From Lyophyllum atratum (Eukaryota; Basidiomycota; Agaricomycetes; Agaricales; Lyophyllaceae), in contig JACGCN010000024.1 of the NCBI GenBank assembly GCA_014905825.1, positions 372,001-436,000 on the forward strand: DNA of 64,000 nt, written 5' to 3'. The translations under genes were made by a program, and so were the position numbers. Positions 1 through 64,000 of this stretch are shown here, piece by piece. Within the stretch, counting starts at the first letter, position 1. Each line of letters starts with the position of its first letter. The notes beneath the pieces were generated by a model that was not told where the DNA came from, made no database searches, and worked only from the letters and a program-made list of their open reading frames with translations.

Positions 1-748
1 TGTTTTTGCCCGTGACACGAGCCCAAGACTGCCAATGTGTTGGTATTCATGGGCAAAGATGATGGCGTCAATTCTCTGGTCCTGGCCAGTCAGAAAACGT
101 GTGCAGAAGGATCGTATTGACGGCGGTGATGTAAGATCACACTGCTCGGCGTATATTTGCTCATTAGAGAATGTCGTCCGCAAGAGTGTTATTATGATGG
201 TGACTTCAGGCGAGTCAATTGGGTGGGGAGACAGCGCGATTATGTGGGCGCCTCGTTGAGCCAAGGATTGGAGAATTGTCAATCCGGTCGGTGTAAATCC
301 CCCCTAGCGAATATTTTCTGTGTTAATTTCTATTGTTTTCTACGACACCACATTGCGACGCACCGTTACCAGTATCTTCCTTGCGTGTAAGTCCCTTTCT
401 CGGTTGGTCCTCCGGCCCTGCGAAAAAGCACGAAGCACAACCACCGCGACGATGGCCGCCACTATGTGGACCACGTATTGGGTCGGGAAGAAGGTGGAGA
501 ACGCAGCGTCCGCGATTTTGAGAACCATTGGTATAGAATCGGGCTCTCTGATGCTCTCTGATGCTCTCAAACCAGGAAGTCCATGCCTTGGGCGGGCAAT
601 TGCACGATAAAGCAAGACGCCCTGGGTAACACCTTGACGACTCAAGCTGCTAAATATGCTCGTATTTGGCGTGACCGTCGTGATAACACAACTACAAACT
701 ACTCGTATGGTCCTCCTCGACTTGAACAACGACCATTCCGAATTCGCG
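1..748. other. no gene recognised
   Basis: I see no supported gene here. The last hundred bases or so, from about 630, are the 3' flank of the coiled-coil gene and are repeated almost identically near 5440, so they belong to the tandem duplication described below. Short open frames on both strands show no recognisable protein pattern. Confidence 0.5.
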
Positions 749-2360
749 TTAACTGTTCTCCTCCAATGCCGAGCAGAGAATGACCTTTGGCTTCAACATG
801 ACCGCCGTCTGTATTTCCTCTCCCACCTTGACTCGGCTGGTTAAACCCAGCTCCGTAGATCCAGCAACACGTTCACCAGCTTTATTTTTTCCGCCCACCC
901 TTCTCTCTTCTGCATAGGTGTCATCCATCTCTTCCGGATTAAAGATGACCCCAGAGCGGACAGCAAACGCGCCGATATCCATAGATGTAACTTGTTCTCC
1001 GATGGCTGTGCGAAGACGGAGCACCAGATTGTTGACCACCGACAGCCCTTCTTGAAAACTGTCCGGCAATGTAGTCTTTGTATCCTGCGGCGAATAGCCC
1101 GCGAGGATTAACACCTCGACGATGCTCGTAGCGAGCCACGCTAGACAGTGAGTAGCAGTGTCTGATTGTGTGGCATGACACTGGGTCATCGAGCGCCATC
1201 GCCCCGCAGCGGACTGTTTATCTGCGAAAACAAACGAGTAAGATATTTAGTACGCATGAAGAACAATCAGAAGGCTCACTTTTCCCTACAATCTTTGTGT
1301 AGACGACTCTCAAGACTTCATCGTTCTCTGTAATGGTCCAGGAGTTGACGATCGTTACGCAGCAACGGACAAGGCAGACCTGCAACGCGAATTGTACCAG
1401 AGTGGGATCGAAATCATGTTCAGCTTCGAAATCATGTTCAGCCTTGAGATCATGTCCAGCTTCAGACGTCTGGGAAAGCAACGCGTGCACTATATCCTCG
1501 CCTATCAGGGACCGCGCCTTCGATACTGCTTCCGGTGTTGGCGGCGGTCCATGTGTACGGTGCAACGAATCGGCCATGAGAGCCGCTCCTTGCAGAATTT
1601 CAGCATTTAGCGCATTTGCTATCGCGATGACCTCGGCTCCCGAGAGAGAATCCGCCTGATTGACGAACAGTCGTGCGCTATGCAACTCCGCTGCTTGCTC
1701 TTTCAGTTGGTGTTGGGCGAGTTCGTAGAGGCCATCGACACGCCGAAGCTGGTCTTTGACGACCTGGAGTTCTTGTTTCTGGCGTGCACAGTGGTTGGCA
1801 ACCTCCGCCTCCTTCCGACGAGCAGCGTCGAGATTGTGACGAAGATCCCCATTCTCCCTTCTTAGGTCATAAGCACCACTCGCCAGGGCTCTGCTCTCCC
1901 TTCTCTCGGAGTCAAGCTCTCCCCTAATTCTTTCTTTCTCCCTTTCCAACGTTTTGATCTTCAACCTCAGCTCATCATCTCGAGCATCGCGTGATCGCCT
2001 CGCCCGGTCTTTGTTGCCAGAATCATGACTTTCGCGGCCGTCCCGCCCTGCCGTTCCCTCTCGGAGTTGCGCACTGTCGGATTTCAGGGCACCGCCTGCT
2101 CTGTTATCGATCTTGGCGATGCCTTCGATTGATGATGAGCGGACGGGGTGATTTAGCGTCTGGTCTTCCTCGGTAGACGATGTTCCATCCAGGCGTATTG
2201 GCTGACCTTCCGACAAATCTTTACCCTCATCTCCATACCGCCCGCCATGATCCGCTTTGTCTCTATTTCCTTTTGTCTTTGCATCACTTTCTGCCACGGC
2301 TCCTGAGGAAGGACCCCATATAGACGATACTAACGATGGGATAGGTGGCCAGGCCCGCAT
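749..2360 (-). CDS. coiled-coil protein, copy 1 (unnamed agaric family)
   Basis: Two exons (2360..1280 and 1221..749) give about 517 residues. The intron has a GTGAGC donor and a CGCAG acceptor, and the phases agree. The first 150 residues are low-complexity and charged. A long heptad-rich coiled coil follows, and then a conserved C-terminal domain with a GST/GTTELGL-like strand and a LKPKV motif near the end. The same domain occurs in three other loci of this window. I chose the ATG at 2360 because the region upstream holds only a GTG-initiated extension. The gene is divergent from the Hsp70-like gene at 2702, with about 340 bp between starts. Near 1407-1465 an 18-bp unit is repeated about three times, adding acidic AEHDF/L residues absent from copy 2. 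I do not recognise a function. A scaffold or Hsp70 partner is only inference from the pairing. Confidence 0.75.
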
Positions 2361-2701
2361 TGGTGGTAGTAGTCCAAGAGACGAAACTGCGGAATGGCGA
2401 GACGCCTCAAGGTTTGATTTCACGACCACGTAGCCTCCGAACGTGTTTAACGCGTGTGTGATGTACAGTGCAAACGCCTGAGAACTGTCAGACCACACTA
2501 CCACACTTCGTGAGCATTGCTGTGGGCTCTACGCGTCTAGATCGCATCGAGGTTTGATTCCACAAACACTTACCTTTTCAACGCGGTTGACGCGTGTGTG
2601 ATAATAGGGCAAAGACAGAAAGGAGGTCGTTCTGGGCTCTCATAAGAAGGCGAACGCCAGGCTGCGGTGGAGTTCTAATTGTCCCTCTTACGTCTACCAC
2701 C
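2361..2701. promoter_or_regulatory. divergent promoter between coiled-coil 1 and Hsp70-like 1
   Basis: About 340 bp separate the two start codons, and the same spacer lies at 7123-7462 in the second unit. Both contain a near-repeated motif with GACGCGT(G/A)TGTGA just upstream of the Hsp70 start, and a CACACTACCACA block. I cannot assign a transcription factor. A heat-shock element was looked for but not clearly seen. Confidence 0.4.
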
Positions 2702-5193
2702 ATGCCTCCTCGTTCTCCATACGCTGGACCATATCGTAAACTCGTCCTGGCCTTCGACGTCGGGACAACATTCAGTGGAATATCTTACTGGTACGCTTTG
2801 AGATATCATCTGATGATCGGATCACCTGCTAAGGTCCAGCATAGTATTCTTGACCCAGGACAGATTCCCGAGATAAAGGGCGTAACAAGGCAAGTAATGG
2901 CCACCTACCTTCACATTTTCAACTAAATTGTCGTGTCACCAAGGTTTCCTGCGCAGGAACACGTCGGCGGCGACTCGAAGATCCCAAGTATCTTATATTA
3001 CGATCAAAATGGAGTCCCTCAAGCCATTGGCGCCGAAGCGCTCAAGGAAGGTCTCGAAGATATGATCGAAGAACAAGGATGGACCAAGGCGGAATGGCAA
3101 GTGCCTCCTCGATGACCTGTTCATTCATCCAACTCACACTTTCTACGCCTGTTATAGGTTCAAGCTTCACCTGCGGCCCACTTCCGATTCTTCCTCCAGC
3201 GTCACCGAGAAGATTCCACCGTTGCCTAGAAACAAAACCGTTCTAGATATCTTCACCGATTTCCTGAGTTACCTTTACACCTGTGCTCGGACCTATATCC
3301 AAGAGACACACGCCAGCGGAGCGGATCTCTGGGCCTCGTTCGAGAAGCGAATCGAGTTTGTCCTGACCCACCCCAATGGTTGGGAAGGTGCACAGCAGGC
3401 ACATATGCGTAATGCCGCAGTTCGTGCCGGCATGATACCTGACACGAAGGAAGGTCGTTCGCGTGTTCACTTCGTGACGGAGGGGGAAGCGAGTCTCCAC
3501 TTTTGTATTCAGAGTGGGTTGACGACGGAGGCCATGAAGGTAAGTGTCTCACGCAATATACCCTCAACGCTGCTGATTCGAGTCTTTAGAATGGTGAAGG
3601 CGTCTTGATCGTCGACGCTGGCGGAGGAACCATCGACATCAGTGGTTACGGTCAAGCGTCGGCTGACACTGAGTTATCCTTCCAAGAAATTGCCCCGCCC
3701 CAATGTCGGTCATATCTAATTGAGCTAGGATCACCTTGCTGAAATATACTCTTAGGTTACTTCCATGGATCTATTTTCGTGACCAACCATGCTCGCACCT
3801 TCCTTGAGGGTACATATAATTCTCCACCCTAAGTTTCTGTCTTCTTAGTGCGCTGTTTCCTTTAGAACTGCTCGGAGACTCCAAATTCGCCGATGATGTA
3901 GAGCATATCACGCGTTGCTTTGACAAGACCACGAAGCTTAGGTTCAGAAGCAGCGCTGAGCCCCAGTTCATCAAATTCGGGAGCGCTCGTGACAAAGACC
4001 TTGCACTAGGCATTCGTTCGGGCCAGCTCAAACTTAAAGGGTAGGTATGTCGTTGCTAGCAAAGCGACATCTTTATTGATACGTCTTTTACAGCACGGAT
4101 GTCGCTGCGTTCTTCGAACCTTCGATAAGTTGTATCGTAAAGTGCATCCTCGAACAGCGTAAAGTTGCATCAAAACCAATCTCGGTAAGAATCAATTTTG
4201 ATAAGTGGCTATGTCAGCTGAGGCATCCAATAGTCCATCTTCTTGGTCGGAGGCTTCGCTGCAAGTACTTGGCTTTTTACCCAGCTCAAAGATTCTTTGG
4301 AGCCTATGGGTATCAACTTCTGTCGCCCAGATAGCCATGTGTGAGCATAGTACCGTCGCATAGGGATATTCGCTTGCTCGCACAGTGCACTAACCTCAGC
4401 GCCATCTAGGAACAAAGCGGTCGCAGATGGAGGGGTCTCTTTCTACATTGATCATTATGTGACAGCTCGGGTCGCAAAGCATGCTTATGGGATTCAGATT
4501 AGCACGGAATATGATCCTGCCGATGCCCAACATAGGCTGCGATCTTCGTCTATCTGGCGAGATGCTAGTGGGATCAATCGTATCCCTCGTGCTTTCAGCA
4601 CCATCCTACCCAAGGTACTGATCGAAATGATTCTATTATCAGGCGTATCTTGTCATTGATCATTGTTATTCATGACCTAGAACGCGCAAGTCTCCGAGGC
4701 AACCGAATTTCGACAAAACTATCTTATTTCAAGTAAATCTCATGCCGGCCTTCCTGGTCGGATCGAGTACGACATCTTATGCTATCGAGGACTTTTGCAG
4801 GAGCCTAAGTGGACCGACGAGGATGCGGGTAAGTGGTTATGTTTCTATTTCCTACGGACTCCATTCAGCTGTGGAACAGCGATGTACTACCCACTTTGCA
4901 CTGTGATTGCGGATACCCAGCGGTTCAAGAGTACTCTGGGGACTCCCATGCTAGCCCGAGATCACAGCTGGTACTATTGCATGGTTTTTGAAGTTTTGCT
5001 GAACTTCGGCCTCACGGAACTAACGGCGCAGCTTTGCTGGAAGGAGAACGTCAGTTTGCATCTCCTATTGTTGTATGTTTGCTAACAATCGGTCTTACAG
5101 GGTGAAGAGAAACGGTGAGCTTGAATTGTTTATCATCGACGACATACTTACCTTACATGGCGCAGTTCTGCAGCTGAACTTGTATACGACTGA
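2702..5193 (+). CDS. Hsp70-like ATPase (HSPA12 type), copy 1
   Basis: This is a multi-exon gene of about 590 residues. The N terminus has the actin/Hsp70 phosphate-1 loop (AFDVGTTFSGISY), the middle has the phosphate-2 motif (VDAGGGTIDISGYG), and later comes the adenosine-binding-like FLVGGFAAS. These order as in a two-lobed Hsp70 nucleotide-binding domain. There is no canonical substrate-binding domain or EEVD tail, as is usual for the HSPA12-like proteins expanded in mushrooms. It is probably a cytosolic ATP-dependent chaperone-like switch; its clients are unknown. The ATG at 2702 follows CCACC. Two introns use GC donors (AAG|GCAAGT and TG|GCAAGT). The last exon ends SAAELVYD before TGA. 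The neighbour is the divergent coiled-coil gene, duplicated together with it. Confidence 0.88.
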
Positions 5194-5533
5194 AATGTCG
5201 CGCTCAATGCAGCGGCGTAATTAGGGGCAGCATCACCTTGTACGACTCAGGATGCTTGTAGGCTGCGTCATTGAGGAGTGTTGGGACTTGCGACGTGTAG
5301 ACCACGAAGGCTGTAATCCATTCAACTCTGCGAATATATCACTGTTATGTCGAGTTTTCGTGCTTTCTGCCAAGTCCCGACTAGGGCCACGCACGCAACA
5401 CACACGTATTGGCTGTGCTGTTCACAGACACCTTTACAGATAATTGCCAAATATGCTCGTATTTCGCATGATTATCGTGATAAAGCAACTACAAATTATG
5501 GACCTCTGGACTCGAACGACGACCAGGGCGAAC
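5194..5533. other. spacer between the duplicated units
   Basis: About 340 bp between the 3' ends of Hsp70-like copy 1 and coiled-coil copy 2. No gene is seen. The junction of the tandem duplication lies around 5430-5450, where sequence matching the 3' flank of coiled-coil copy 1 begins. Confidence 0.5.
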
Positions 5534-7122
5534 TCACTCTAGCTTGTCCTCTTTCAAGGCCGAGCAGAGGACAACCTTCGGCTTTAATAAGATCGTCACC
5601 TGTGTCCCCTCTGCCACCTTGACTCGGCTGGTCAGACCCAGCTCCGTTGATCCAGCGACCCGTTCAGCAGCTGCATCCTTTCCGCCCGCCCTTCGCTCTT
5701 CTGCGTATGTGTCGTCCATGTCGTCTGGATTGAAGTCGCACCCAGAGTCAAAAGCAACGGGAATGATATCCTGAGATGTAACTTGTTCTCCAATGGCCGT
5801 GCGAAGACGGAAGGCCAGATTGTTGATCATCGACAGGCCTTCTTGAAAACTGTCCGGCAAATTAGTCTTTGTGTCCTGTGGCGCACAGCCCGCGAGAATC
5901 AGAATGTCGACGATGCTCGCAGTGAGCCATCTTAGCCAGCGTCTAACACTCTTTGGGTGTGTGGCATGAGACTTGGTCATTGAGCGCCATCGCCCCGCAG
6001 CAGACTGTTTATCTGCGAGAACCAATGAATCACATATTGAGAACGCCTTATGGACGACCGAGGCTCACCTTTCATCAGAATTGTTGCGTAGACAGCTTTC
6101 AGGACTCTATCGTCCGCTGCCGCAGTGGTCCAGCAGTCAATGATGTCTACGCAGCATTTGACAAGGCAGACCTGCAATGCCAATTGTACCAGAGTAGGAT
6201 CGAAATCAAGTTCAGCTTCAGACGTCTGGGAAAGTAACGCGTGCACTATATCCTCGCCTATCACGTCCCGCGCCCTCGTCACTACTTCCGATGTCGGCGC
6301 CGGTTCATGTGTACGGTGCAACGAATCGGCCATGAGTGCTGCTCCTTGCAGGATTTCAGCATTTAGTGCATTCGCCATTGCGATGACCTCGGCTCCCGAG
6401 AGAGAATCCGCCTGATTGATGAATAGCTGTGCGCTATGCAATTCCGCTGCTTTCTCTTCCAGTTGGTGTTGGGCGAGTTCGTAGAGGGCAGCAACACGCC
6501 GAAATTCGTCTTTGACGCTGTGGAGCTCTTCTGCTTGGTGTGCGTAGTGGTTGGAAGCCTCCTTTTCCCTCTGATGAGCGGCGTCGATAAAGTGATGAAG
6601 ATCCGCCTTCTGCTTTAGTAGGTCAGAAACATTACTCGCCAGGTCTCTCCTCTCCCTTCTCTCGGAAGAGAGCTTCTCCCTAATAGTTTCGTTCTCTCTT
6701 TCCAACGTCTTGATTTTCATCCTTAGCTCATCTGATAGGGCTGGAGCTTCGCGTGATCGCCTCGCCCGGTCCTGGCTGCCAGAATCACGACTTTCACGTC
6801 TGTCTCGAGCGGCCGTCCCTGTTCCCCCTTGGGCATTGACGGGTCTCGGCGCAGCACTTGTTCTGTTATCGATGTTGACGATGCTATCTATCGATGATGA
6901 CTGGACCGGATGGTTTACTACGTCTTCTTGCTCAGTAGGCGATATTCCATGCAGGCATATTGGCTAACCTTCCGAGCAATCTTGAGCCTCACCGCCACGC
7001 CGTCCGCCATGATCCGCGTTGTCTCTGTATTCCTCTGCTTTTGCATCACTTTCTGTCATGGCTCCCGAGAAAGAACCCAATATAGACGAGAGCGACGCTT
7101 TAGATAGTGGCCAGGCCGGCAT
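5534..7122 (-). pseudogene. coiled-coil protein, copy 2, with in-frame stop
   Basis: This is the paralogue of the gene at 749-2360. Exon 1 runs from an ATG at 7122 to about 6069, and exon 2 runs 6012..5534. The coiled coil and the C-terminal domain (ending in LKPKV) are intact. Aligned with copy 1, the codon after GluGly near residue 53 is TAG at 6964-6966 where copy 1 has CAG (Gln), so the full-length product would be truncated. The remaining frame is open, so a shorter protein starting downstream, for example at the Met near 6720, could still be made. Copy 2 also lacks the 18-bp acidic repeats of copy 1. It is divergent from the Hsp70-like gene at 7463. Whether it is dead or simply re-started cannot be told from sequence alone. 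Confidence 0.65.
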
Positions 7123-7462
7123 TGGTGGTAGCAGTCAAAGAGACACGAGAAGTGCATCAATTAAATTCGGTGCAGTATGCGAAACGCGATCACGTGACCA
7201 CATATAGATGCCCGGCCCCAAGCCTCGTGTCGAACTCGTTGGGCACTGTCAGACCACACTACCACAGTTCGTGAGCATTGCTGTAGGCTCTACGCGTCTA
7301 GATTGCATCAAGGTCTGATTCCACAACCACTTGCCTTTTCAACGCGTTTGACGCGTATGTGACTATCGGGCAAAGAAGCAAAGGAAGTCGTTCTGGGCTC
7401 TCGTAAAAAGGCGAACACCAGGCTGCGGTGGAGTTTGAATTGTCTCTCTTACATCTACCATC

Positions 7463-9941
7463 ATGCCTACTCGTTCTCCATACACTGGACCATATCGTAA
7501 GCTCGTCCTGGCCTTTGACGTCGGGACAACATTCAGTGGGATATCCTACTGGTACGCTTTGAGATTATATCTGATGATCGTATGACCTTTACAAGTCCTA
7601 CATAGTATTCTCGACCCAGGTCAGATTCCCGAAATAAAGGGCGTAACAAGGCAAGTTACGGCCACTTCTCTTCCACATTTCCAATTGAACTATCGTTCGA
7701 CCAAGGTTTCCTGCGCAGGAACATGTCGGCGGCGACTCGAAGATCCCAAGTATCATATACTACGATCAAAATGGAGTCACGCAGGCCGTCGGCGCCGAAG
7801 CACTTAAGGAAGGTCTTGAAGATAGGATCGAAGAAGAAGGCTGGACCAAGGCGGAATGGCAAGTGCCTCTTCGCTGGCCTGTTCTTCCAATCAATTTACG
7901 CTTTTTACGTGTCTTATAGGTTCAAGCTTCATCTACGGCCCACTTCCAATTCCTCGTCCAGTGTCACCCAAAAGATACCACCGTTGCCCAAGCACAAAAC
8001 CGTTCTGGATATCTTCGCCGACTTCCTGAATTACCTCTTCACTTGTGCTCGAACCTATATCCAAGAGACGCATGCCAACGGAGCGGATCTCTGGGCATCG
8101 TTCGAGAAGCAAATCGAGTTCGTCCTGACCCACCCCAATGGCTGGGAAGGTGCACAGCAGGCACAGATGCGTAATGCCGCAGTACGTGCTGGCATGATAC
8201 CGGACACTAAAAGAGGTCGCTCGCGTGTTCACTTTGTGACGGAGGGGGAAGCGAGTCTCCATTTTTGTATTCAGAGTGGGCTGACGACGGAGGCCATGAA
8301 GGTAGGTGTCCCGCTTAACGTACCCTTAACGCTGCTGATTCGAGCCTATAGAACGGTGAAGGCGTCTTGATCATAGACGCTGGAGGAGGAACCATCGACA
8401 TCAGTGGTTATGGTCAAGCTTCGGCTGACAAGTTATCCTTCCAAGAAATTGCCCCACCCCAATGTTAGTCATATCCAATTAAAGTAGGACTGCCTTGCTG
8501 AGGTGCACTCTTAGGTCATTTCCAGGGATCTATCTTCGTGACCAATCATGCTCGCACCTTTCTTGAGGGTACATATAATCCTCCACCCTAAGTTTCTGTC
8601 CACTTAGCGCGCTGTTCCCTTTAGAACTGCTTGGAGACTCCAAATTCGCCGATGACGTAGATCATATCACGCGTTGCTTTGACAAGACCACGAAGCTTAG
8701 GTTCAGAAACAGTGCTGAGCCCCAGTTCATCAAATTCGGGAGCGCTCGTGACAAAGACCTTGCACTCGGCATTCGTTCAGGCCAACTCAAACTTAAAGGG
8801 TCGGTATGCCGTTGCTCGCAAAGCGACATCTTTGTTGATACATTTTCTACAGCACGGATGTCTCAACGTTTTTCGAGCCCTCAATAAGCTGCATCATAAA
8901 GTGTGTACTTGCGCAGCGTAAAATTGCTTCAAAGAATATATCAGTAAGCATATTCATTAACTCGGAGCAGCACATCAACTGGTGTTGTAAAATAGTCTAT
9001 CTTCCTGGTGGGCGGCTTCGCTGCGAGTGACTGGCTGTTTACGCAGCTCAAGGATTCATTAGAACCCATGGGTATCAACTTCTGTCGTCCGGATAGTCAT
9101 GTGTGAGCACATCACCACTCGCAACGCTATCAGCCGATCCGCTACTGAATCTCCGCCTAGCAACAAAGCTGTTGCAGACGGAGGAGTTTCCTTCTACGTT
9201 GATCATCTCGTGACAGCCCGCGTTGCAAAACATGCATACGGGATAGATGTCAACGCGGAATATGACCCTATCAATGCCGAACACATACGTCGATATTCCT
9301 CCGTTTGGCGAGCTGCCGATGGGATCGATCTTGTCCCATCGTCTTTCAGTATCATCCTGCCCAAGGTATGGTAATTTGCATATCTCTCTAGCCGCATGCG
9401 CTTTATCTTGCTGTCTAGGACACGCAAGTCTCAGAAGCAACCGAATTCCGGCAAAGCTACCTGAGCTCTGGCAAGACTCATGATAGCCTTCCTGACCGGG
9501 TTGCTGCCGATATCTTATGTTACCGAGGACCTTCGGCACGTCCTCGATGGACTGACGAGGATAAGGGTACGCCACTACAACTTCTGATCCAGCTATGAAC
9601 TCTATACACGTGTGCAACAGATATGTACTCTACGCTTTGCACTGTGGTGGCAGATACCAGACGGTTCAAGAGCATCCTCAGGACTCCTATGCGAGGTCGG
9701 GATTCTACGTTATACTACCGCATGGAGTACGACGTCATCTTAAACTTCGGACTCACGGAATTGACAGCACAACTTTGCTGGGAGGAGCAGGTACGTCGCT
9801 TGTTTTGCAGCTGTGATGTCGCCGTTCACAATCAACCTCATTTGGCAGGGTAAAGAGAAACGGTATGCTTGGACTCTTGGCCACTAACGACATACTTATT
9901 CTACGTGACACAGGTCCCCAGCTGAAATTGTTTACGACTAA
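7463..9941 (+). CDS. Hsp70-like ATPase (HSPA12 type), copy 2
   Basis: It has the same exon plan as copy 1. The phosphate-1 loop reads AFDVGTTFSGISY, and phosphate 2 (DAGGGTIDISGYGQ) follows the exon junction near 8352. The FLVGGFAAS motif lies near 9002-9030. The last exon reads SPAEIVYD before TAA. The GC-donor introns of copy 1 are kept at both positions (GTAACAAG|GCAAGT and GAATG|GCAAGT). I found no frameshift in the exons I followed, so it seems functional. The predicted role is a cytosolic Hsp70-family ATPase without the standard peptide-binding domain. It shares a divergent promoter with the damaged coiled-coil copy 2. Confidence 0.86.
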
Positions 9942-10575
9942 CATGACGAGTGATACAGTGGCGTGTGTAGAGCTGAGGTGGCAACAGTTGGAAGGTGTGG
10001 CGCCTGGGCGTTTAGGCTTAACTTAGTCGCATGAATGCCAACGTGCGAAGTCCCACGATGGCCGTAATCTAGTATAGTGATCTATATAGCTCGTTCAAGG
10101 GTATCTACTTAGGAGGGAGAGCCTGTCAGTACAAACTGCATATCTCATGCATGGGCTTGACGCGTGGTGGTCTTGCCGCTTCAATTTCGAATTTGGGATC
10201 ACGCTTGAAGTTTGAATTTCTGAACGCTGCCGCGCGTCTCTCAATCCAACCCTGCGACGATGCGTAAGCTCATAACTTACCACCCACCGTATTTGCCTTA
10301 TTTCATCAATTTGTCCCCTGGCACGCGGCAACGGATCGATCTTATGAACGCGGAACACTAGTCGTCGCGCGCCACTGGCAGGCTGCTGAGTACTGATCGA
10401 AGCACAATTTTCGGGTTCAAAATGATATTCTGGTAGAACTTATGAAGCGCAGGCTCATGTGCGAATCGCTATTGGTGTAATGAGCACATCCTCGGGGGAA
10501 TCCATAGCAGATTATGGAACAAATTTCGTAAAACTACAACACATGGGTAAAACGTAAAATCAGGTCCTTCTATGG
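9942..10575. other. intergenic, nothing recognised
   Basis: About 630 bp between convergent genes. Neither strand shows a supported coding signal, tRNA or repeat. Confidence 0.5.
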
Positions 10576-11546
10576 TTACAAGCAGAAGGTGATGACGAGG
10601 TTGACCTAGCGATCACGCTAGTCAGTGCGTCAGTTGAAAAGTAAAGTCATAGGACTCACGTCGTTGGCCTGGCACGCAACCTGGACGTATGTGTCGCTGG
10701 GCTGGTGGAACGCGGTCGGACAGTTGGCGTTGTTGCCTGCGCCGATGGTGGACCCAGCTGAGTGAGCACATATACAGGGATGAAGGATTAAAGAGAGCTT
10801 ACAGTCAGCGCCGGCGCCATCGCATCCATTGTAGTACCTGTGGAGCACGAGATACAAAGGTCAATGTTAGCCTGTGACAGTGTATCGTAGCCCTCAGGAA
10901 CAAGTGACGCACCCGAATCCGCTTGTCACGGAGAAAGAATGACTGGATAGAGAGGTGGAATGCATCAGCGTCGATATTTTATACTCAGAGAAAACTTGTG
11001 CACGCACGGTGCGATGAGGGAGATGTCCGTGCTGGACCCCCCACCGGCGGTTGTTGGGTTTTTTAAAGTGGTTTCGATAAGTGTGCAACGGTCGCCATTG
11101 AAGCCGCAGTTTCCTAATTCACAGGAAAATCAAATAAACACTAATGGGGACGTGGAAGTTCTTGCTCCTCACCAGTTTGGAGATACCTTGAGGATGGTAT
11201 ACTAGTCAGTGGCTGAGACCTATTAATATCTGGAGAAATGGAAATACGCGATGGCTCCGTTCAGAGGACCGTTTGAGACGTAATCACCGCCCGTGGAGAG
11301 GACGTTTGGGCCTTGAATAAGCCTGGGCTACGGAAGGAAAAGGACGTGGCTTCGGTAAGTGAACTATACGGATATCTTTGGATTTGCCTACGGTTCCGAA
11401 GCCACATCTGTCAAAGAATAAAGTGAGTACTATATCTACTAGGGGGTTCAGTGATGGGCTCGCCTGTTGTCGAAGTGGACGACGTGGCGCTCAGCTTGCA
11501 CGCTGACAGCAACGGCCAAGATGGTAGCGAAGAAGGCTTTGAACAT
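10576..11546 (-). CDS. secreted thaumatin-like 'glycopeptide' protein
   Basis: I assembled nine small exons (11546..11464, 11407..11392, 11327..11248, 11186..11173, 11113..11008, 10942..10913, 10837..10803, 10757..10660, 10605..10576). All phases agree, and the sum encodes about 164 residues. The N terminus is a signal peptide (MFKAFFATILAVAVSVQA). The mature part carries RCGFGTPRL, a NCGFNGDRCTLIET block, STDISLIAPHSFSVTSGFGY and a late ANCPTAFH, ending NLVITFCL. This matches the Cys-rich, thaumatin-related 'glycopeptide' family of Agaricomycetes as I remember it. Its role is extracellular and biochemically unclear. The first intron uses a GC donor (AACAG|GCGAGC). Two exons are only 14-16 nt, which is why simple ORF scanning misses the gene. 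Confidence 0.85.
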
Positions 11547-12869
11547 CATAGTGGTAGTCAGAAGCTAGAAACTGGACTTGGGATGGTGTATCGAGTACGA
11601 CCTGCTGAACCGACCAAAAAACCAGAGCCTTTTAAAGGTGAGAGGACCCGTTCAGCGGCTATGCTTCAGGCAGCATGAGAATTCATACCGAGGTCCCGTG
11701 TGGCCAGATGAGCTGGTCAATACACGAACGCTTGACGCTGAGGTGAATAAGCTCCATATGAGCATGGGCATTGGATCGCGCGGAGCAACAACATAACATC
11801 TGACCTTGGAAGTAGCGCCTGTCCTCCCCCGCGGGGTGTTAGATGCGGCGGCGTCTCATTCCACAAGTGGCAAAACATCAGAGTCGGTGATTCCTTGACC
11901 AGCCGGGGAGTTTGGCTGTACAAATGCGAGGTACCATCATATTATCGTATGGTTGTCTGTCCATCGCAACACAGAGGAGAGCTATTTTAGTTCCAGTACA
12001 CTTGTTCAACAAGCATGTATACCTATGTATATAAGGGTGTAAGGGAGGAAGGCGGCACGTAAACCCATGAGCACGTTGATGGGAAAGCCACCAAGTTTGA
12101 CCCTGCACAAAGGATGATGTCGCATCACATTAGCGCAAGAGGGCTCGAGGAGGCCAGAGGTCAATAAAAGCGACTGGTTTCCTCCGCCATGAATAGATTG
12201 AGAGTCAAAACAAGCGTTTCCTTGCAAAAATGAGAGATATGAGGCTCTTTCGTCTGTGACGGAAAAGGACAGGCATGGGCCGGACAGCTTTGATGTAAAA
12301 ATAGAAAGCAGGATTTAGACTTTAGATCGGCATGGCAGAGAGAGATGTACAGGCAGTACAGCGCACGACAACGTCAATACAGCGGCCTGAAGGCCTCATG
12401 ATCAACAGGGTGATCATGATATATATGTGTATGTCCTAGGGGTAGAGAGATACGACGCAGAGATGGCGAGAGATGGCGATGCTGGACTTTGTTTGCCGAC
12501 GGCCGAGCCGCATGAATAACGGGGGTAGTGCCTGGTAGTCCGTAGGAAGATGCCAACGCAGTCGTGACCATGTATCGCTTTTCAAAGCTTCATACCCGGG
12601 TCTCATCTAATGGGCGAGTTGGAGATTTTGGAGGAGGGACAGCTGCGTGAGAGTGGGAGTTTGAAAGTTCCAGAGGCCTCGGAAGCGGCCGCGCAGTATA
12701 ATAGATTAGATAAGGGTTACGGTGTGGCTATCCTACTTCAACACTGTAGACCACATACGTTTTAACCTGATCACCGCGCGTGCAAAGCACAGCTAGCTGC
12801 TAGTGGTCATATGACTGAGATATTTGAACAGGTACTTACGTCCGCAGTACTTCCATCCTCAGGATCTCC
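11547..12869. other. intergenic, nothing recognised
   Basis: About 1.3 kb upstream of the glycopeptide gene and downstream of the coiled-coil gene. The open frames are short and unstructured on both strands. I see no RNA gene or clear repeat. Confidence 0.45.
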
Positions 12870-15384
12870 TCAAAATGCATCGTATCCAGTCTCCTCCGTC
12901 AACATAGCTCGCAGAACGACCTTCGGTTTCAAGACGACGTTTCCACCTGTCCTCAAGCCCAGCTCGGTCGTACACACGACATGATCACCCCTTTGATTCT
13001 CCTCATCTCCGTCGTATGCATCGTCCATTATGTTCGCATCGAAAAGTTCATTGGGATGCACCACCATGACTTCCCAGTCGTCCCCGAGAGCCAAGTTCAA
13101 TCGAAGCGCTACCTTGACAAGTTGCTCGAGCCTTTCGCGGAATTTCGCCAGCAAATCTCGAGCGTTTAACTGCGTCCTGCGCCAGCCAGCGATGACCAAC
13201 GCGTCGACAAGGTTTCTGAGCATGTAATCTTCCATTTCTACCTGCGTGGTGCTGTCCGATGGGGTTTTCAGTTGTCGTTCGGTGAGTGCGCGCCATTTTA
13301 ATGCGATACTTTGAGGAGCTATAGATATATTGAAAGTTAGACACCAAATCAGGCTTTAACCCAAAGCGAAAAGCTTACTTGACCCGACGATTCTCCGATA
13401 AATTGCGGCCAAGAAATCACCGTACTCCCAATGCCCGGGGCACCAGGATGTCATGATTTTCGCACAACAGCTAATAAGGCAGGCCTGTAACCCGATTTGC
13501 ACCGGAAGAGGATTGAACTCCACCCCAGGTTGGGCCGAGGTCGCCTGTAGAACCAATGCCAATGGCTTTCCCATCGTTACGCTCGCTCGCTCTACCACTC
13601 CCTTCAATTCTTGCGCGTTCAAGCTCATTGGACTTGTGAAGTCTAACGAGTCGGCCATGTGCGCAGCGGCCTGGAATATTTCCGAGTTCAGCCTATCGAG
13701 CATACCTGCAACTCCTTCAGAGACATGATCGCTTTTCAATGATGGTTCCGGAGTCGGAAGTAGTGGATCCTGTCTGGGGAAGGTCTTCTGACGAAGCTGC
13801 TCCGATTGGCGACGAAGCTGATCCATAAGCATCCTGTTCCGGCATTCGACGACATCGAGTTGGCGTTGATTAGGGAGTTTTACGACCTCAGCCTGCGATC
13901 GCTTAAGGTCCTGTAGCTCTTTGTCCTTTTTGGTCAACTCGCCAGCCTGCTGAGCGACTTGGACCAAAAGTGCCGCTTTCTCGTCGACGGCTGATGCGAG
14001 GTCCACGAGCGCAGCTTCCAGTGCAGTGGTTGTCGTGACATGGAGACCTCTTAGCCCTTCCAGCCTTTTCTCCCCTGCGTGGCAATCCTCTATCAGACGT
14101 TCGTTCTGCTCCTGTAATCCTTTGCATCGCGTCTCACTTCCCCGTAATCGCCCATGGACCGCGTCGCGGTCTTCCTCCGCCCTCGCCAGATCTGCCAACG
14201 CTGCTCGCAAAGCATCATTTGCCTTCGCATTAAGATCCTGCAGCCTTTTCAGCTCTTCGTTCCCCACTTGGTGCTCTTCCAAAAGACGCCTCGTCCTCTC
14301 CTCCAGGTCCTTATTCCGCTTCGCGCTCTCCTCCAATTCTAATTGAGCGCCTTCCCGATTCCGCCGCTCCCTCTGCAGAGTACTCTCCGTCTCTTTCAAG
14401 GCTTCCGACTTCCCGTTGGAGGCCGCTGGGCTCTCCTCCGACCTAGCTGCGTGGGAATCGAGGTAGGGCTGCCGAGACCGAGCGAGACGAAGCGGAAACA
14501 ACGAAAACGAGTCGAATGAATGGATGATGTGTCTACAACATGCTGTCTGCTATGCTAAGTCCGTTGGAAGTCCGCTCGGCTGGCTCCGCCAGCACAGCCA
14601 CACCGTATTGTTCCTCCTCAAGAGACCGAATTCGCTGCAGACCATTCTCGACTTCTCTCCTAATCATTTCCTCGCCTCTCTTCGCCTCCGCCATTTCGCC
14701 CTTAAGTACCCGCACGGTACCCTCCGCGAGCTGTATCGCCTGTGCTTGACGACGATTCTCATCGTCGAGCTCCTGATTTCTTCGATTTAAGTTCGCAAGT
14801 TCGTCGAACATAGCTCCCAGACGGCTCTCCAGCTCCTGCTTCTCGATTATGAGGGAGGTGATGTTTGCTTCTTTCCCTTCTAGCTCGGATGCGAGATATG
14901 ATGGACCGTCCGAAGGTGCCTGGGTCTGCTGGTTCAGAAATTCGATGGAGACGGACTGAGACAAGACGTCGACGATGTCCTCGTCTGCGTTTGGTGAGGC
15001 GCGGGACTGCGAGGCTGTGGATCCCGTCGAGGATGCGGAGCTCAGCTTCTGCTGCGCTGCAACAGTGGTCCACCCGTTTTCATTCTCTTCTGGGGTGGCA
15101 GGTCGAGCAACGACTCGGTATAGCTGCTCGTCGGTCAAGGATGCGGCTATGTCGCCCTCCACAGACATGGCGGTAGTCACGACAAAGGGCTCTTCAATCG
15201 GTACGACCGCCACTACGGGCTCCTCCCTTCTCTGGCTTGCCACCCCTTCGTCCTGTTGGGGAGGTGGTTGAACATTCACGGTCTCTGGTTTCCCTTTGTC
15301 TTTACGTTTTCGTGTAGTGGAGCGTAGTCTAGGACTGCCCATGAGCATTCCGACCATGGACCATGGTGAGTTTGTCTTCGACAT
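12870..15384 (-). CDS. coiled-coil protein, copy 3 (divergent paralogue)
   Basis: The last exon (13318..12870) joins the preceding one (ending 13379) through a GTAAGC/ATATAG intron, and encodes the family's C-terminal domain with TTELGLR and VVLKPKVVLRAML. Upstream is a very long coiled coil (about 14480-13800). That frame has no usable ATG. The next open frame, 15384..14533, starts with a good ATG, has a charged low-complexity N terminus and ends in another coiled coil, so I treat both as one gene. The connection near 14540-14620 is unresolved: either a weak-site intron or a frameshift. If they are separate, the downstream half is an N-terminally broken gene. It lacks an adjacent Hsp70 partner. 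Function is unknown. Confidence 0.6.
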
Positions 15385-15954
15385 TTCGAAGCAGAGGATG
15401 TCTTTGTGTGGAGGCAGTTCGACCTACAGTACTTGACTATATGAGAGATCACGCATGCCGCCGCATCGTGTGCGCCTTTTGCGGTAACGTGGGTGGCACA
15501 TGTGATCGTTCATTTGCCCCAAAGCTCCGAGGCTGCGTTTAATGAAACAGTTTGAATCTATTGGACTGTCGTCACTTCCGGTGCCATCATCAGCGTGTCT
15601 GTGATAGGAATTGGGTCGTCGTCAAAGCCAATAAGGTGTCTTTCACTCAAACTCAGAAAGTCGTTCGGATACCACTCGCACAGTCTTACGTTTCAGGAGA
15701 ATCTGAAACGTCAGATCTCGATGTAAACGTCGAAACTTCAAGAGAACACCAAACTTGAATTGCTTCCGCTTCCCAAAAGTAAGTCGCGTGGATCACGTGG
15801 AAATAGGATATAAAGCACGTGCTGCATGTCTCCATTTTCGCGCATCGAAAAACGGCGATTTCCAAACCCTGCCATTCGGTACTCCTCCCCTTGTCTTGCC
15901 TCCTCTCTGTTCCAGTACCCTCGGAAACAAAGGGAAAATAATACCCCAGATTAA
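15385..15954. other. divergent intergenic region
   Basis: About 570 bp between the starts of the coiled-coil copy 3 gene and the exonuclease gene. It presumably contains both promoters. A CACGTG-containing stretch occurs near 15795 and 15817. No gene is seen. Confidence 0.4.
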
Positions 15955-17297
15955 ATGTCGCAGTCATTGGGAGAGGGCAGTAAAACAAAGCCAGCATCTT
16001 CAAACTGGCTGGCGTTGAAGAAGGTGCATCTTATTCTCTGACTTTATCTTCCTTTCACTGATAACACATCTGACAGACACTGTCAAAGAAGTCAATTCGT
16101 AAATCAGAATTGAATGATGACGGCTCCCGCAAGCGAAGGAAGGTAGACCACACCTCAGTGTCGCCTGAACCCACCACACAAACACCTTCGGCATCGCGAT
16201 CAATACCCTCACCTAAAGCTGCACCGGACGCTGCTAACGGGGACATAAAAAATGGAGAGTCACTCTCTGCGCTGCAACGTATGATATCTGGGAAAATGGA
16301 ATACACGGAAAATCAACAACTGTGAGTGGATTAGATATGTGTGTTTGATAAATTCTTTGTACTCGACGGACTGCTAATTTGGTATTGCCTCTAGGCCAGG
16401 GAAATACCTGGCGCTTGATTGTGAGATGGTGGGTGTGGGCATCGATGGGGTGGAATCATCACTCGCTCGCGTCAGTCTCGTCAATTTTCATGGAGCTATC
16501 CAGCTCGATGAATTTGTGCGGCAACGCGAGCGTGTAGTTGACTACAGAACGCAGTACAGTGGTGTACGTGCGTCGGATATGATAAAAGGTATGCTGCTGC
16601 TTCTTTTATGAAATTTCGAAATTTAGATCTCGTCTCCTGTACAGCAAAACCGTTCGATGATATTCAAAAGCAAGTGGCGGATTTGCTAAAAGACCGGATA
16701 TTGGTTGGACATGCCGTATTCAATGATTTGAAGGTATGTCGGGCGATAAAAAGTGAAAGACGTCTTTTCTGACCTCGTACAGGCTCTTCTTTTGACTCAT
16801 CCAAGACCCATGACACGCGATACCCAATTCTACGCAGGAAAACACAAAGTTGTCAAAAGCAAATACGTCGCCCTACGAAATCTCGTGAAGCAGGAAGTAG
16901 GTGTTGCGATTCAGAGTGGTGAACATTCTAGTGTGAGTTCCTAACGTTCATATGGTACCATCACTTGTTGAACTTGAGAAATACATAGGTGACAGATGCA
17001 AGAGCGACCATGGCAATTTATCGACTACATAGGAAGGAGTGGGAGAAAGGCAGTAAACCTTTGACGAAGAAGCGGAAACGAGGAGATGAAACTCAGGACG
17101 ATGAAACAGGTGCCGCCGATAGTGCTGTTGGAGAGGTGAAAGCGGCGCCTTCGATCCCTGGTGGCGGACGGAAAGGGGTCAGTTCAGGTCTGACAACTGT
17201 GGTGCGGCATGGCGCGTCAGGCGAAAAGACCAAGTGGTGGAAGGAGCTGGCAGGAGGCATGAAGGGATCGATGAGGCTGGATTCTGACACACGCTAG
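15955..17297 (+). CDS. REX4: REX4-type 3'-5' RNA exonuclease
   Basis: Six exons give a DEDDh exonuclease of about 330 residues. A basic N terminus (NWLALKK, then KRRKV) fits nuclear or nucleolar localisation. The exonuclease domain begins YLALDCEMVG (Exo I Asp/Glu), continues with ILVGHAVFNDLK (Exo II), and ends HSSVTDARATM (Exo III His and Asp), so all catalytic residues are present. The C-terminal tail is lysine-rich (KKRKRG). In yeast, Rex4 acts in pre-rRNA processing, and the human homologue is REXO4. Exons start at 15955, 16077, 16395, about 16645, about 16783 and about 16988, with standard GT-AG introns near 50 bp. This is a conserved single-copy gene inside an otherwise accessory stretch. 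Confidence 0.92.
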
Positions 17298-18179
17298 CGC
17301 CTTCTAATGCACGTCGGCTTGACGTTGTGCCGACTTCCATTTGCACGAGGGCATAGTCGTTCGAGGTTTTCAGTGTGTTGGGATTCATTATAGAATGGGA
17401 TTCAATGTACATATGTCTCGTGGTGGAGGACACCGCCGTAGCAAGCATGAAAAAATGGAATTGAGGTGCTGAGCAAAACAAAATATTGGATCTACTAAGA
17501 TCTACCACCTGGGATCGTGTCAGAGTCAGGCTTGTGCAAGCACTATGACTGAACTTGGACAACGGCCTCCCTCAACCGGATTGAATGGCCTGTTTGAACA
17601 AGCTTCTGTGAAGCTATGTGCTGCCTCTGTCACTCTGCTGCGTCCATCAGTTTTAGCTCTGCATTCCTCGCGGTAAGCTGCCTTCGCGTTCCGCACCGAT
17701 CAGCCTGCAGTACGTTATGCCACGGCCACCTTCTATATCTGAATTGACCTTTATGTCTCTCCCTCCTCCGCAGCCTTTAACCAGACAGAACGAGGCAGCT
17801 GATTGGCAGCTACGTGCCATGACTGAATGCCACTGATTGACGCTTGTGGGCTCGCTTGTGAAACACTCCACACAATCCGTTTCAAGCAATTCAACCTCGT
17901 TCACCCTTAAGCTGGATGTCACTGGATCGGAGGATCTTTCGCTGATTGGATGTTCCCTCGACAGTTTGAGGGCTCGACAGTTTGAGGGCTCCTTCGCCAA
18001 CGTGTATACCACAAGTCACTGCGACTTGTGAATAACTGATTTCGTAGAGGTTCTGATCGCCAGGTGTCGACCTCATGCCCCTCGAAATGTCTCGTGTCCG
18101 ATGCATGGACATATGAGCGCTTCACATCGTCTCTCAAAAGGCCTGTAAGCTGCGGAACCCTTTCAACCATTGTTCCACC
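17298..18179. other. intergenic with a small 16-bp direct duplication
   Basis: About 880 bp between the exonuclease and Hsp70-like copy 3. At 17958-17989 a 16-bp unit containing CGACAGTTTGAGGGC is repeated twice in tandem. No gene is recognised. Confidence 0.45.
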
Positions 18180-20657
18180 ATGCCACCTACCAGGCTTGCC
18201 TATCGGGGTACTTGTCGCAAGCTCGTGCTGGCTTTCGATGTCGGTACCACATACAGTGGAATATCTTACAGGTATGGCAGACCTTTCCTCTATAGAACCC
18301 CGGCTCATGGTCCTGTAGCATTCTCGACCCTGGGCAAGTACCCGAAATCAAAGGAGTAACGAGGTATGGAGCAATATCTCTAAATCAATCATTTACATAT
18401 CGATTATTCGTACCCAAAGGTTCCCTGCGCAGGAAAGAGTTGGTGGTGCCTCCAAAATCCCGACTGTTATCTACTACGACAAGGACGGGAAAGTTCGTGC
18501 CGCGGGTGCTGAAGCAACTCGTGATAGTCTACAAGACACCGCTGAGGATGAAGGTTGGGTGAAAGCCGAGTGGTATGGTCAACTACTGGCTCTCGTCGGC
18601 CCTCGTTTTAATCATGGCATCGGGATTATAGGTTTAAGCTCCATATGCGCCCTAAGAGCATATCCAGCTCGAATCCATTGGACGAGATCCCACCGCTTCC
18701 GGAAGGCAAAACTATTGTAGACGTGTTCGCTGACTTCATGCGATACCTCTATGCTTGCGCGAAGGCCTATATCGAGGAGTCTCACCCGAACGGTGCTCAG
18801 CTCTGGTCTTCGGTAGAGCAAAGTATCGACTTCGTCCTTTCCCACCCGAATGGTTGGGAGGGCGTACAGCAACAGCAGATGCGCCGGGCTGCTGTCCTGG
18901 CTGGTCTCATCCCTGATACAAGTGATGGACAGTCACGTATCCGCTTGGTCACCGAAGGGGAGGCCAGCCTCCACTTTTGCATCCAAAGGGGGCTAACAGT
19001 GGATGCGCTGAAGGTACTGCTCTGTATTCTGTCCCCCGCCACAACTCAATGATACATAAATCATAGGATGGAGGCGGGATTTTGATTGTTGATGCTGGAG
19101 GAGGTACAATTGATTTGAGTGCCTATGGTAAAGCCCGAAGAACCAGCGCCTTCGAAGAAATCACCATCGGGGAATGTACGTCATGATATCATCATCATTT
19201 TATGGACCTAAACTTTGCGGTTCAGGTCATTTGCAAGGCTCTGTCTATGTCACCACCCGCGCACAGACATTTTTGCAAGGTGCGTTCTCTGCTGCCAGCT
19301 TAGATGTCATTTGCAAAAAGTACATTAGATTTTCTTCGGGGGTCCAAATTCTCCGACGACATCCAGGCTATGAAAACACACTTCGACCAATCAGCAAAGC
19401 TGACTTTCGGGAATGTTTCGGATCCTCTGTTCATCGCATTTGGCAGAGCTCGTGACCGCGACCTGAAGCTAAGAATTTCGGGTGGGCGATTGAAGCTTCT
19501 AGGGTGGGTCACTTTCATTGCTTTAGATTGCCGTGATGTCTCAATAGAATATAGGCAGGAAGTGGCGACATTCTTTGAGCCGTCTATCTCGTGTATCGTC
19601 CGTGCGGTAGAAGCGCAATGCAAGGCTTCCAGAAAGCCTATATCAGTGAGTCGTATCTCTCATCTTGGTCGCGGCACATCTCACAACTGCAATTCCATGC
19701 AGTCGGTTTTCCTAGTCGGAGGTTTTTCTGCTAGCGAATACCTGTTTTCTCAGCTGAAAGATGCATTGCGACCGCTCAAATTAAATCTTTGCCGACCTGA
19801 CACTCACTTGTGCGATCCTCGTGCTTCTGAGCTTTGTACTATCCACAGGCTGATACATACAATTGTAGGAACAAGGCTGTAGCAGACGGTGCCCTCTCGT
19901 TCTACCTGGACCACTACGTCACGACTCGTGTGTCGAAATTCGCATACGGTGTAACATGCTATAAGAAGTTCAATCCTCAGGATATGGAACATGCTTCTCG
20001 TGCCTCTGCCGTCTGGTTGGACGCCGTGGACGGGATCCGGAAGTTAAGTGGTGCGTTTGACGCGCTGATACACAAGGTATGGTGTTAAGCTTCCCTTTGA
20101 CTTCTTTACTCAAAACCTCCACAGAACACCCAGGTATCAGAAACCCGGGAGTTCAGAAGTTCCTTTTTCCAGGTCGCTAGCGATCCCGCTGAATTCTCAC
20201 AGGTGTCATCTTCGATTCAGTGTTACCGAGGCTCCCTTGAAATACCGAAATGGCGGGATGTGGATAAAGGCACGTTCGGAAATCTGTTTCTTCATGCCAT
20301 CTGACTTGTTATCAGAAATGTTTTCAACCCTATGCTTTATCGATGCCGATACTTCAACACTCACCCCTACCAAAGTAGTTCAGGCCGGTGCAGACTCACG
20401 ACGCTTGCACCGATACTACTCAATTGATTATGATATCGTCTTGTCATTTGGACTGACTGAGCTGAAAGCACAGATTGCCTGGATCGAGGACGTGCGTATA
20501 AATGCTGTTACTTCCCCTGGAATGAATTACAGTACTAATACCTTGTTTAGGAGAAGGAAAAACGGTAAAGGAGGCCTAGTAGTTCACGTTTCCAGCCTTC
20601 TAACATTTCACTAGGGGTCCGGCCACAATCATCCATGTGGAAGGTGACGACCGCTGA
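18180..20657 (+). CDS. Hsp70-like ATPase (HSPA12 type), copy 3
   Basis: It is a clear but more diverged paralogue of the genes at 2702 and 7463. It has the phosphate-1 loop AFDVGTTYSGISY, the phosphate-2 motif VDAGGGTIDLSAYG and the late motif FLVGGFSASEYLF. It keeps the same intron positions, but the second and third introns use ordinary GT donors (ACGAG|GTATGG and GAGTG|GTATGG) where copies 1 and 2 have GC. The C-terminal exon differs (ATIIHVEGDDR). No coiled-coil partner lies directly upstream; the nearest is 3 kb away, beyond REX4. It is probably an ATP-driven chaperone-like protein of the cytosol, with unknown client. Confidence 0.87.
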
Positions 20658-20984
20658 AGGCAGACGGTTATGCAGGTCTAGTGGAGTTTTGGAGCGTTGA
20701 ATTACGGTTATATGGATACCCATGGCGCCTTCAGTTTCTTCTCGATTTTCTCTCTGCTACTAACTTGGTTTGCGCAAATGAAAATGCTTTCAAATGCAAG
20801 ACCATGGCTTAGCTGGTCTTTCCGACTGGTTTGTGTAAATACTGCAAGTTGGTAACAAACCCGATATTCTCGGAATCGCGTGATGATTGCGATCATGGCC
20901 TGCCAGTGGTGCGAACCTGGCACAAGCTGACGCTCACGATGATTCGACATTTTGCTTTTCTCCTCTTACACCACCAAGTTCGCT

Positions 20985-22569
20985 ATGAGCGCCACGAAAA
21001 CGATAAATGAACTGATTGCTGGGAGTGTAGGAGGAGCAGCACAGGTCCTGGTCGGACAACCGCTGGACACGATAAAAACGCGTGCACAGATTGCACCCAG
21101 TTCAGTGATATCTTGCCCTTGCATACTGCCCAATTCACTGACTGAAAATGGTACCTTTTACAGAGGGGATGTTTGTGAGCGCGTTTTTCAACCTACTTAT
21201 ACACGCGGTTGCTCGAACACTGATTCCAGAAAGGCCCCATGGACATCCTAGCCCAGACACTCCGGAAAGAGGGGTTCTTCGCGTTGTACAAAGGTATGAT
21301 ATATCCACTATCATATTCTACTCACCTAACTGCCTTTGACAGGGATGGCGAGTCCGCTGATAGGAATAGCAGGCGTTAACTCGGTTTTGTTCGCCTCGTA
21401 CGGCATCTCACGACGAATCATTTCACCATTCCCCAAGCTATCCTTGAAGGAGACCGCACTTGCTGGTGCAATGGCTGGAGCTGCGAACGCTTTTCTGGCG
21501 AGTCCAGGTACGACTATCGACCTTTCACGGTCGCGAATTCTGGAATGCTCACACATGGCTTTAGTTGAGATGTTCAAAGTTCGCATGCAGGGACAATATG
21601 GAGCTGCCACCGACCAACGCTTACGCGATGTTGCTCGGGAGATGTGGACGCAGTGGGGGTTGCGGAAAGGCATTATGCGGGGTTACTGGGTGAGTAACGC
21701 CTTGTAAATATTGGATACCAGTCGCTAACACTTACATTGAAGGTAACCGTTGCGCGAGAGATACCCGCTTACGCTGGGTATGTCGTCCCATCGCGCTCTT
21801 CGGTCCACCTGTTGCTAAGAGATGCTTAGATTTTACACAGGTTAGAGAACCTGGCGTGATGCTCCTTGGCCAGCTATCGATGACCCCTTTTAGCTTTTGA
21901 ATTCACGAAACGCCAGTTTGCCAAAACTTACGGCGATAAACTTCCAGTTTGGGCATTACTTGCCAGTGGTTCGACAGGCGGGGTATGTTCTTTTCACAGA
22001 CCATGATACCTTCGTACCCCTTCTCATATGTTCACTAACAGATTGCCTATTGGCTTGCTTGCTATCCTCTTGGTAAGTAAGCTCTGTTATCTCGAGTTTT
22101 CAAGGCTCATTCCTAAATCTGTAGACGTGGTGAAGTCCCGGATCCAGCTGCGACCAATTCCTCCAACAGGGACTCCAGTTCAGTATATCGCAAATGAACT
22201 GAGGGCGATCATCGCCGAATCAGGACTGTGAGTTACACGTCAAACTTTCAAGCCCTTTTTTGATGTCTCTTTTCACAAAGCAGGGCTGGCCTTTTCCGCG
22301 GTCTCTCTCCTTCGCGTAAACTTCACATTTCCCTCTTATCACGATGACTACTCTGACGTTTCCAACTGCTATACAGTGATACGAAGGTAACGACGCTCAT
22401 TCTCTGGGAATACCGATTGATCCTGATATTATCTTAGCATACCATCCGCAGCAAGCACGTTCGCGGCGTTTGAGCTCACAAGGGGTTCGACTTTTGTTGC
22501 TGTTTTGCTCTTTCCACTTTTCTAACTTTTTCCTTCACAGAATACCTTGCTGGGGTGACGGGAGTATAA
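20985..22569 (+). CDS. mitochondrial carrier protein (SLC25, carnitine/amino-acid carrier-like)
   Basis: About ten short exons encode roughly 300 residues with three mitochondrial-carrier repeats. The three signature motifs are visible: PLDTIKTR (repeat 1), PVEMFKVR (repeat 2) and PLDVVKSR (repeat 3). Each is followed by a hydrophobic helix, and GLFRGLSPS is at the end. It is an inner-membrane solute exchanger. The opening GSVGGAAQVLVGQPLDTIK resembles the carnitine/acylcarnitine and Ymc1-type carriers, but substrate cannot be set from sequence alone. The start is the ATG at 20985. An 11-nt micro-exon near 21168 restores GMFKGPMD between the first two blocks. The final exon gives EYLAGVTGV before TAA. 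Confidence 0.9.
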
Positions 22570-23854
22570 ACAGCGCAGGTCGCCTTCTGCAACGTCACTT
22601 GCCCATATCGAAGACCTCTTTCAGTGACCACGCCTGCATGATACCCCACATAGACCTTGACGTTTTTTCGCCTATATCACTATGCGTCATCCACGAGACT
22701 ATTTGGAAACATGTCGGAATCTATCATTGTGCATTTACTATTCTCTTCGCTCCATATTTTCTTGCGATATCTGCAGACAATGACACCCTCATACCTAGTA
22801 GTATACCTACGCATTAGTCTATATGTACGACCTAGGGACTGGCATGGATTGATGCTATGCACAGAGACAGAGATCCCGATCTGCTCTCGCACCTTAAAAT
22901 GGAGGATATCACAGTTTGTTACGAAGACGTGGAGGCCGGTGTAATCAACCGTTACTAGCAGCTACCCATGCTTCGGACGGGGTGAGCCAGGTTAGAACGC
23001 ATGTGGTCTAAGTATAGCGTTTAGGATAGATGTGAGTGCGAAACATGCAGTTTGGACTCGACCACGACAGGCCGCCCCTCAGTTGTCGCGTGACTCACAG
23101 TACTGATCAGTAGCCGTGCCGGAGACTTCTGCGATGTCGCACGTTATGGATGGATATTGGAAGGCGCAATGACATTGAAATCAGACGATATGAGTAAGCA
23201 GGGCAAGGGCGAAGGACGGCAAGCACGGTATTTGAGGGCCAAATGTGCGTAGTGCTATGGCTCAACCGTACGGTACGCTTCCTGTGTATTAACGTTGGTG
23301 TGCTGATCGGGGGCTATGGCGCTGCGTTCTTTTCTTGCTGATGGAGAAGTTTTTCACAAAATTATCTTTGCACTGTGCAGGCTTAGGTTAGTTTGTCGCT
23401 GCCGGATTGAAATGCCAGCCACTGGCCTCCGCCTGCCTTTTTTAATTATCATACCCTCAAGTACGGACAAATATGACTGTGTGGCCACAACGGAGGCACG
23501 CCGCACGCACAACGCCAGAGTTTAGGCCACGTTATACCCACCGATGCGAGATGGTCTTGCACAGAACGCTAGATAGTTGAAGAATAGCCTGGTTCTGTGA
23601 CTGATGGGCGAATAGAGTTTCAACGTGTTTGCAGCATTGCGGGATGGGGCGACGGTGACTCAGAAACAGCCTGCATCTTGCAAGAGCTTGAGCACCATAT
23701 CGATTGGACACGCGCTGAGCACGTTGGTCGAAGACGTGTATCCTGCTGATTAGGCGCTTCGTCGTCCACTAAAGTCGCGGCAGAGGCAAAGTCGTGACTT
23801 TTTTCTCAAACCCTGTTGGCTGTGCTCAGCTGTGCTCTGACTCAACTCCAACCG
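22570..23854. other. intergenic, nothing recognised
   Basis: About 1.3 kb. Short open frames only, without a family match or a clear splice-joined product. No RNA gene is seen. Confidence 0.45.
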
Positions 23855-25458
23855 ATGCCCAAACCCTCAGACAGCAGCTCTACCATTACGACTCAGCGAA
23901 AATACGAGGTATGGAAGACCACAAGGGACGTGTTCGCGAAGGGAGTGAACTTCCTCTATGATAGCGAAGGTTCCAGTAGAGCAAGCCAAGGGGCGAGGCT
24001 CACCGACGAAAGTCGCTCGTTTGAGACAGCTCTGTCGAATCAACCAGAGGTTGTCACGAGGGGCAGAAATATAACCGGCCTGGATCCTCCGGGCGACGTA
24101 CCCAGAAGATCAGAGCAAGTGGGGTCTAGAGATGTCGCAATCACTCGACCCGTCGACCGAAAGCATTCGACGGAAGGATGGGAGAGAGTTGAGGCGGCTA
24201 AACCACTGCCAGAGGCTAGTGCGACGGTCGTCAGACGGGAGGACGCGAAGCAAAAGGCTGCCGACGATATGCGGCGCAGGACCGAGGAAGTCGAAGACCG
24301 GCATCGACGCCAACGAGCCGTAGAGAGGAAATTAGCGCTGTGTCAAAAGGAAAAACAGAACATATCGCAGGACCTGCAGCGCATGATAGAGAGATTGGAA
24401 GCCTCTGAGCGCCGTAATCAGGACTTGGAAGCACAACTTGCACGCGTCGCGGAGGAACTCAAAGTGACGAAGAGCCAGCTTGACCATTCCGAAGTGCGCC
24501 AACTGCAGACAGCTCGATTACTGGACGAGAAGGCCGCAGAGCTCAAGGGCGCAAATATCTTCTTGACGAAGGCCGACGCGATGTCGAGTGCGGATGTCAT
24601 TGCCATGGTCGATGGCTTGAACGCCGAGATCATGCAGCTGGCGGCGGTTATGGCCGACGCGCTCCATGACATGGGTAGGTCGAAGGAAAGCGAGGTGCAG
24701 GCTGAGACGAAAGAAAGGAGATCGAACCTTCGTGTTGTTGGGAAGCCGTTGGTTCAGTTCCTCCTGGACAGTCGCACACCGCATTTGGATCCTGTGGCAG
24801 TTCAGATATCGTTGCAGCTGTGTTTGGCCGATACGTGTGTCGTCATTTTAGATTCGTGGCGGCCTGGAGATTGGCGAGGGGAGGACATCTTATGGGAACT
24901 CTATTCCTCTATAAAAACAAGCGGTGAGTCGCAGTCGACTTGATAGCATAGACCCACATTTCTGAAAACAAGGTTATAGTGGTTCAGTCTGTGGTTGGAA
25001 GATGGCGCGCCATTGCTCGCTCACAGACTCGATACGGCGAATGTCGGAAAGCGGTTACAAAGTACTTCGCAGGGCGTGTCATGGATATTCTATCGCTAGC
25101 CGGGTGGCCAAACCATCTTCAAGAAAACCGCGAGATTTTGGCAAGATTCGAGGCGAGATTGGAGCAAATTGTAGTCCTCACACTTCGCCTCCATAAAGCA
25201 ATCGGCGAAGATTTTACGTCAGGGGAACTGAGGACTGGGGTGCTGTTCCCGAATGTGGAGTTCAACCCAGAGGCAATGGAGGAGGCATTCCCGGATGACG
25301 AGAAGATGATCGACAGTGGAATGGACAAGGAAAGACGCAAAGTGGTGGGCACGACTGACCTCGGTTTGTGGAGGACGTTAGATGGCAAAGTGACGATTTT
25401 GAGGAAGCCCAAGGTGATACTTTTGTCAGCATTGCAGGTGATGCTGGGTGGTCAATAG
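23855..25458 (+). CDS. coiled-coil protein, copy 4
   Basis: Two exons (23855..24923 and 24980..25458) join in phase (AGCG|TGGTT) and give 515 residues. The layout is the same as copy 1: a charged, poorly conserved N terminus, a heptad-rich coiled coil around residues 130-260, a conserved segment with SSADVIAMVDGLNAEIMQ, and the C-terminal domain with VGTTDLGLW and LRKPKVILLSAL. The single intron sits at the same place as in the other members. It lies on the opposite strand to the other three copies and is not paired with an Hsp70-like gene. The function is not recognised. High conservation of the C-terminal domain against a drifting N terminus suggests that domain is the functional part. Confidence 0.8.
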
Positions 25459-25696
25459 ACATGTGAAATTGTGATTTATTTGACTCTTCAAGCAAAAGAG
25501 AACGACGCGAGTAGACGAAGGGGTTGTAAATAAAATTGCACTTGCAAAGCATACTTAGGAGAGGGCAAGAAGAGGGTGGCAGCGGAGACCGGAACTAGCA
25601 TATTTTGTTTACCATGCCAGTGCCAAACATCTGACCCGTGGGCTGAACAAAAAGCAAAAACCGATTCTCCGCCATGGGAACTGCCTACATACTATT

Positions 25697-25720
25697 GTCC
25701 CCTTCGGGGTGACATACGAA

Positions 25721-25751
<31 letters not shown>

Positions 25752-25817
25752 GGCCCCTGCACAAGGATGACACGCTTTCCCGGAGTGGTAGATCTACGGA
25801 TCTCAATATTTATTTTT
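25697..25817 (+). ncRNA. U6 spliceosomal snRNA
   Basis: The core matches U6: a 5' stem-loop with a UUCG tetraloop (GTCCCCTTCGGGGTGAC at 25697), then ATTGGAACGATACAGAGA, which contains the ACAGAGA box that pairs with the 5' splice site. Next come the AGC triad in TTAGCATGG and the 3' internal stem-loop CCCCTGCACAAGG, ending at a T-run (25813-25817) that would stop RNA polymerase III. The 3' tail after GACACGC is unlike the human sequence, which is common in fungi. No obvious TATA element was found at -30. I see no intron. Confidence 0.88.
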
Positions 25818-26102
25818 CCCTCCATTATGGATAGCCTTCACCACTGCAAAGTTAATGCACACGGCTCTATCCTTTTCTCTGACGCTCTACTTAGTTTTGT
25901 ACTGCGGAGGATGCGTACAGAAGCATCGTAAAAACATGGTGAACAACGTCGGCAAACAGCGAGGCCAGCTTCTTTCATGCTTCCACGACCTGCCTGTCTC
26001 TCAACTCCAACTTGGTGATTTGAACCGGAACTGTGTCAGGGTTTGCTTGTTTCTTTTGACAGAAGTTAGCTCTTGGCTTGAGTATCAACGCTTTGTTTTG
26101 CG

Positions 26103-28423
26103 ATGGCGAAGGGTAAAAAGGCCAAAGTCTTGAAAAAGTACAAGGTAGCTAAGCTGATGAATTGAACAGCACATATGGTCCCAAACTTATATGCCGCGTC
26201 TACTAGGCACCAGATTCGAAGTATATCGTCGTCGTCGATCCATGGGGGGTCAGCACACAGCACAAATCATACACCATCAACAACATCGCTGCGTGGTTCG
26301 AGCTCATGATTAGGGATGATTATCCTGGTGAAGATGTCAAAACAGTCTTTACTCAGGGAACGGTATGTTGAACTGTTCATTATGTACGCGACTTTCTAAG
26401 AACGTCGTCTATCAAATCCAGCACAATAACGTGGTTGTTGAACTTTCGGAGTCCGTTGATATTTTGCCGTACTTGGGAGCCCACCACCATGCGAGGTTTC
26501 TGAAAGAACGGTGGAATGCCACCGATGGTATCTCGTATCTCTATGAGTACGACTACGAAACGCAGAATGATCCCACACGGCGCGGTAAGCACCCCGGTGT
26601 CTGCTTCTTTACCGACGTCCTCATAGTCCCCATTCCCTAGGCTGGACCGCGGATTATCCGGGCCAATATAACATCAACATCTTCCCCATAAAACAACCTT
26701 ACCCCCTTCCCTTCCCCGCGCCACCTCCTCCACATAACGTGGGCTATGCAAAACGTCCTCGAAACATAGCTGTCGTCATACCTCCAGACAATCCATCAAA
26801 TGAATCGGTTTGTCCCCAAATTCACGCTGTGTTTATGATCTTGACAGGTACATTATCTTTAGGTGCGTTCCTGTCAGACATTTCATTACATGACCTCGCG
26901 CTCAATTCTACATAGGCCTCGAATAATGCCTCTGTCCCCAGGGAGACCTATTCACCAACCCATACGCTGAGACAAGAGGAGGGGAGTTCAAAGACGAATC
27001 AGCTTGTTGAGAAGCGCGATCCTTACGAAGAAGGTATAGATATTGACCTCTGCATTAGACAGTTTCTCATCTTTGACGATATTAGCGGATGACGCCGAAC
27101 GTCTCCTGAAGAAGGGTACCTCTTCGATGAAACTAGAAGATGGAAGACATGACTGTGAGTTACACATGTGAACTATGTCTTTCAATTCAGCTTAGAATCT
27201 GAATGGTATAGCTGGGCCTGGTGTGAAAAAAGAGGAGCCAATCACGCACCGCGTTCCTGCCCCAAAACGCGAACAGGAGGAAGTCACTATACGTGAGCAA
27301 TATTTGGAGTCCTGATGGGACATATTGACATTTCTATGGTTCAGCACATGCTATGAAAGAGGAACCAATTACGCATCCTCTTCCTTTGCCCAAACGCGAA
27401 CAGCGCGAAGAGACTATACGTGAGTAATTCCGGCATATATCCGTGCTAGTAGACTGAGAAGTCATCCTTAGCCAATGCTGTTGATAATTTTCTTGATTCT
27501 GCTATCCCCAAGCGCGAACAAGAGGGTGTTGTCATGCGTGAGTACCACCTAGCACTCTGTCGTAGTGAAGCCGAACTCACCCACTAAATGCCACGTAGCT
27601 CCTTCTATTCCGGTTGTTAAGAAGGAGCCCAGAAATTCCCTGGTTAAAACGGAACAAAGCGGCTTACAGGGTGAGTTACCTCAAAGCAAAGTGGGTTCCG
27701 AGATCTCACAGCAGAATGTGCAGCAGACACCTATCAACCCTCGGATGACCTTTTGGCTGCCTTCGCAAGTCTCCCACCAGACGTGCTCAACGTGGCCCCT
27801 AGGCTCCCAAGCACGCCATCGGCGACCCCGACTCCTTTTGTTAAGACCGAGGCCCTCGATGGTAAGACCAATCAGCCGGCATCTATCCTCTGTCTTGTCA
27901 GCTCCATTAACCTATCTCGTGTAAAACAGATACCTTTCTTGGAATACCAGAGGCAAGGCGTTCAGTCACCCTCGCGACAGAGGCCGGAGACCCTGGCCCG
28001 TCGAATGTGCGCGTGAAGCCTGAGCCCCGGGACGATTACGAGCTGCCCTTTTCGCGCTCCATTCCGACAACACGGGATCCAAGGACTTCTGAGAAAGACC
28101 GCTCGAGCACCCTTGGGACCGAGCAAAGAGCAGAACAGTCCACTGTACTAGTGAAACCTGAACCTCGGGACCATGTAATCCCTCCCTTGCTTCCGGTGCC
28201 ACGAACACGCGATCCGAGGCTTGCGAATCGCAGTACGTGTCGAATGTTCAATCATACAGCGCTGTCCCTTATGGTGATGTTAAATGGCAGTGAACCCCCA
28301 TACAAAGCACCCACTTGATGATAGGCAGGAAAGAGGTAGGAAGCATTCAACTCTTTCGAGTAACCCTCATTCACGTGTCGCGCTCGTTCAGGATCACCAA
28401 AGAGAATGAAGTCTGAGGAGTAA
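26103..28423 (+). CDS. unrecognised protein rich in SUMO-consensus motifs
   Basis: The ATG at 26103 starts a lysine-rich leader. A conserved globular region follows with YIVVVDPWGVST, AWFELMIRDDYPGE and AHHHARFLKERW, then a proline-rich linker. From about 26950 to 28423 many small exons encode a disordered tail. Short motifs of the form hydrophobic-Lys-x-Glu recur: VKKEEP, MKEEP, VKKEP, VKTE twice, VKPEPRD twice, and a final MKSEE before TAA. Three consecutive exons (about 27210-27530) look like duplicates of one PKREQ-ending unit. I do not recognise the globular domain. The tail is a plausible multi-SUMOylation platform, by inference. It lies 0.3 kb after U6 on the same strand. Exact exon limits in the middle are uncertain. 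Confidence 0.55.
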
Positions 28424-28888
28424 ACACTCTGATAGGACGATTTTCCTATGACGTATTGGACGTCTACGCTGATCTTGTAAATTTAGACTTGTAATCCGAA
28501 TACCCCAACACTTCTTGTAACCTTTCCAACTTCTTCTCGATCTTCTTCGGCTGTGAAGCCGTTCGGAGGCGCCGCTCAACGAATTTATAACTCGAAATAG
28601 CTCTCGCTCCTTGGCCGTTCTCACGAATATCATCACATGGGCCACTCTGGCTTCGGGGGCTGACATGGCGGGCCGCCAGATTTGCTGCAAACGCGCACAC
28701 CTGACTGCTCTTCCGTGCTCCCTTCTCAATCAAAATATCTCGATGATGGATGCATCATAGAACCACCGTTCGCTTCCTCCACAAGCATAAGGTCGGTCGA
28801 TTGAAGGATGCTTCGCGGCTCCTGCGTGAGGTATATATGATGACCAAGTCCGACCCAGATGCCCTCGAGTACAGCGAACACGTCCGAA
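28424..28888. other. intergenic, promoter of the fucosidase
   Basis: About 460 bp without a supported gene. A TATATATG element lies about 50 bp upstream of the fucosidase start, near 28832. Confidence 0.4.
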
Positions 28889-31800
28889 ATGAGGCTCACC
28901 ATCCTGCTGACGGCGTTTGTTGCCAATAGCTTTGCAGCCACTTTAGTGAAGTACCCTTCTGCGGCATTACCCCTCAAGCCTCTCTTCGACAATCAGGCGG
29001 CGTCCTCCGACGGGTCTGCAAATTTCGACGGGTTAGGGTCTAGCTTCAATAGCCAGTTCCTCCCGCCCGGTCCGTGGGCGTATGATGGAATAACGGTAAG
29101 CGCACCCTTTGACTAGGCAGCGAATGAATTCCAGACTGACGTGCAATGGTAGTACGACCTTCCTTCTGCCTGGGGAACAGGAAACGACAATGTAATTGCG
29201 AATGCTCAAGTTCTTCCCCTCGCGGAACCTACCTTTGCGCGCGAGTTGCACTTTCTGTATTCTGGGGACGCGTCTGGAGGTGAGGTCGTCCAATTCTTTC
29301 CGATGACTGCCCTCTCATTGACCTGCTCAGGTGAATTTGTGGCAAACTTCGTCCTGACCTTTACCGACAATTCAACCCAACTCTTACAACGTTAGCTCTC
29401 ATGTACATCTGCCTATTATTTTGGCTGATACGTTATTTTCAGTGTTTGCCAAGAACTGGTGGAGATGGCCGATCCTTAACAATGGAGCCATACAAACGTG
29501 GGGTACTCTTTCCTAGTCCGCCTCAAATGCCAGACTAATCAACGTTATGTCGCTCCTTAGACCGTACCTCTTTGAGAATAACGGCGCTTCGAAGAACTTG
29601 AACGCCAGCCAGATCTATCAGTGGTCAACCTCCGTCTTTTCAGAGCACCCGCTACAAAGCATCACCTTCCCGGCTAGGAACACCGAGCATAGACTGCACG
29701 TCTTCGCCATGTCTCTCTCCCAGTCTATTCCGGCTATAAATCCATCCACGCCGTCGCTCTCCGTGCGCCAGGCACGCTTCACCACGCGGTGGGAGATGAT
29801 CAACGGCGTCCAAGCACAGGCCGTCGAAGTCGCTCTCGCAAACCTCCTTCCTGCATCGACATTGGCGCTTAAGACCTCTGTAAACACGCGGCTGGACATA
29901 TCGATCACTGGAGCAGGTGTCAAGACTGTTTCCCCAGGCGCAGTGTTTCGATTGGTCCCGGGAGATCAAGTGAAGGTGGACGTATTCGTGACGGGGAGTA
30001 AGGCGAATGGAACTGCGAGCGTTCAGATTCGAGACAGTCGTGGAAAGGACGTGGGTTCGTCTGGTGGATGGCCTACGAGCCCTTTGATTGAGACTTGGAC
30101 CGCCGATCCGAGCGTTCTCAAGAAGCATGAGACTCCAACTTGGGTACGTTTTGATGCTCATTTTCTTGATTAGCTGTTTGACAAGAGTCATACAGTGGAA
30201 CGGCGCGAAGTTTGGTATCTTGTAGGCGGGCTTCGCGTCCTCTACATCGCTGATCTTTCTCACTGCTTTTGTAGCGTACACTGGGGCGTCTACAGCTACC
30301 CTGCATGGGTATGGCTATTTCATCGAATGAGAATGATGCTGGTGTTCTGATCTCCGGGCAGGCTCCTCCGGGAACTTACGCGGAATGGTACGAGTAAGTG
30401 ACCGTCTTTCATGTTTTTGATCTTTTGAATGCTGAAAGACTCCGCAGCTGGAATCTCCACCAACCCAACAGTACCACCTATGCCCACCATCTTCAGAATT
30501 TTGGCGAGGTAAAGCGCTTCATCGTTCTCTTGCCTCTGTTTGACCTGATTTGCGCAGAACATCACATACGACGACTTCATCGCGAATTTCACTGCCTCCA
30601 AATTCAATGCAAGCCAATGGGTTGATCTCTTTGACCAAGCCGGAGCAAAATACTTTGTTCTCGTTACTGTTCGTCTGAACTTTCTAATTGTGTTACCCTG
30701 TCCAGAACTGATGGGGGGTGGATAGAAACACCATGATGGCTTTGCACTGTTCGACACCGGGAACACTACGCATCGAAGCAGCTTCCATCTTGGTCCCAAA
30801 CGCGATTTCGTGTCGGAGCTCCTGACAACCGCGAAAAAAGAGAAGCCAAACATGCACCGAGGAACGTATTATTCCTTGCCAGAATGGTACGCCACTTCTT
30901 ATATTCGCTTTTCCATTTCCTGCTCAAGAGTCATCGACTCAGGTTTAACCCAGATTCAGCTCCTTATGGATTTGATCAATGGCCTGGTGGCCTCGCACAC
31001 AACCCGTTCAATAGCTCTGAGCTAGAACCATACACTGGACGACTCGAAATCAAAGACTACCTGACCGATCTCCAACTTCCCCACATGGTCGATCTGGCAG
31101 TCAAGTACGAGACGGAAATTATGTGGTGCGACATCGGCGGCCCGAACAAGACTCCCGAATTCGCAGCCAAGTTCTACAACAACGCGTTAGCCAACAAGCG
31201 ACAGGTCACCATGAACAATAGTGAGTTCCACCCGATTTGAGCTTTGGACTGGCTTGATGGTCCTTAATTTCTGCAGGATGTGGAGCGGTACCCGATTTCG
31301 ACACGCCCGAGTATGCTACCTTCGGGTCGACCCAAACACAGCGATGGGAGTCGAGTGAAGGCATGGATCCCTTCAGCTACGGCCTCAACTCCGCCACTCT
31401 GCCAAGCCAGTACAAGAACGGATCCACCATCGTCCAGACCCTGGTCGACATCGTGTCCAAGAACGGGAACTTGTGAGTGCGGGTCGTGTTCGTTAATTTG
31501 ACCGTTTGACGCTGAACATTGACTTTTTCCAAGCCTACTGGATGTGGGTCCCACGGCTGAAGGCGAGATCATCGCTCCGATGGCGAACAACCTCCTGGAC
31601 GCCGGATCCTGGCTGAAACACTCCGGAGAGTGCGTCTACGACACGGCGAGTCTCATGATGCAACCCTATGACGCACCAAAACTAACCAAGCACCTAAACC
31701 ATTCAGGAATACTGGTTCCCCACCTCGCAAGAAATCCTGCCCGGGCAGTCCGTTCGTTTCACGACGACGCCCAAGACATTCTGCATCGTCGCGTTCAACC

Positions 31801-32009
31801 CGCCCCAGAACGGACAGCTGACGATCCAGAAACGTTTGCCAATCCTGCCTGGGGATCAGATTAGGCTGCTTGGGCCGACGCCTGGTAGCGCGTGGCTCCC
31901 TTGGTCTGTGGACAGCAGCAGCGGAAGGCTCACTGTCGATGTTTCTGATAGTGCGGTGGCGAGTGGGCGCTTCGCGTGGGCGTTCCAGGTTGTGTACAAG
32001 ACGGGGTGA
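28889..32009 (+). CDS. secreted GH29 alpha-L-fucosidase
   Basis: The gene has many exons and a signal peptide (MRLTILLTAFVANSFAAT). An N-terminal beta-rich domain comes first. The GH29 catalytic barrel starts at GTYAEWYEWNLHQP and includes KHHDGFALFDTGN and IMWCDIGG, whose Asp is the expected nucleophile. LLDVGPTAEGEI follows, then a C-terminal beta-sandwich. The enzyme removes L-fucose from glycans by a retaining mechanism and is presumably extracellular. N-terminal exons include WGTGNDNVIANAQ and FVLTFTDNSTQ. Stop is at 32007-32009. The catalytic acid/base is poorly conserved in this family, and I did not assign it. No damage is visible. Confidence 0.88.
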
Positions 32010-32812
32010 ATGATATGTAGTTGTACAGGATTTGATATGGCTTCTTCCGTCGTGCATGGAATCTAAATATTCTTTATCGCTGTCGCTGGAATATCTCCAT
32101 TTTAGTAGTTGTATGTAGTCTGGAAAGGTATCAATTCACGATATAGTGGAGCGGGTTGGATACTCGGAGGAGGCCCCGGGAAGCTCTACCACTGCCAGAG
32201 GTCTATCTGTGAAAATACCCCAAAATCGGCCTAAAAACCGGTATATTTTTGGCTTAAAAACCCTTATTTTCGGACAAGGGTCCGCACGTGCTAGCGCACG
32301 TGCGCAATACACGTGATTGTATCGCGTCAGAAAAAGCGCGTCAGGATGATTTCTGGGAGGGTTGCAACTACTTTGACGGCTTGCCGGGCTATCAAACCAT
32401 CAACTTTTGGGAGATATTTTGTTATTGGTTGCCAAAACAAGCACTTGTCGGAAAATTCAACCCGAACCCCGACCGTGACCCCACCATCAGCTCACTCATG
32501 AGTCATATCCGGAAAAAAATCCTCATCAGAGCCCCAAAACCGTTATCTTTCGGACAGTAATTTCCATTTTTTGCTGCGCTGACGGCCTAAAAACCCTTAT
32601 TTTCGTACAAGGATTTGGCCATTTTGAGGCCCTAAAAACCCTTATTTTTCGGATAGACCTTGGGTGGAGCTTCCTGGGGCCTCTCGGAGGACCAGAAACG
32701 TGCCGGGCCGAGAGTCCCGACCACGGCAAAGTTTTGCATCATCATCAGCCACTGCTAACGCACATAACTCCTTCTCCTTCCTCCTCTCCATAGACATCCC
32801 CGATCCCGCGAT
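32010..32812. repeat. intergenic region with repeated AAAAACCCTTATTTTCG motif
   Basis: Four imperfect copies of a roughly 25-bp motif built around AAAACCCTTATTTTCGGACA lie at about 32254-32279, 32531-32558, 32587-32612 and 32632-32655, all in the same orientation. Several are preceded by GGCCTAAAAACC. No coding frame crosses them. The motif may be the remains of a small mobile element or a regulatory array. Confidence 0.5.
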
Positions 32813-33603
32813 ATGCGCGCATACTACTACGACAACATCCCCGGCGACCAGCGCCTGCCCCACGACCGCACCCCCTCCCAGCCCGTCCCACCCTCGAAGC
32901 TCTCCCACCTCGGGGTCAAATTCTGGACGATCCCAGTCGCGGGCTACGAGGCCGAGGTGGACAAGATCGCCGCGGCGGAGGGATACAAGAACCGCGACAC
33001 GATCGATGTTTCCAAGGAGGGGCTCGGGGACGTGAGTGCATGCCTCTCAATTTATAAGCGAGTCCAGCTGACTTTATTTGGGGGGGCTCGTGAAGATGTA
33101 CGAGGCAAAGATCAAGGGGTTCTTTGAAGAGTACGCCGCATAGTGCCATTCATTCCTGGAGGACCCCCGCACCCCCCGCTGAGCTGGGTTTTTGCAGACA
33201 TATGCACGAGGACGAGGAGATCCGGTATATCCTCGCCGGCAGTGGTTTCTTCGACGTGAGAGGTACGCCCCCTTTATTTCTATTTCTCGCATGTGGGCTC
33301 ATTGCCGTCCCATCGCCGCATGGAACAGAAACACCGACGGACGCTTGGATCCGCCTCGCAGTGGAGCCTGGCGATCTCCTCGTTATACCCGAAGGAATCT
33401 ATCACCGGTTTACACTGGACGAGGCGAACCGTATCAGGGCGCTGCGTCTCTTCAAGGTATGCTCCGATTACTGCTCCTGCTACGCTGGATCTGAGGTTTC
33501 TGCGTAGGACGAGCCCAAGTGGATACCGTACAACCGGAGCACGGAGACGGAGGTTAACCCCCACCGGATTGAATATCTGAAGAGCATTGGGGTTGGAGCG
33601 TAG
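32813..33603 (+). CDS. ADI1: acireductone dioxygenase
   Basis: Five exons give about 180 residues of the ARD cupin family. The start [14 protein letters not shown] is typical. Metal ligands are visible in [11 protein letters not shown] (His, His, Glu of HxHxxxE) and the later His in EGIYHRF. The enzyme acts in the methionine salvage pathway, oxidising the acireductone to the 2-keto acid precursor of methionine with iron bound; it is cytosolic and nuclear. Exon joins: 33031, about 33097, about 33197 and about 33341; the end is at 33603 ([11 protein letters not shown]). All introns are GT-AG. No abnormality is seen. Confidence 0.93.
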
Positions 33604-33916
33604 GCTTTGTTTTGTGGTGGATATGTATCTGAGGTGTGTATTATGGAATAGAGTGATATATGTACAAGTTTTATGTATGTTTTGAGCATGTCGATGTCCG
33701 TCTCAGGCAGATGTCAGAACGAAGGACAACTTGGGATGAAGCAGTAAAGTGGGTAAGATATCGATGGCAACAGGTACACAGTACATCCCGAGTAATATGG
33801 GTCCTTGTGTCCGTGTCGTTGGGTATGATTATAAATGTCCTACATGTACAAAAGTTCGTTAGGCTCGTGAACTGCCGCGATCAGCGACAGGGTATCCATC
33901 CCTCTCCAGCAATCAG
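33604..33916. other. intergenic, convergent 3' ends
   Basis: About 310 bp between the acireductone dioxygenase stop and the end of the opposite-strand membrane-protein gene. Nothing further is seen. Confidence 0.45.
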
Positions 33917-35158
33917 TTAACCACCAATCAGCCCATGCGTCGACACCTTACGCCCTGCCGGATGCGTCACATCCAAAGCGCGCTCCGCACTATACTGCCG
34001 AACATGCGCTCTAGGCACTCCACGCTCCCCTCCCCCACGATGCGCATGCAAGCCTTCTGGGGTACCCCCCTCTCCCACCTGCACATGCCCGTCCAGCGAC
34101 CGACTGTACATGTGCAGTGTCAGATTCTCCGGGCGAGAGGACGTACGAGGAGGCAGGAGAGACAGCGGACGCGGTGGGGGAGAGGTCTCGTTGTTGGCCC
34201 AGCTGGTGGCGAGCAGGGTAGGCGGCGGTAGGGCTGGGACACCGCGGCTGGACGACGGCGGGGACCCAGACTCTGATCCCTCCGCCAAGGAGCCCATAGG
34301 GACAAGGGCCCTGCGCTTCGACTTCGACCGTCTGGGGCGGACGGGGCGAGGCTGCGGCTGCTCAGCATCGTCGTCCTGATCAGAGTCGTCAGCAGCCTTG
34401 ATGGACCCCACGCGCTCGATCCGAGACACCGAGCGGCCTATTTTGTTCGGATTGCGCTTCGCGCGCTCCTTCAGAAGTTTACCAACTACTACTGTGTCTG
34501 AGCGGGCTGGGACGACGCCCGTCTCGTATAGGTGGGTGTACTGGGGGGTCATGGGCGGCATTGGGAAGGAGGATATGTGGGAGGGGGCGGAGGCTTGGGA
34601 GTACAGGGAGTCGGAGCTGTCTGAGGCTGCGGAGGAGGGGCGGGAGTCGTCTTCGTAGGGAGATGTGACTGGGATGGGAAGGGAGGGCACGTGTGGTAGG
34701 GTCGAGGGGATGGTCAGCGGTGGGAGGTCCCGTTTTGAGGGGTGGGGTTCTGATATGAATGGTGTGGTATCGGTATCTGCGGAGGGCACGCAGAATTTCT
34801 CGTTGTGCGTGGGTTTTACTGTGTCAAGGGAGTCGGTGCTCCCGTTTCGCTCTTGCATGTGGTCAAAGGAGGAGCGAGGGTAGTCATTTATTGGGTAGCC
34901 ATCCCCTGTCGCTGTCCAGAGCGGTCTGGGGTATAGCAGGGATGTGGCACTTGCATCAGAGGCAGTATGTTTGTGACCGAGTCGACTTGCCGACTGTTGG
35001 GTCGATTGTTTGCGCCTCCTTAGCAGTGGGAGAAGGAGGACGCCGATAAGGAGCGCGAGGACTATGATCCCACCTACTATCGCGACAAAGATCAAGGTTA
35101 GATTTGGGCCGTCGGACGCCCGTCGAACGAGGAAACTAGGCTCCCTCGAAGGAGGCAT
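33917..35158 (-). CDS. single-pass membrane protein with long disordered cytosolic tail
   Basis: One uninterrupted frame of about 413 residues from the ATG at 35158. A short N-terminal stretch is followed by one strongly hydrophobic helix (LIFVAIVGGIIVLALLIGVL, residues about 20-40) and the basic stop-transfer RRRKQS. The rest is low-complexity Ser/Pro/Arg sequence, with one more ordered block around KLLKERAKRNPNKIGRSVSRIERVGS. The layout resembles Mid2/Wsc-type or Axl2-like fungal surface proteins that lack a visible ectodomain. The missing ectodomain might lie in an unlinked upstream exon, but none was found. No specific function can be assigned. Confidence 0.65.
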   Translation of the reverse strand: MPPSREPSFLVRRASDGPNLTLIFVAIVGGIIVLALLIGVLLLPLLRRRKQSTQQSASRLGHKHTASDASATSLLYPRPLWTATGDGYPINDYPRSSFDHMQERNGSTDSLDTVKPTHNEKFCVPSADTDTTPFISEPHPSKRDLPPLTIPSTLPHVPSLPIPVTSPYEDDSRPSSAASDSSDSLYSQASAPSHISSFPMPPMTPQYTHLYETGVVPARSDTVVVGKLLKERAKRNPNKIGRSVSRIERVGSIKAADDSDQDDDAEQPQPRPVRPRRSKSKRRALVPMGSLAEGSESGSPPSSSRGVPALPPPTLLATSWANNETSPPPRPLSLLPPRTSSRPENLTLHMYSRSLDGHVQVGEGGTPEGLHAHRGGGERGVPRAHVRQYSAERALDVTHPAGRKVSTHGLIGG

Positions 35159-35666
35159 GAGGCTGGAAGGATAATGAGGGGGGAGGGCAAGGCTTGCAGG
35201 GGGGGATCCATTATCAACACAGCCTATATTGTGAAGACGCTGGTACAGGGTCGGACACGTCGGCACAGCCTCGCCGTCTCCTCATCATGTCGAACGGCTA
35301 ATTCACAATTTCTGCGCAGATTGGGTGAAACGCGGTTCCACGTGATCTCGCCGCAGTCACCAGTGGATGGCTGTTCTCGTCGCGGCGACCGGTGCCCGAG
35401 ACAATCCAAGGCAGGTTTGTGCGGCTGCCTGAGGTGATAGACGCCCGAGAGATCCGGGAGCTCGAGGAGCAGCTGTCCTTCGCTGGATTTCTGAAGATGA
35501 CGTCAGCGTTCCATTCATTCGCAAAACCGCCAACACGAACTTGAACCGAACTCATTATTGCTTGAACTTGAAGCCGTCTCGTCGGACGCGTCGTATTTTT
35601 ATCTATATTGATGTCCAAGGTCAGCAATGCGATGAAACGGCGTCTCCACAGTTACTGACCAGTTAT
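35159..35666. other. divergent spacer, possible small unresolved exon
   Basis: About 500 bp between divergent starts. A frame with FVRLPEVIDAREIRELEEQL (about 35410-35475, plus strand) looks protein-like, but I could not connect it to a start or to CMC4. An opposing frame also exists. Neither is called. Confidence 0.3.
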
Positions 35667-35958
35667 ATGTACCAGTCCCAGGCATGCCAAGCAGAGGGTA
35701 CGCACCCTGCCCATCCGCAGCCTTGCCCCATTTGACCTCTCAGCAGCCTGCGATCTCCAAGCGTGTCTCTCAAAGAACACGTACTCGCCAGAGAAGTGTC
35801 AAAGTCATTTGAGAGGGTTGTACGAGTGCTGCCAGCGCATGTACGATGAGGCAGCGGAGCAGGGAAAAGACGTGCAGCCTGATTCCACGGCGTGTCCTAT
35901 GCCGGAAGTCGTTAAGCGTTGGCTGAAGGATCATCCAGCGGAAGGGAAACCGCAGTGA
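35667..35958 (+). CDS. CMC4: twin Cx9C mitochondrial protein CMC4
   Basis: Two exons (35667..35697 and 35747..35958; GTACGC donor, CAGCAG acceptor) encode 80 residues. The sequence has CQAEACDLQACL and then C-x9-C pairs in CLSKNTYSPEKC and CCQRMYDE, followed by ACPMPEVVKRW. This matches the Cmc4 family, small proteins imported into the mitochondrial intermembrane space and oxidised by Mia40; their role is linked to respiratory-chain assembly. The first ATG in frame (MYQSQACQAEAC) sits close to the first Cys, as in other Cmc4 proteins. No signal peptide, as expected. Confidence 0.88.
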
Positions 35959-36714
35959 ATGCATTTGATGAAACTATTATTGCGATGGCATTGACATCGC
36001 CGTCTGGGAGCTTTTTCCAGCGAGTTTTGGCGCCTTCGTTGATATTGCTGAAATTTGGGCGTTACGAGACTGGCATAGATAGATTGGTCCCATTGTATTC
36101 CGGCGGTGGTTGGAGACTGCTCTATGAATGTCGTACAGGACCACCGATGGTTGGGAAAATCAACGCTGAACCAAGAGGACTCGACGCTGAGCGCTGATCT
36201 GTTACTGTGTATTTGGCAACACCATTTCGGCCCCCTATCCCGAACATAGATCTAGCACCTCCCCGGCGCTTTGACTCAAATATGTACAATAAGACGGAAA
36301 GCAGGAATGAACATGTGGATCCATCATTGCGTATCTATCCACTCATGATGAGTAGTCAACTTCCTACTTATTTCGAACTCGTCCGCCGCAATTTGAAGGC
36401 GGTCGAAAGGCCTCTGCGGCTCGCCAACCAGTGGGATCATCTCGTGCTGGGGATGTGGCCGGTGATAAGGTATATACATGGAACCCGCTTCGGCAAGCGT
36501 AGGAGAAAGCCTGGCGCGAGTACTGGTATGCCATTCCGGAAGAGTTGAGCAGGTGAGGCAAGCACTGTATATCACCCCTCGTCAGTCCGGGTCGCGGACG
36601 CTCGTCGTACTCGAACCCAGCCCAAGTGATAGTATTTACAGACCAAAGATATCCTTGTGGCGGACCTACTGCAAGTGATAGTATTTACAGACCAAAGATA
36701 TCCTTGTGGCGGAC
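35959..36714. other. intergenic with tandem 49-bp repeat and shared fragment
   Basis: No gene is supported. A stretch at 36208-36250 (around TGTATTTGGCAAC) recurs with changes at 38077-38117, just beyond the gene on the other side. A perfect 49-bp tandem duplication lies at the 3' end (see next entry). Confidence 0.45.
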
Positions 36715-36720
36715 CTACTG
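36623..36720. repeat. two perfect 49-bp tandem copies
   Basis: The unit starts CAAGTGATAGTATTTACAG and is repeated without visible mismatch at 36623-36671 and 36672-36720. The second copy ends at the stop codon of the minus-strand gene. A perfect duplication suggests a recent event or an assembly artefact. Confidence 0.85.
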
Positions 36721-37981
36721 TGACGTGGAGACAGTGAGCACTGATAAGATGCCGGCCATGGGAGCAAGAGAGTGCGGGCTTACGTAGGGCCAAGGCTGGA
36801 AAGTGAGGGTCCGACCCCTCGTGTTTCGCCTGGGGATATCGGCGAATACATCTTCTTTACCGGCCTGCTTGAAGCAGAGCCTTACACCTTGCTGAAGAAC
36901 GTAGGTCTCCCACTCGGGATCGGGCTTGAGGCCACTTTCGTCGATGGAATTTTGAAGTGTCCAGGCGAACTGGGGGGACCGCTGCGCGGCCTTGTCTAAC
37001 GACGCCTCGATGGAGAAGACCTGGACATTTGGCATCCCCGCGGTTGCTGAGAACACCTTGATATTGCGGGGTGTGCGCATGTGCTGTCCCGCGCTGTTGA
37101 CGAAGTCGAAGCAGTAGCACCCCTGGTCTGCTAAGTCGCCACCCCAGATACGAACCCACACCCCGTCGCTCAACTGGGCAATCTGTACATCGTGATCCTC
37201 GCCAGGGATAGGTTTACGCTGAGGAACAGAGTACCCTGTGAATGAGCAAGACGACAAAGCACGCGATAATGGTTGACTCACTCCAATCTCTTTAGGACGT
37301 TCACCAGGGGGGAATGCCCGTGCGACTGTTGCAGCGTCGTGGGCGTCGGCTGCTTGTATGAGCTCCATAGCCTTTTGGAGCGAGCCATAATTCTCCGTGA
37401 AGATCTTCCGGAGCTCTTCCTCTGGGATGCGGAGGCATTTCACCTGTAAGCGCAGGAACTCCTTCAGTTGGCGGCTTTCTGGGATGCTGGCGCTGGCATG
37501 AAGCGTAGTGTTTGGGGGTGGAGCCATGTAGGAATACGGCGTCCGAGTCACGCAGGAAGATGATGCGCGATGGCAAGTGAGCTCTGCAACTTTGGTGGCT
37601 TCGCGTGGAGGTTTGTGAGGAAGGGGAACAGGCCGTTGTCGGAAAGGCTGTCTTGAGGTAGATGCGGATGCGACGGGAGAGGGCGTGCGCTTGTCCCTGG
37701 CATTCTGGGTACCTTTCGCCTGAGAGGGAAGGGCATGTCTAGGCTTCAATTTGGGTTCGGCTGAAAGTGAGGGTAAGAGTCTGCTCATAATCTGTAATGG
37801 AATGAAACGCACCGTTCTTTGAATGCTGAGGTTCCTCCCGCTCCGACTCACTCGAAGACTCAATTTCAATGTAGTGAATCACTTTCGGCTTCTTCCAAAA
37901 TGATTTCGGTAGGGGAGGAGTTTCGGGCCTTTGGCGTTTTACTGGACTTGGCCTCGGTGCATCAGCAGTGTGGATATGCAT
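36715..37981 (-). CDS. unrecognised protein with UBA-like helical segment
   Basis: Two exons (37981..37813 and 37760..36715; GTGCGT donor, TTTCAG acceptor, phases agree) give about 404 residues. The N terminus is charged and disordered (ESSSESEREE). Around residues 165-210 a helical segment (LKEFLRLQVKCLRIPEEELR, then the GSLQKAMELI stretch) resembles a UBA/CUE-type three-helix fold. The C-terminal half contains an ordered beta-rich region with VWVRIWGGDLADQGCYCFDF. I know no name for the family; the pattern is of a fungus-specific protein. An upstream GTG-started extension was not used. Confidence 0.6.
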
Positions 37982-38154
37982 AGGGTTCTCGTCAGGTTCC
38001 CCTTCGCCGTCGTAGTAGTAGAGTAGTAGTATTATTATTAGACCTGCTGAGCTCACTTGGGAAATTCAACGCTGTATGTATTTGGCAACGGCACTTCGGT
38101 CCCATATCCCGAACATAATCTCTTCCTTCGTACAACTTCCTGTCATAATCTCAG

Positions 38155-39369
38155 TCATAAATATCTATTCATATCCTCCGCCTCCTCTTCGAATACCGCC
38201 ATCAACTCGTCTATCACAACCTCGCTCACATCTTTCCAATCACCAATCGTCCCTTGGCCATCTTCAACAGTTTTGGCATCGGCGAAATCGAAGCGATGAC
38301 CGGCCCATACCCCACGATGAACCTGGATCGGACCCTCATATCGTATGTTCAAGCTCGGATCTTGGGACCAGGTGATTCTGAGGACCAGGAGGTGCATAAA
38401 GCAGAGGGCTCGCAGGTACGGCATATCGGGGGTGTCACAGGCTTCACGGACAGCGGCTCCACTAATGTACTCCTTGGTGGTAAGATTGCGCAGGACGCAG
38501 GACCGATACATCTCGGAAAAGCGATAAGGGAGATCCAGCGGGAGGACATCAACCGTCAGCTCTAGCAGCACTTCGAGATCACGTCTCCCGGCCCACCCCA
38601 CTCGTGGGGGAATGCGTTTGCCGGCACTGCGATAGGATGGCCTCCGCAAGTCCATGAAATAGTAGTAAATCCTTGTCCTATGTGTCGAAATAAAGGTGGC
38701 CCTCTTCTGGTTCAGATGCCAGTCAGGTTGAAGAGTTTGGACGGAGATCAACTGCTCCCAGACATCATCAGAGTCCTCATCCGTGTTGCCGGGCCTGAAT
38801 TTCTCATCAAGAAGCTTCTTTTCGTCCTCGGTAAGCATGCCCTCGGGGAGATCGTCGATATCTGCGTTGTCACCAGCGCAAATGAGGCGATTGCCAGCCC
38901 ATGAATAATTGAGGATCTCCTCGAAACGCGCCTCGAGAATAGGTCGACCAATCTCAAAATATCGTTGGCAGGTGAGCACGAAGCATACCAGGTCCGCGAG
39001 GTCTTCAATCTCCTCGAGGATCATGCCAACCAGCTCCGTTGGGAGAGTCGTGTTTGCAAGGGATCTGTACAAAGAATTCAAGGTAAGAGTCGCGCGGTAG
39101 TAATCCAGGGAAGGGACCAAATCAACTAGACCTACTCTTCAGGGAATACCATGCGTCCCTCGAGAATGTCAAAACGCTTTTCAGGCCGTCTGAGCTGACC
39201 GTACGGCTCGATGGTGACAACGGTTTTTTTTTGTTTGCGATAGCGCCTCCATAACGGCCATGTCCTCCAGCACATCGATATCCCAGAAGAACTCTCCGAA
39301 CTTTCCGCCTACTGCTGTGCGGACTGGGAATGGATTATCGAGGTTGATAAAGCGAAAGTATTGCCCCAT
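38155..39369 (-). pseudogene. F-box-like protein A, frameshifted in exon 1
   Basis: The gene has exon 1 from the ATG at 39369 (MGQYFRFINLDNP), an intron with donor CCTGAAGA|GTAGGT and acceptor GTACAG, and exon 2 starting ESLANTTLPTELVGMILEEI, an F-box-like LP..L...I segment. In exon 1 the frame is lost at a run of nine T (plus strand, about 39223-39231): the paralogue at 41453 keeps SQTDKSYKVVTIEP, while here 5 bp fewer separate the same flanks, so the frame shifts. The rest of the gene is open to 38155. F-box proteins link substrates to SCF ubiquitin ligases. Either this is a young pseudogene or the homopolymer is misread. A TATA box (CTATAAAAG, minus strand) is at 39428-39436. Confidence 0.65.
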
Positions 39370-39487
39370 GACAGAAATGCGGATGAGAAATATGGGTGGG
39401 TGGAGACTCGAGAGCGCATCCCGAAGTCTTTTATAGGGCAGATATAGTGGCCGTCCGACCCAGGATCAAATAATAAATGATATTCTG

Positions 39488-40075
39488 GTGAGTCATGAGT
39501 AAAATTGGCCCTGGTTCGAGCTCATGCCTCGAGCTGGCCAGCAAATATTGGAGAATGTGGGCGTCTGCATCACGATCATTGTGTGCAGAATGCGCTCAGA
39601 TTTGTATCTCCATTTGGCAGCACCTCCTGGCCGATCTCGCTTCAACTCAGAAATGCCTGGCCGAATGCGCGTGTCGCACACTCGACGGATGATCTCCCCA
39701 GGAACCTATTCCTGGGTGGTAGGATGGCGCAAGGCGTAGGACCTGCAAGTCTTGGAGAGTCTATACTGGTCAGAAAGCGGGGAAAGCTCAATCACAGAGT
39801 CGTACCGCGGCGCTCGCTTGCGGGTCTTGATGTCCATTGAGGAAAAAGTTCCGGATGCCATAGGCGCTTGGAATATGATGCAAGATTATTACTTCATCTG
39901 GCCGATGGCCCAGCCAGGTTGAATGTTTGGGCCAAGTGCAATCCGTGGTCTCAAGTCCGAATTTCTCGTGGAGGATAGTGGTTTCGTCGTTGGTGAGCAT
40001 TCTGTGAGGGTCGTTCAAGAACCAATAGTCACTAGTGCCGGTAAGGCGATTCCATTGCGTGCTTGGGAATCAGAA
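39488..40075 (-). pseudogene. decayed F-box-like paralogue fragment
   Basis: A broken copy of exon 2 of the neighbouring family. NDPHRMLTNDETTILHEKFG (about 39955-40018) aligns with the intact gene's GMLTEDEKRLLDEKFEPG, and the downstream part matches the stretch with LRNLTTKEYI in several frames. No exon 1 and no continuous frame remain. The same decayed unit occurs at 41560, so a gene-plus-fragment block was duplicated in tandem. Confidence 0.65.
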
Positions 40076-40234
40076 ATAGGTGAGTTACATTGATGCGAAA
40101 AGAAGGGTACATTTGCAATTCACGAGGGTAAACACGGGAGTGCTAGAGTGATGTTCCATACCGTGTATACACCACTTCATCCACCGACACGAAGAACTGG
40201 GTAATGAAAGAAAAAAGGTGTGGTTGGCCTACGT

Positions 40235-41453
40235 TCAGTACCAGTAGGACAGTCGTTCAATCAGATCCTCTGCCTCCCCTTCAAATACTGCCATCAACTC
40301 GTCTATCACGACTTTGCTCACATCTTTCCAATTATTAATCGTCCCTTGGCCATCTTCAACAGTTGTGATATCGGAGAGATCGAAGCGATGACCAGCCCAT
40401 ACCCCACGATGGACCTGGATGGGACCTTCATACGGTATGCTCAAACTCGAATCTTGGGACCAGGTGATCCTGAGGACCAGGAGATGCGTGAAGCGAAGGG
40501 CTTGCAAGTACGGCATATCGGGGGTGTTCCAGGCTTCACGGACAGCGGCTCCACGAATGTACTCCTTGGTGGTAAGATTGCGCAGGACGTAGGACCCATA
40601 CTTTTCGGAGAGTGGGGTGCGGTCAGAGAAACCCTGCGAGGTGACTTTGGTCAGCCATTTTAGCACCTCAACATCACGCATCCCAGCCCAGCCTACTCTC
40701 GGGGGGGTTCGAACGCGTTCGTGATAACCGGTCTCCTGCAAGCACATGAAATAGGACGAAAGTCTGGGGTTGTCTTGGTAAAAGATGGCCCTTTTATGGT
40801 TTAGGCGCCAATCAGGTTGAAGAGTTTGGACGAAGCTCAATTGCTCGCAGACACCACAGTCCTCATCTGTGCTGCCGGGCTCGAATTTCTCGTCCAGGAG
40901 TCTCTTTTCGTCCTCGGTAAGCATGCCCTCGGGGAGATCGTCGATATCTGCGTAGTCGCCAGCGCAAATGAGGCGATTGCCAGCCCATGAATAAGTGAAC
41001 ATTTCCTCGAAACGTGCCTCGAGAATAGGTCGACCAATCTCAAAGTATCGTCGGCAGGTAAGCACGACGCATACCAGGTCCGTGAGGTCTTCAACTTCCT
41101 CGAGGATAATGATGATCAGCTCGGTTGGGAGAGCTGCGTTTGCAAGGGATCTGTACGATCAATTCAAGGTAAGATTCACCGTAGTGATCGAGGGGAGGGT
41201 CCAAATGAACGATATAGACTCACTCTTCAGGAAATACCATGCGTCTGTCGAAAATGTGAAAAGGCTTTTCAGGCCGTTGGAGCTCACTGAATGGCTCGAT
41301 GGTGACAACTTTGTAACTTTTGTCCGTTTGCGATAGCGCTTCCATGACCTCGCCGTCGTCCAACTCCCAGAAAAACTCTCCGAACTTTCCGCCTACTGAC
41401 GTGCCGATTGGCAAGGGATTATCGAGATTGATTAACTCAAAGTATTGCCCCAT
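40235..41453 (-). CDS. F-box-like protein B
   Basis: This is the intact paralogue of gene A. Exon 1 (from 41453: MGQYFELINLDNPLPIGT) ends at CCTGAAGA|GTGAGT, and the acceptor is TACAG|ATCCC near 41143, giving PEESLANAALPTELIIIILEE. The join avoids the stop codon that lies just upstream in the intron. Exon 2 continues to 40235. After the F-box-like segment come VVLTCRRYFEIGRPILEARF, a charged middle and a C-terminal half with LRNLTTKEYIRGAAVREAW. The family looks specific to mushrooms. The presumed role is substrate recruitment to an SCF-type ubiquitin ligase, by inference from the N-terminal segment. TATA-like CTATAAAAAG lies at 41510-41519 (minus strand). Confidence 0.75.
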
Positions 41454-41559
41454 GGTAGGAATGCGGATGGGAAATATGGGCGGGTATGACTCGAGAGGGT
41501 TTTCCGAAGCTTTTTATAGGGCAGATGTAGAGGCCGTCCGACCTAGGATCGAATAATCA

Positions 41560-42020
41560 ATGATATTCTAGTGAGTCATGAGTAAAATCGACCCTTGTTC
41601 GAGCTCATGTCTGGAGCTGGGTAGCGAATATGGGGGAATGTGGGCGTCTGAATCACGATCATTTCGTGCAGAATGCGGAAAGTTTGTCTCCATTTGGCAG
41701 CACCTGCTGGCCAATCTCGCTGAGTTGAGGCCGATTGCGCATGTCGCATATTTGACGGATGGTAAGCTCATGAATATATTCCTGGGTGGTAGGATCGCGC
41801 AAGAATGTGTGCTGGCCAGGAAGCGGGGAAGGCTCATTCACATCGGACCGCGGCCCTTGCTTGCGGGTCAAGTTGATGTCCACTTATAATGCAAAATATC
41901 GATCTGGAAACTACCCAATACATGCTCGATAATGAGATAAAAGGTGATACAAGTTGAAGGTCCCGTGTAGCATTTACATACAAGAAAGAGAAAAGAATAC
42001 TTGCAAAGAAAGGAGAATAC
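41560..42020 (-). pseudogene. second decayed F-box-like fragment
   Basis: It is homologous to the fragment at 39488-40075 (shared stretches near 39480-39550 and 41560-41630, and GHQ.DPQA.AAVR in both). It preserves TTQEYIHELTIRQIC, aligning with TTKEYIRGAAVREAW of gene B. No start, no full frame. Confidence 0.6.
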
Positions 42021-42045
42021 GGGATCACTCAACACAGCTAAGGTC

Positions 42046-44035
42046 TCAGTCAGCCATGGTCACTTCAGAATCCATGCTAGTAGACGCCTCATCATCCCCA
42101 CCGAGGCCCTCTCCCTAGCGCCCAGGCCCATTCCGGCGTCCCCTGCGCTCACCGGCTTTGGAGAACCCATCATCCGTCTCGTCGTTCGTCTCAGATGGGG
42201 TACTCGAGTTCTGCCTCCAGCTCCCCTTCTTCGCCCCACCGTTGCCTGTAACAAACCCAGTGTCAACATGATAGAGTGAAGAAATCATGACCAAAGGAAA
42301 CGCACCATTTGCCCCCTTCCCACCCTTATCAATCTTCGCAGCAAGCGCAGCGAGCCTCTCCTCCTCCTTCACCTGCTTCGCCCTCCATGTACACACACCC
42401 TTCTTGCACGTATGCTGATGGTACGGACACTGCGCCACCACCGGCTTCTTCGCCTCCGCCGTCTCCTCCCCCCACAAATCCTGCCGCCCCCCGCCGCCCG
42501 CCGCAGCACTGCTCCACTCCATACTATCAAACGTCGCGATATTCGCCTCCCACGGATGAATCACCTCCGCCCCGAGCTCAAGCGACTGCTGCTCCGGCTC
42601 CAGCCCGTAGAACTGTCGGTTCTGGCTCGGCGAGAGGCTGATGGTGGCCTTCGCTTCGAAGAGACCGGCCATCGCCTGCTGGGTGTCGTTCGCGTTGCCG
42701 TCCCAGCTGGACCCGGACCCGGAGCTGGAGGTGGAGGTGGTGGTGTGGTCCGGTTTGGTGGGTTTGGTGAGGCCTGGGGGTGCAGGGAGGCTTTGGCCAG
42801 GGGGGACGCGAAGGATGAGGCCAGGCGGGAAGGACGGTGCTTTGTTTGATAGATTCACGGACGCTGCGCGACTCCCCTTGGAGCCCCCTGCATAGGCGTC
42901 CTCAAATGAACGATCAACAGAAAGGTAAGATTTATACATACAGGCGTTAGGAGGCGTCGTCGCGGAGGCTGGGCTCGTCCCAGGAGTTGGACCCGATCGA
43001 GACGCTGGAGGCTTCGACTGGGTAATGGGCTTGTTCCCTGAAATTGAGAGGGATGTCAGATGGATATGGGACTGAAGAGTGTAGATTGACGTACACGCAG
43101 ACGGCGACGTCGCAGGGGAGCCTGCAGATTTGGGGCTCGGGACGCCTGTGGCGGGACTAGCCTTGGTATCGACACGTGGCCCAGTCTTCCTTGCCCAAGC
43201 ACCCTGGAGCGCCTCGGGAGTGTTTTGAGAGGGTGCCGACTTCGCAGCGGCCCAATTCGCCGAACCGACGACTAGATAATATATACATGAGGCATGCCTG
43301 CGTGGGAAGCGATTAGGGGACGTACCAGGAGGGGCCACTTTAGCTGGGGGCGGTTTGTCCTTGATGGGGAGGGGACGGCAAAGCGACTTGTTGGTCTTGT
43401 CTTCGGGAGGGGTGGGACACCAGTGTGTAGTAGGATATGGATCGACGAAGCTGATGAAGTGGTTCAGTGGCGTTCGACGAGTAAAAACAAATGAAAGATC
43501 GGAGACTCACTCGGTCGTAGGACTCCAAGCTTTGAACCAGGGAGCTTCGACGTGGATACGTTTCCATCCTACACGTGAAGGGTGAGAGTCAGGAGTGGCG
43601 TGTGGCGAGATGAACGAAGCGACGAACCGTCCTTCTGAGCTTCACGCCCGGTGGTATACAGGCAATGGAAGATCTGCGTAACTCTCCCCGTCTCCTCGTC
43701 GCTTGGCTTCTTGAGAAAGTCTGACCATCGATGCTCGCCTAACAAGCGCTCGTTGCTGGGATACTTCTTATCGACCTCGATGAGGACCATCCCACGCGCC
43801 TAAAGCATTTCGACAAGTCAGAAAAGTATGGGAACGACGAGAGAAGTGGTCGACGAACGCTAGGCTTGTAGTGCAACGCGTGAATGGGGTCGGTGCCGAT
43901 GCAGGCCGCGATCCAGCGGCTGAATGTTATGTAGTCTTGGGCCAGCTCCCAGTTCGCGTTCAAGGGGTAAGGCTGGTATACAGTGAAATATTTCTCGTCC
44001 TCAGCGGTATCTGGGGATTTGGCTCGTTTGACCAT
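42046..44035 (-). CDS. unrecognised agaric protein with conserved N terminus and Pro/Ser-rich tail
   Basis: The ATG at 44035 starts MVKRAKSPDTAEDEKYFTVY. About seven exons follow. The first three form an ordered domain (FSRWIAACIGTDPIHALHYK, then MVLIEVDKKYPSNERLLGEH, then RVTQIFHCLY). The rest is long, rich in Pro, Ser and Gly. Near the end is a short Cys/His cluster (CPYHQHTCKKGVC) and a coiled charged stretch, then SSTPSETNDETDDGFSKAG. The last codons are VTMAD before TGA at 42046-42048. No function recognised. The Cys/His cluster could bind zinc, by inference only. Confidence 0.6.
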
Positions 44036-44959
44036 GGTGGATGGAGGAGGAAAAGACAACAAAGTCCAGGCACCGCCGCTCGTATTTATATCCCCGGTCC
44101 GGCTTGTGGTTCGTCGATCACCCTTCTTTGCTTCCGTTTCCCAAAGCACTTGACATCTCAAAGATTCTGTTGTGAACGGGCGCTAGAATGGCGCTAGGTG
44201 ACGCTAGATGCCGAGGAGGCTGTGTTTTTTTGTGGCCTCGCTTAGGTACCAGCCTTGACGCACGCTGGAACAGCGTGAACAACATCCACGCGACTCCGAC
44301 GCGACTCCAGACTTTGAAGTTCAAAGAGCCAAGCAACCCATTGTAAGCAAATTTACTTTCACGAATAGATGAGAGAGATATGATCGCATTGTACTCGTAA
44401 AGTGGGATGAAGCGACGTGGGGGAGAGGAGCGAAGAACGGGAACTGTGCGCTGAGCAGTGACAGCGGTCAGCGAAGGTGTTCCCGAGCCCTGAAAAATGA
44501 CTCGAGACCATTCAGTGCTGTAACCATGAAGGGTCAGATCCTACTTAAGCACCGTCTTCATGGTTTGGCTGCTGGGCGCTGAGGACGTTCCTCACCAGGA
44601 ACTCGCCACCTATACTTACCTTGTTACAAGACCCGTGGATTTCCTCAAGATCGATTTCCTGGTCTTCGACAACATTTGAAGCCCTGTCAGAACCCGACCA
44701 AGAAAAGGGCTCACTCTATCGCTAATTTTCACACTTTCTGATTCGATATTTTCATTGCCAGCGAGCCCTTTCTCACTCGGTTCACACCTGGGGTCAAGGG
44801 TCTTGACGTCCCTGGGTACCCGCGGCCAACTCAAGCACACGGTGTTGCATTCAGACTTGAGTGCACTTTCAAGTTGGAATGTCATGAACTCACCCGGAAA
44901 GGTAGTTGAGGAACTTAATGTATACAGTATGCCAATACGCATACCTGGTAGAAGATACC
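44036..44959. other. flank between the last gene and the transposon
   Basis: About 920 bp. A minus-strand open frame at 44616-44942 has no family pattern, and I do not call it. This is host sequence into which the large transposon inserted. Confidence 0.45.
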
Positions 44960-44965
44960 GTGTTC
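44960..44965. other. target-site duplication, left (GTGTTC)
   Basis: GTGTTC directly precedes TATGACA. The same six bases directly follow TGTCATA at 63476-63481. Confidence 0.85.
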
Positions 44966-44989
44966 TATGACATTATTTATCGCCCTTTA
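44966..44989 (+). repeat. left terminal inverted repeat
   Basis: The first 24 bases of the transposon. They match the reversed right end at 20 positions; the differences lie at positions 8-9, 14 and 19. Confidence 0.85.
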
Positions 44990-45015
44990 TTTGGGTCGAG
45001 GTTTCGGGCTTCAGG

Positions 45016-45138
45016 TTCAGGTCGAGGCGCCTGGGCGGAGTTTCATTTATTTTGATTTAGGTTTGGTTTGATCAGGGTTCAGGTCGAGGTGCCTGGGGTG
45101 AAGTTTCAATTATTCTGATTTAGGTTTAGTTTGATCAC
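45016..45138 (+). repeat. left subterminal tandem repeat (about 62 bp x 2)
   Basis: Two units starting TTCAGGTCGAGG (45016 and 45078) and ending near GATTTAGGTTTAGTTTGATC. The G/T-rich strand is the plus strand here. At the other end of the transposon the comparable repeats are G/T-rich on the minus strand. Confidence 0.7.
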
Positions 45139-46052
45139 ATTTCGCTTCCAGGTTGGGGTCGTATCTGCCCCAGCAGGTTGTTGCCATTTTTGTCCAAGTC
45201 CGCGCCCTACTCCCGGGGTTCATATATGTTTATTGATTGTGATTTATTGTCTGGGTTCTTCTTGGGTTCTTCGCCTCAGGTCAAACAAGCGGTTGGGTCC
45301 AATCTTCAGCCTTCTGGCTCTGCTATATTTGCATTGACTGGCAAGCTGTTGAAAGCTCTTCGTAACAGTTGCCTTTTGAGACCTTGGCCGTTATTGGAGA
45401 AGTAGCATTTTGCTCACGGAAAACTAATCACTCCCGTGGCTTTTGCTGCGCCTCCCTAGGACGGCTCTTATATCAGCTAGAAGTCTTACGAATATGCTTA
45501 AATTTAGTGGCGTGAGATGAGCGCCTCAATCTTCCTCATTGGGTCATTTGTGGCTGCCTCTGCTGCTTCGCTCGACCGTAATTTTCATTGCGATGTGGAA
45601 ATTTTCCCCCAGCTGTTTTGCACATGTGCTAGGCGGGGCTAAGCATTGAACTAAACTTTATTGTCGCGTGCCTTTTTTCCAACCGTCCCAGCATAAAAGA
45701 GGCCCTATGGTGTGCAGACTTTCAACATTCTCATTCTCCCTTCTCCTTTCTGCTGTTTTTCACTGTCGCTACAGCTTGGATCGTTCTGCTCCTATTTTGA
45801 TTACACGGCACCGACACTCATTAATACGCCACTCTGTAAGGATCGTGTCACCTTGTTTTTTCCTTCTACTTCTAACTACCTTGACCGATATGGGCAGCTT
45901 TTGTCTCTATCGTGACTCTGTCTCTAGCACTTACACTTGTTTGTCAACATATCTGACCAAGGACAACTCTCTTTTATCTCCGTGAGTTAATCTTTTTTCA
46001 GTCTGTATTATTCTGGTAGCCTGAATTCTGTGTGCTGCTTGTGGCATAGAAT

Positions 46053-49000
46053 ATGAACGAAGAGACGTTCAGACAATTCCAACAATTTCAATTCCAGCAA
46101 TTTATGCTGACGCAAAATCAGAATGCGGCCTCCCAGCCTGCACAAGGAGGTAGGCTATTTTTCAATACTGCCATATTGGTCTTGCTAACTTTTATGTGGC
46201 AATAGGATCGTCTCAAAGTCAGCCCCCACCGTCAGATCAGTTTCCATCCTCAACACAGGCAACAAATTCTGGCATGCCAGCTCTCTCAGCTCTCCCGGCT
46301 CCTCCAGCTCCACCTCCACGGTCCCTCCCAATTGAGGCAGTTTATTCCAGCGCTCGTGCACTTCCAGCATTGCCAGCACCGCTTGCCAGCTCGTTTCAGC
46401 CCGCTTTGGGGTTCTCTTCACTTGCCACACCTATGGCAGGTTCATCCTCTGCTCAACAAGCAAATCGATCCCGCCTTACCTCAGCCGCAAATACTCTGCC
46501 TCGTACACAACAACTTGTACGCCGCCGAGGTCGTGGTCAGGGTCCAGTCAGGGGACCTGCTACTTCAGCGCCCAGGCTTCGGAACAAAGCTAAGCCAATG
46601 ATTGAAGACTGCTTGGTCCCCGAAAACCCAGATGACATCCGCATCCAAATTCGACTGTATGGGCCATCGGTGAGTTCCTTATCACAAGTAACATAATTGA
46701 GGCTTAAACAGAAACTGTCTTGAATAGGAGCCTGGGGAGAGCGTTGAGCGATTTTTCTTCCATATCGCAGGCGACGCCTTCTGCAGAGCACTCCAAGATC
46801 ATTCCTTGCTATATGATCTCAATCTACCTCTCAACACCAAGGTGTCCACAGTCCTCAGTTCCATTACAACACAGATGGTGAATTCGCCGTTGCATTACCG
46901 TTTTCTATCGATCCCACAAGGAGCAGTAGCTCCTCACAATCTGACCCTGTTGGGACTGCGCAACCGAGGAATTCCTCGCAAAGATGGCCAAATTCGCCTC
47001 CTCCCCTACCGGGTCACTGAGGAGCTTACTCTTGAGGACCTTGCCTGCGACCGACGGAATTTTGTAAACGAAAAGACCATTGATTCTAGTGGGCGTTTCA
47101 TAATCCATCTTGGTAAGCTTTCTTTGGACCAACTCAGGGCTTGATGCTAAGACATCGTCTGTGATAGCTGTTGCTCGGAGCCCTCTATCGCACCTGGAAG
47201 ACGGTCACTATCATACTTGTCTAACCGCCAAATTTAATCACCTCTTTCCTCTGGACAATGAATTTGGACCAGACCATCCAAGCTCCTTGTGGTGCGAATG
47301 TACTGGTGATGAAGAGGACGTAGATGAGCAAGGCAATGCTCCACCTCCATCGGTAGGTCACAATGCATTTTCCTTAGTGTGTATCCCTAACCCGATATAT
47401 ATAGCCCTCAATCAGTAGCAGCTCCAGTGGGCGGACGGCTATACTCGATGTAAGTTCTGCACATAGCGTTGAAAATTCGAAAATAAAATGACATTTTTGG
47501 AGCCATCTTTGGGCTCGAATCGGAATAACAGATCAATCCCTCTTGAGGCGTCTCTGGCTACACTCGGAGTAAACTCCCTGCCTACATCTATATGGGATCC
47601 AGATCACCCCTGGGTCTCTCCTACTCCGACATACGAGGGAAAATATTCCATGGACAACCTTCCGACTCTTGTGTATGAAGAGGCTGCAGGGGCCGAACCC
47701 CCTTTACTGACCGTGACTGGAGAAACCCTTGATGATGCTGCTAGCAAATTTGGGGACCTCATTGACGAGGCTGCACGGAATGGTGACTTTACCCTCCTCT
47801 TATCATCGAGCCGGCATTTCAACGTGTGGGTGTTTTTGCTTTCAAGTGTGTGTGTGATCCTGACTCGAAGTTTATGCCAGAGAAACCGATACTCATGCTT
47901 CCTTTGGGACGGGGATTGAGAACGAAGTGCTGTCAACTTTATTCCAGAGATTTGTCACCAGTCGCTCCCAGTATTTTGTTGAGCGGCAGAATGGTTTCTG
48001 CACCCTCAAGTGCATGACCTCCTTCGGTGCCTCACCTTCTCGGCTGGCCCAGATGAGGAGGTTTGGGGCGGTTTGTGCCCTGCTTTATGTGCGAGGCCAG
48101 GCCCCAGAACTTCTATCCCCCGCTGTGACCCTCTTCATCGTCTACAACTTTGACTTTGGGTGCCTCACTCCTGCGTTTGTTGGCGAGTGGTTTGGAGAGC
48201 TGCGAAAACTCCTTCTAGATTGGAAGGATCTGGGTCCTGAAGGTGATCCTCGTACTAGCATTGAACTTCAAGCCCATTTTGCGGCTTACCACGATTCACA
48301 GGTTATGTCTCTTTGCCTACAATCTCTCCGTATCTATTTCTTACCTTCCATCGAATAGGTTTCAGCATATGTCAATCGTGACGCCAGCACTCATGAGTCT
48401 CTTGCTGTCGATATGCTATACCGGGCAACTCTTGGGGCTGACATATTCCATCATCCTGAGTGGAAGGCCTTTGCGGAAGGTTTTGACCTTCCTTGTCGGA
48501 ATGGCTTCCGTTTTACTGAGGTGCATTTTTTCTGTCTATCTTTATCCGCGCGCTTACGGTATAAAAGGTTCTCCGATGTTTTGAAGGGGGGCCAGAGGTG
48601 TTTCTCAGCCTCTGCGGTATGTCTCAAATCACTGGCTACCAGGATTTGGAGGCTTGCCTCTCAGTTAAAGCAGTTGAAGTGGAGCGTGAACTGGCTCGAT
48701 TGCGCGCGGCAGTTGGGGACAACTCCATCACCTACCGATCTCTCGTCATTGATTTCCTCAAGGGCTCAGGCATTCCTTGCCCAGGATTGTTTGATGAGAT
48801 CAAGTTGACTTTCAGTCGTGCTGTTGATTTGGGTCGCATTGACAGCCCAGCATTTCGCAGCCGTATGTTGGTCTGGGCTGCAACTGGCTCACAAATGCTG
48901 AATATGGCAAATCAGAGGCCAATTCTGGTATGTGCCATCCGTAATGCCTTTCTCGCTTCGCTCATACTATCTGATTAGCTATATGCAGTTGAGGATACCG

Positions 49001-49221
49001 ACATACAATATTTCATGCACACCGCTCGCGCTCAGATGGCTCAGACGGGAACTATCTGTTTTCGAACCTGCTTTCAGACTGTGCGCTTTCCGGCAAGTTA
49101 CTTGACTTGGCTTGCGGGGAATTATCACGGTCTGGGAGAAGCAACCACATTCTTTCAGGCATTTGAACATTGGCTCCTGGTGCAGCTTTTCAGCGCCATA
49201 GGAAACCCCTCAATAATTTAA
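46053..49221 (+). CDS. HECT-type E3 ubiquitin-ligase-like protein of the transposon
   Basis: At least nine exons from the ATG at 46053, which begins with a Gln-rich MNEETFRQFQQFQFQQF. The first join (46149/46206) and the next (46669/46728) keep frame. A Pro/Ala-rich linker and an RRRGRGQG segment come first, then a conserved globular part (VERFFFHIAGDAFCRAL). The C-terminal third has the HECT layout: SLLYDL region, GDLIDEAARNGDF, GFDLPCRNGF, and finally CFRTCFQTVRFPASYL, whose Cys in TCF fits the thioester-forming Cys. HECT ligases pass ubiquitin from an E2 to substrates. Related HECT genes occur next to similar transposases in fish and corals as I remember. The exon junction near 47450-47610 is unresolved. 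Confidence 0.72.
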
Positions 49222-49402
49222 CTAATTTTTGGTTTAGCTACGGCTACGATACCCCGCTCAATATACCCCGCTCAATATATCCCATCCGTTCTGGATAGCA
49301 TACCCTATAGACTATTCCTGCCACACTTCACATTTATTACGACCAAAACTTATCGATTTTATGCAGCCTATCGACTACAAGTAAGGGCGGGCTAGTCTAT
49401 AT

Positions 49403-51502
49403 CTAAAGGCGAGTATGTTTGCAGAGACCGTGTTCTGGTGTGAAGACGGTATACCTCACGGCGTCTCTTCCTGAGTCGGTCAGCTGATTGGTGAGGTACC
49501 CGTCCAGGGAAACAAAGGCCTGGACAACTTCTTCCTTAGTAGCCGATTCTCCAATCAGGCCAAGTCGTCGAAGACCCTTGAAAGCCCCTCTCTTAACAGC
49601 ATAAATAACGCCGCCAAGCTCCTCTGCTGTGGGCATTGAGGCAACACCAGCCACCGTAAGATCCCCAGCGATTAGCATCGCTGTCAACGGACCCACACCA
49701 TAGAAACGATGAGGGACGGAAAGAAAATCAAATAGTTGTAGAAAGGTGGGCTCGCCGTGTTTTTCGATGAATGCTGGCCATTCCATACGTGCTTCCCAAA
49801 GTTTGGGTAAATGCTCCAAACGGCGATGTTTTGATGCTGAGCCGTAGACGTTGTTCCGAACAAAGTAGGACTGCTTCTTGTCTGATACCTGGTTTGAGGC
49901 AAGAGCATCTGCATAGATGGTGTCCCACTCTTGGATGCTGTTGAATTTTCCGGAGTGATTGAGGGAGAATGGTGACCCATAGAAAAAGGCACGATGTATG
50001 AGGGCGCTGCCAAAACCTTCTGGCGTGAGGAGCCAATCTTTATCAGCGAATAAAGTGGCAATTGCGTGAGAACGTGTTGGCGCAACATCGCGGAACGGCA
50101 TGAAGTAATCGGGGTCGGTTGCTAGCTTCCGTAAAGCCCAGTCTGGAGAATTTTTATGAGCCTCGATCCCGTCATGCACGATGGGTAGAAGTCGCCGAAG
50201 ATAGAGGAGGAAGTTCTTCATGCCAATATCTGGAGAGATAAGAGGAGGAAGTGGTGGAGCTTGAGATGTAGAAGAATTTGGCATCCTTGAGCGTTTAACG
50301 GGAATCATCTTTTCCTTGAAAAAGACACGCGTAAGGGCGGTGAGGTGATCGAGGCTGGCTGATTCAGGTGATGAACGGTCCGTCAATGGATGCGTGGATA
50401 CAGCATTGCTGAAAACCTTGGTGGCTTCGAGTAGAGTTCGAGGTCCTCCACGACGATGGGACCGATCGGTCAATACAGAGATAGGATCTGCAAACATGTC
50501 CCATACGCAGTCCAACAGATAGACGGAGGAGGACATATGCGTCTGAAGAGTTTGGGCTAGCTCAAACTTTTGAAGGGCATTCGAATCCTTCGGAAAGCCA
50601 AGCCACTCCTCCGATAGCCCTTACGGCGTTGATGGTGAAGCTGCGGATCATATCTGGTCGAGGGTCAAACCGAGGCGGTGTGTAGAAAAATGGCTCAGCC
50701 TCCAGATCTGGAATCAAAGTTGATGGCTGGAAATCCCGAGAACGAGCGGCGGGAGAACGTTTGGTGTTATGAATAGTGTCGAGTAGCCGAACTAGACGGA
50801 GAATCCAATTAGGATTTTCAACGTGACTCTGCACAAGCGAAATGGCTTCGTCAAGTAGACCATGTAGCCAAATGTAAGGTTGCAGTGAAGCGATGATGAT
50901 GCTGCTGTGGGTTATACGCTTTTCAGCACCAGAGAGTTGAGTGTAACGATTTAGCCCTTGGATATCCTTCCACATTCGAGAGATCTGAATTGCTGTGGCT
51001 GGAGAGGCGGCGGACTCAGAGTCTTCTGCGGTGTTTTTCAGACGTGCCAGGGTTGCCGTGTCAACAGAGAAAGCCATTTCTGCAGCACTGGTTTCAGGTT
51101 TGGATGTCCTGAGAGCGACCAGGCCAGCGGTAAAATCATCAATAGCATCTAGAAGGGCTGGCATTCCAAGACTTGACAGAAACCGCTCAAGCGGAGGCGC
51201 TATTATAAGGCCAAATCAGACGCTGGGGCAAAAATCCTTCTGAAAAAAATGTAGACGTTACTTTTGTTGGGAGACAACTTCTCAATCTCTGAAGTGATAA
51301 AATCATCTTCAATGCTGTCGATGCTGCCTGCTTCACTGCTCGCATCTGAGATCTCACTCGTGAGATCAACACCACGTCCACGTCTCGGTAGCGTATAAGA
51401 AGAATCCAGATCCTCATCCGTATCTGCTTCACTGTCGCTCGTGAGATCGTCCTCCGTATCTTCACTACATAGGGGGATCCATACTTTAAGCTCACTGGAC
51501 AA
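49403..51502 (-). CDS. transposon cargo protein, possible DNA-glycosylase-like (5-hmdU-kinase helical / AGPT-type) domain; frameshifted
   Basis: Exon 1 (from 51502) is acidic (DSEADTDEDLDSS). An intron near 51265-51202 leads to TPPLERFLSSLG. The frame runs to about 50590, where TINAVRAIGG would continue as EEWLGFPKDSNALQKFELAQ only after a one-base shift. The second frame then runs to 49403. In it, LEHLPKLWEARMEW is followed by FYGVGPLTAMLIAGDL and VKRGAFKGLRRLGLIGE. This order (helix, GxGPxxAxxIxxDL, then a GA..GL.. turn) resembles the helical domain of phage thymine-modifying proteins of the glycosylase superfamily, which is only an inference. It is convergent with the HECT gene and next to the TET/JBP gene. 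The frameshift means decay or a sequence error. Confidence 0.45.
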
Positions 51503-51525
51503 ATTTTAAAACGTTGATGTACGCA

Positions 51526-52132
51526 CTAATCTTCCATCTGAGCAAGAGTGTGATTTTCTGAGCCTGGGCTGACGTTGCTCATTTGTTCATCTAGAGGAGA
51601 TCCACGATGTGTCGATATATCTTCCATATCGACATCTATGGGAGCCGGGGTTCCCTGGTCTGATGGGATGTACTCTATTAAGAGATCAATTAGCTTTATC
51701 TACCTTGTTAGCAGGTAAAGTGCCATACCGTCTTCACTATCATCCAAAGAAGATCCACCATGTGTCGATACGTCTTCCATATCAACCTCTATCAGAGCCG
51801 GGGTTCCCTTGTCTGATGAGAGGTACTCTATCAAGAGATCTATCAGCTTTATCCACCTCGTTAGCGGGTAAAGTGCCGTACCGTCTTCACTATCATCTAA
51901 AGAAGATCCACGATGTGTCCATACGTCTTCCATGACCTCTATCGGAGCCGGGGGTCCCTGGTCCGATGAGATGTACTCTATTACGAGATCAATCAGCTTT
52001 ATCCACCTTATCAGCAGGTAAAGTGCCGTACCGTCTTCACTATCGTCTGGGTCAATATCGCTATCCTTATTTTCGACCGCTTCTCTAGCTGATAATCCTG
52101 ATTTAGCAACTGTACAAGAAGTAGAATAATTA
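51526..52132 (-). pseudogene. acidic 51-residue repeat coding stretch, interrupted by TAG
   Basis: On the minus strand an open frame repeats a 51-residue unit, with SEDGTALYLLIRWIKLIDL in each copy. In the third unit the conserved Trp codon (TGG) is TAG at 51700-51702. The frame then continues open to 51526. The stretch could be part of the neighbouring cargo gene or a gene of its own; it lies between the TET/JBP gene and the glycosylase-like candidate. Confidence 0.4.
51596..52050. repeat. 153-bp tandem repeat, three units
   Basis: Units start near 51596, 51749 and 51902 (GAAGATCCACNATGTGTC). The period is 153 bp, which equals 51 codons, so amplification kept the minus-strand reading frame. 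Confidence 0.8.
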
Positions 52133-54788
52133 TCAAATGCCTTTTCCTTTGTCTTGGCTGATGTCCACTCCAAGGAAGTTTTCTTTCAACCGTTGTAGCT
52201 TCTTCAATGACAGCACAGTACCCGAGGTGATGGAAGACGGGGATGCTTTTTGAAGCAATTCGGCGGTGAACAAACCTTCAAAATACGAAGGGGAAAACGT
52301 ACCGGATGCCGTATTGTTGTGAGGATCAAGGTCTTGTGAAGGTGCTTCTGGAGTTCGAATGAGATGTATCAGAAATGAATTATAGGCCTAGGCGGTAAAA
52401 CAGCCACGTACCTGAGGTCATCGAAGTACCGGTGGTGGATCGAATAGGCTGATGGAAGGAAGTTGAAGCTGAACATAATTGTATAAGGGTAAGAACCGTA
52501 GGTCAAATAAAAAAGCATACGCCTTAGTTTAGCTTTTGCTAGCTCTTTCTCAAAAAGATGGACTTGAAGATTCGACACCGCTGCCATTGGATGATCGTTG
52601 ATGGATATGGGCCCTTTATCCTTTGCCCAAAAGCCTATAGTTGGCATTCAAATGAGATCTGAATAGACTAGAGCCAAGAAGGCAGCTCACGTTTGGCTTT
52701 ACTGCTTTCAGCGGTGTCTCCAGCTTTTCTTTTGGCTAAGAAATACAAAGAATTAGAGTATGCTTTGACCAAGAATAGCATAAATACCTTTTGAATTTTG
52801 CACGGCCTTTCGGCGTACTGGCTGGCCTCCGCCCTGGTGAAGGCTGTCGTCTCGATTCCTTTGAGATGGCATCAAAGCCGCGACGGCAGCAGTATGACTC
52901 TGCCATTCCTCCAGATGCACCTCACGAAGAGGAGCGACAGGAATTTCTCCTTCCGGCAAATCCACAAGTGTAGATTCACCTTCCTCAGGTTCCCAGAAAG
53001 CAGAGCCAGAACCATTGGGGGCGGTTTCCCACGTACCTGCGTTGACTCTGGTGTCCGACGTTGTATCCTTCATAGTGAATGCCGCAAGGAATGCGTCCGG
53101 ATCCAGGCGAGCCTGCATATGAACTGGTAATTGGTGAAGAAAGTAGGTGTTGACTTGGAGGAGCGATCTGATGTAGAAGTGAAAAAGACTTTCATCGGTA
53201 GTAAGACCTATGCCGTCGTTGGCCCAGTTAGCCTCGTTGGTGATACCTCGAGAAGCGGCAGATTCAGAGCTAGTTCAGAGTCAGAATTATGAACAAGCAC
53301 GTAAATAGAAACCTACGTAAGACTTGTCATCTCCGGGGGCAACTGAAACAGCTTTCCTTTAGGTAAGGCAGCAAGGCCAATGATTTGTTTTCCGGCGCCA
53401 GATAGCATAGATTCTGGCGGGTAGAGAACAATCATGAAACGATAAGCCCAGGGGACCGGAGCGATACCCGCAGGTGACAAAGGAGGGGATCCTCCGTGCT
53501 TGAAGAGTCCCGAGAAACTCATGATTCCGAACGGAGTGAGCTTGATGTAAAATCCAAAGGCCAAAAGATGAAACCGGCCATATTCATACCCCAGTTGACC
53601 AGCTCGCTCTTCTGGAACGTCTGAATTGGAGACCATGGTGCTGAGACCTCCTTCATCATCATCCTTGTCAAAGTGGTCTATACCAAATCCCCCCATACCC
53701 TCCAATGATTTCCCTGGATACAGGACAATAAGAGTTGGTCCATGAAATGGGTAAATTCACTTACTAAGGCTTTCATCTCCTGCCACAGCTGGAGCAATAT
53801 TCAACTGTATCGCTGGAAAATAAACGTTGCTGGTACTACCAATCCTTGGCATGTTTGTGAGCTCCGCGTGTTGCTTGAGCTGTTTCCGAAATTCTAGCGG
53901 TGCGAATTGATTCATAGACGCAACACCGACTGCAGCTGAGGTCTGTTCAAATGATCAGTTTGTACCGGCAGCATCCTGAAGGATTAAACTTACCGTGACC
54001 ACAAATTTCTTCTTTTCTATGTCTTCTGTCATGCCTCCGTCTGGGAGCTTGCCACTGGCGGTAGGCGAGGTCATGTTCCGAGCTCTTTGGTGGGTGGGGC
54101 CTACAGAATAGCAGCGAGTGTCTTTCACGCCGGTGATTTCTTGACGTTCATAGGCTACGCCGCCTTGATATCCGTCACGGGTTCTTGTAGGCTTATCAGG
54201 GGTACGGGAATCCCTATCACCCAAGACAATCTCTTGGACCATCTTCAGGTCCGCAAGCATTTCCGGGGATAGGACAGCACGCCTAAATATAAGACTCTAT
54301 GAGTAGAAATAAATAACAAAGTTAGAGAACGCGTACCCGTCGCAACACCAGGCCAGAATGACGTCATTCTCGGGGTCGGGACCTTCACCCTCGTTGTGCG
54401 GGCCTTGAAGATTCCTCCCAAATATAATATCGCCGTCCAACATCTCAAACAGACCTGGACCGTACGTGTTAAAAATTGTAAAGGGTAACAGGGTGAGAGA
54501 CTACGCGCCTAACCCTTCCAGATGAGAATCTGGCCCAAGGGGGACCTTTAGGGAGTCTTCAAAACCCCATTGCTCCTCCAGGACTTCCTTTCCGGTATCC
54601 TGGATGTAGACAAGGGTCCTTCCCGGCCCGGAGACATCCCGATCAACCAGGGGGTGAGAAAGGACCTCGTAGAAATATTGATACCGGCCATCGCGGCGTG
54701 CGTCATAGAGCAAGGTTCCACCCGGTACAATGAACTGGGCATTGGGTGTTGTCTGCATGTATGCCTTAATTCCGTCTGGTGAAGCCAT
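52133..54788 (-). CDS. TET/JBP-family 2OG-Fe(II) dioxygenase
   Basis: A multi-exon gene starting at the ATG at 54788 (MASPDGIKAYMQTTP). The dioxygenase core lies in the exon at about 53705-53330. It contains GGFGIDHFDKDDDEGG (HxD, first Fe ligands), GRFHLLAFGFYIKL (core strands), SFSGLFKHGGSPPL (distal Fe-ligand His) and AYRFMIVLYPPE (Arg expected to bind 2-oxoglutarate). All key residues are present. Upstream exons supply VILAWCCDGRAVLSPEML and other conserved parts. Downstream exons give a charged tail with EEWQSHTAAVAALM and QRLKENFLG. Fungal TET/JBP enzymes oxidise 5-methylcytosine in DNA, and the family is known to travel with fungal transposons. Nuclear action is expected. The junction after exon 1 (near 54500) and the last exons are uncertain. 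Confidence 0.78.
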
Positions 54789-54852
54789 AATCGTCAGAGA
54801 GGATGATTATTGTCGTTGTGGATGATACGGACGGATAAGACGCGGTTGAACC
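54789..54852. promoter_or_regulatory. remaining promoter-side spacer of the TET/JBP gene
   Basis: Only about 64 bp separate the TET/JBP start codon from the palindromic end of the nested element. The original upstream region, probably shared with the ULP1 gene, is therefore displaced by 3.65 kb. Confidence 0.45.
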
Positions 54853-55017
54853 GATGACGTCACTTGCCCGCGCAATCCTGTAAAATGCGCGGGCCTATGA
54901 CGTCACCTTGGCTGTTTGCCTCTTAGCTCGCGAACTCGGTCTAAACGTTCTATATATTGTTAAATAGTAACTACGGGTACATAGGTAATATAAAATTAGT
55001 TGGAGCGGAATGGGAAC

Positions 55018-55512
55018 GTGAAGAGGCGAGGGGTCGGACCCCGCACCTTCACAGACCCCTACGCAGGGGATAGGCGCCGCGTTGGCGTTTGCCGTACTCC
55101 CTGCGTCCGCCGTGTCGACCCTCAAGGCAGCGGCGAGCGGCAGAGGCCGGTGGTTCCAGCGTGATCGAAACGTGGAGATGCGAGGGGTCGGACCCCGCAT
55201 GTTCACGAACGCCGACACACGGCATAGGCCCCGCGTTCGCGTCCTCTGATTCCGTTGCCTGGCTGTTCGTCCCTCGGGGCAGCCACTAGCCAGTGAGGGC
55301 AGTGGTTCGAGCCGAATCAGAGCGTGAAGAGGCGAGGGGTGGGACCCCGCACCTTCACGACCACCTACGCAGGGTATCGGCCCCGCGTTGGTGTTCTCCG
55401 AAGTCCGTGCGCCCTCCGTGTCGACCCTCCAGGCAGCGGCGAGCGGCGGAGGGTGGTGGTTCGAGCGTAATCGGAATGTGAAGATGCGAGGGGTTGGACC
55501 TCGCATTTTCAC
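55018..55512. repeat. four tandem copies of a 35-bp GC-rich hairpin, period 152-154 bp
   Basis: Near-perfect palindromes reading GTGAAG, GCGAGGGGT, GGACCCCGC, CTTCAC occur at 55018-55052, 55172-55206, 55324-55358 and 55478-55512. Spacers are similar GC-rich sequence, each with a GTGGTTCGA-like stretch before the next hairpin. Mismatches between arms are partly compensated (for example GAGG/CCTC in copy 4), which keeps the stem. Confidence 0.8.
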
Positions 55513-56026
55513 CAATCCCATCGCGGGGGATGGGCCCCGCATTGGGTGTTCCGATGGCGGCTGGGCCCACCTTTTCGACCCTCATACGAGGCGCGAAGGC
55601 GGGTGCTGGCGGTTGGCGGGGGCGCGATTAGCCGTCTCACATCCCTTTTGAAGGGGAGGAGGGGGTCGCGTGGCGGTTGAACGAATAATAACCTGAAATA
55701 GAAATTGTGACGGTCAGTAGTGAGCGGTGGAGCAGGGCCCAGGGGACACACCTTGGCGGCTCCCCCCACCAGGGGTCTGCCGTCCCTTCCCTTGCCGTCT
55801 CGCATCCCTTTTGGAGGGGAGGAGGGCGCTGTGGGGTGTGTTGAGCCATAGGATACGAAAAACCGGCCTGTAAACTTCAACGAGGCGCGTTAGTATGATG
55901 AAAAGAATCTAAAACATGAGAAAAAACATTAAACTTACCTTAAAAGATCCTGACGTGTGGCGAGCGGTGGTAGAGGTGAGAAAGTAGGCCACGCCAACAA
56001 GGCGTAGCCGTGGGCGCGATGGTCTT

Positions 56027-56092
56027 GTGTGGTGGTGGCGGCGGTCGTGGTGGTGGCGGCGGTCGTGGTGGTGGTGGAGATGGGAGATAACA
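56027..56092. repeat. GGT/GGC-rich microsatellite
   Basis: Repeats of GTGGTGGTGGCGGCGGTC. On the minus strand it gives artificial His/Pro-rich frames, which I do not call as genes. Confidence 0.8.
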
Positions 56093-56181
56093 ACGGATGG
56101 CTGCGTTGTTTGGACCAAAGATTACGTAAGTCATGTGATGGATTTCTCGCAGTGCTAAGTCCCCGTGTTATCTCTAGTCTC

Positions 56182-56733
56182 TTTTCACTTAAGTAAGCGT
56201 TGTTTGGTGGAGGGGTCCGTTCGGTCCAAACGGGCTGAAATCCGTATCGCGTGATCATCGGTTCAAATCGCTGAACCATCTAACCGAGTCTAACCGCTGA
56301 GACAAACATTCACGAATCTCATCATATCCCATCACATGAGCTCGACGCGTCGCGACACCCCTGCGTTCTCCTGGCTGTCAATCGAAGGACGAACACGAAT
56401 TCGCGGCATCGTTGAAGAACATATCCCGCAATGGTCAAACGGCGGGCGGTCACACCAGATCGATTCTTGGGCACACACACTCGAGAAGACTTCGGTATTG
56501 CTCATTGCTTCAGCGCACGACGTCTTCCTGGCGTTTCGGCTTGTGTAGACATCGTTCCTTTCGTATAATGAGTTAAAAGTTAGACTACGATTTTTTCTCA
56601 ATCTTATCTCTGTGATCATACCAATGTATTTTTATCGCAATCTTATCCATGGATCACATGTCGTTTTTTCCTCCTTTTAACACCGTCCTTAACGCCGAAC
56701 GGAGCCCTTCACCAAACAGCGCTTAAGTGAAAG
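56182..56733. mobile_element. 552-bp MITE-like element inside the nested element
   Basis: The ends are inverted repeats of about 38-41 bp: left CTTTTCACTTAAGTAAGCGT, then TGTTTGGTGGAGGGG; right, reversed, GCTTTCACTTAAG, CGCTGTTTGGTGAAGGGC. The interior has no coding frame of interest. Target duplication not resolved. Short repeats of TGTTATCTCGCC follow at 56790-56840. Confidence 0.6.
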
Positions 56734-58644
56734 CAGACCTTATAATAACAGATCGACTATCATCTGTTACATAAGGTTTGTTTGGAGACTATGTTATCTC
56801 GCCCACCGCCATGTTATCTCGCCGTGTTATCTCGCCCGCCCACCGCCAGCGTGCACAGGAGCATCCAAGGTGAGTTATCAAATGTGTTTTCTTTTTGTTT
56901 CAAGTGATTCTTGCATACTAATCGGTCTCCTGAACGTCTACAGATCCACATCCTTTTGGATTCGATCAACAACGAATCGGCGGCCCCCTCCCCTCCAAGA
57001 GGGATGTGAGAGGGCCTGGTATGTTTTACTTAGTTTCTTTTTGTTTTAACTTGTCTTTCTGTCTTACGGATCGTGTCGTTGATGTTTACAGGATCAATTC
57101 GGATATCTAGGGCTCAGTCATCGCGACGGCACCCTCCTTCCCTCCAACACGGATGCGAGTCGGCGAAGAAGGGACGGCAGACCCCTGGTGGGGGGAGCCG
57201 CTGAGGTGCGTGCATAAGGCCCTGCCCGCACGTCATTTACTAATTATGATGCCTTCTTTTCAAGCAGCGCCCTCCTCCCCTTCAAGAGGGATGTGAGATG
57301 GTTGAACAACCTCGGCATTCACCAGCTCGCGTCTGCCTCGAGGGACGAAACAGTAGGCACAGCCGACATCGGAATACCCAACGTGGGGCCCAACCCCTGC
57401 GATGGGGATTTTGACCTTTGAGGTCCGACCGACCGCTTGCATCTGCAAGTTTGGAACGGGCTCGAACTACTGCGAGGGAGTACGACCTACAACGGCATAC
57501 GGACAGCTCCATGTGATGCTGTATATGGCTGGGCGGACAGTGTTTATGAATTTTCGGACGACCGCCAGCCTGGTGTGGACGTGCTTTCGGAGGTGGGCTG
57601 GGGCTTATTGGAGCCATTTCGGGTGCGTCGATGGGATCATAATCACAGCTTGCTGACGAGCTCTCGCCCCTTCCCCAACGCCCCTTCACCCACAGTTTTA
57701 CCACCGTCTTTGTGCATCCTTTCGCACCGCCGTCGGTGGGGGACCGTGTGTTCGCTCGCCGCCCCCATGCCTAGACCCTCAAGGTGATTGTTCAATGGAG
57801 TTTTCTCATCGTTCTAAGTTGTTCGATTGTACTAATTCATCTCGTTAATGTCGACAGATGTATTTTCCAATCATTTCGATCAACATCACGACACGGCTCC
57901 TTCCTGCCCTCCAAAAGGGAATTGAGACAGCCAGGGAAGGATTGGCAGACCCCTGGTGGGGGGAACCCCTACTGTGCGTGCGCTAGCACCGCACGATCAT
58001 CGCTTACTGACTTAATCCCGCCCTTCACGCCTAGATTTTGTAACGAACCGCCTGCGGCGCCATTTGCGTCTATGTGAGTTCGGACACATCCATGAGAAAA
58101 GGCCGAGCGGCTGGCATCATCGTTGTGGACGCTCCGCTCCCTCTTGCCTATCGACGCCCGAAAACGCTGATCATCGGTGCATACGGCTAGGCTCCGAACA
58201 ACATTCAAGGAGATGTAACAATCTCGTAAGTACTCAAAGTTTTGGTTATCCATTCATTTTCTGGTATTTCATTCCCCCAAACACGATGTACGTCGACCGG
58301 CCCTGCCGCCACTCACATCATCAACTGCAGCATCTGTTGGTGCCATCTAATTTACAAAACCTGTAGTAATTACATTCTAATATATCTGTCGTACTCAAGT
58401 AGATTTCTGGTGCGTTCTGAGTATATGTTCTTGACGACGGCAACAGCAAAATTATGACATCACGTCGCCGCGCATTCCGACGAATTGCGCGGTCCCATGA
58501 CATCATACCTGCTACAGAGCTTTTTGCTCAATCCTTTCGTTACCTTATATACTACTCTATAGCCCATGAAATATACAAGCTCTTGGTTGAACATACCTTT
58601 TGAGTATAAGACGTTGCTTCGGTCGTAATTTCCCAAGCCGCTGC

Positions 58645-58727
58645 AGTGGCTGTGACGGCCGTCAAGGTGGCTGTGAAGGCCGTCAAGGTGGCTGTGAGGG
58701 CCGTCAAGGTGGCTGTGTGGGTCGTCA
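58645..58727. repeat. 21-bp minisatellite, about four units
   Basis: Unit GCCGTCAAGGTGGCTGTGA repeats at period 21 just upstream of the ULP1 gene start. It could lie in the 5' UTR or promoter. Confidence 0.8.
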
Positions 58728-58794
58728 GACACTCGCGGGATGTCTCCTTTCTTCCACCATCCTCTGAAATCTTCAAACCCCCTCTGAGTTGTTC

Positions 58795-60798
58795 ATGGCT
58801 AAATCTAAGCAAGTCAATGTCAACGGTAAAATGACACCTTCCAGTACTCTCAGAGACCGTGAAAGAATGGCAAACATGAGGTCAGCTTGTCCCTGTTTCT
58901 TATGGCCACAAGTTGACCCGATGCCGGCTAGTCCGGAATCGCGCAAGGAATTTCGTAGAAACAAGCGTAGATTGGAAAATCTGCGAAAGGCGGAGAGGCA
59001 GCAGAAGTATGACAACTTCTAGCCCTACTTATTCTGCTTTAAATGACTTGTACCTTCTAGAAATGTAGACGCCGGAATAACACCGGTCTTGCGGACGATT
59101 GAATGGCCTCAGGCTATTCCTCCTTTGCCTCTTACTGCAACTCCCGAAACCCAGGCCCTTAGTGTTCCTGCCCAAGTCCCCCAGTCAGTTGCTACAACTA
59201 GTGCTGCTCTATTCTCGCCTCTTTCCGACGTCCCACTGGAGCTTGAAACGGAAACCATCGCTATGGCTGCTCAGCCCGTAACAGAGAGCAAAACTCCTGA
59301 TACGCTCACAAAAGGCTCCCCAGTTACGGGTGAAATTACCGGTGAAATTCCTGGCGTACCTGTTCCAGGCTCTCCACTACCCCAAGGGCCTCAGGACCTT
59401 CCTCCGTCACTTTTTTCTACCGCATCGCTTGAGAAGGATGCTCTTGGGATTACTGCGGGAGCGCTCTTACCCGTTGCATTGATTGAGCAAATGTTAGCTT
59501 TGCACGGAGAAATCGATGACTGGCTTCGGGGCTGCCGGCTACCGTCTGCACTGTTACTTGACAGCTCTCAGCTCGACCGTCGTCTGAATGAAACGGAGCG
59601 TTCAATACAGTCCAAGCTTGCGACGGGAAGCCTGGCTCGCTTCCAAGAAATTCAAATCTGGCAAAATCAATCGGAGTCTGCCAATATCCTCAGTAGAGGA
59701 ATTCGGGCACGATTCGAGAGCTTAATCCAAACTTGGGCACCAGAGGTTTCGCAAGGCGTCATCCTCAATATGAGGCTTAATCTTGTGAATCTCTTGCACT
59801 TATGCACCGTTCTGGATGCCGAACATCATCTCATATGTGCTTCCGTACGGTCGTGGCTTTTAACACCCTCAGCGGGCGTTACAAATATCCTTGCAGATGT
59901 AAGTTTCTTTATTTCATAAATATGCGACATTTTGTAACGGTGTTCAAACTGCAGAGAGCGAGTGATATACCAGCAGACTGGAAGTTTGGAAATCTCACGC
60001 ACGATGACCTCAAGCTGCTGGCACCCAAGATGTGGCTCAACGACGCTCTCCTAGAACACTTTATATCACATCCACCACCACCCTCTTCTGTTCTCTGCCT
60101 TTCTCCATTCTTTTACACCAAATTTCTTCAGAATCCACCAACAGATGCAAAAATATGGGACCAGGCATGGAAGTGGCAGAGTGGCCAGGCAAGTAGCATC
60201 TCCGTCTGCCATACCCTCAACTGATGCTAAATTTTTCTAGATTCCTAAGATGGTTCAGTCGCTTAACACCATCCTTATTCCGGTCAATCTTAAACAAAAG
60301 CATTGGGTTTTGGCTCACGTGGATTTGGAGAAGCACACCATTCACGTTCTTGACAGCTTACGTTCAAATTACCGCAAGAACGTTGATGATACCACTTGGC
60401 AAAAGAGCATCCATGCATCCATCATACAGGTGAGCTGCAACCATATCTGAATATGACATCTCTCTAAGTACAACTTACCACTAGGGCGTCCGTGGATTCG
60501 TTGCCAAGGTATCCAAAAAATTCAAATTAAACGTGGATCTAAGTCTCTTTGAATGCTTGCCGCATTTTGAGGTAGCTACCTTCACATACCATGGGATAAG
60601 GATCTGATATTATCCAAGGTCCCTTTCCAAGATAACACATACGATTGTGGGGTGTACACTATAATGTTTGCACGACACCTTCAAATGGGGCCATGCATCA
60701 ACGACGCCTCCTTACATCCTAAACTTCATATTCCTGTAGGTGTCCCAAATCTCGATATCTTTAGGCTCCAGCTTTTGGACGAAGTCTATCCATTATAG
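58795..60798 (+). CDS. ULP1/C48-type SUMO protease of the transposon
   Basis: The ATG at 58795 (MAKSKQVNVNGKMTPSSTLR) starts a basic N terminus (EFRRNKRRLENLRKAERQQK). Introns near 58838-58910 and 59005-59061 follow, then a Pro-rich linker and a helical region (IEQMLALHGEIDDWLRGC). The protease domain begins around 59960. MWLNDALLEHFI is the substrate-groove segment. The catalytic triad is visible: His in KHWVLAHVDL, Asp in IHVLDSLR, Cys in NTYDCGVYTIMFARHL. The domain ends DEVYPL before TAG. C48 proteases mature SUMO or remove it from proteins. The gene is divergent from TET/JBP across the nested element and convergent with the integrase. It seems intact. Confidence 0.85.
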
Positions 60799-61011
60799 AG
60801 GTTACAGATACCTAGACAAACCGTGATTGGGGCTACCAGAGATTACTTTACTTAGACACTTCTCCCTCATTTACCTATGCTGTTTCCCTCTCCATTTCTC
60901 TCTCTACTTGTTCCTTAAAATAACTTCTTGTTGCCATATGTATAGACCTGGAAAGACAATTTTGTTTTGCTTCTTCACACCGCTTTAAAGAACATGGGCA
61001 ATGGTAAATAG
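60799..61011. other. spacer between ULP1 and integrase 3' ends
   Basis: About 210 bp between convergent genes. Nothing else is seen. Confidence 0.5.
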
Positions 61012-62940
61012 CTAGAAGAGATCTGGATACATGTTTTTAGCCAAGGCAAGTCCTTCTGTCCACAGCATCGAGGCATCCAAATCTTGAACTGCGCCAGCCC
61101 GAGGGAGCAATGTTTGATCTATATACCGAAGTTCTTCTGGTGTAAAGACATCTTGAGGTGCGTGAAGGGGGACCTCATTCAAATGCTCTGGTGGGCCCAC
61201 CCGCCCCAGCCACGACCCAGAATCTTCGTTTCTTGGGTTATTAGCTTCCCGTGACTGCAGTAAATTGTCTTCACGAAGACCCTCCCAGTCCATCCCAAAG
61301 ACCTCCAACTCCTCCTCCGTCATGATGCTATCATCAAGACGAGGTAGTTGATATCCCCGAATGCCATGCACAATCATATCAAAGCCAAACATATCCGCAG
61401 GGGAACGGTTAGGGCCGCCTCGAATCTGAATGCGGTGTTGATTCCATGATTGCGTGAAGAAGTCTAGCTGCTGGTTGATAGTGCCCAGAAATAAGAAGTG
61501 GAGCAGCCATATGTGCTGAGGGTTGTTGATATCAAGACCGTGCCGGATTTCCAGGAGAGTGAACAGCTCCGCCCATGTCGCACCAACTTGGGCAGTTACA
61601 TCAACCCAAAGCCGTTCAATGCGGACGTTGTGTACACTCCTGTGAACATAGTTAGTCATTGAGAAGCGCAAGACGTCATGTACCCTGTTCACCTTCCCCA
61701 AAGGTATGACCCACGACGTTCACCAAGGTTGGTTTCCATCCATGCAGCAACACGAAGGTTTTCAACACCGTGATCACCACGAAGTCGGGATGGAACTCCA
61801 TACAGTTGAGAGGCAAGAAGGAATAAGCCTAACACAGTGTCAGCCAGGTTGTTGTTGTGTGCTCGTAGGGCGGTGATGAGTCGTGAATAGCCATCGATAA
61901 AGCCATGAATGACTATACCCCATCGAATCAAACCTTTACATGCGAATATTGTTTCAGCTCATGAGTTAATGGCTGATGCTACATAAAACGTACCATGCTG
62001 GCCGTCATGATGCCACAGAGAGTTAGGTCCTGGCACACTATAAACACGTCTTCGAATTTTGATCCTCTGAAAGACTCGGTGCACAGGATCAATCCTTATC
62101 AATGATTGCTTTATTCGCTCTCGTGGTACACGATGGCCAAGTCTGCGAAGCATGCCATCAAGCATGGTGATACCCGCCCGGCGGAAATGTTGTCGAAGAT
62201 GGAGCAGAAGAGCGTCTAGGTCTTCAACAGAAATGCTAGAGAGGGGACCAGTGTAGGATGAAATGACAGACTGGGTTGTCGACTCAAGGTTTGGAGAGGG
62301 AACGGCCAACTCTTGCGGAACTTCAGGCGGATTGTCGATGGGAACAGCCTGACCTTGTGGGTCTAGAAAGTCATTGTTCTCCTCAATGTACTGGGCAGAG
62401 AGCACAGATGGCTGCTCTCTTGCTTCAGCAATCCCATATTCGAGAAGGTGATCACGGACAAGTCTACGGCCCACACCCAAGAATCGAGCAATGCTGGATG
62501 TAGAGCGCATGGAATATGCCCATCGGAGAAATTCTGGGTCAATATGAATTTGTGGCCGTCCCCGATGTCCTGTGTGAACTGTTTCGACTATTACAGGTTG
62601 CCCATGGTGGGACTCGTTAGTTGCCTGGTCATATTGTTGTCGGACGTCATTCTGCATTATAGCCAAGTTGTGCTGGATTAGAGCCAGTTCTTCAGGAGGA
62701 AATATTGATGCATACTGCAAAAAATGTGAGTTCCAGTGATAGAATACTAGTTAAAGAAATCACTTCATTGACCAGACCAACATATTGCTGCAAATCGTCA
62801 CCCAGCCTCCAAAGAACAACTGTGTCAGCAGAATTGTTGACTGCTTCTACTATGCTTGATCTGAACCTATGGAAGCGTTGTCGGAATTCATCAAGAAGCT
62901 CAGCAGCAGCAGCTTCAGGCAACACCGGCGGCTGCGACAT
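61012..62940 (-). CDS. DDE integrase/transposase
   Basis: Four exons join cleanly: about 62940..62760, 62713..61994, 61931..61687 and 61638..61012, all GT-AG. The start MSQPPVLPEAAAAELLDEF is chosen because an upstream frame only has a TTG. The protein has an N-terminal helical region (VGLVNE|YASIFPPEEL), a helix-turn-helix (STSSIARFLGVGRRLVRDHL), and an integrase-core fold. In that fold, LWHHDGQHGLIRWG carries the first Asp, VPSRLRGDHGVENLRVA the second Asp, and SVHNVRIERLW the Glu 35 residues later (DD34-35E). The same arrangement (HDG, RxDHGxEN, SxHNxRIERLW) recurs in transposases of fish and corals. No stop or frameshift is seen, so the enzyme should be functional and would mobilise the 18.5-kb element. 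Confidence 0.88.
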
Positions 62941-63117
62941 CACAAGAGATCTAGCAACGTTATGGGCAGTCGGGACAAGTTGATCAGCCTTCAACCGGAT
63001 CAACCGGGTCGGATCATTTGAAGTCCTCCCTGGACGGATTTCAAGAAAACTGAACTTGAATTAAAAACCAAACCCGGAACTGAAAAAGAACTAAACAAAC
63101 TAAACCTCAAGCCATGT

Positions 63118-63285
63118 AACGTTAGACTGAACCTAAACTTGACTTGACTTGAAACTAAACCTGGAGCTCATTTAACGTTAAACTGAACCTAAACTTGACT
63201 TGACTTGAAACTAAACCTGGAGCTCATTTAACGTTAAACTGAACCTAAACTTGACTCGATTTGAACTTCAACAGTCACGTCCAAC
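63118..63285 (-). repeat. right subterminal tandem repeat (56 bp, about 3 units)
   Basis: Units begin AACGTTARACTGAACC at 63118, 63174 and 63230, and contain AACTAAACCTGGAGCTCATT. The G/T-rich strand (GGTTTAGTTTCAAG) is the minus strand, the mirror image of the left end. Confidence 0.8.
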
Positions 63286-63451
63286 GTTGAACCAGAAAGC
63301 TCGCAGTTGTAAACCACACGCCTCAAAACTGAACTTGAATCTGATAATTTTAAACCTAAAGCAAAATATGCTAAACCTCGACTAGAAATCTAAAATCATC
63401 CAAAAACCTGATACCTGAGTGCTGAATTTCTCCAAAAACCTTCATTCTGAT

Positions 63452-63475
63452 TAAAGTGCGAGAAATGCTGTCATA
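63452..63475 (-). repeat. right terminal inverted repeat
   Basis: Ends TGTCATA. Read on the minus strand it begins TATGACA and matches the left terminal repeat at 20 of 24 positions. Confidence 0.85.
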
Positions 63476-63481
63476 GTGTTC
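63476..63481. other. target-site duplication, right (GTGTTC)
   Basis: Exact copy of the six bases preceding the left end. Confidence 0.85.
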
Positions 63482-63746
63482 CCTTGCTTGCAAGTGTCAG
63501 AAGTATAGTCGAAGCAAGTTCAGGCGAGGTTTGCCATTGCCAGGATGTGTTTCCAAAAGGAGACAAATACAGCGTGTTCCCCACACAAATCGTGATCCGG
63601 ACTCGGACGCACACTTCACTCTCCAATCGCAATATTCAATCTTCGCTTCATTCGAGACTTGAACGTTTCAACATTCAATTTTAACCATGACTCACCAGAA
63701 GATCATATATCATTGATCTTGCAGGTTGCACGGCCCTACATCTGCT

Positions 63747-63755
63747 CTATAAAAG
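63747..63755 (+). promoter_or_regulatory. TATA box (CTATAAAAG) of the F-box-like gene C
   Basis: It lies about 50 bp before the ATG at 63807. The block from GACTCACCAGAAGATCAT through this TATA box to the ATG resembles the upstream regions of genes A and B (GACTCACCAGAATATCAT near 39490), so the promoter is conserved within the family. Confidence 0.7.
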
Positions 63756-63806
63756 GCTGCGGGACGCCCTCTCCACCCGCCCACATTCCTCACGCTCATC
63801 GTCACG

Positions 63807-64000
63807 ATGTACTTCAACGTTATCAACCTCGATAATCCCTTCCCAGTCAGCACGTCAATGAGTGGAAATTTCGAAGAGTGCTTCTGGCGGCACATCAGTG
63901 ATAAGGCGGACAATAGGGTTATGAATGCGCTCTGGCAACGAGAAAAAAGCCAGAAAGCTGTCACCATCAAGCCATTAAGTCAGCTGCCTGAAGAGTGCGT
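63807..64000 (+). CDS. F-box-like protein C, 5' part only
   Basis: Partial gene running off the window. The start MYFNVINLDNPFPVSTSMSG matches MGQYFELINLDNPLPIGTSVGG of gene B, and the end KAVTIKPLSQLPEE matches KVVTIEPFSELQ...PEE. Exon 1 ends at CCTGAAGA|GTGCGT, with the same donor position as genes A and B, so the last bases are intron. Exon 1 has no frameshift. This third family member lies just outside the transposon's right end, while A and B lie 3.5 kb before the left end. Confidence 0.8.
   Translation, partial: MYFNVINLDNPFPVSTSMSGNFEECFWRHISDKADNRVMNALWQREKSQKAVTIKPLSQLPEEC

Follow-up and report, generated by a model that had tools for sequence, protein, structure and literature searches.

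The IS3EU/GingerRoot transposons carry a DDE integrase-like transposase, and TA..TA termini together with usually 6-bp target-site duplications are given as IS3EU traits in the accessible part of the describing paper (PMC10045372). IS3EU transposons containing a TET/JBP gene (TET+ IS3EU) have also been reported: according to the accessible text of Kojima 2025 (PMC12730594), seven rust species contain them, flanked by 6-bp duplications, and Tuber indicum has a TET+ IS3EU family as well. In the rust elements the ends read TAYGG, and the TET gene is situated between the transposase gene and an alpha-kinase gene in the opposite orientation. The TET+ transposons listed for Agaricomycotina in the same text are Kyakuja, Zisupton, EnSpm, Plavaka and Helitron2, and IS3EU is not among them. 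Kyakuja is described there with 7-bp duplications and no inverted repeats, and Zisupton with 8-bp duplications. According to that text, the TET genes seem to have been transferred passively from one transposon to another.

The window considered here is a stretch of 64,000 nucleotides from the agaric Lyophyllum atratum (contig JACGCN010000024.1, positions 372,001 to 436,000). It contains a unit that can, with good confidence, be regarded as a complete and recently mobile IS3EU-type DNA transposon, equipped with a HECT-like gene that looks like a core helper and with TET/JBP-like and Ulp1 genes as accessory cargo. The features of this unit, in window positions, are as follows.

44960..44965, left target-site duplication, GTGTTC; one GTGTTC stands at the empty site on contig C87
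44966..63475 (C69:416966-435475), complete transposon of 18,510 bp, with both ends, the 6-bp duplication and a second copy
44966..44989, plus strand, left terminal inverted repeat, 20 of 24 bases identical to the right repeat
46053..49221, plus strand, HECT-like gene, 10 exons, 894 aa; fold match, homologues P0006-P0015
49403..51164, minus strand, "G11" domain, 2 exons, 559 aa, no family
52753..54758, minus strand, TET/JBP-like 2OG-Fe(II) dioxygenase core, six exons; HFD...FKHGG...AYR, relatives P0001-P0005
55266..57984, stretch separating the TET and ULP1 genes, in which internal inverted repeats occur
58453..58705, internal segment just upstream of the Ulp1 gene, kept wholly or partly in eight short copies at about 70-76% identity
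58795..60798, plus strand, ULP1/SENP-type cysteine protease, 6 exons, 579 aa; PF02902 at 5.8e-22
61012..62940, minus strand, DDE transposase, 4 exons, 583 aa (or 510-511 aa from 62657); PF24764 (rva_4)
63452..63475, minus strand, right terminal inverted repeat, 20 of 24 bases identical to the left repeat
63476..63481, right target-site duplication, GTGTTC, a perfect match to the left one

The overall build is shared with the TET+ IS3EU transposons of the rusts and Tuber indicum, as far as the accessible text describes these: the IS3EU type, the TA..TA ends, the 6-bp duplications (stated there for the rusts) and a TET or TET-like gene that has the transposase on one side and, on the other, a gene in the opposite orientation. 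However, this other gene is an alpha-kinase in the published elements and HECT-like in the window element, which additionally contains an Ulp1 gene in between. No alpha-kinase was found among the 20 ORFs and five gene models scanned, which are a subset of the element's frames. The ends differ as well (TATGA in the window element, TAYGG in the rust elements), and so do the hosts, with rusts and a truffle for the TET+ IS3EU of Kojima 2025 and an agaric here. With IS3EU/GingerRoot as characterized in the accessible part of PMC10045372, the window element has in common the DDE integrase-like transposase, the TA..TA termini and the usual 6-bp duplications, but it differs by its large cargo. The TET+ transposons of the KDZ type (Kyakuja/Zisupton) resemble it in bringing a TET/JBP cargo into a mushroom genome. 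Their transposase belongs to another family, however, and the combination of 6-bp duplications with inverted repeats sets the window element apart from them. Matches to KDZ and to Tet_JBP also occur elsewhere in the same L. atratum genome.

A preliminary description of this DNA had suggested an undescribed class of cargo element. This suggestion has to be withdrawn, as TET+ IS3EU from rusts and Tuber indicum are already published in the accessible text of Kojima 2025 (PMC12730594). Of 35 papers naming IS3EU in the literature searched, none also mentions HECT or Ulp1; that literature leaves out the bulk of subscription papers, of Repbase reports and of preprints on bioRxiv. Compared to that literature, the agaric host and the combination of HECT, Ulp1 and TET are new; the class itself is known.

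The model of the HECT-like gene has ends that were picked by hand among the gene-finder variants. Sequence searches of the protein (Pfam, PDB) matched no HECT family or chain. The comparison of its predicted structure to the PDB by Foldseek did return the HECT fold (1e-5), mainly over the N-lobe, in agreement with the first reading of the gene as HECT-like; the match has low TM-scores, between 0.22 and 0.28 by query and no higher than 0.47 by target, and the C-lobe of the model has a pLDDT below 50. A TCF motif near the C terminus provides, by motif, a candidate catalytic Cys, and the TC pair is present in nine of the ten relatives, with a gap in the tenth.

A sister family of the window element is found at two loci, C72 and C75, where a related transposase and a HECT-like gene occupy the same relative place and orientation. 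The C72 copy measures 16,048 bp, has the duplication CAAGTG and ends in TATGACATTATT...GCCATTATA; for the C75 copy, the left end was looked for and not found. Identity to the window element amounts to 53-76% by exon for the transposase (35% in an N-terminal stretch) and to 31-49% by exon for the HECT-like protein. None of the TET-like matches of the genome lies at C72 or C75, and in the translated comparison of the window element to the C72 copy merely short scraps appear in the TET and Ulp1 genes.

Selection was assessed from the window element and its second full copy on C88. The pN/pS values are raw proportions between these two copies only, with small difference counts, and are lowest for HECT (0.03; 3 nonsynonymous, 29 synonymous), followed by the transposase (0.10; 4 and 13), G11 (0.12; 4 and 11) and the TET core (0.23; 6 and 8); ULP1 is weakly constrained (0.44; 13 and 9). 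Between the two copies, HECT and transposase are under strong constraint. The gene models of the window copy (HECT, G11, TET, ULP1, transposase) contain no lesion. In the C88 copy, indels break the frames of HECT and G11, ULP1 is cut short by a premature stop, and a 1-bp indel lies late in the TET core. Because it is kept in a sister family without the TET-like gene and is also the most constrained gene between the copies, the HECT-like gene has the appearance of a core helper in this transposon lineage.

The preferred reading of the element can be put in the form of a mechanism. The rve-type DDE transposase would, judging from its gene family, bind the TATGACA ends and insert the element with a 6-bp stagger. 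The HECT-like protein would act as core helper of the lineage, while the TET/JBP-like and Ulp1 genes, located between the HECT-like and transposase genes, would form accessory cargo. The oxygenase may oxidize 5-methylcytosine within the element. Host proteins that serve silencing or repair may be the targets of the HECT ligase and SUMO protease, which would remove or deSUMOylate them. The most likely role of the cargo would be to undo host silencing, a proposal that stands about an even chance. Such an element would extend the TET-carrying IS3EU to mushrooms, with a divergent type of oxygenase. It would also link a HECT ligase and a SUMO protease with a transposon whose empty site is known, making anti-silencing cargo testable in one defined unit. 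A more far-reaching proposal, which is tentative and which we would lean against, is that of an agaric IS3EU lineage in which the HECT ligase counts among the core transposition genes and stands where the rusts have an alpha-kinase. It would be joined by Ulp1 and by a two-part DNA-base enzyme (the TET-like oxygenase plus G11, which may form a single protein of about 1,500 aa). If true, one transposon would act on DNA methylation, ubiquitin and SUMO together.

Alternatively, the transposon could be an ordinary IS3EU in which TET, Ulp1 and HECT are passively captured host genes, useless to the element. Passive capture would account for the pN/pS of 0.44 and the stop in one copy of ULP1, for the different cargo of the sister family and for the seemingly passive transfer of TET genes in the accessible text of Kojima 2025 (PMC12730594), but it sits poorly with the values for HECT (0.03) and G11 (0.12) and with a sister family that keeps HECT in the same place and orientation at 31-49% identity by exon, and is judged unlikely.

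Within the cargo, the TET/JBP-like gene was modelled on the assumption that its start ATG is the one at 54758. The window protein itself had no match when searched directly against Pfam and the PDB. Its relatives P0001-P0005 stem from Lyophyllum, Collybia, Pluteus and Amanita, and P0001 is FPV67DRAFT_1394420 of L. atratum. It is the Pluteus relative P0004 that matches Tet_JBP (PF12851), at 6.9e-7 and 29.1 bits, below the curated cut-off of 34.9, and that has PF12851 as a precomputed domain; a Tet_JBP match is absent from the window protein and from the other four of the five relatives. The candidate iron ligands H324, D326 and H379 (P0003 numbering) are invariant in all five aligned relatives, and the window protein has them too. 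When profiles were compared, using eight Tet_JBP stretches of the genome (out of 18 matched places, one of the eight being under the cut-off), H, D and H were aligned and the score was weak (P 0.017, probability 2.6%). The AlphaFold model of the protein has a pLDDT of 28. The dioxygenase assignment made initially is supported by the family link through P0004 and by the iron-ligand residues; a direct Pfam or PDB match was not found. The gene is likely a divergent TET/JBP-like dioxygenase, tied to Tet_JBP only via a relative.

Two TET types were rejected on the basis of their hallmarks (Asp337 of CcTET for AG, HxE for PE), as given in the accessible text of Kojima 2025 (PMC12730594). For the AG (CcTET-like) type, the position of Asp337 corresponds to H+11, counted from HxD, where the window copy has Ser and its relatives have either Ser or Thr. 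For the PE type, the window protein contains HFD (HxD) and not HxE.

No family was matched in the searches with the G11 domain, and these did not bear out a possible resemblance to HhH-type or aGPT-Pplase enzymes. The gene that had been considered possibly glycosylase-like exists, and the glycosylase reading itself was not confirmed. A G11-like match lies downstream of the TET-like gene and on the same strand at six of the seven TET-like loci of the genome, the exception being C60:738640-741416. The distance between both reaches up to 6.7 kb, and at some loci G11 is only a fragment; three of the nine G11-like loci are without a TET-like gene. When TET and G11 are chained, the model yields one protein of 1,523 aa with an acidic linker, no internal stops and some weak splice sites. 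Read this way, G11 might represent the C-terminal portion of TET.

The identity of the ULP1 protease is borne out by matches to Peptidase_C48 (PF02902, 5.8e-22) and to yeast Ulp1 in the PDB (7.6e-17), and the triad His449, Asp466 and Cys530 is predicted by motif. The last exon of this gene is uncertain, a looser gene-finder setting having given another one.

The transposase model splices into one open frame of 583 aa with no stop, so the lesion-free splicing reported earlier is reproduced. Its sole Pfam hits at E up to 1 are rva_4 (PF24764, 1.2e-65) and rve (8e-5), and an N-terminal HHCC domain is not among them. The residues D291, D348 and E383 were assigned by motif, with 34 residues between the latter two (D-D-34-E). 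Among the matches to KDZ (PF18758) listed for the genome, at least 109 in number, none lies in C69:416966-435475. A KDZ transposase was rejected on the basis of the rva_4 match and this lack of listed PF18758 matches, and the transposase is of the integrase-core kind, as first claimed.

The TA..TA termini are present in the form TATGACA...TGTCATA, and 6-bp duplications accompany all ten copies found as well as the C72 sister copy. Because these two traits, both attributed to IS3EU in the accessible part of PMC10045372, are combined with an rve-class integrase, the element fits the IS3EU type that it had initially been thought to resemble; it is placed there by termini, duplication length and integrase class, not by a tree. 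A new DDE superfamily distinct from IS3EU would be compatible with ends in TATGA instead of the rust TAYGG (PMC12730594, accessible text), with ORFs and models devoid of an alpha-kinase among those scanned, and with a searched literature in which no paper joins IS3EU with HECT or Ulp1. As both the termini and the duplications are stated IS3EU traits and the integrase belongs to the rve class, such a superfamily is quite improbable.

The outermost bases of the element are TATGACA (44966-44972) and TGTCATA (63469-63475). They belong to an imperfect inverted repeat of 20 identical bases in the outer 24, a number not reached once in 200,000 pairs of 24-mers drawn at random from the element, the best of which had 17. 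The inverted termini and the perfect GTGTTC duplication had been claimed at exactly these coordinates, and the repeat proves longer than the 7 bp then given.

When 500 bp from either end were used to search the same genome, an assembly of 64.8 Mb in 151 contigs, each end yielded at least ten scored matches. Two full-length copies are among the matches listed, the window element and C88:368417-386281 on the minus strand. The latter is 98.5% identical to the window element over 17,815 aligned bases and has the target-site duplication GATTAG. The two differ most by a block of 626 bp at about 56166-56791 that the window copy has and the C88 copy lacks. At least eight short copies (593-665 bp) have the same two ends as the window element and keep about 78 bp of the left and about 114 bp of the right end. 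As they have also kept all or part of the 58453-58705 segment, at about 70-76% identity, they would seem to derive from a related element by internal deletion. Identical 6-bp repeats, varying in sequence among the copies, flank all ten copies found and directly adjoin seven of them, the window copy included. In the copies C86, C35 and C88b, 15, 16 and 6 extra bases, respectively, are found at one end inside the 6-bp repeat; those in C86 and C35 are a doubled terminus. Apart from these 6-16 bases in three copies, the ends are common to all ten.

The empty site was found as well. The joined flanks with one GTGTTC match C87:41446-41710 across the junction at 92% identity (query 89-358 of 364). 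The junction contains a single GTGTTC and no added bases, and the homology on the left side stops about 70-80 bp away from it. With the shared ends, the duplications and the second full copy, this bears out the preliminary description, which had proposed one complete transposon, to be checked by further copies and an empty site. A chance or composite structure, with coincidental repeats around genes that have nothing to do with each other, or an artefact of assembly, might explain why only two full copies are among the matches listed and why one has damaged genes, but in the face of ten copies with common ends and 6-bp duplications, a second full copy and an empty site, this can safely be set aside. 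Several genes of the assembly come in pairs, as was seen in the HECT matches, and C87 may therefore be the other haplotype.

The window element (window 44966-63475) and the second full-length copy, on C88, diverge unevenly along their length. Three noncoding stretches differ by 2.7-3.7%, and window 56800-58700 differs by 0.7%. On sequence comparison, this patchy pattern looks as if recombination had occurred between copies. The comparison also shows a 626-bp block (window 56166-56791) that is missing in the C88 copy. The block adjoins GTGTTATCTC repeats, contains 31-nt inverted repeats and is perhaps a nested short element.

Three of the short deletion derivatives carry additional bases at one end, within the target duplication (15 in C86, 16 in C35 and 6 in C88b), and in two of the three the terminus is doubled. 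Such extra or doubled ends may be a clue to the transposition mechanism.

The related (sister) element on C75 also carries this predicted gene:
C75:258956-260766 (L059 2956-4766), predicted protein of 484 aa
Its C-terminal part presumably resembles another 2OG-Fe(II) dioxygenase (HVD...YLHG). In a Pfam search of this protein no family scored above its cut-off, and a PDB search gave only PPR matches, which were regarded as chance.

Elsewhere in the genome, TET-like genes are paired with matches to G11, the unclassified domain downstream of the window TET-like gene:
C130:525737-535783, TET-like and G11-like pair
C1:1745593-1748950, TET-like and G11-like pair
C70:203861-207269, TET-like and G11-like pair
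C64:1805069-1808620, TET-like and G11-like pair
Among the matches listed, all four are distant from IS3EU-transposase and KDZ (Kyakuja/Zisupton-type transposase, PF18758) matches. Three Tet_JBP stretches have a KDZ match nearby:
C46:630085, Tet_JBP stretch
C130:257188, Tet_JBP stretch
C63:138365, Tet_JBP stretch
These lie ~10-14 kb from the KDZ matches, which are weak (26.1-26.8 bits against a cut-off of 26.6); the arrangement would fit KDZ-borne TET genes.
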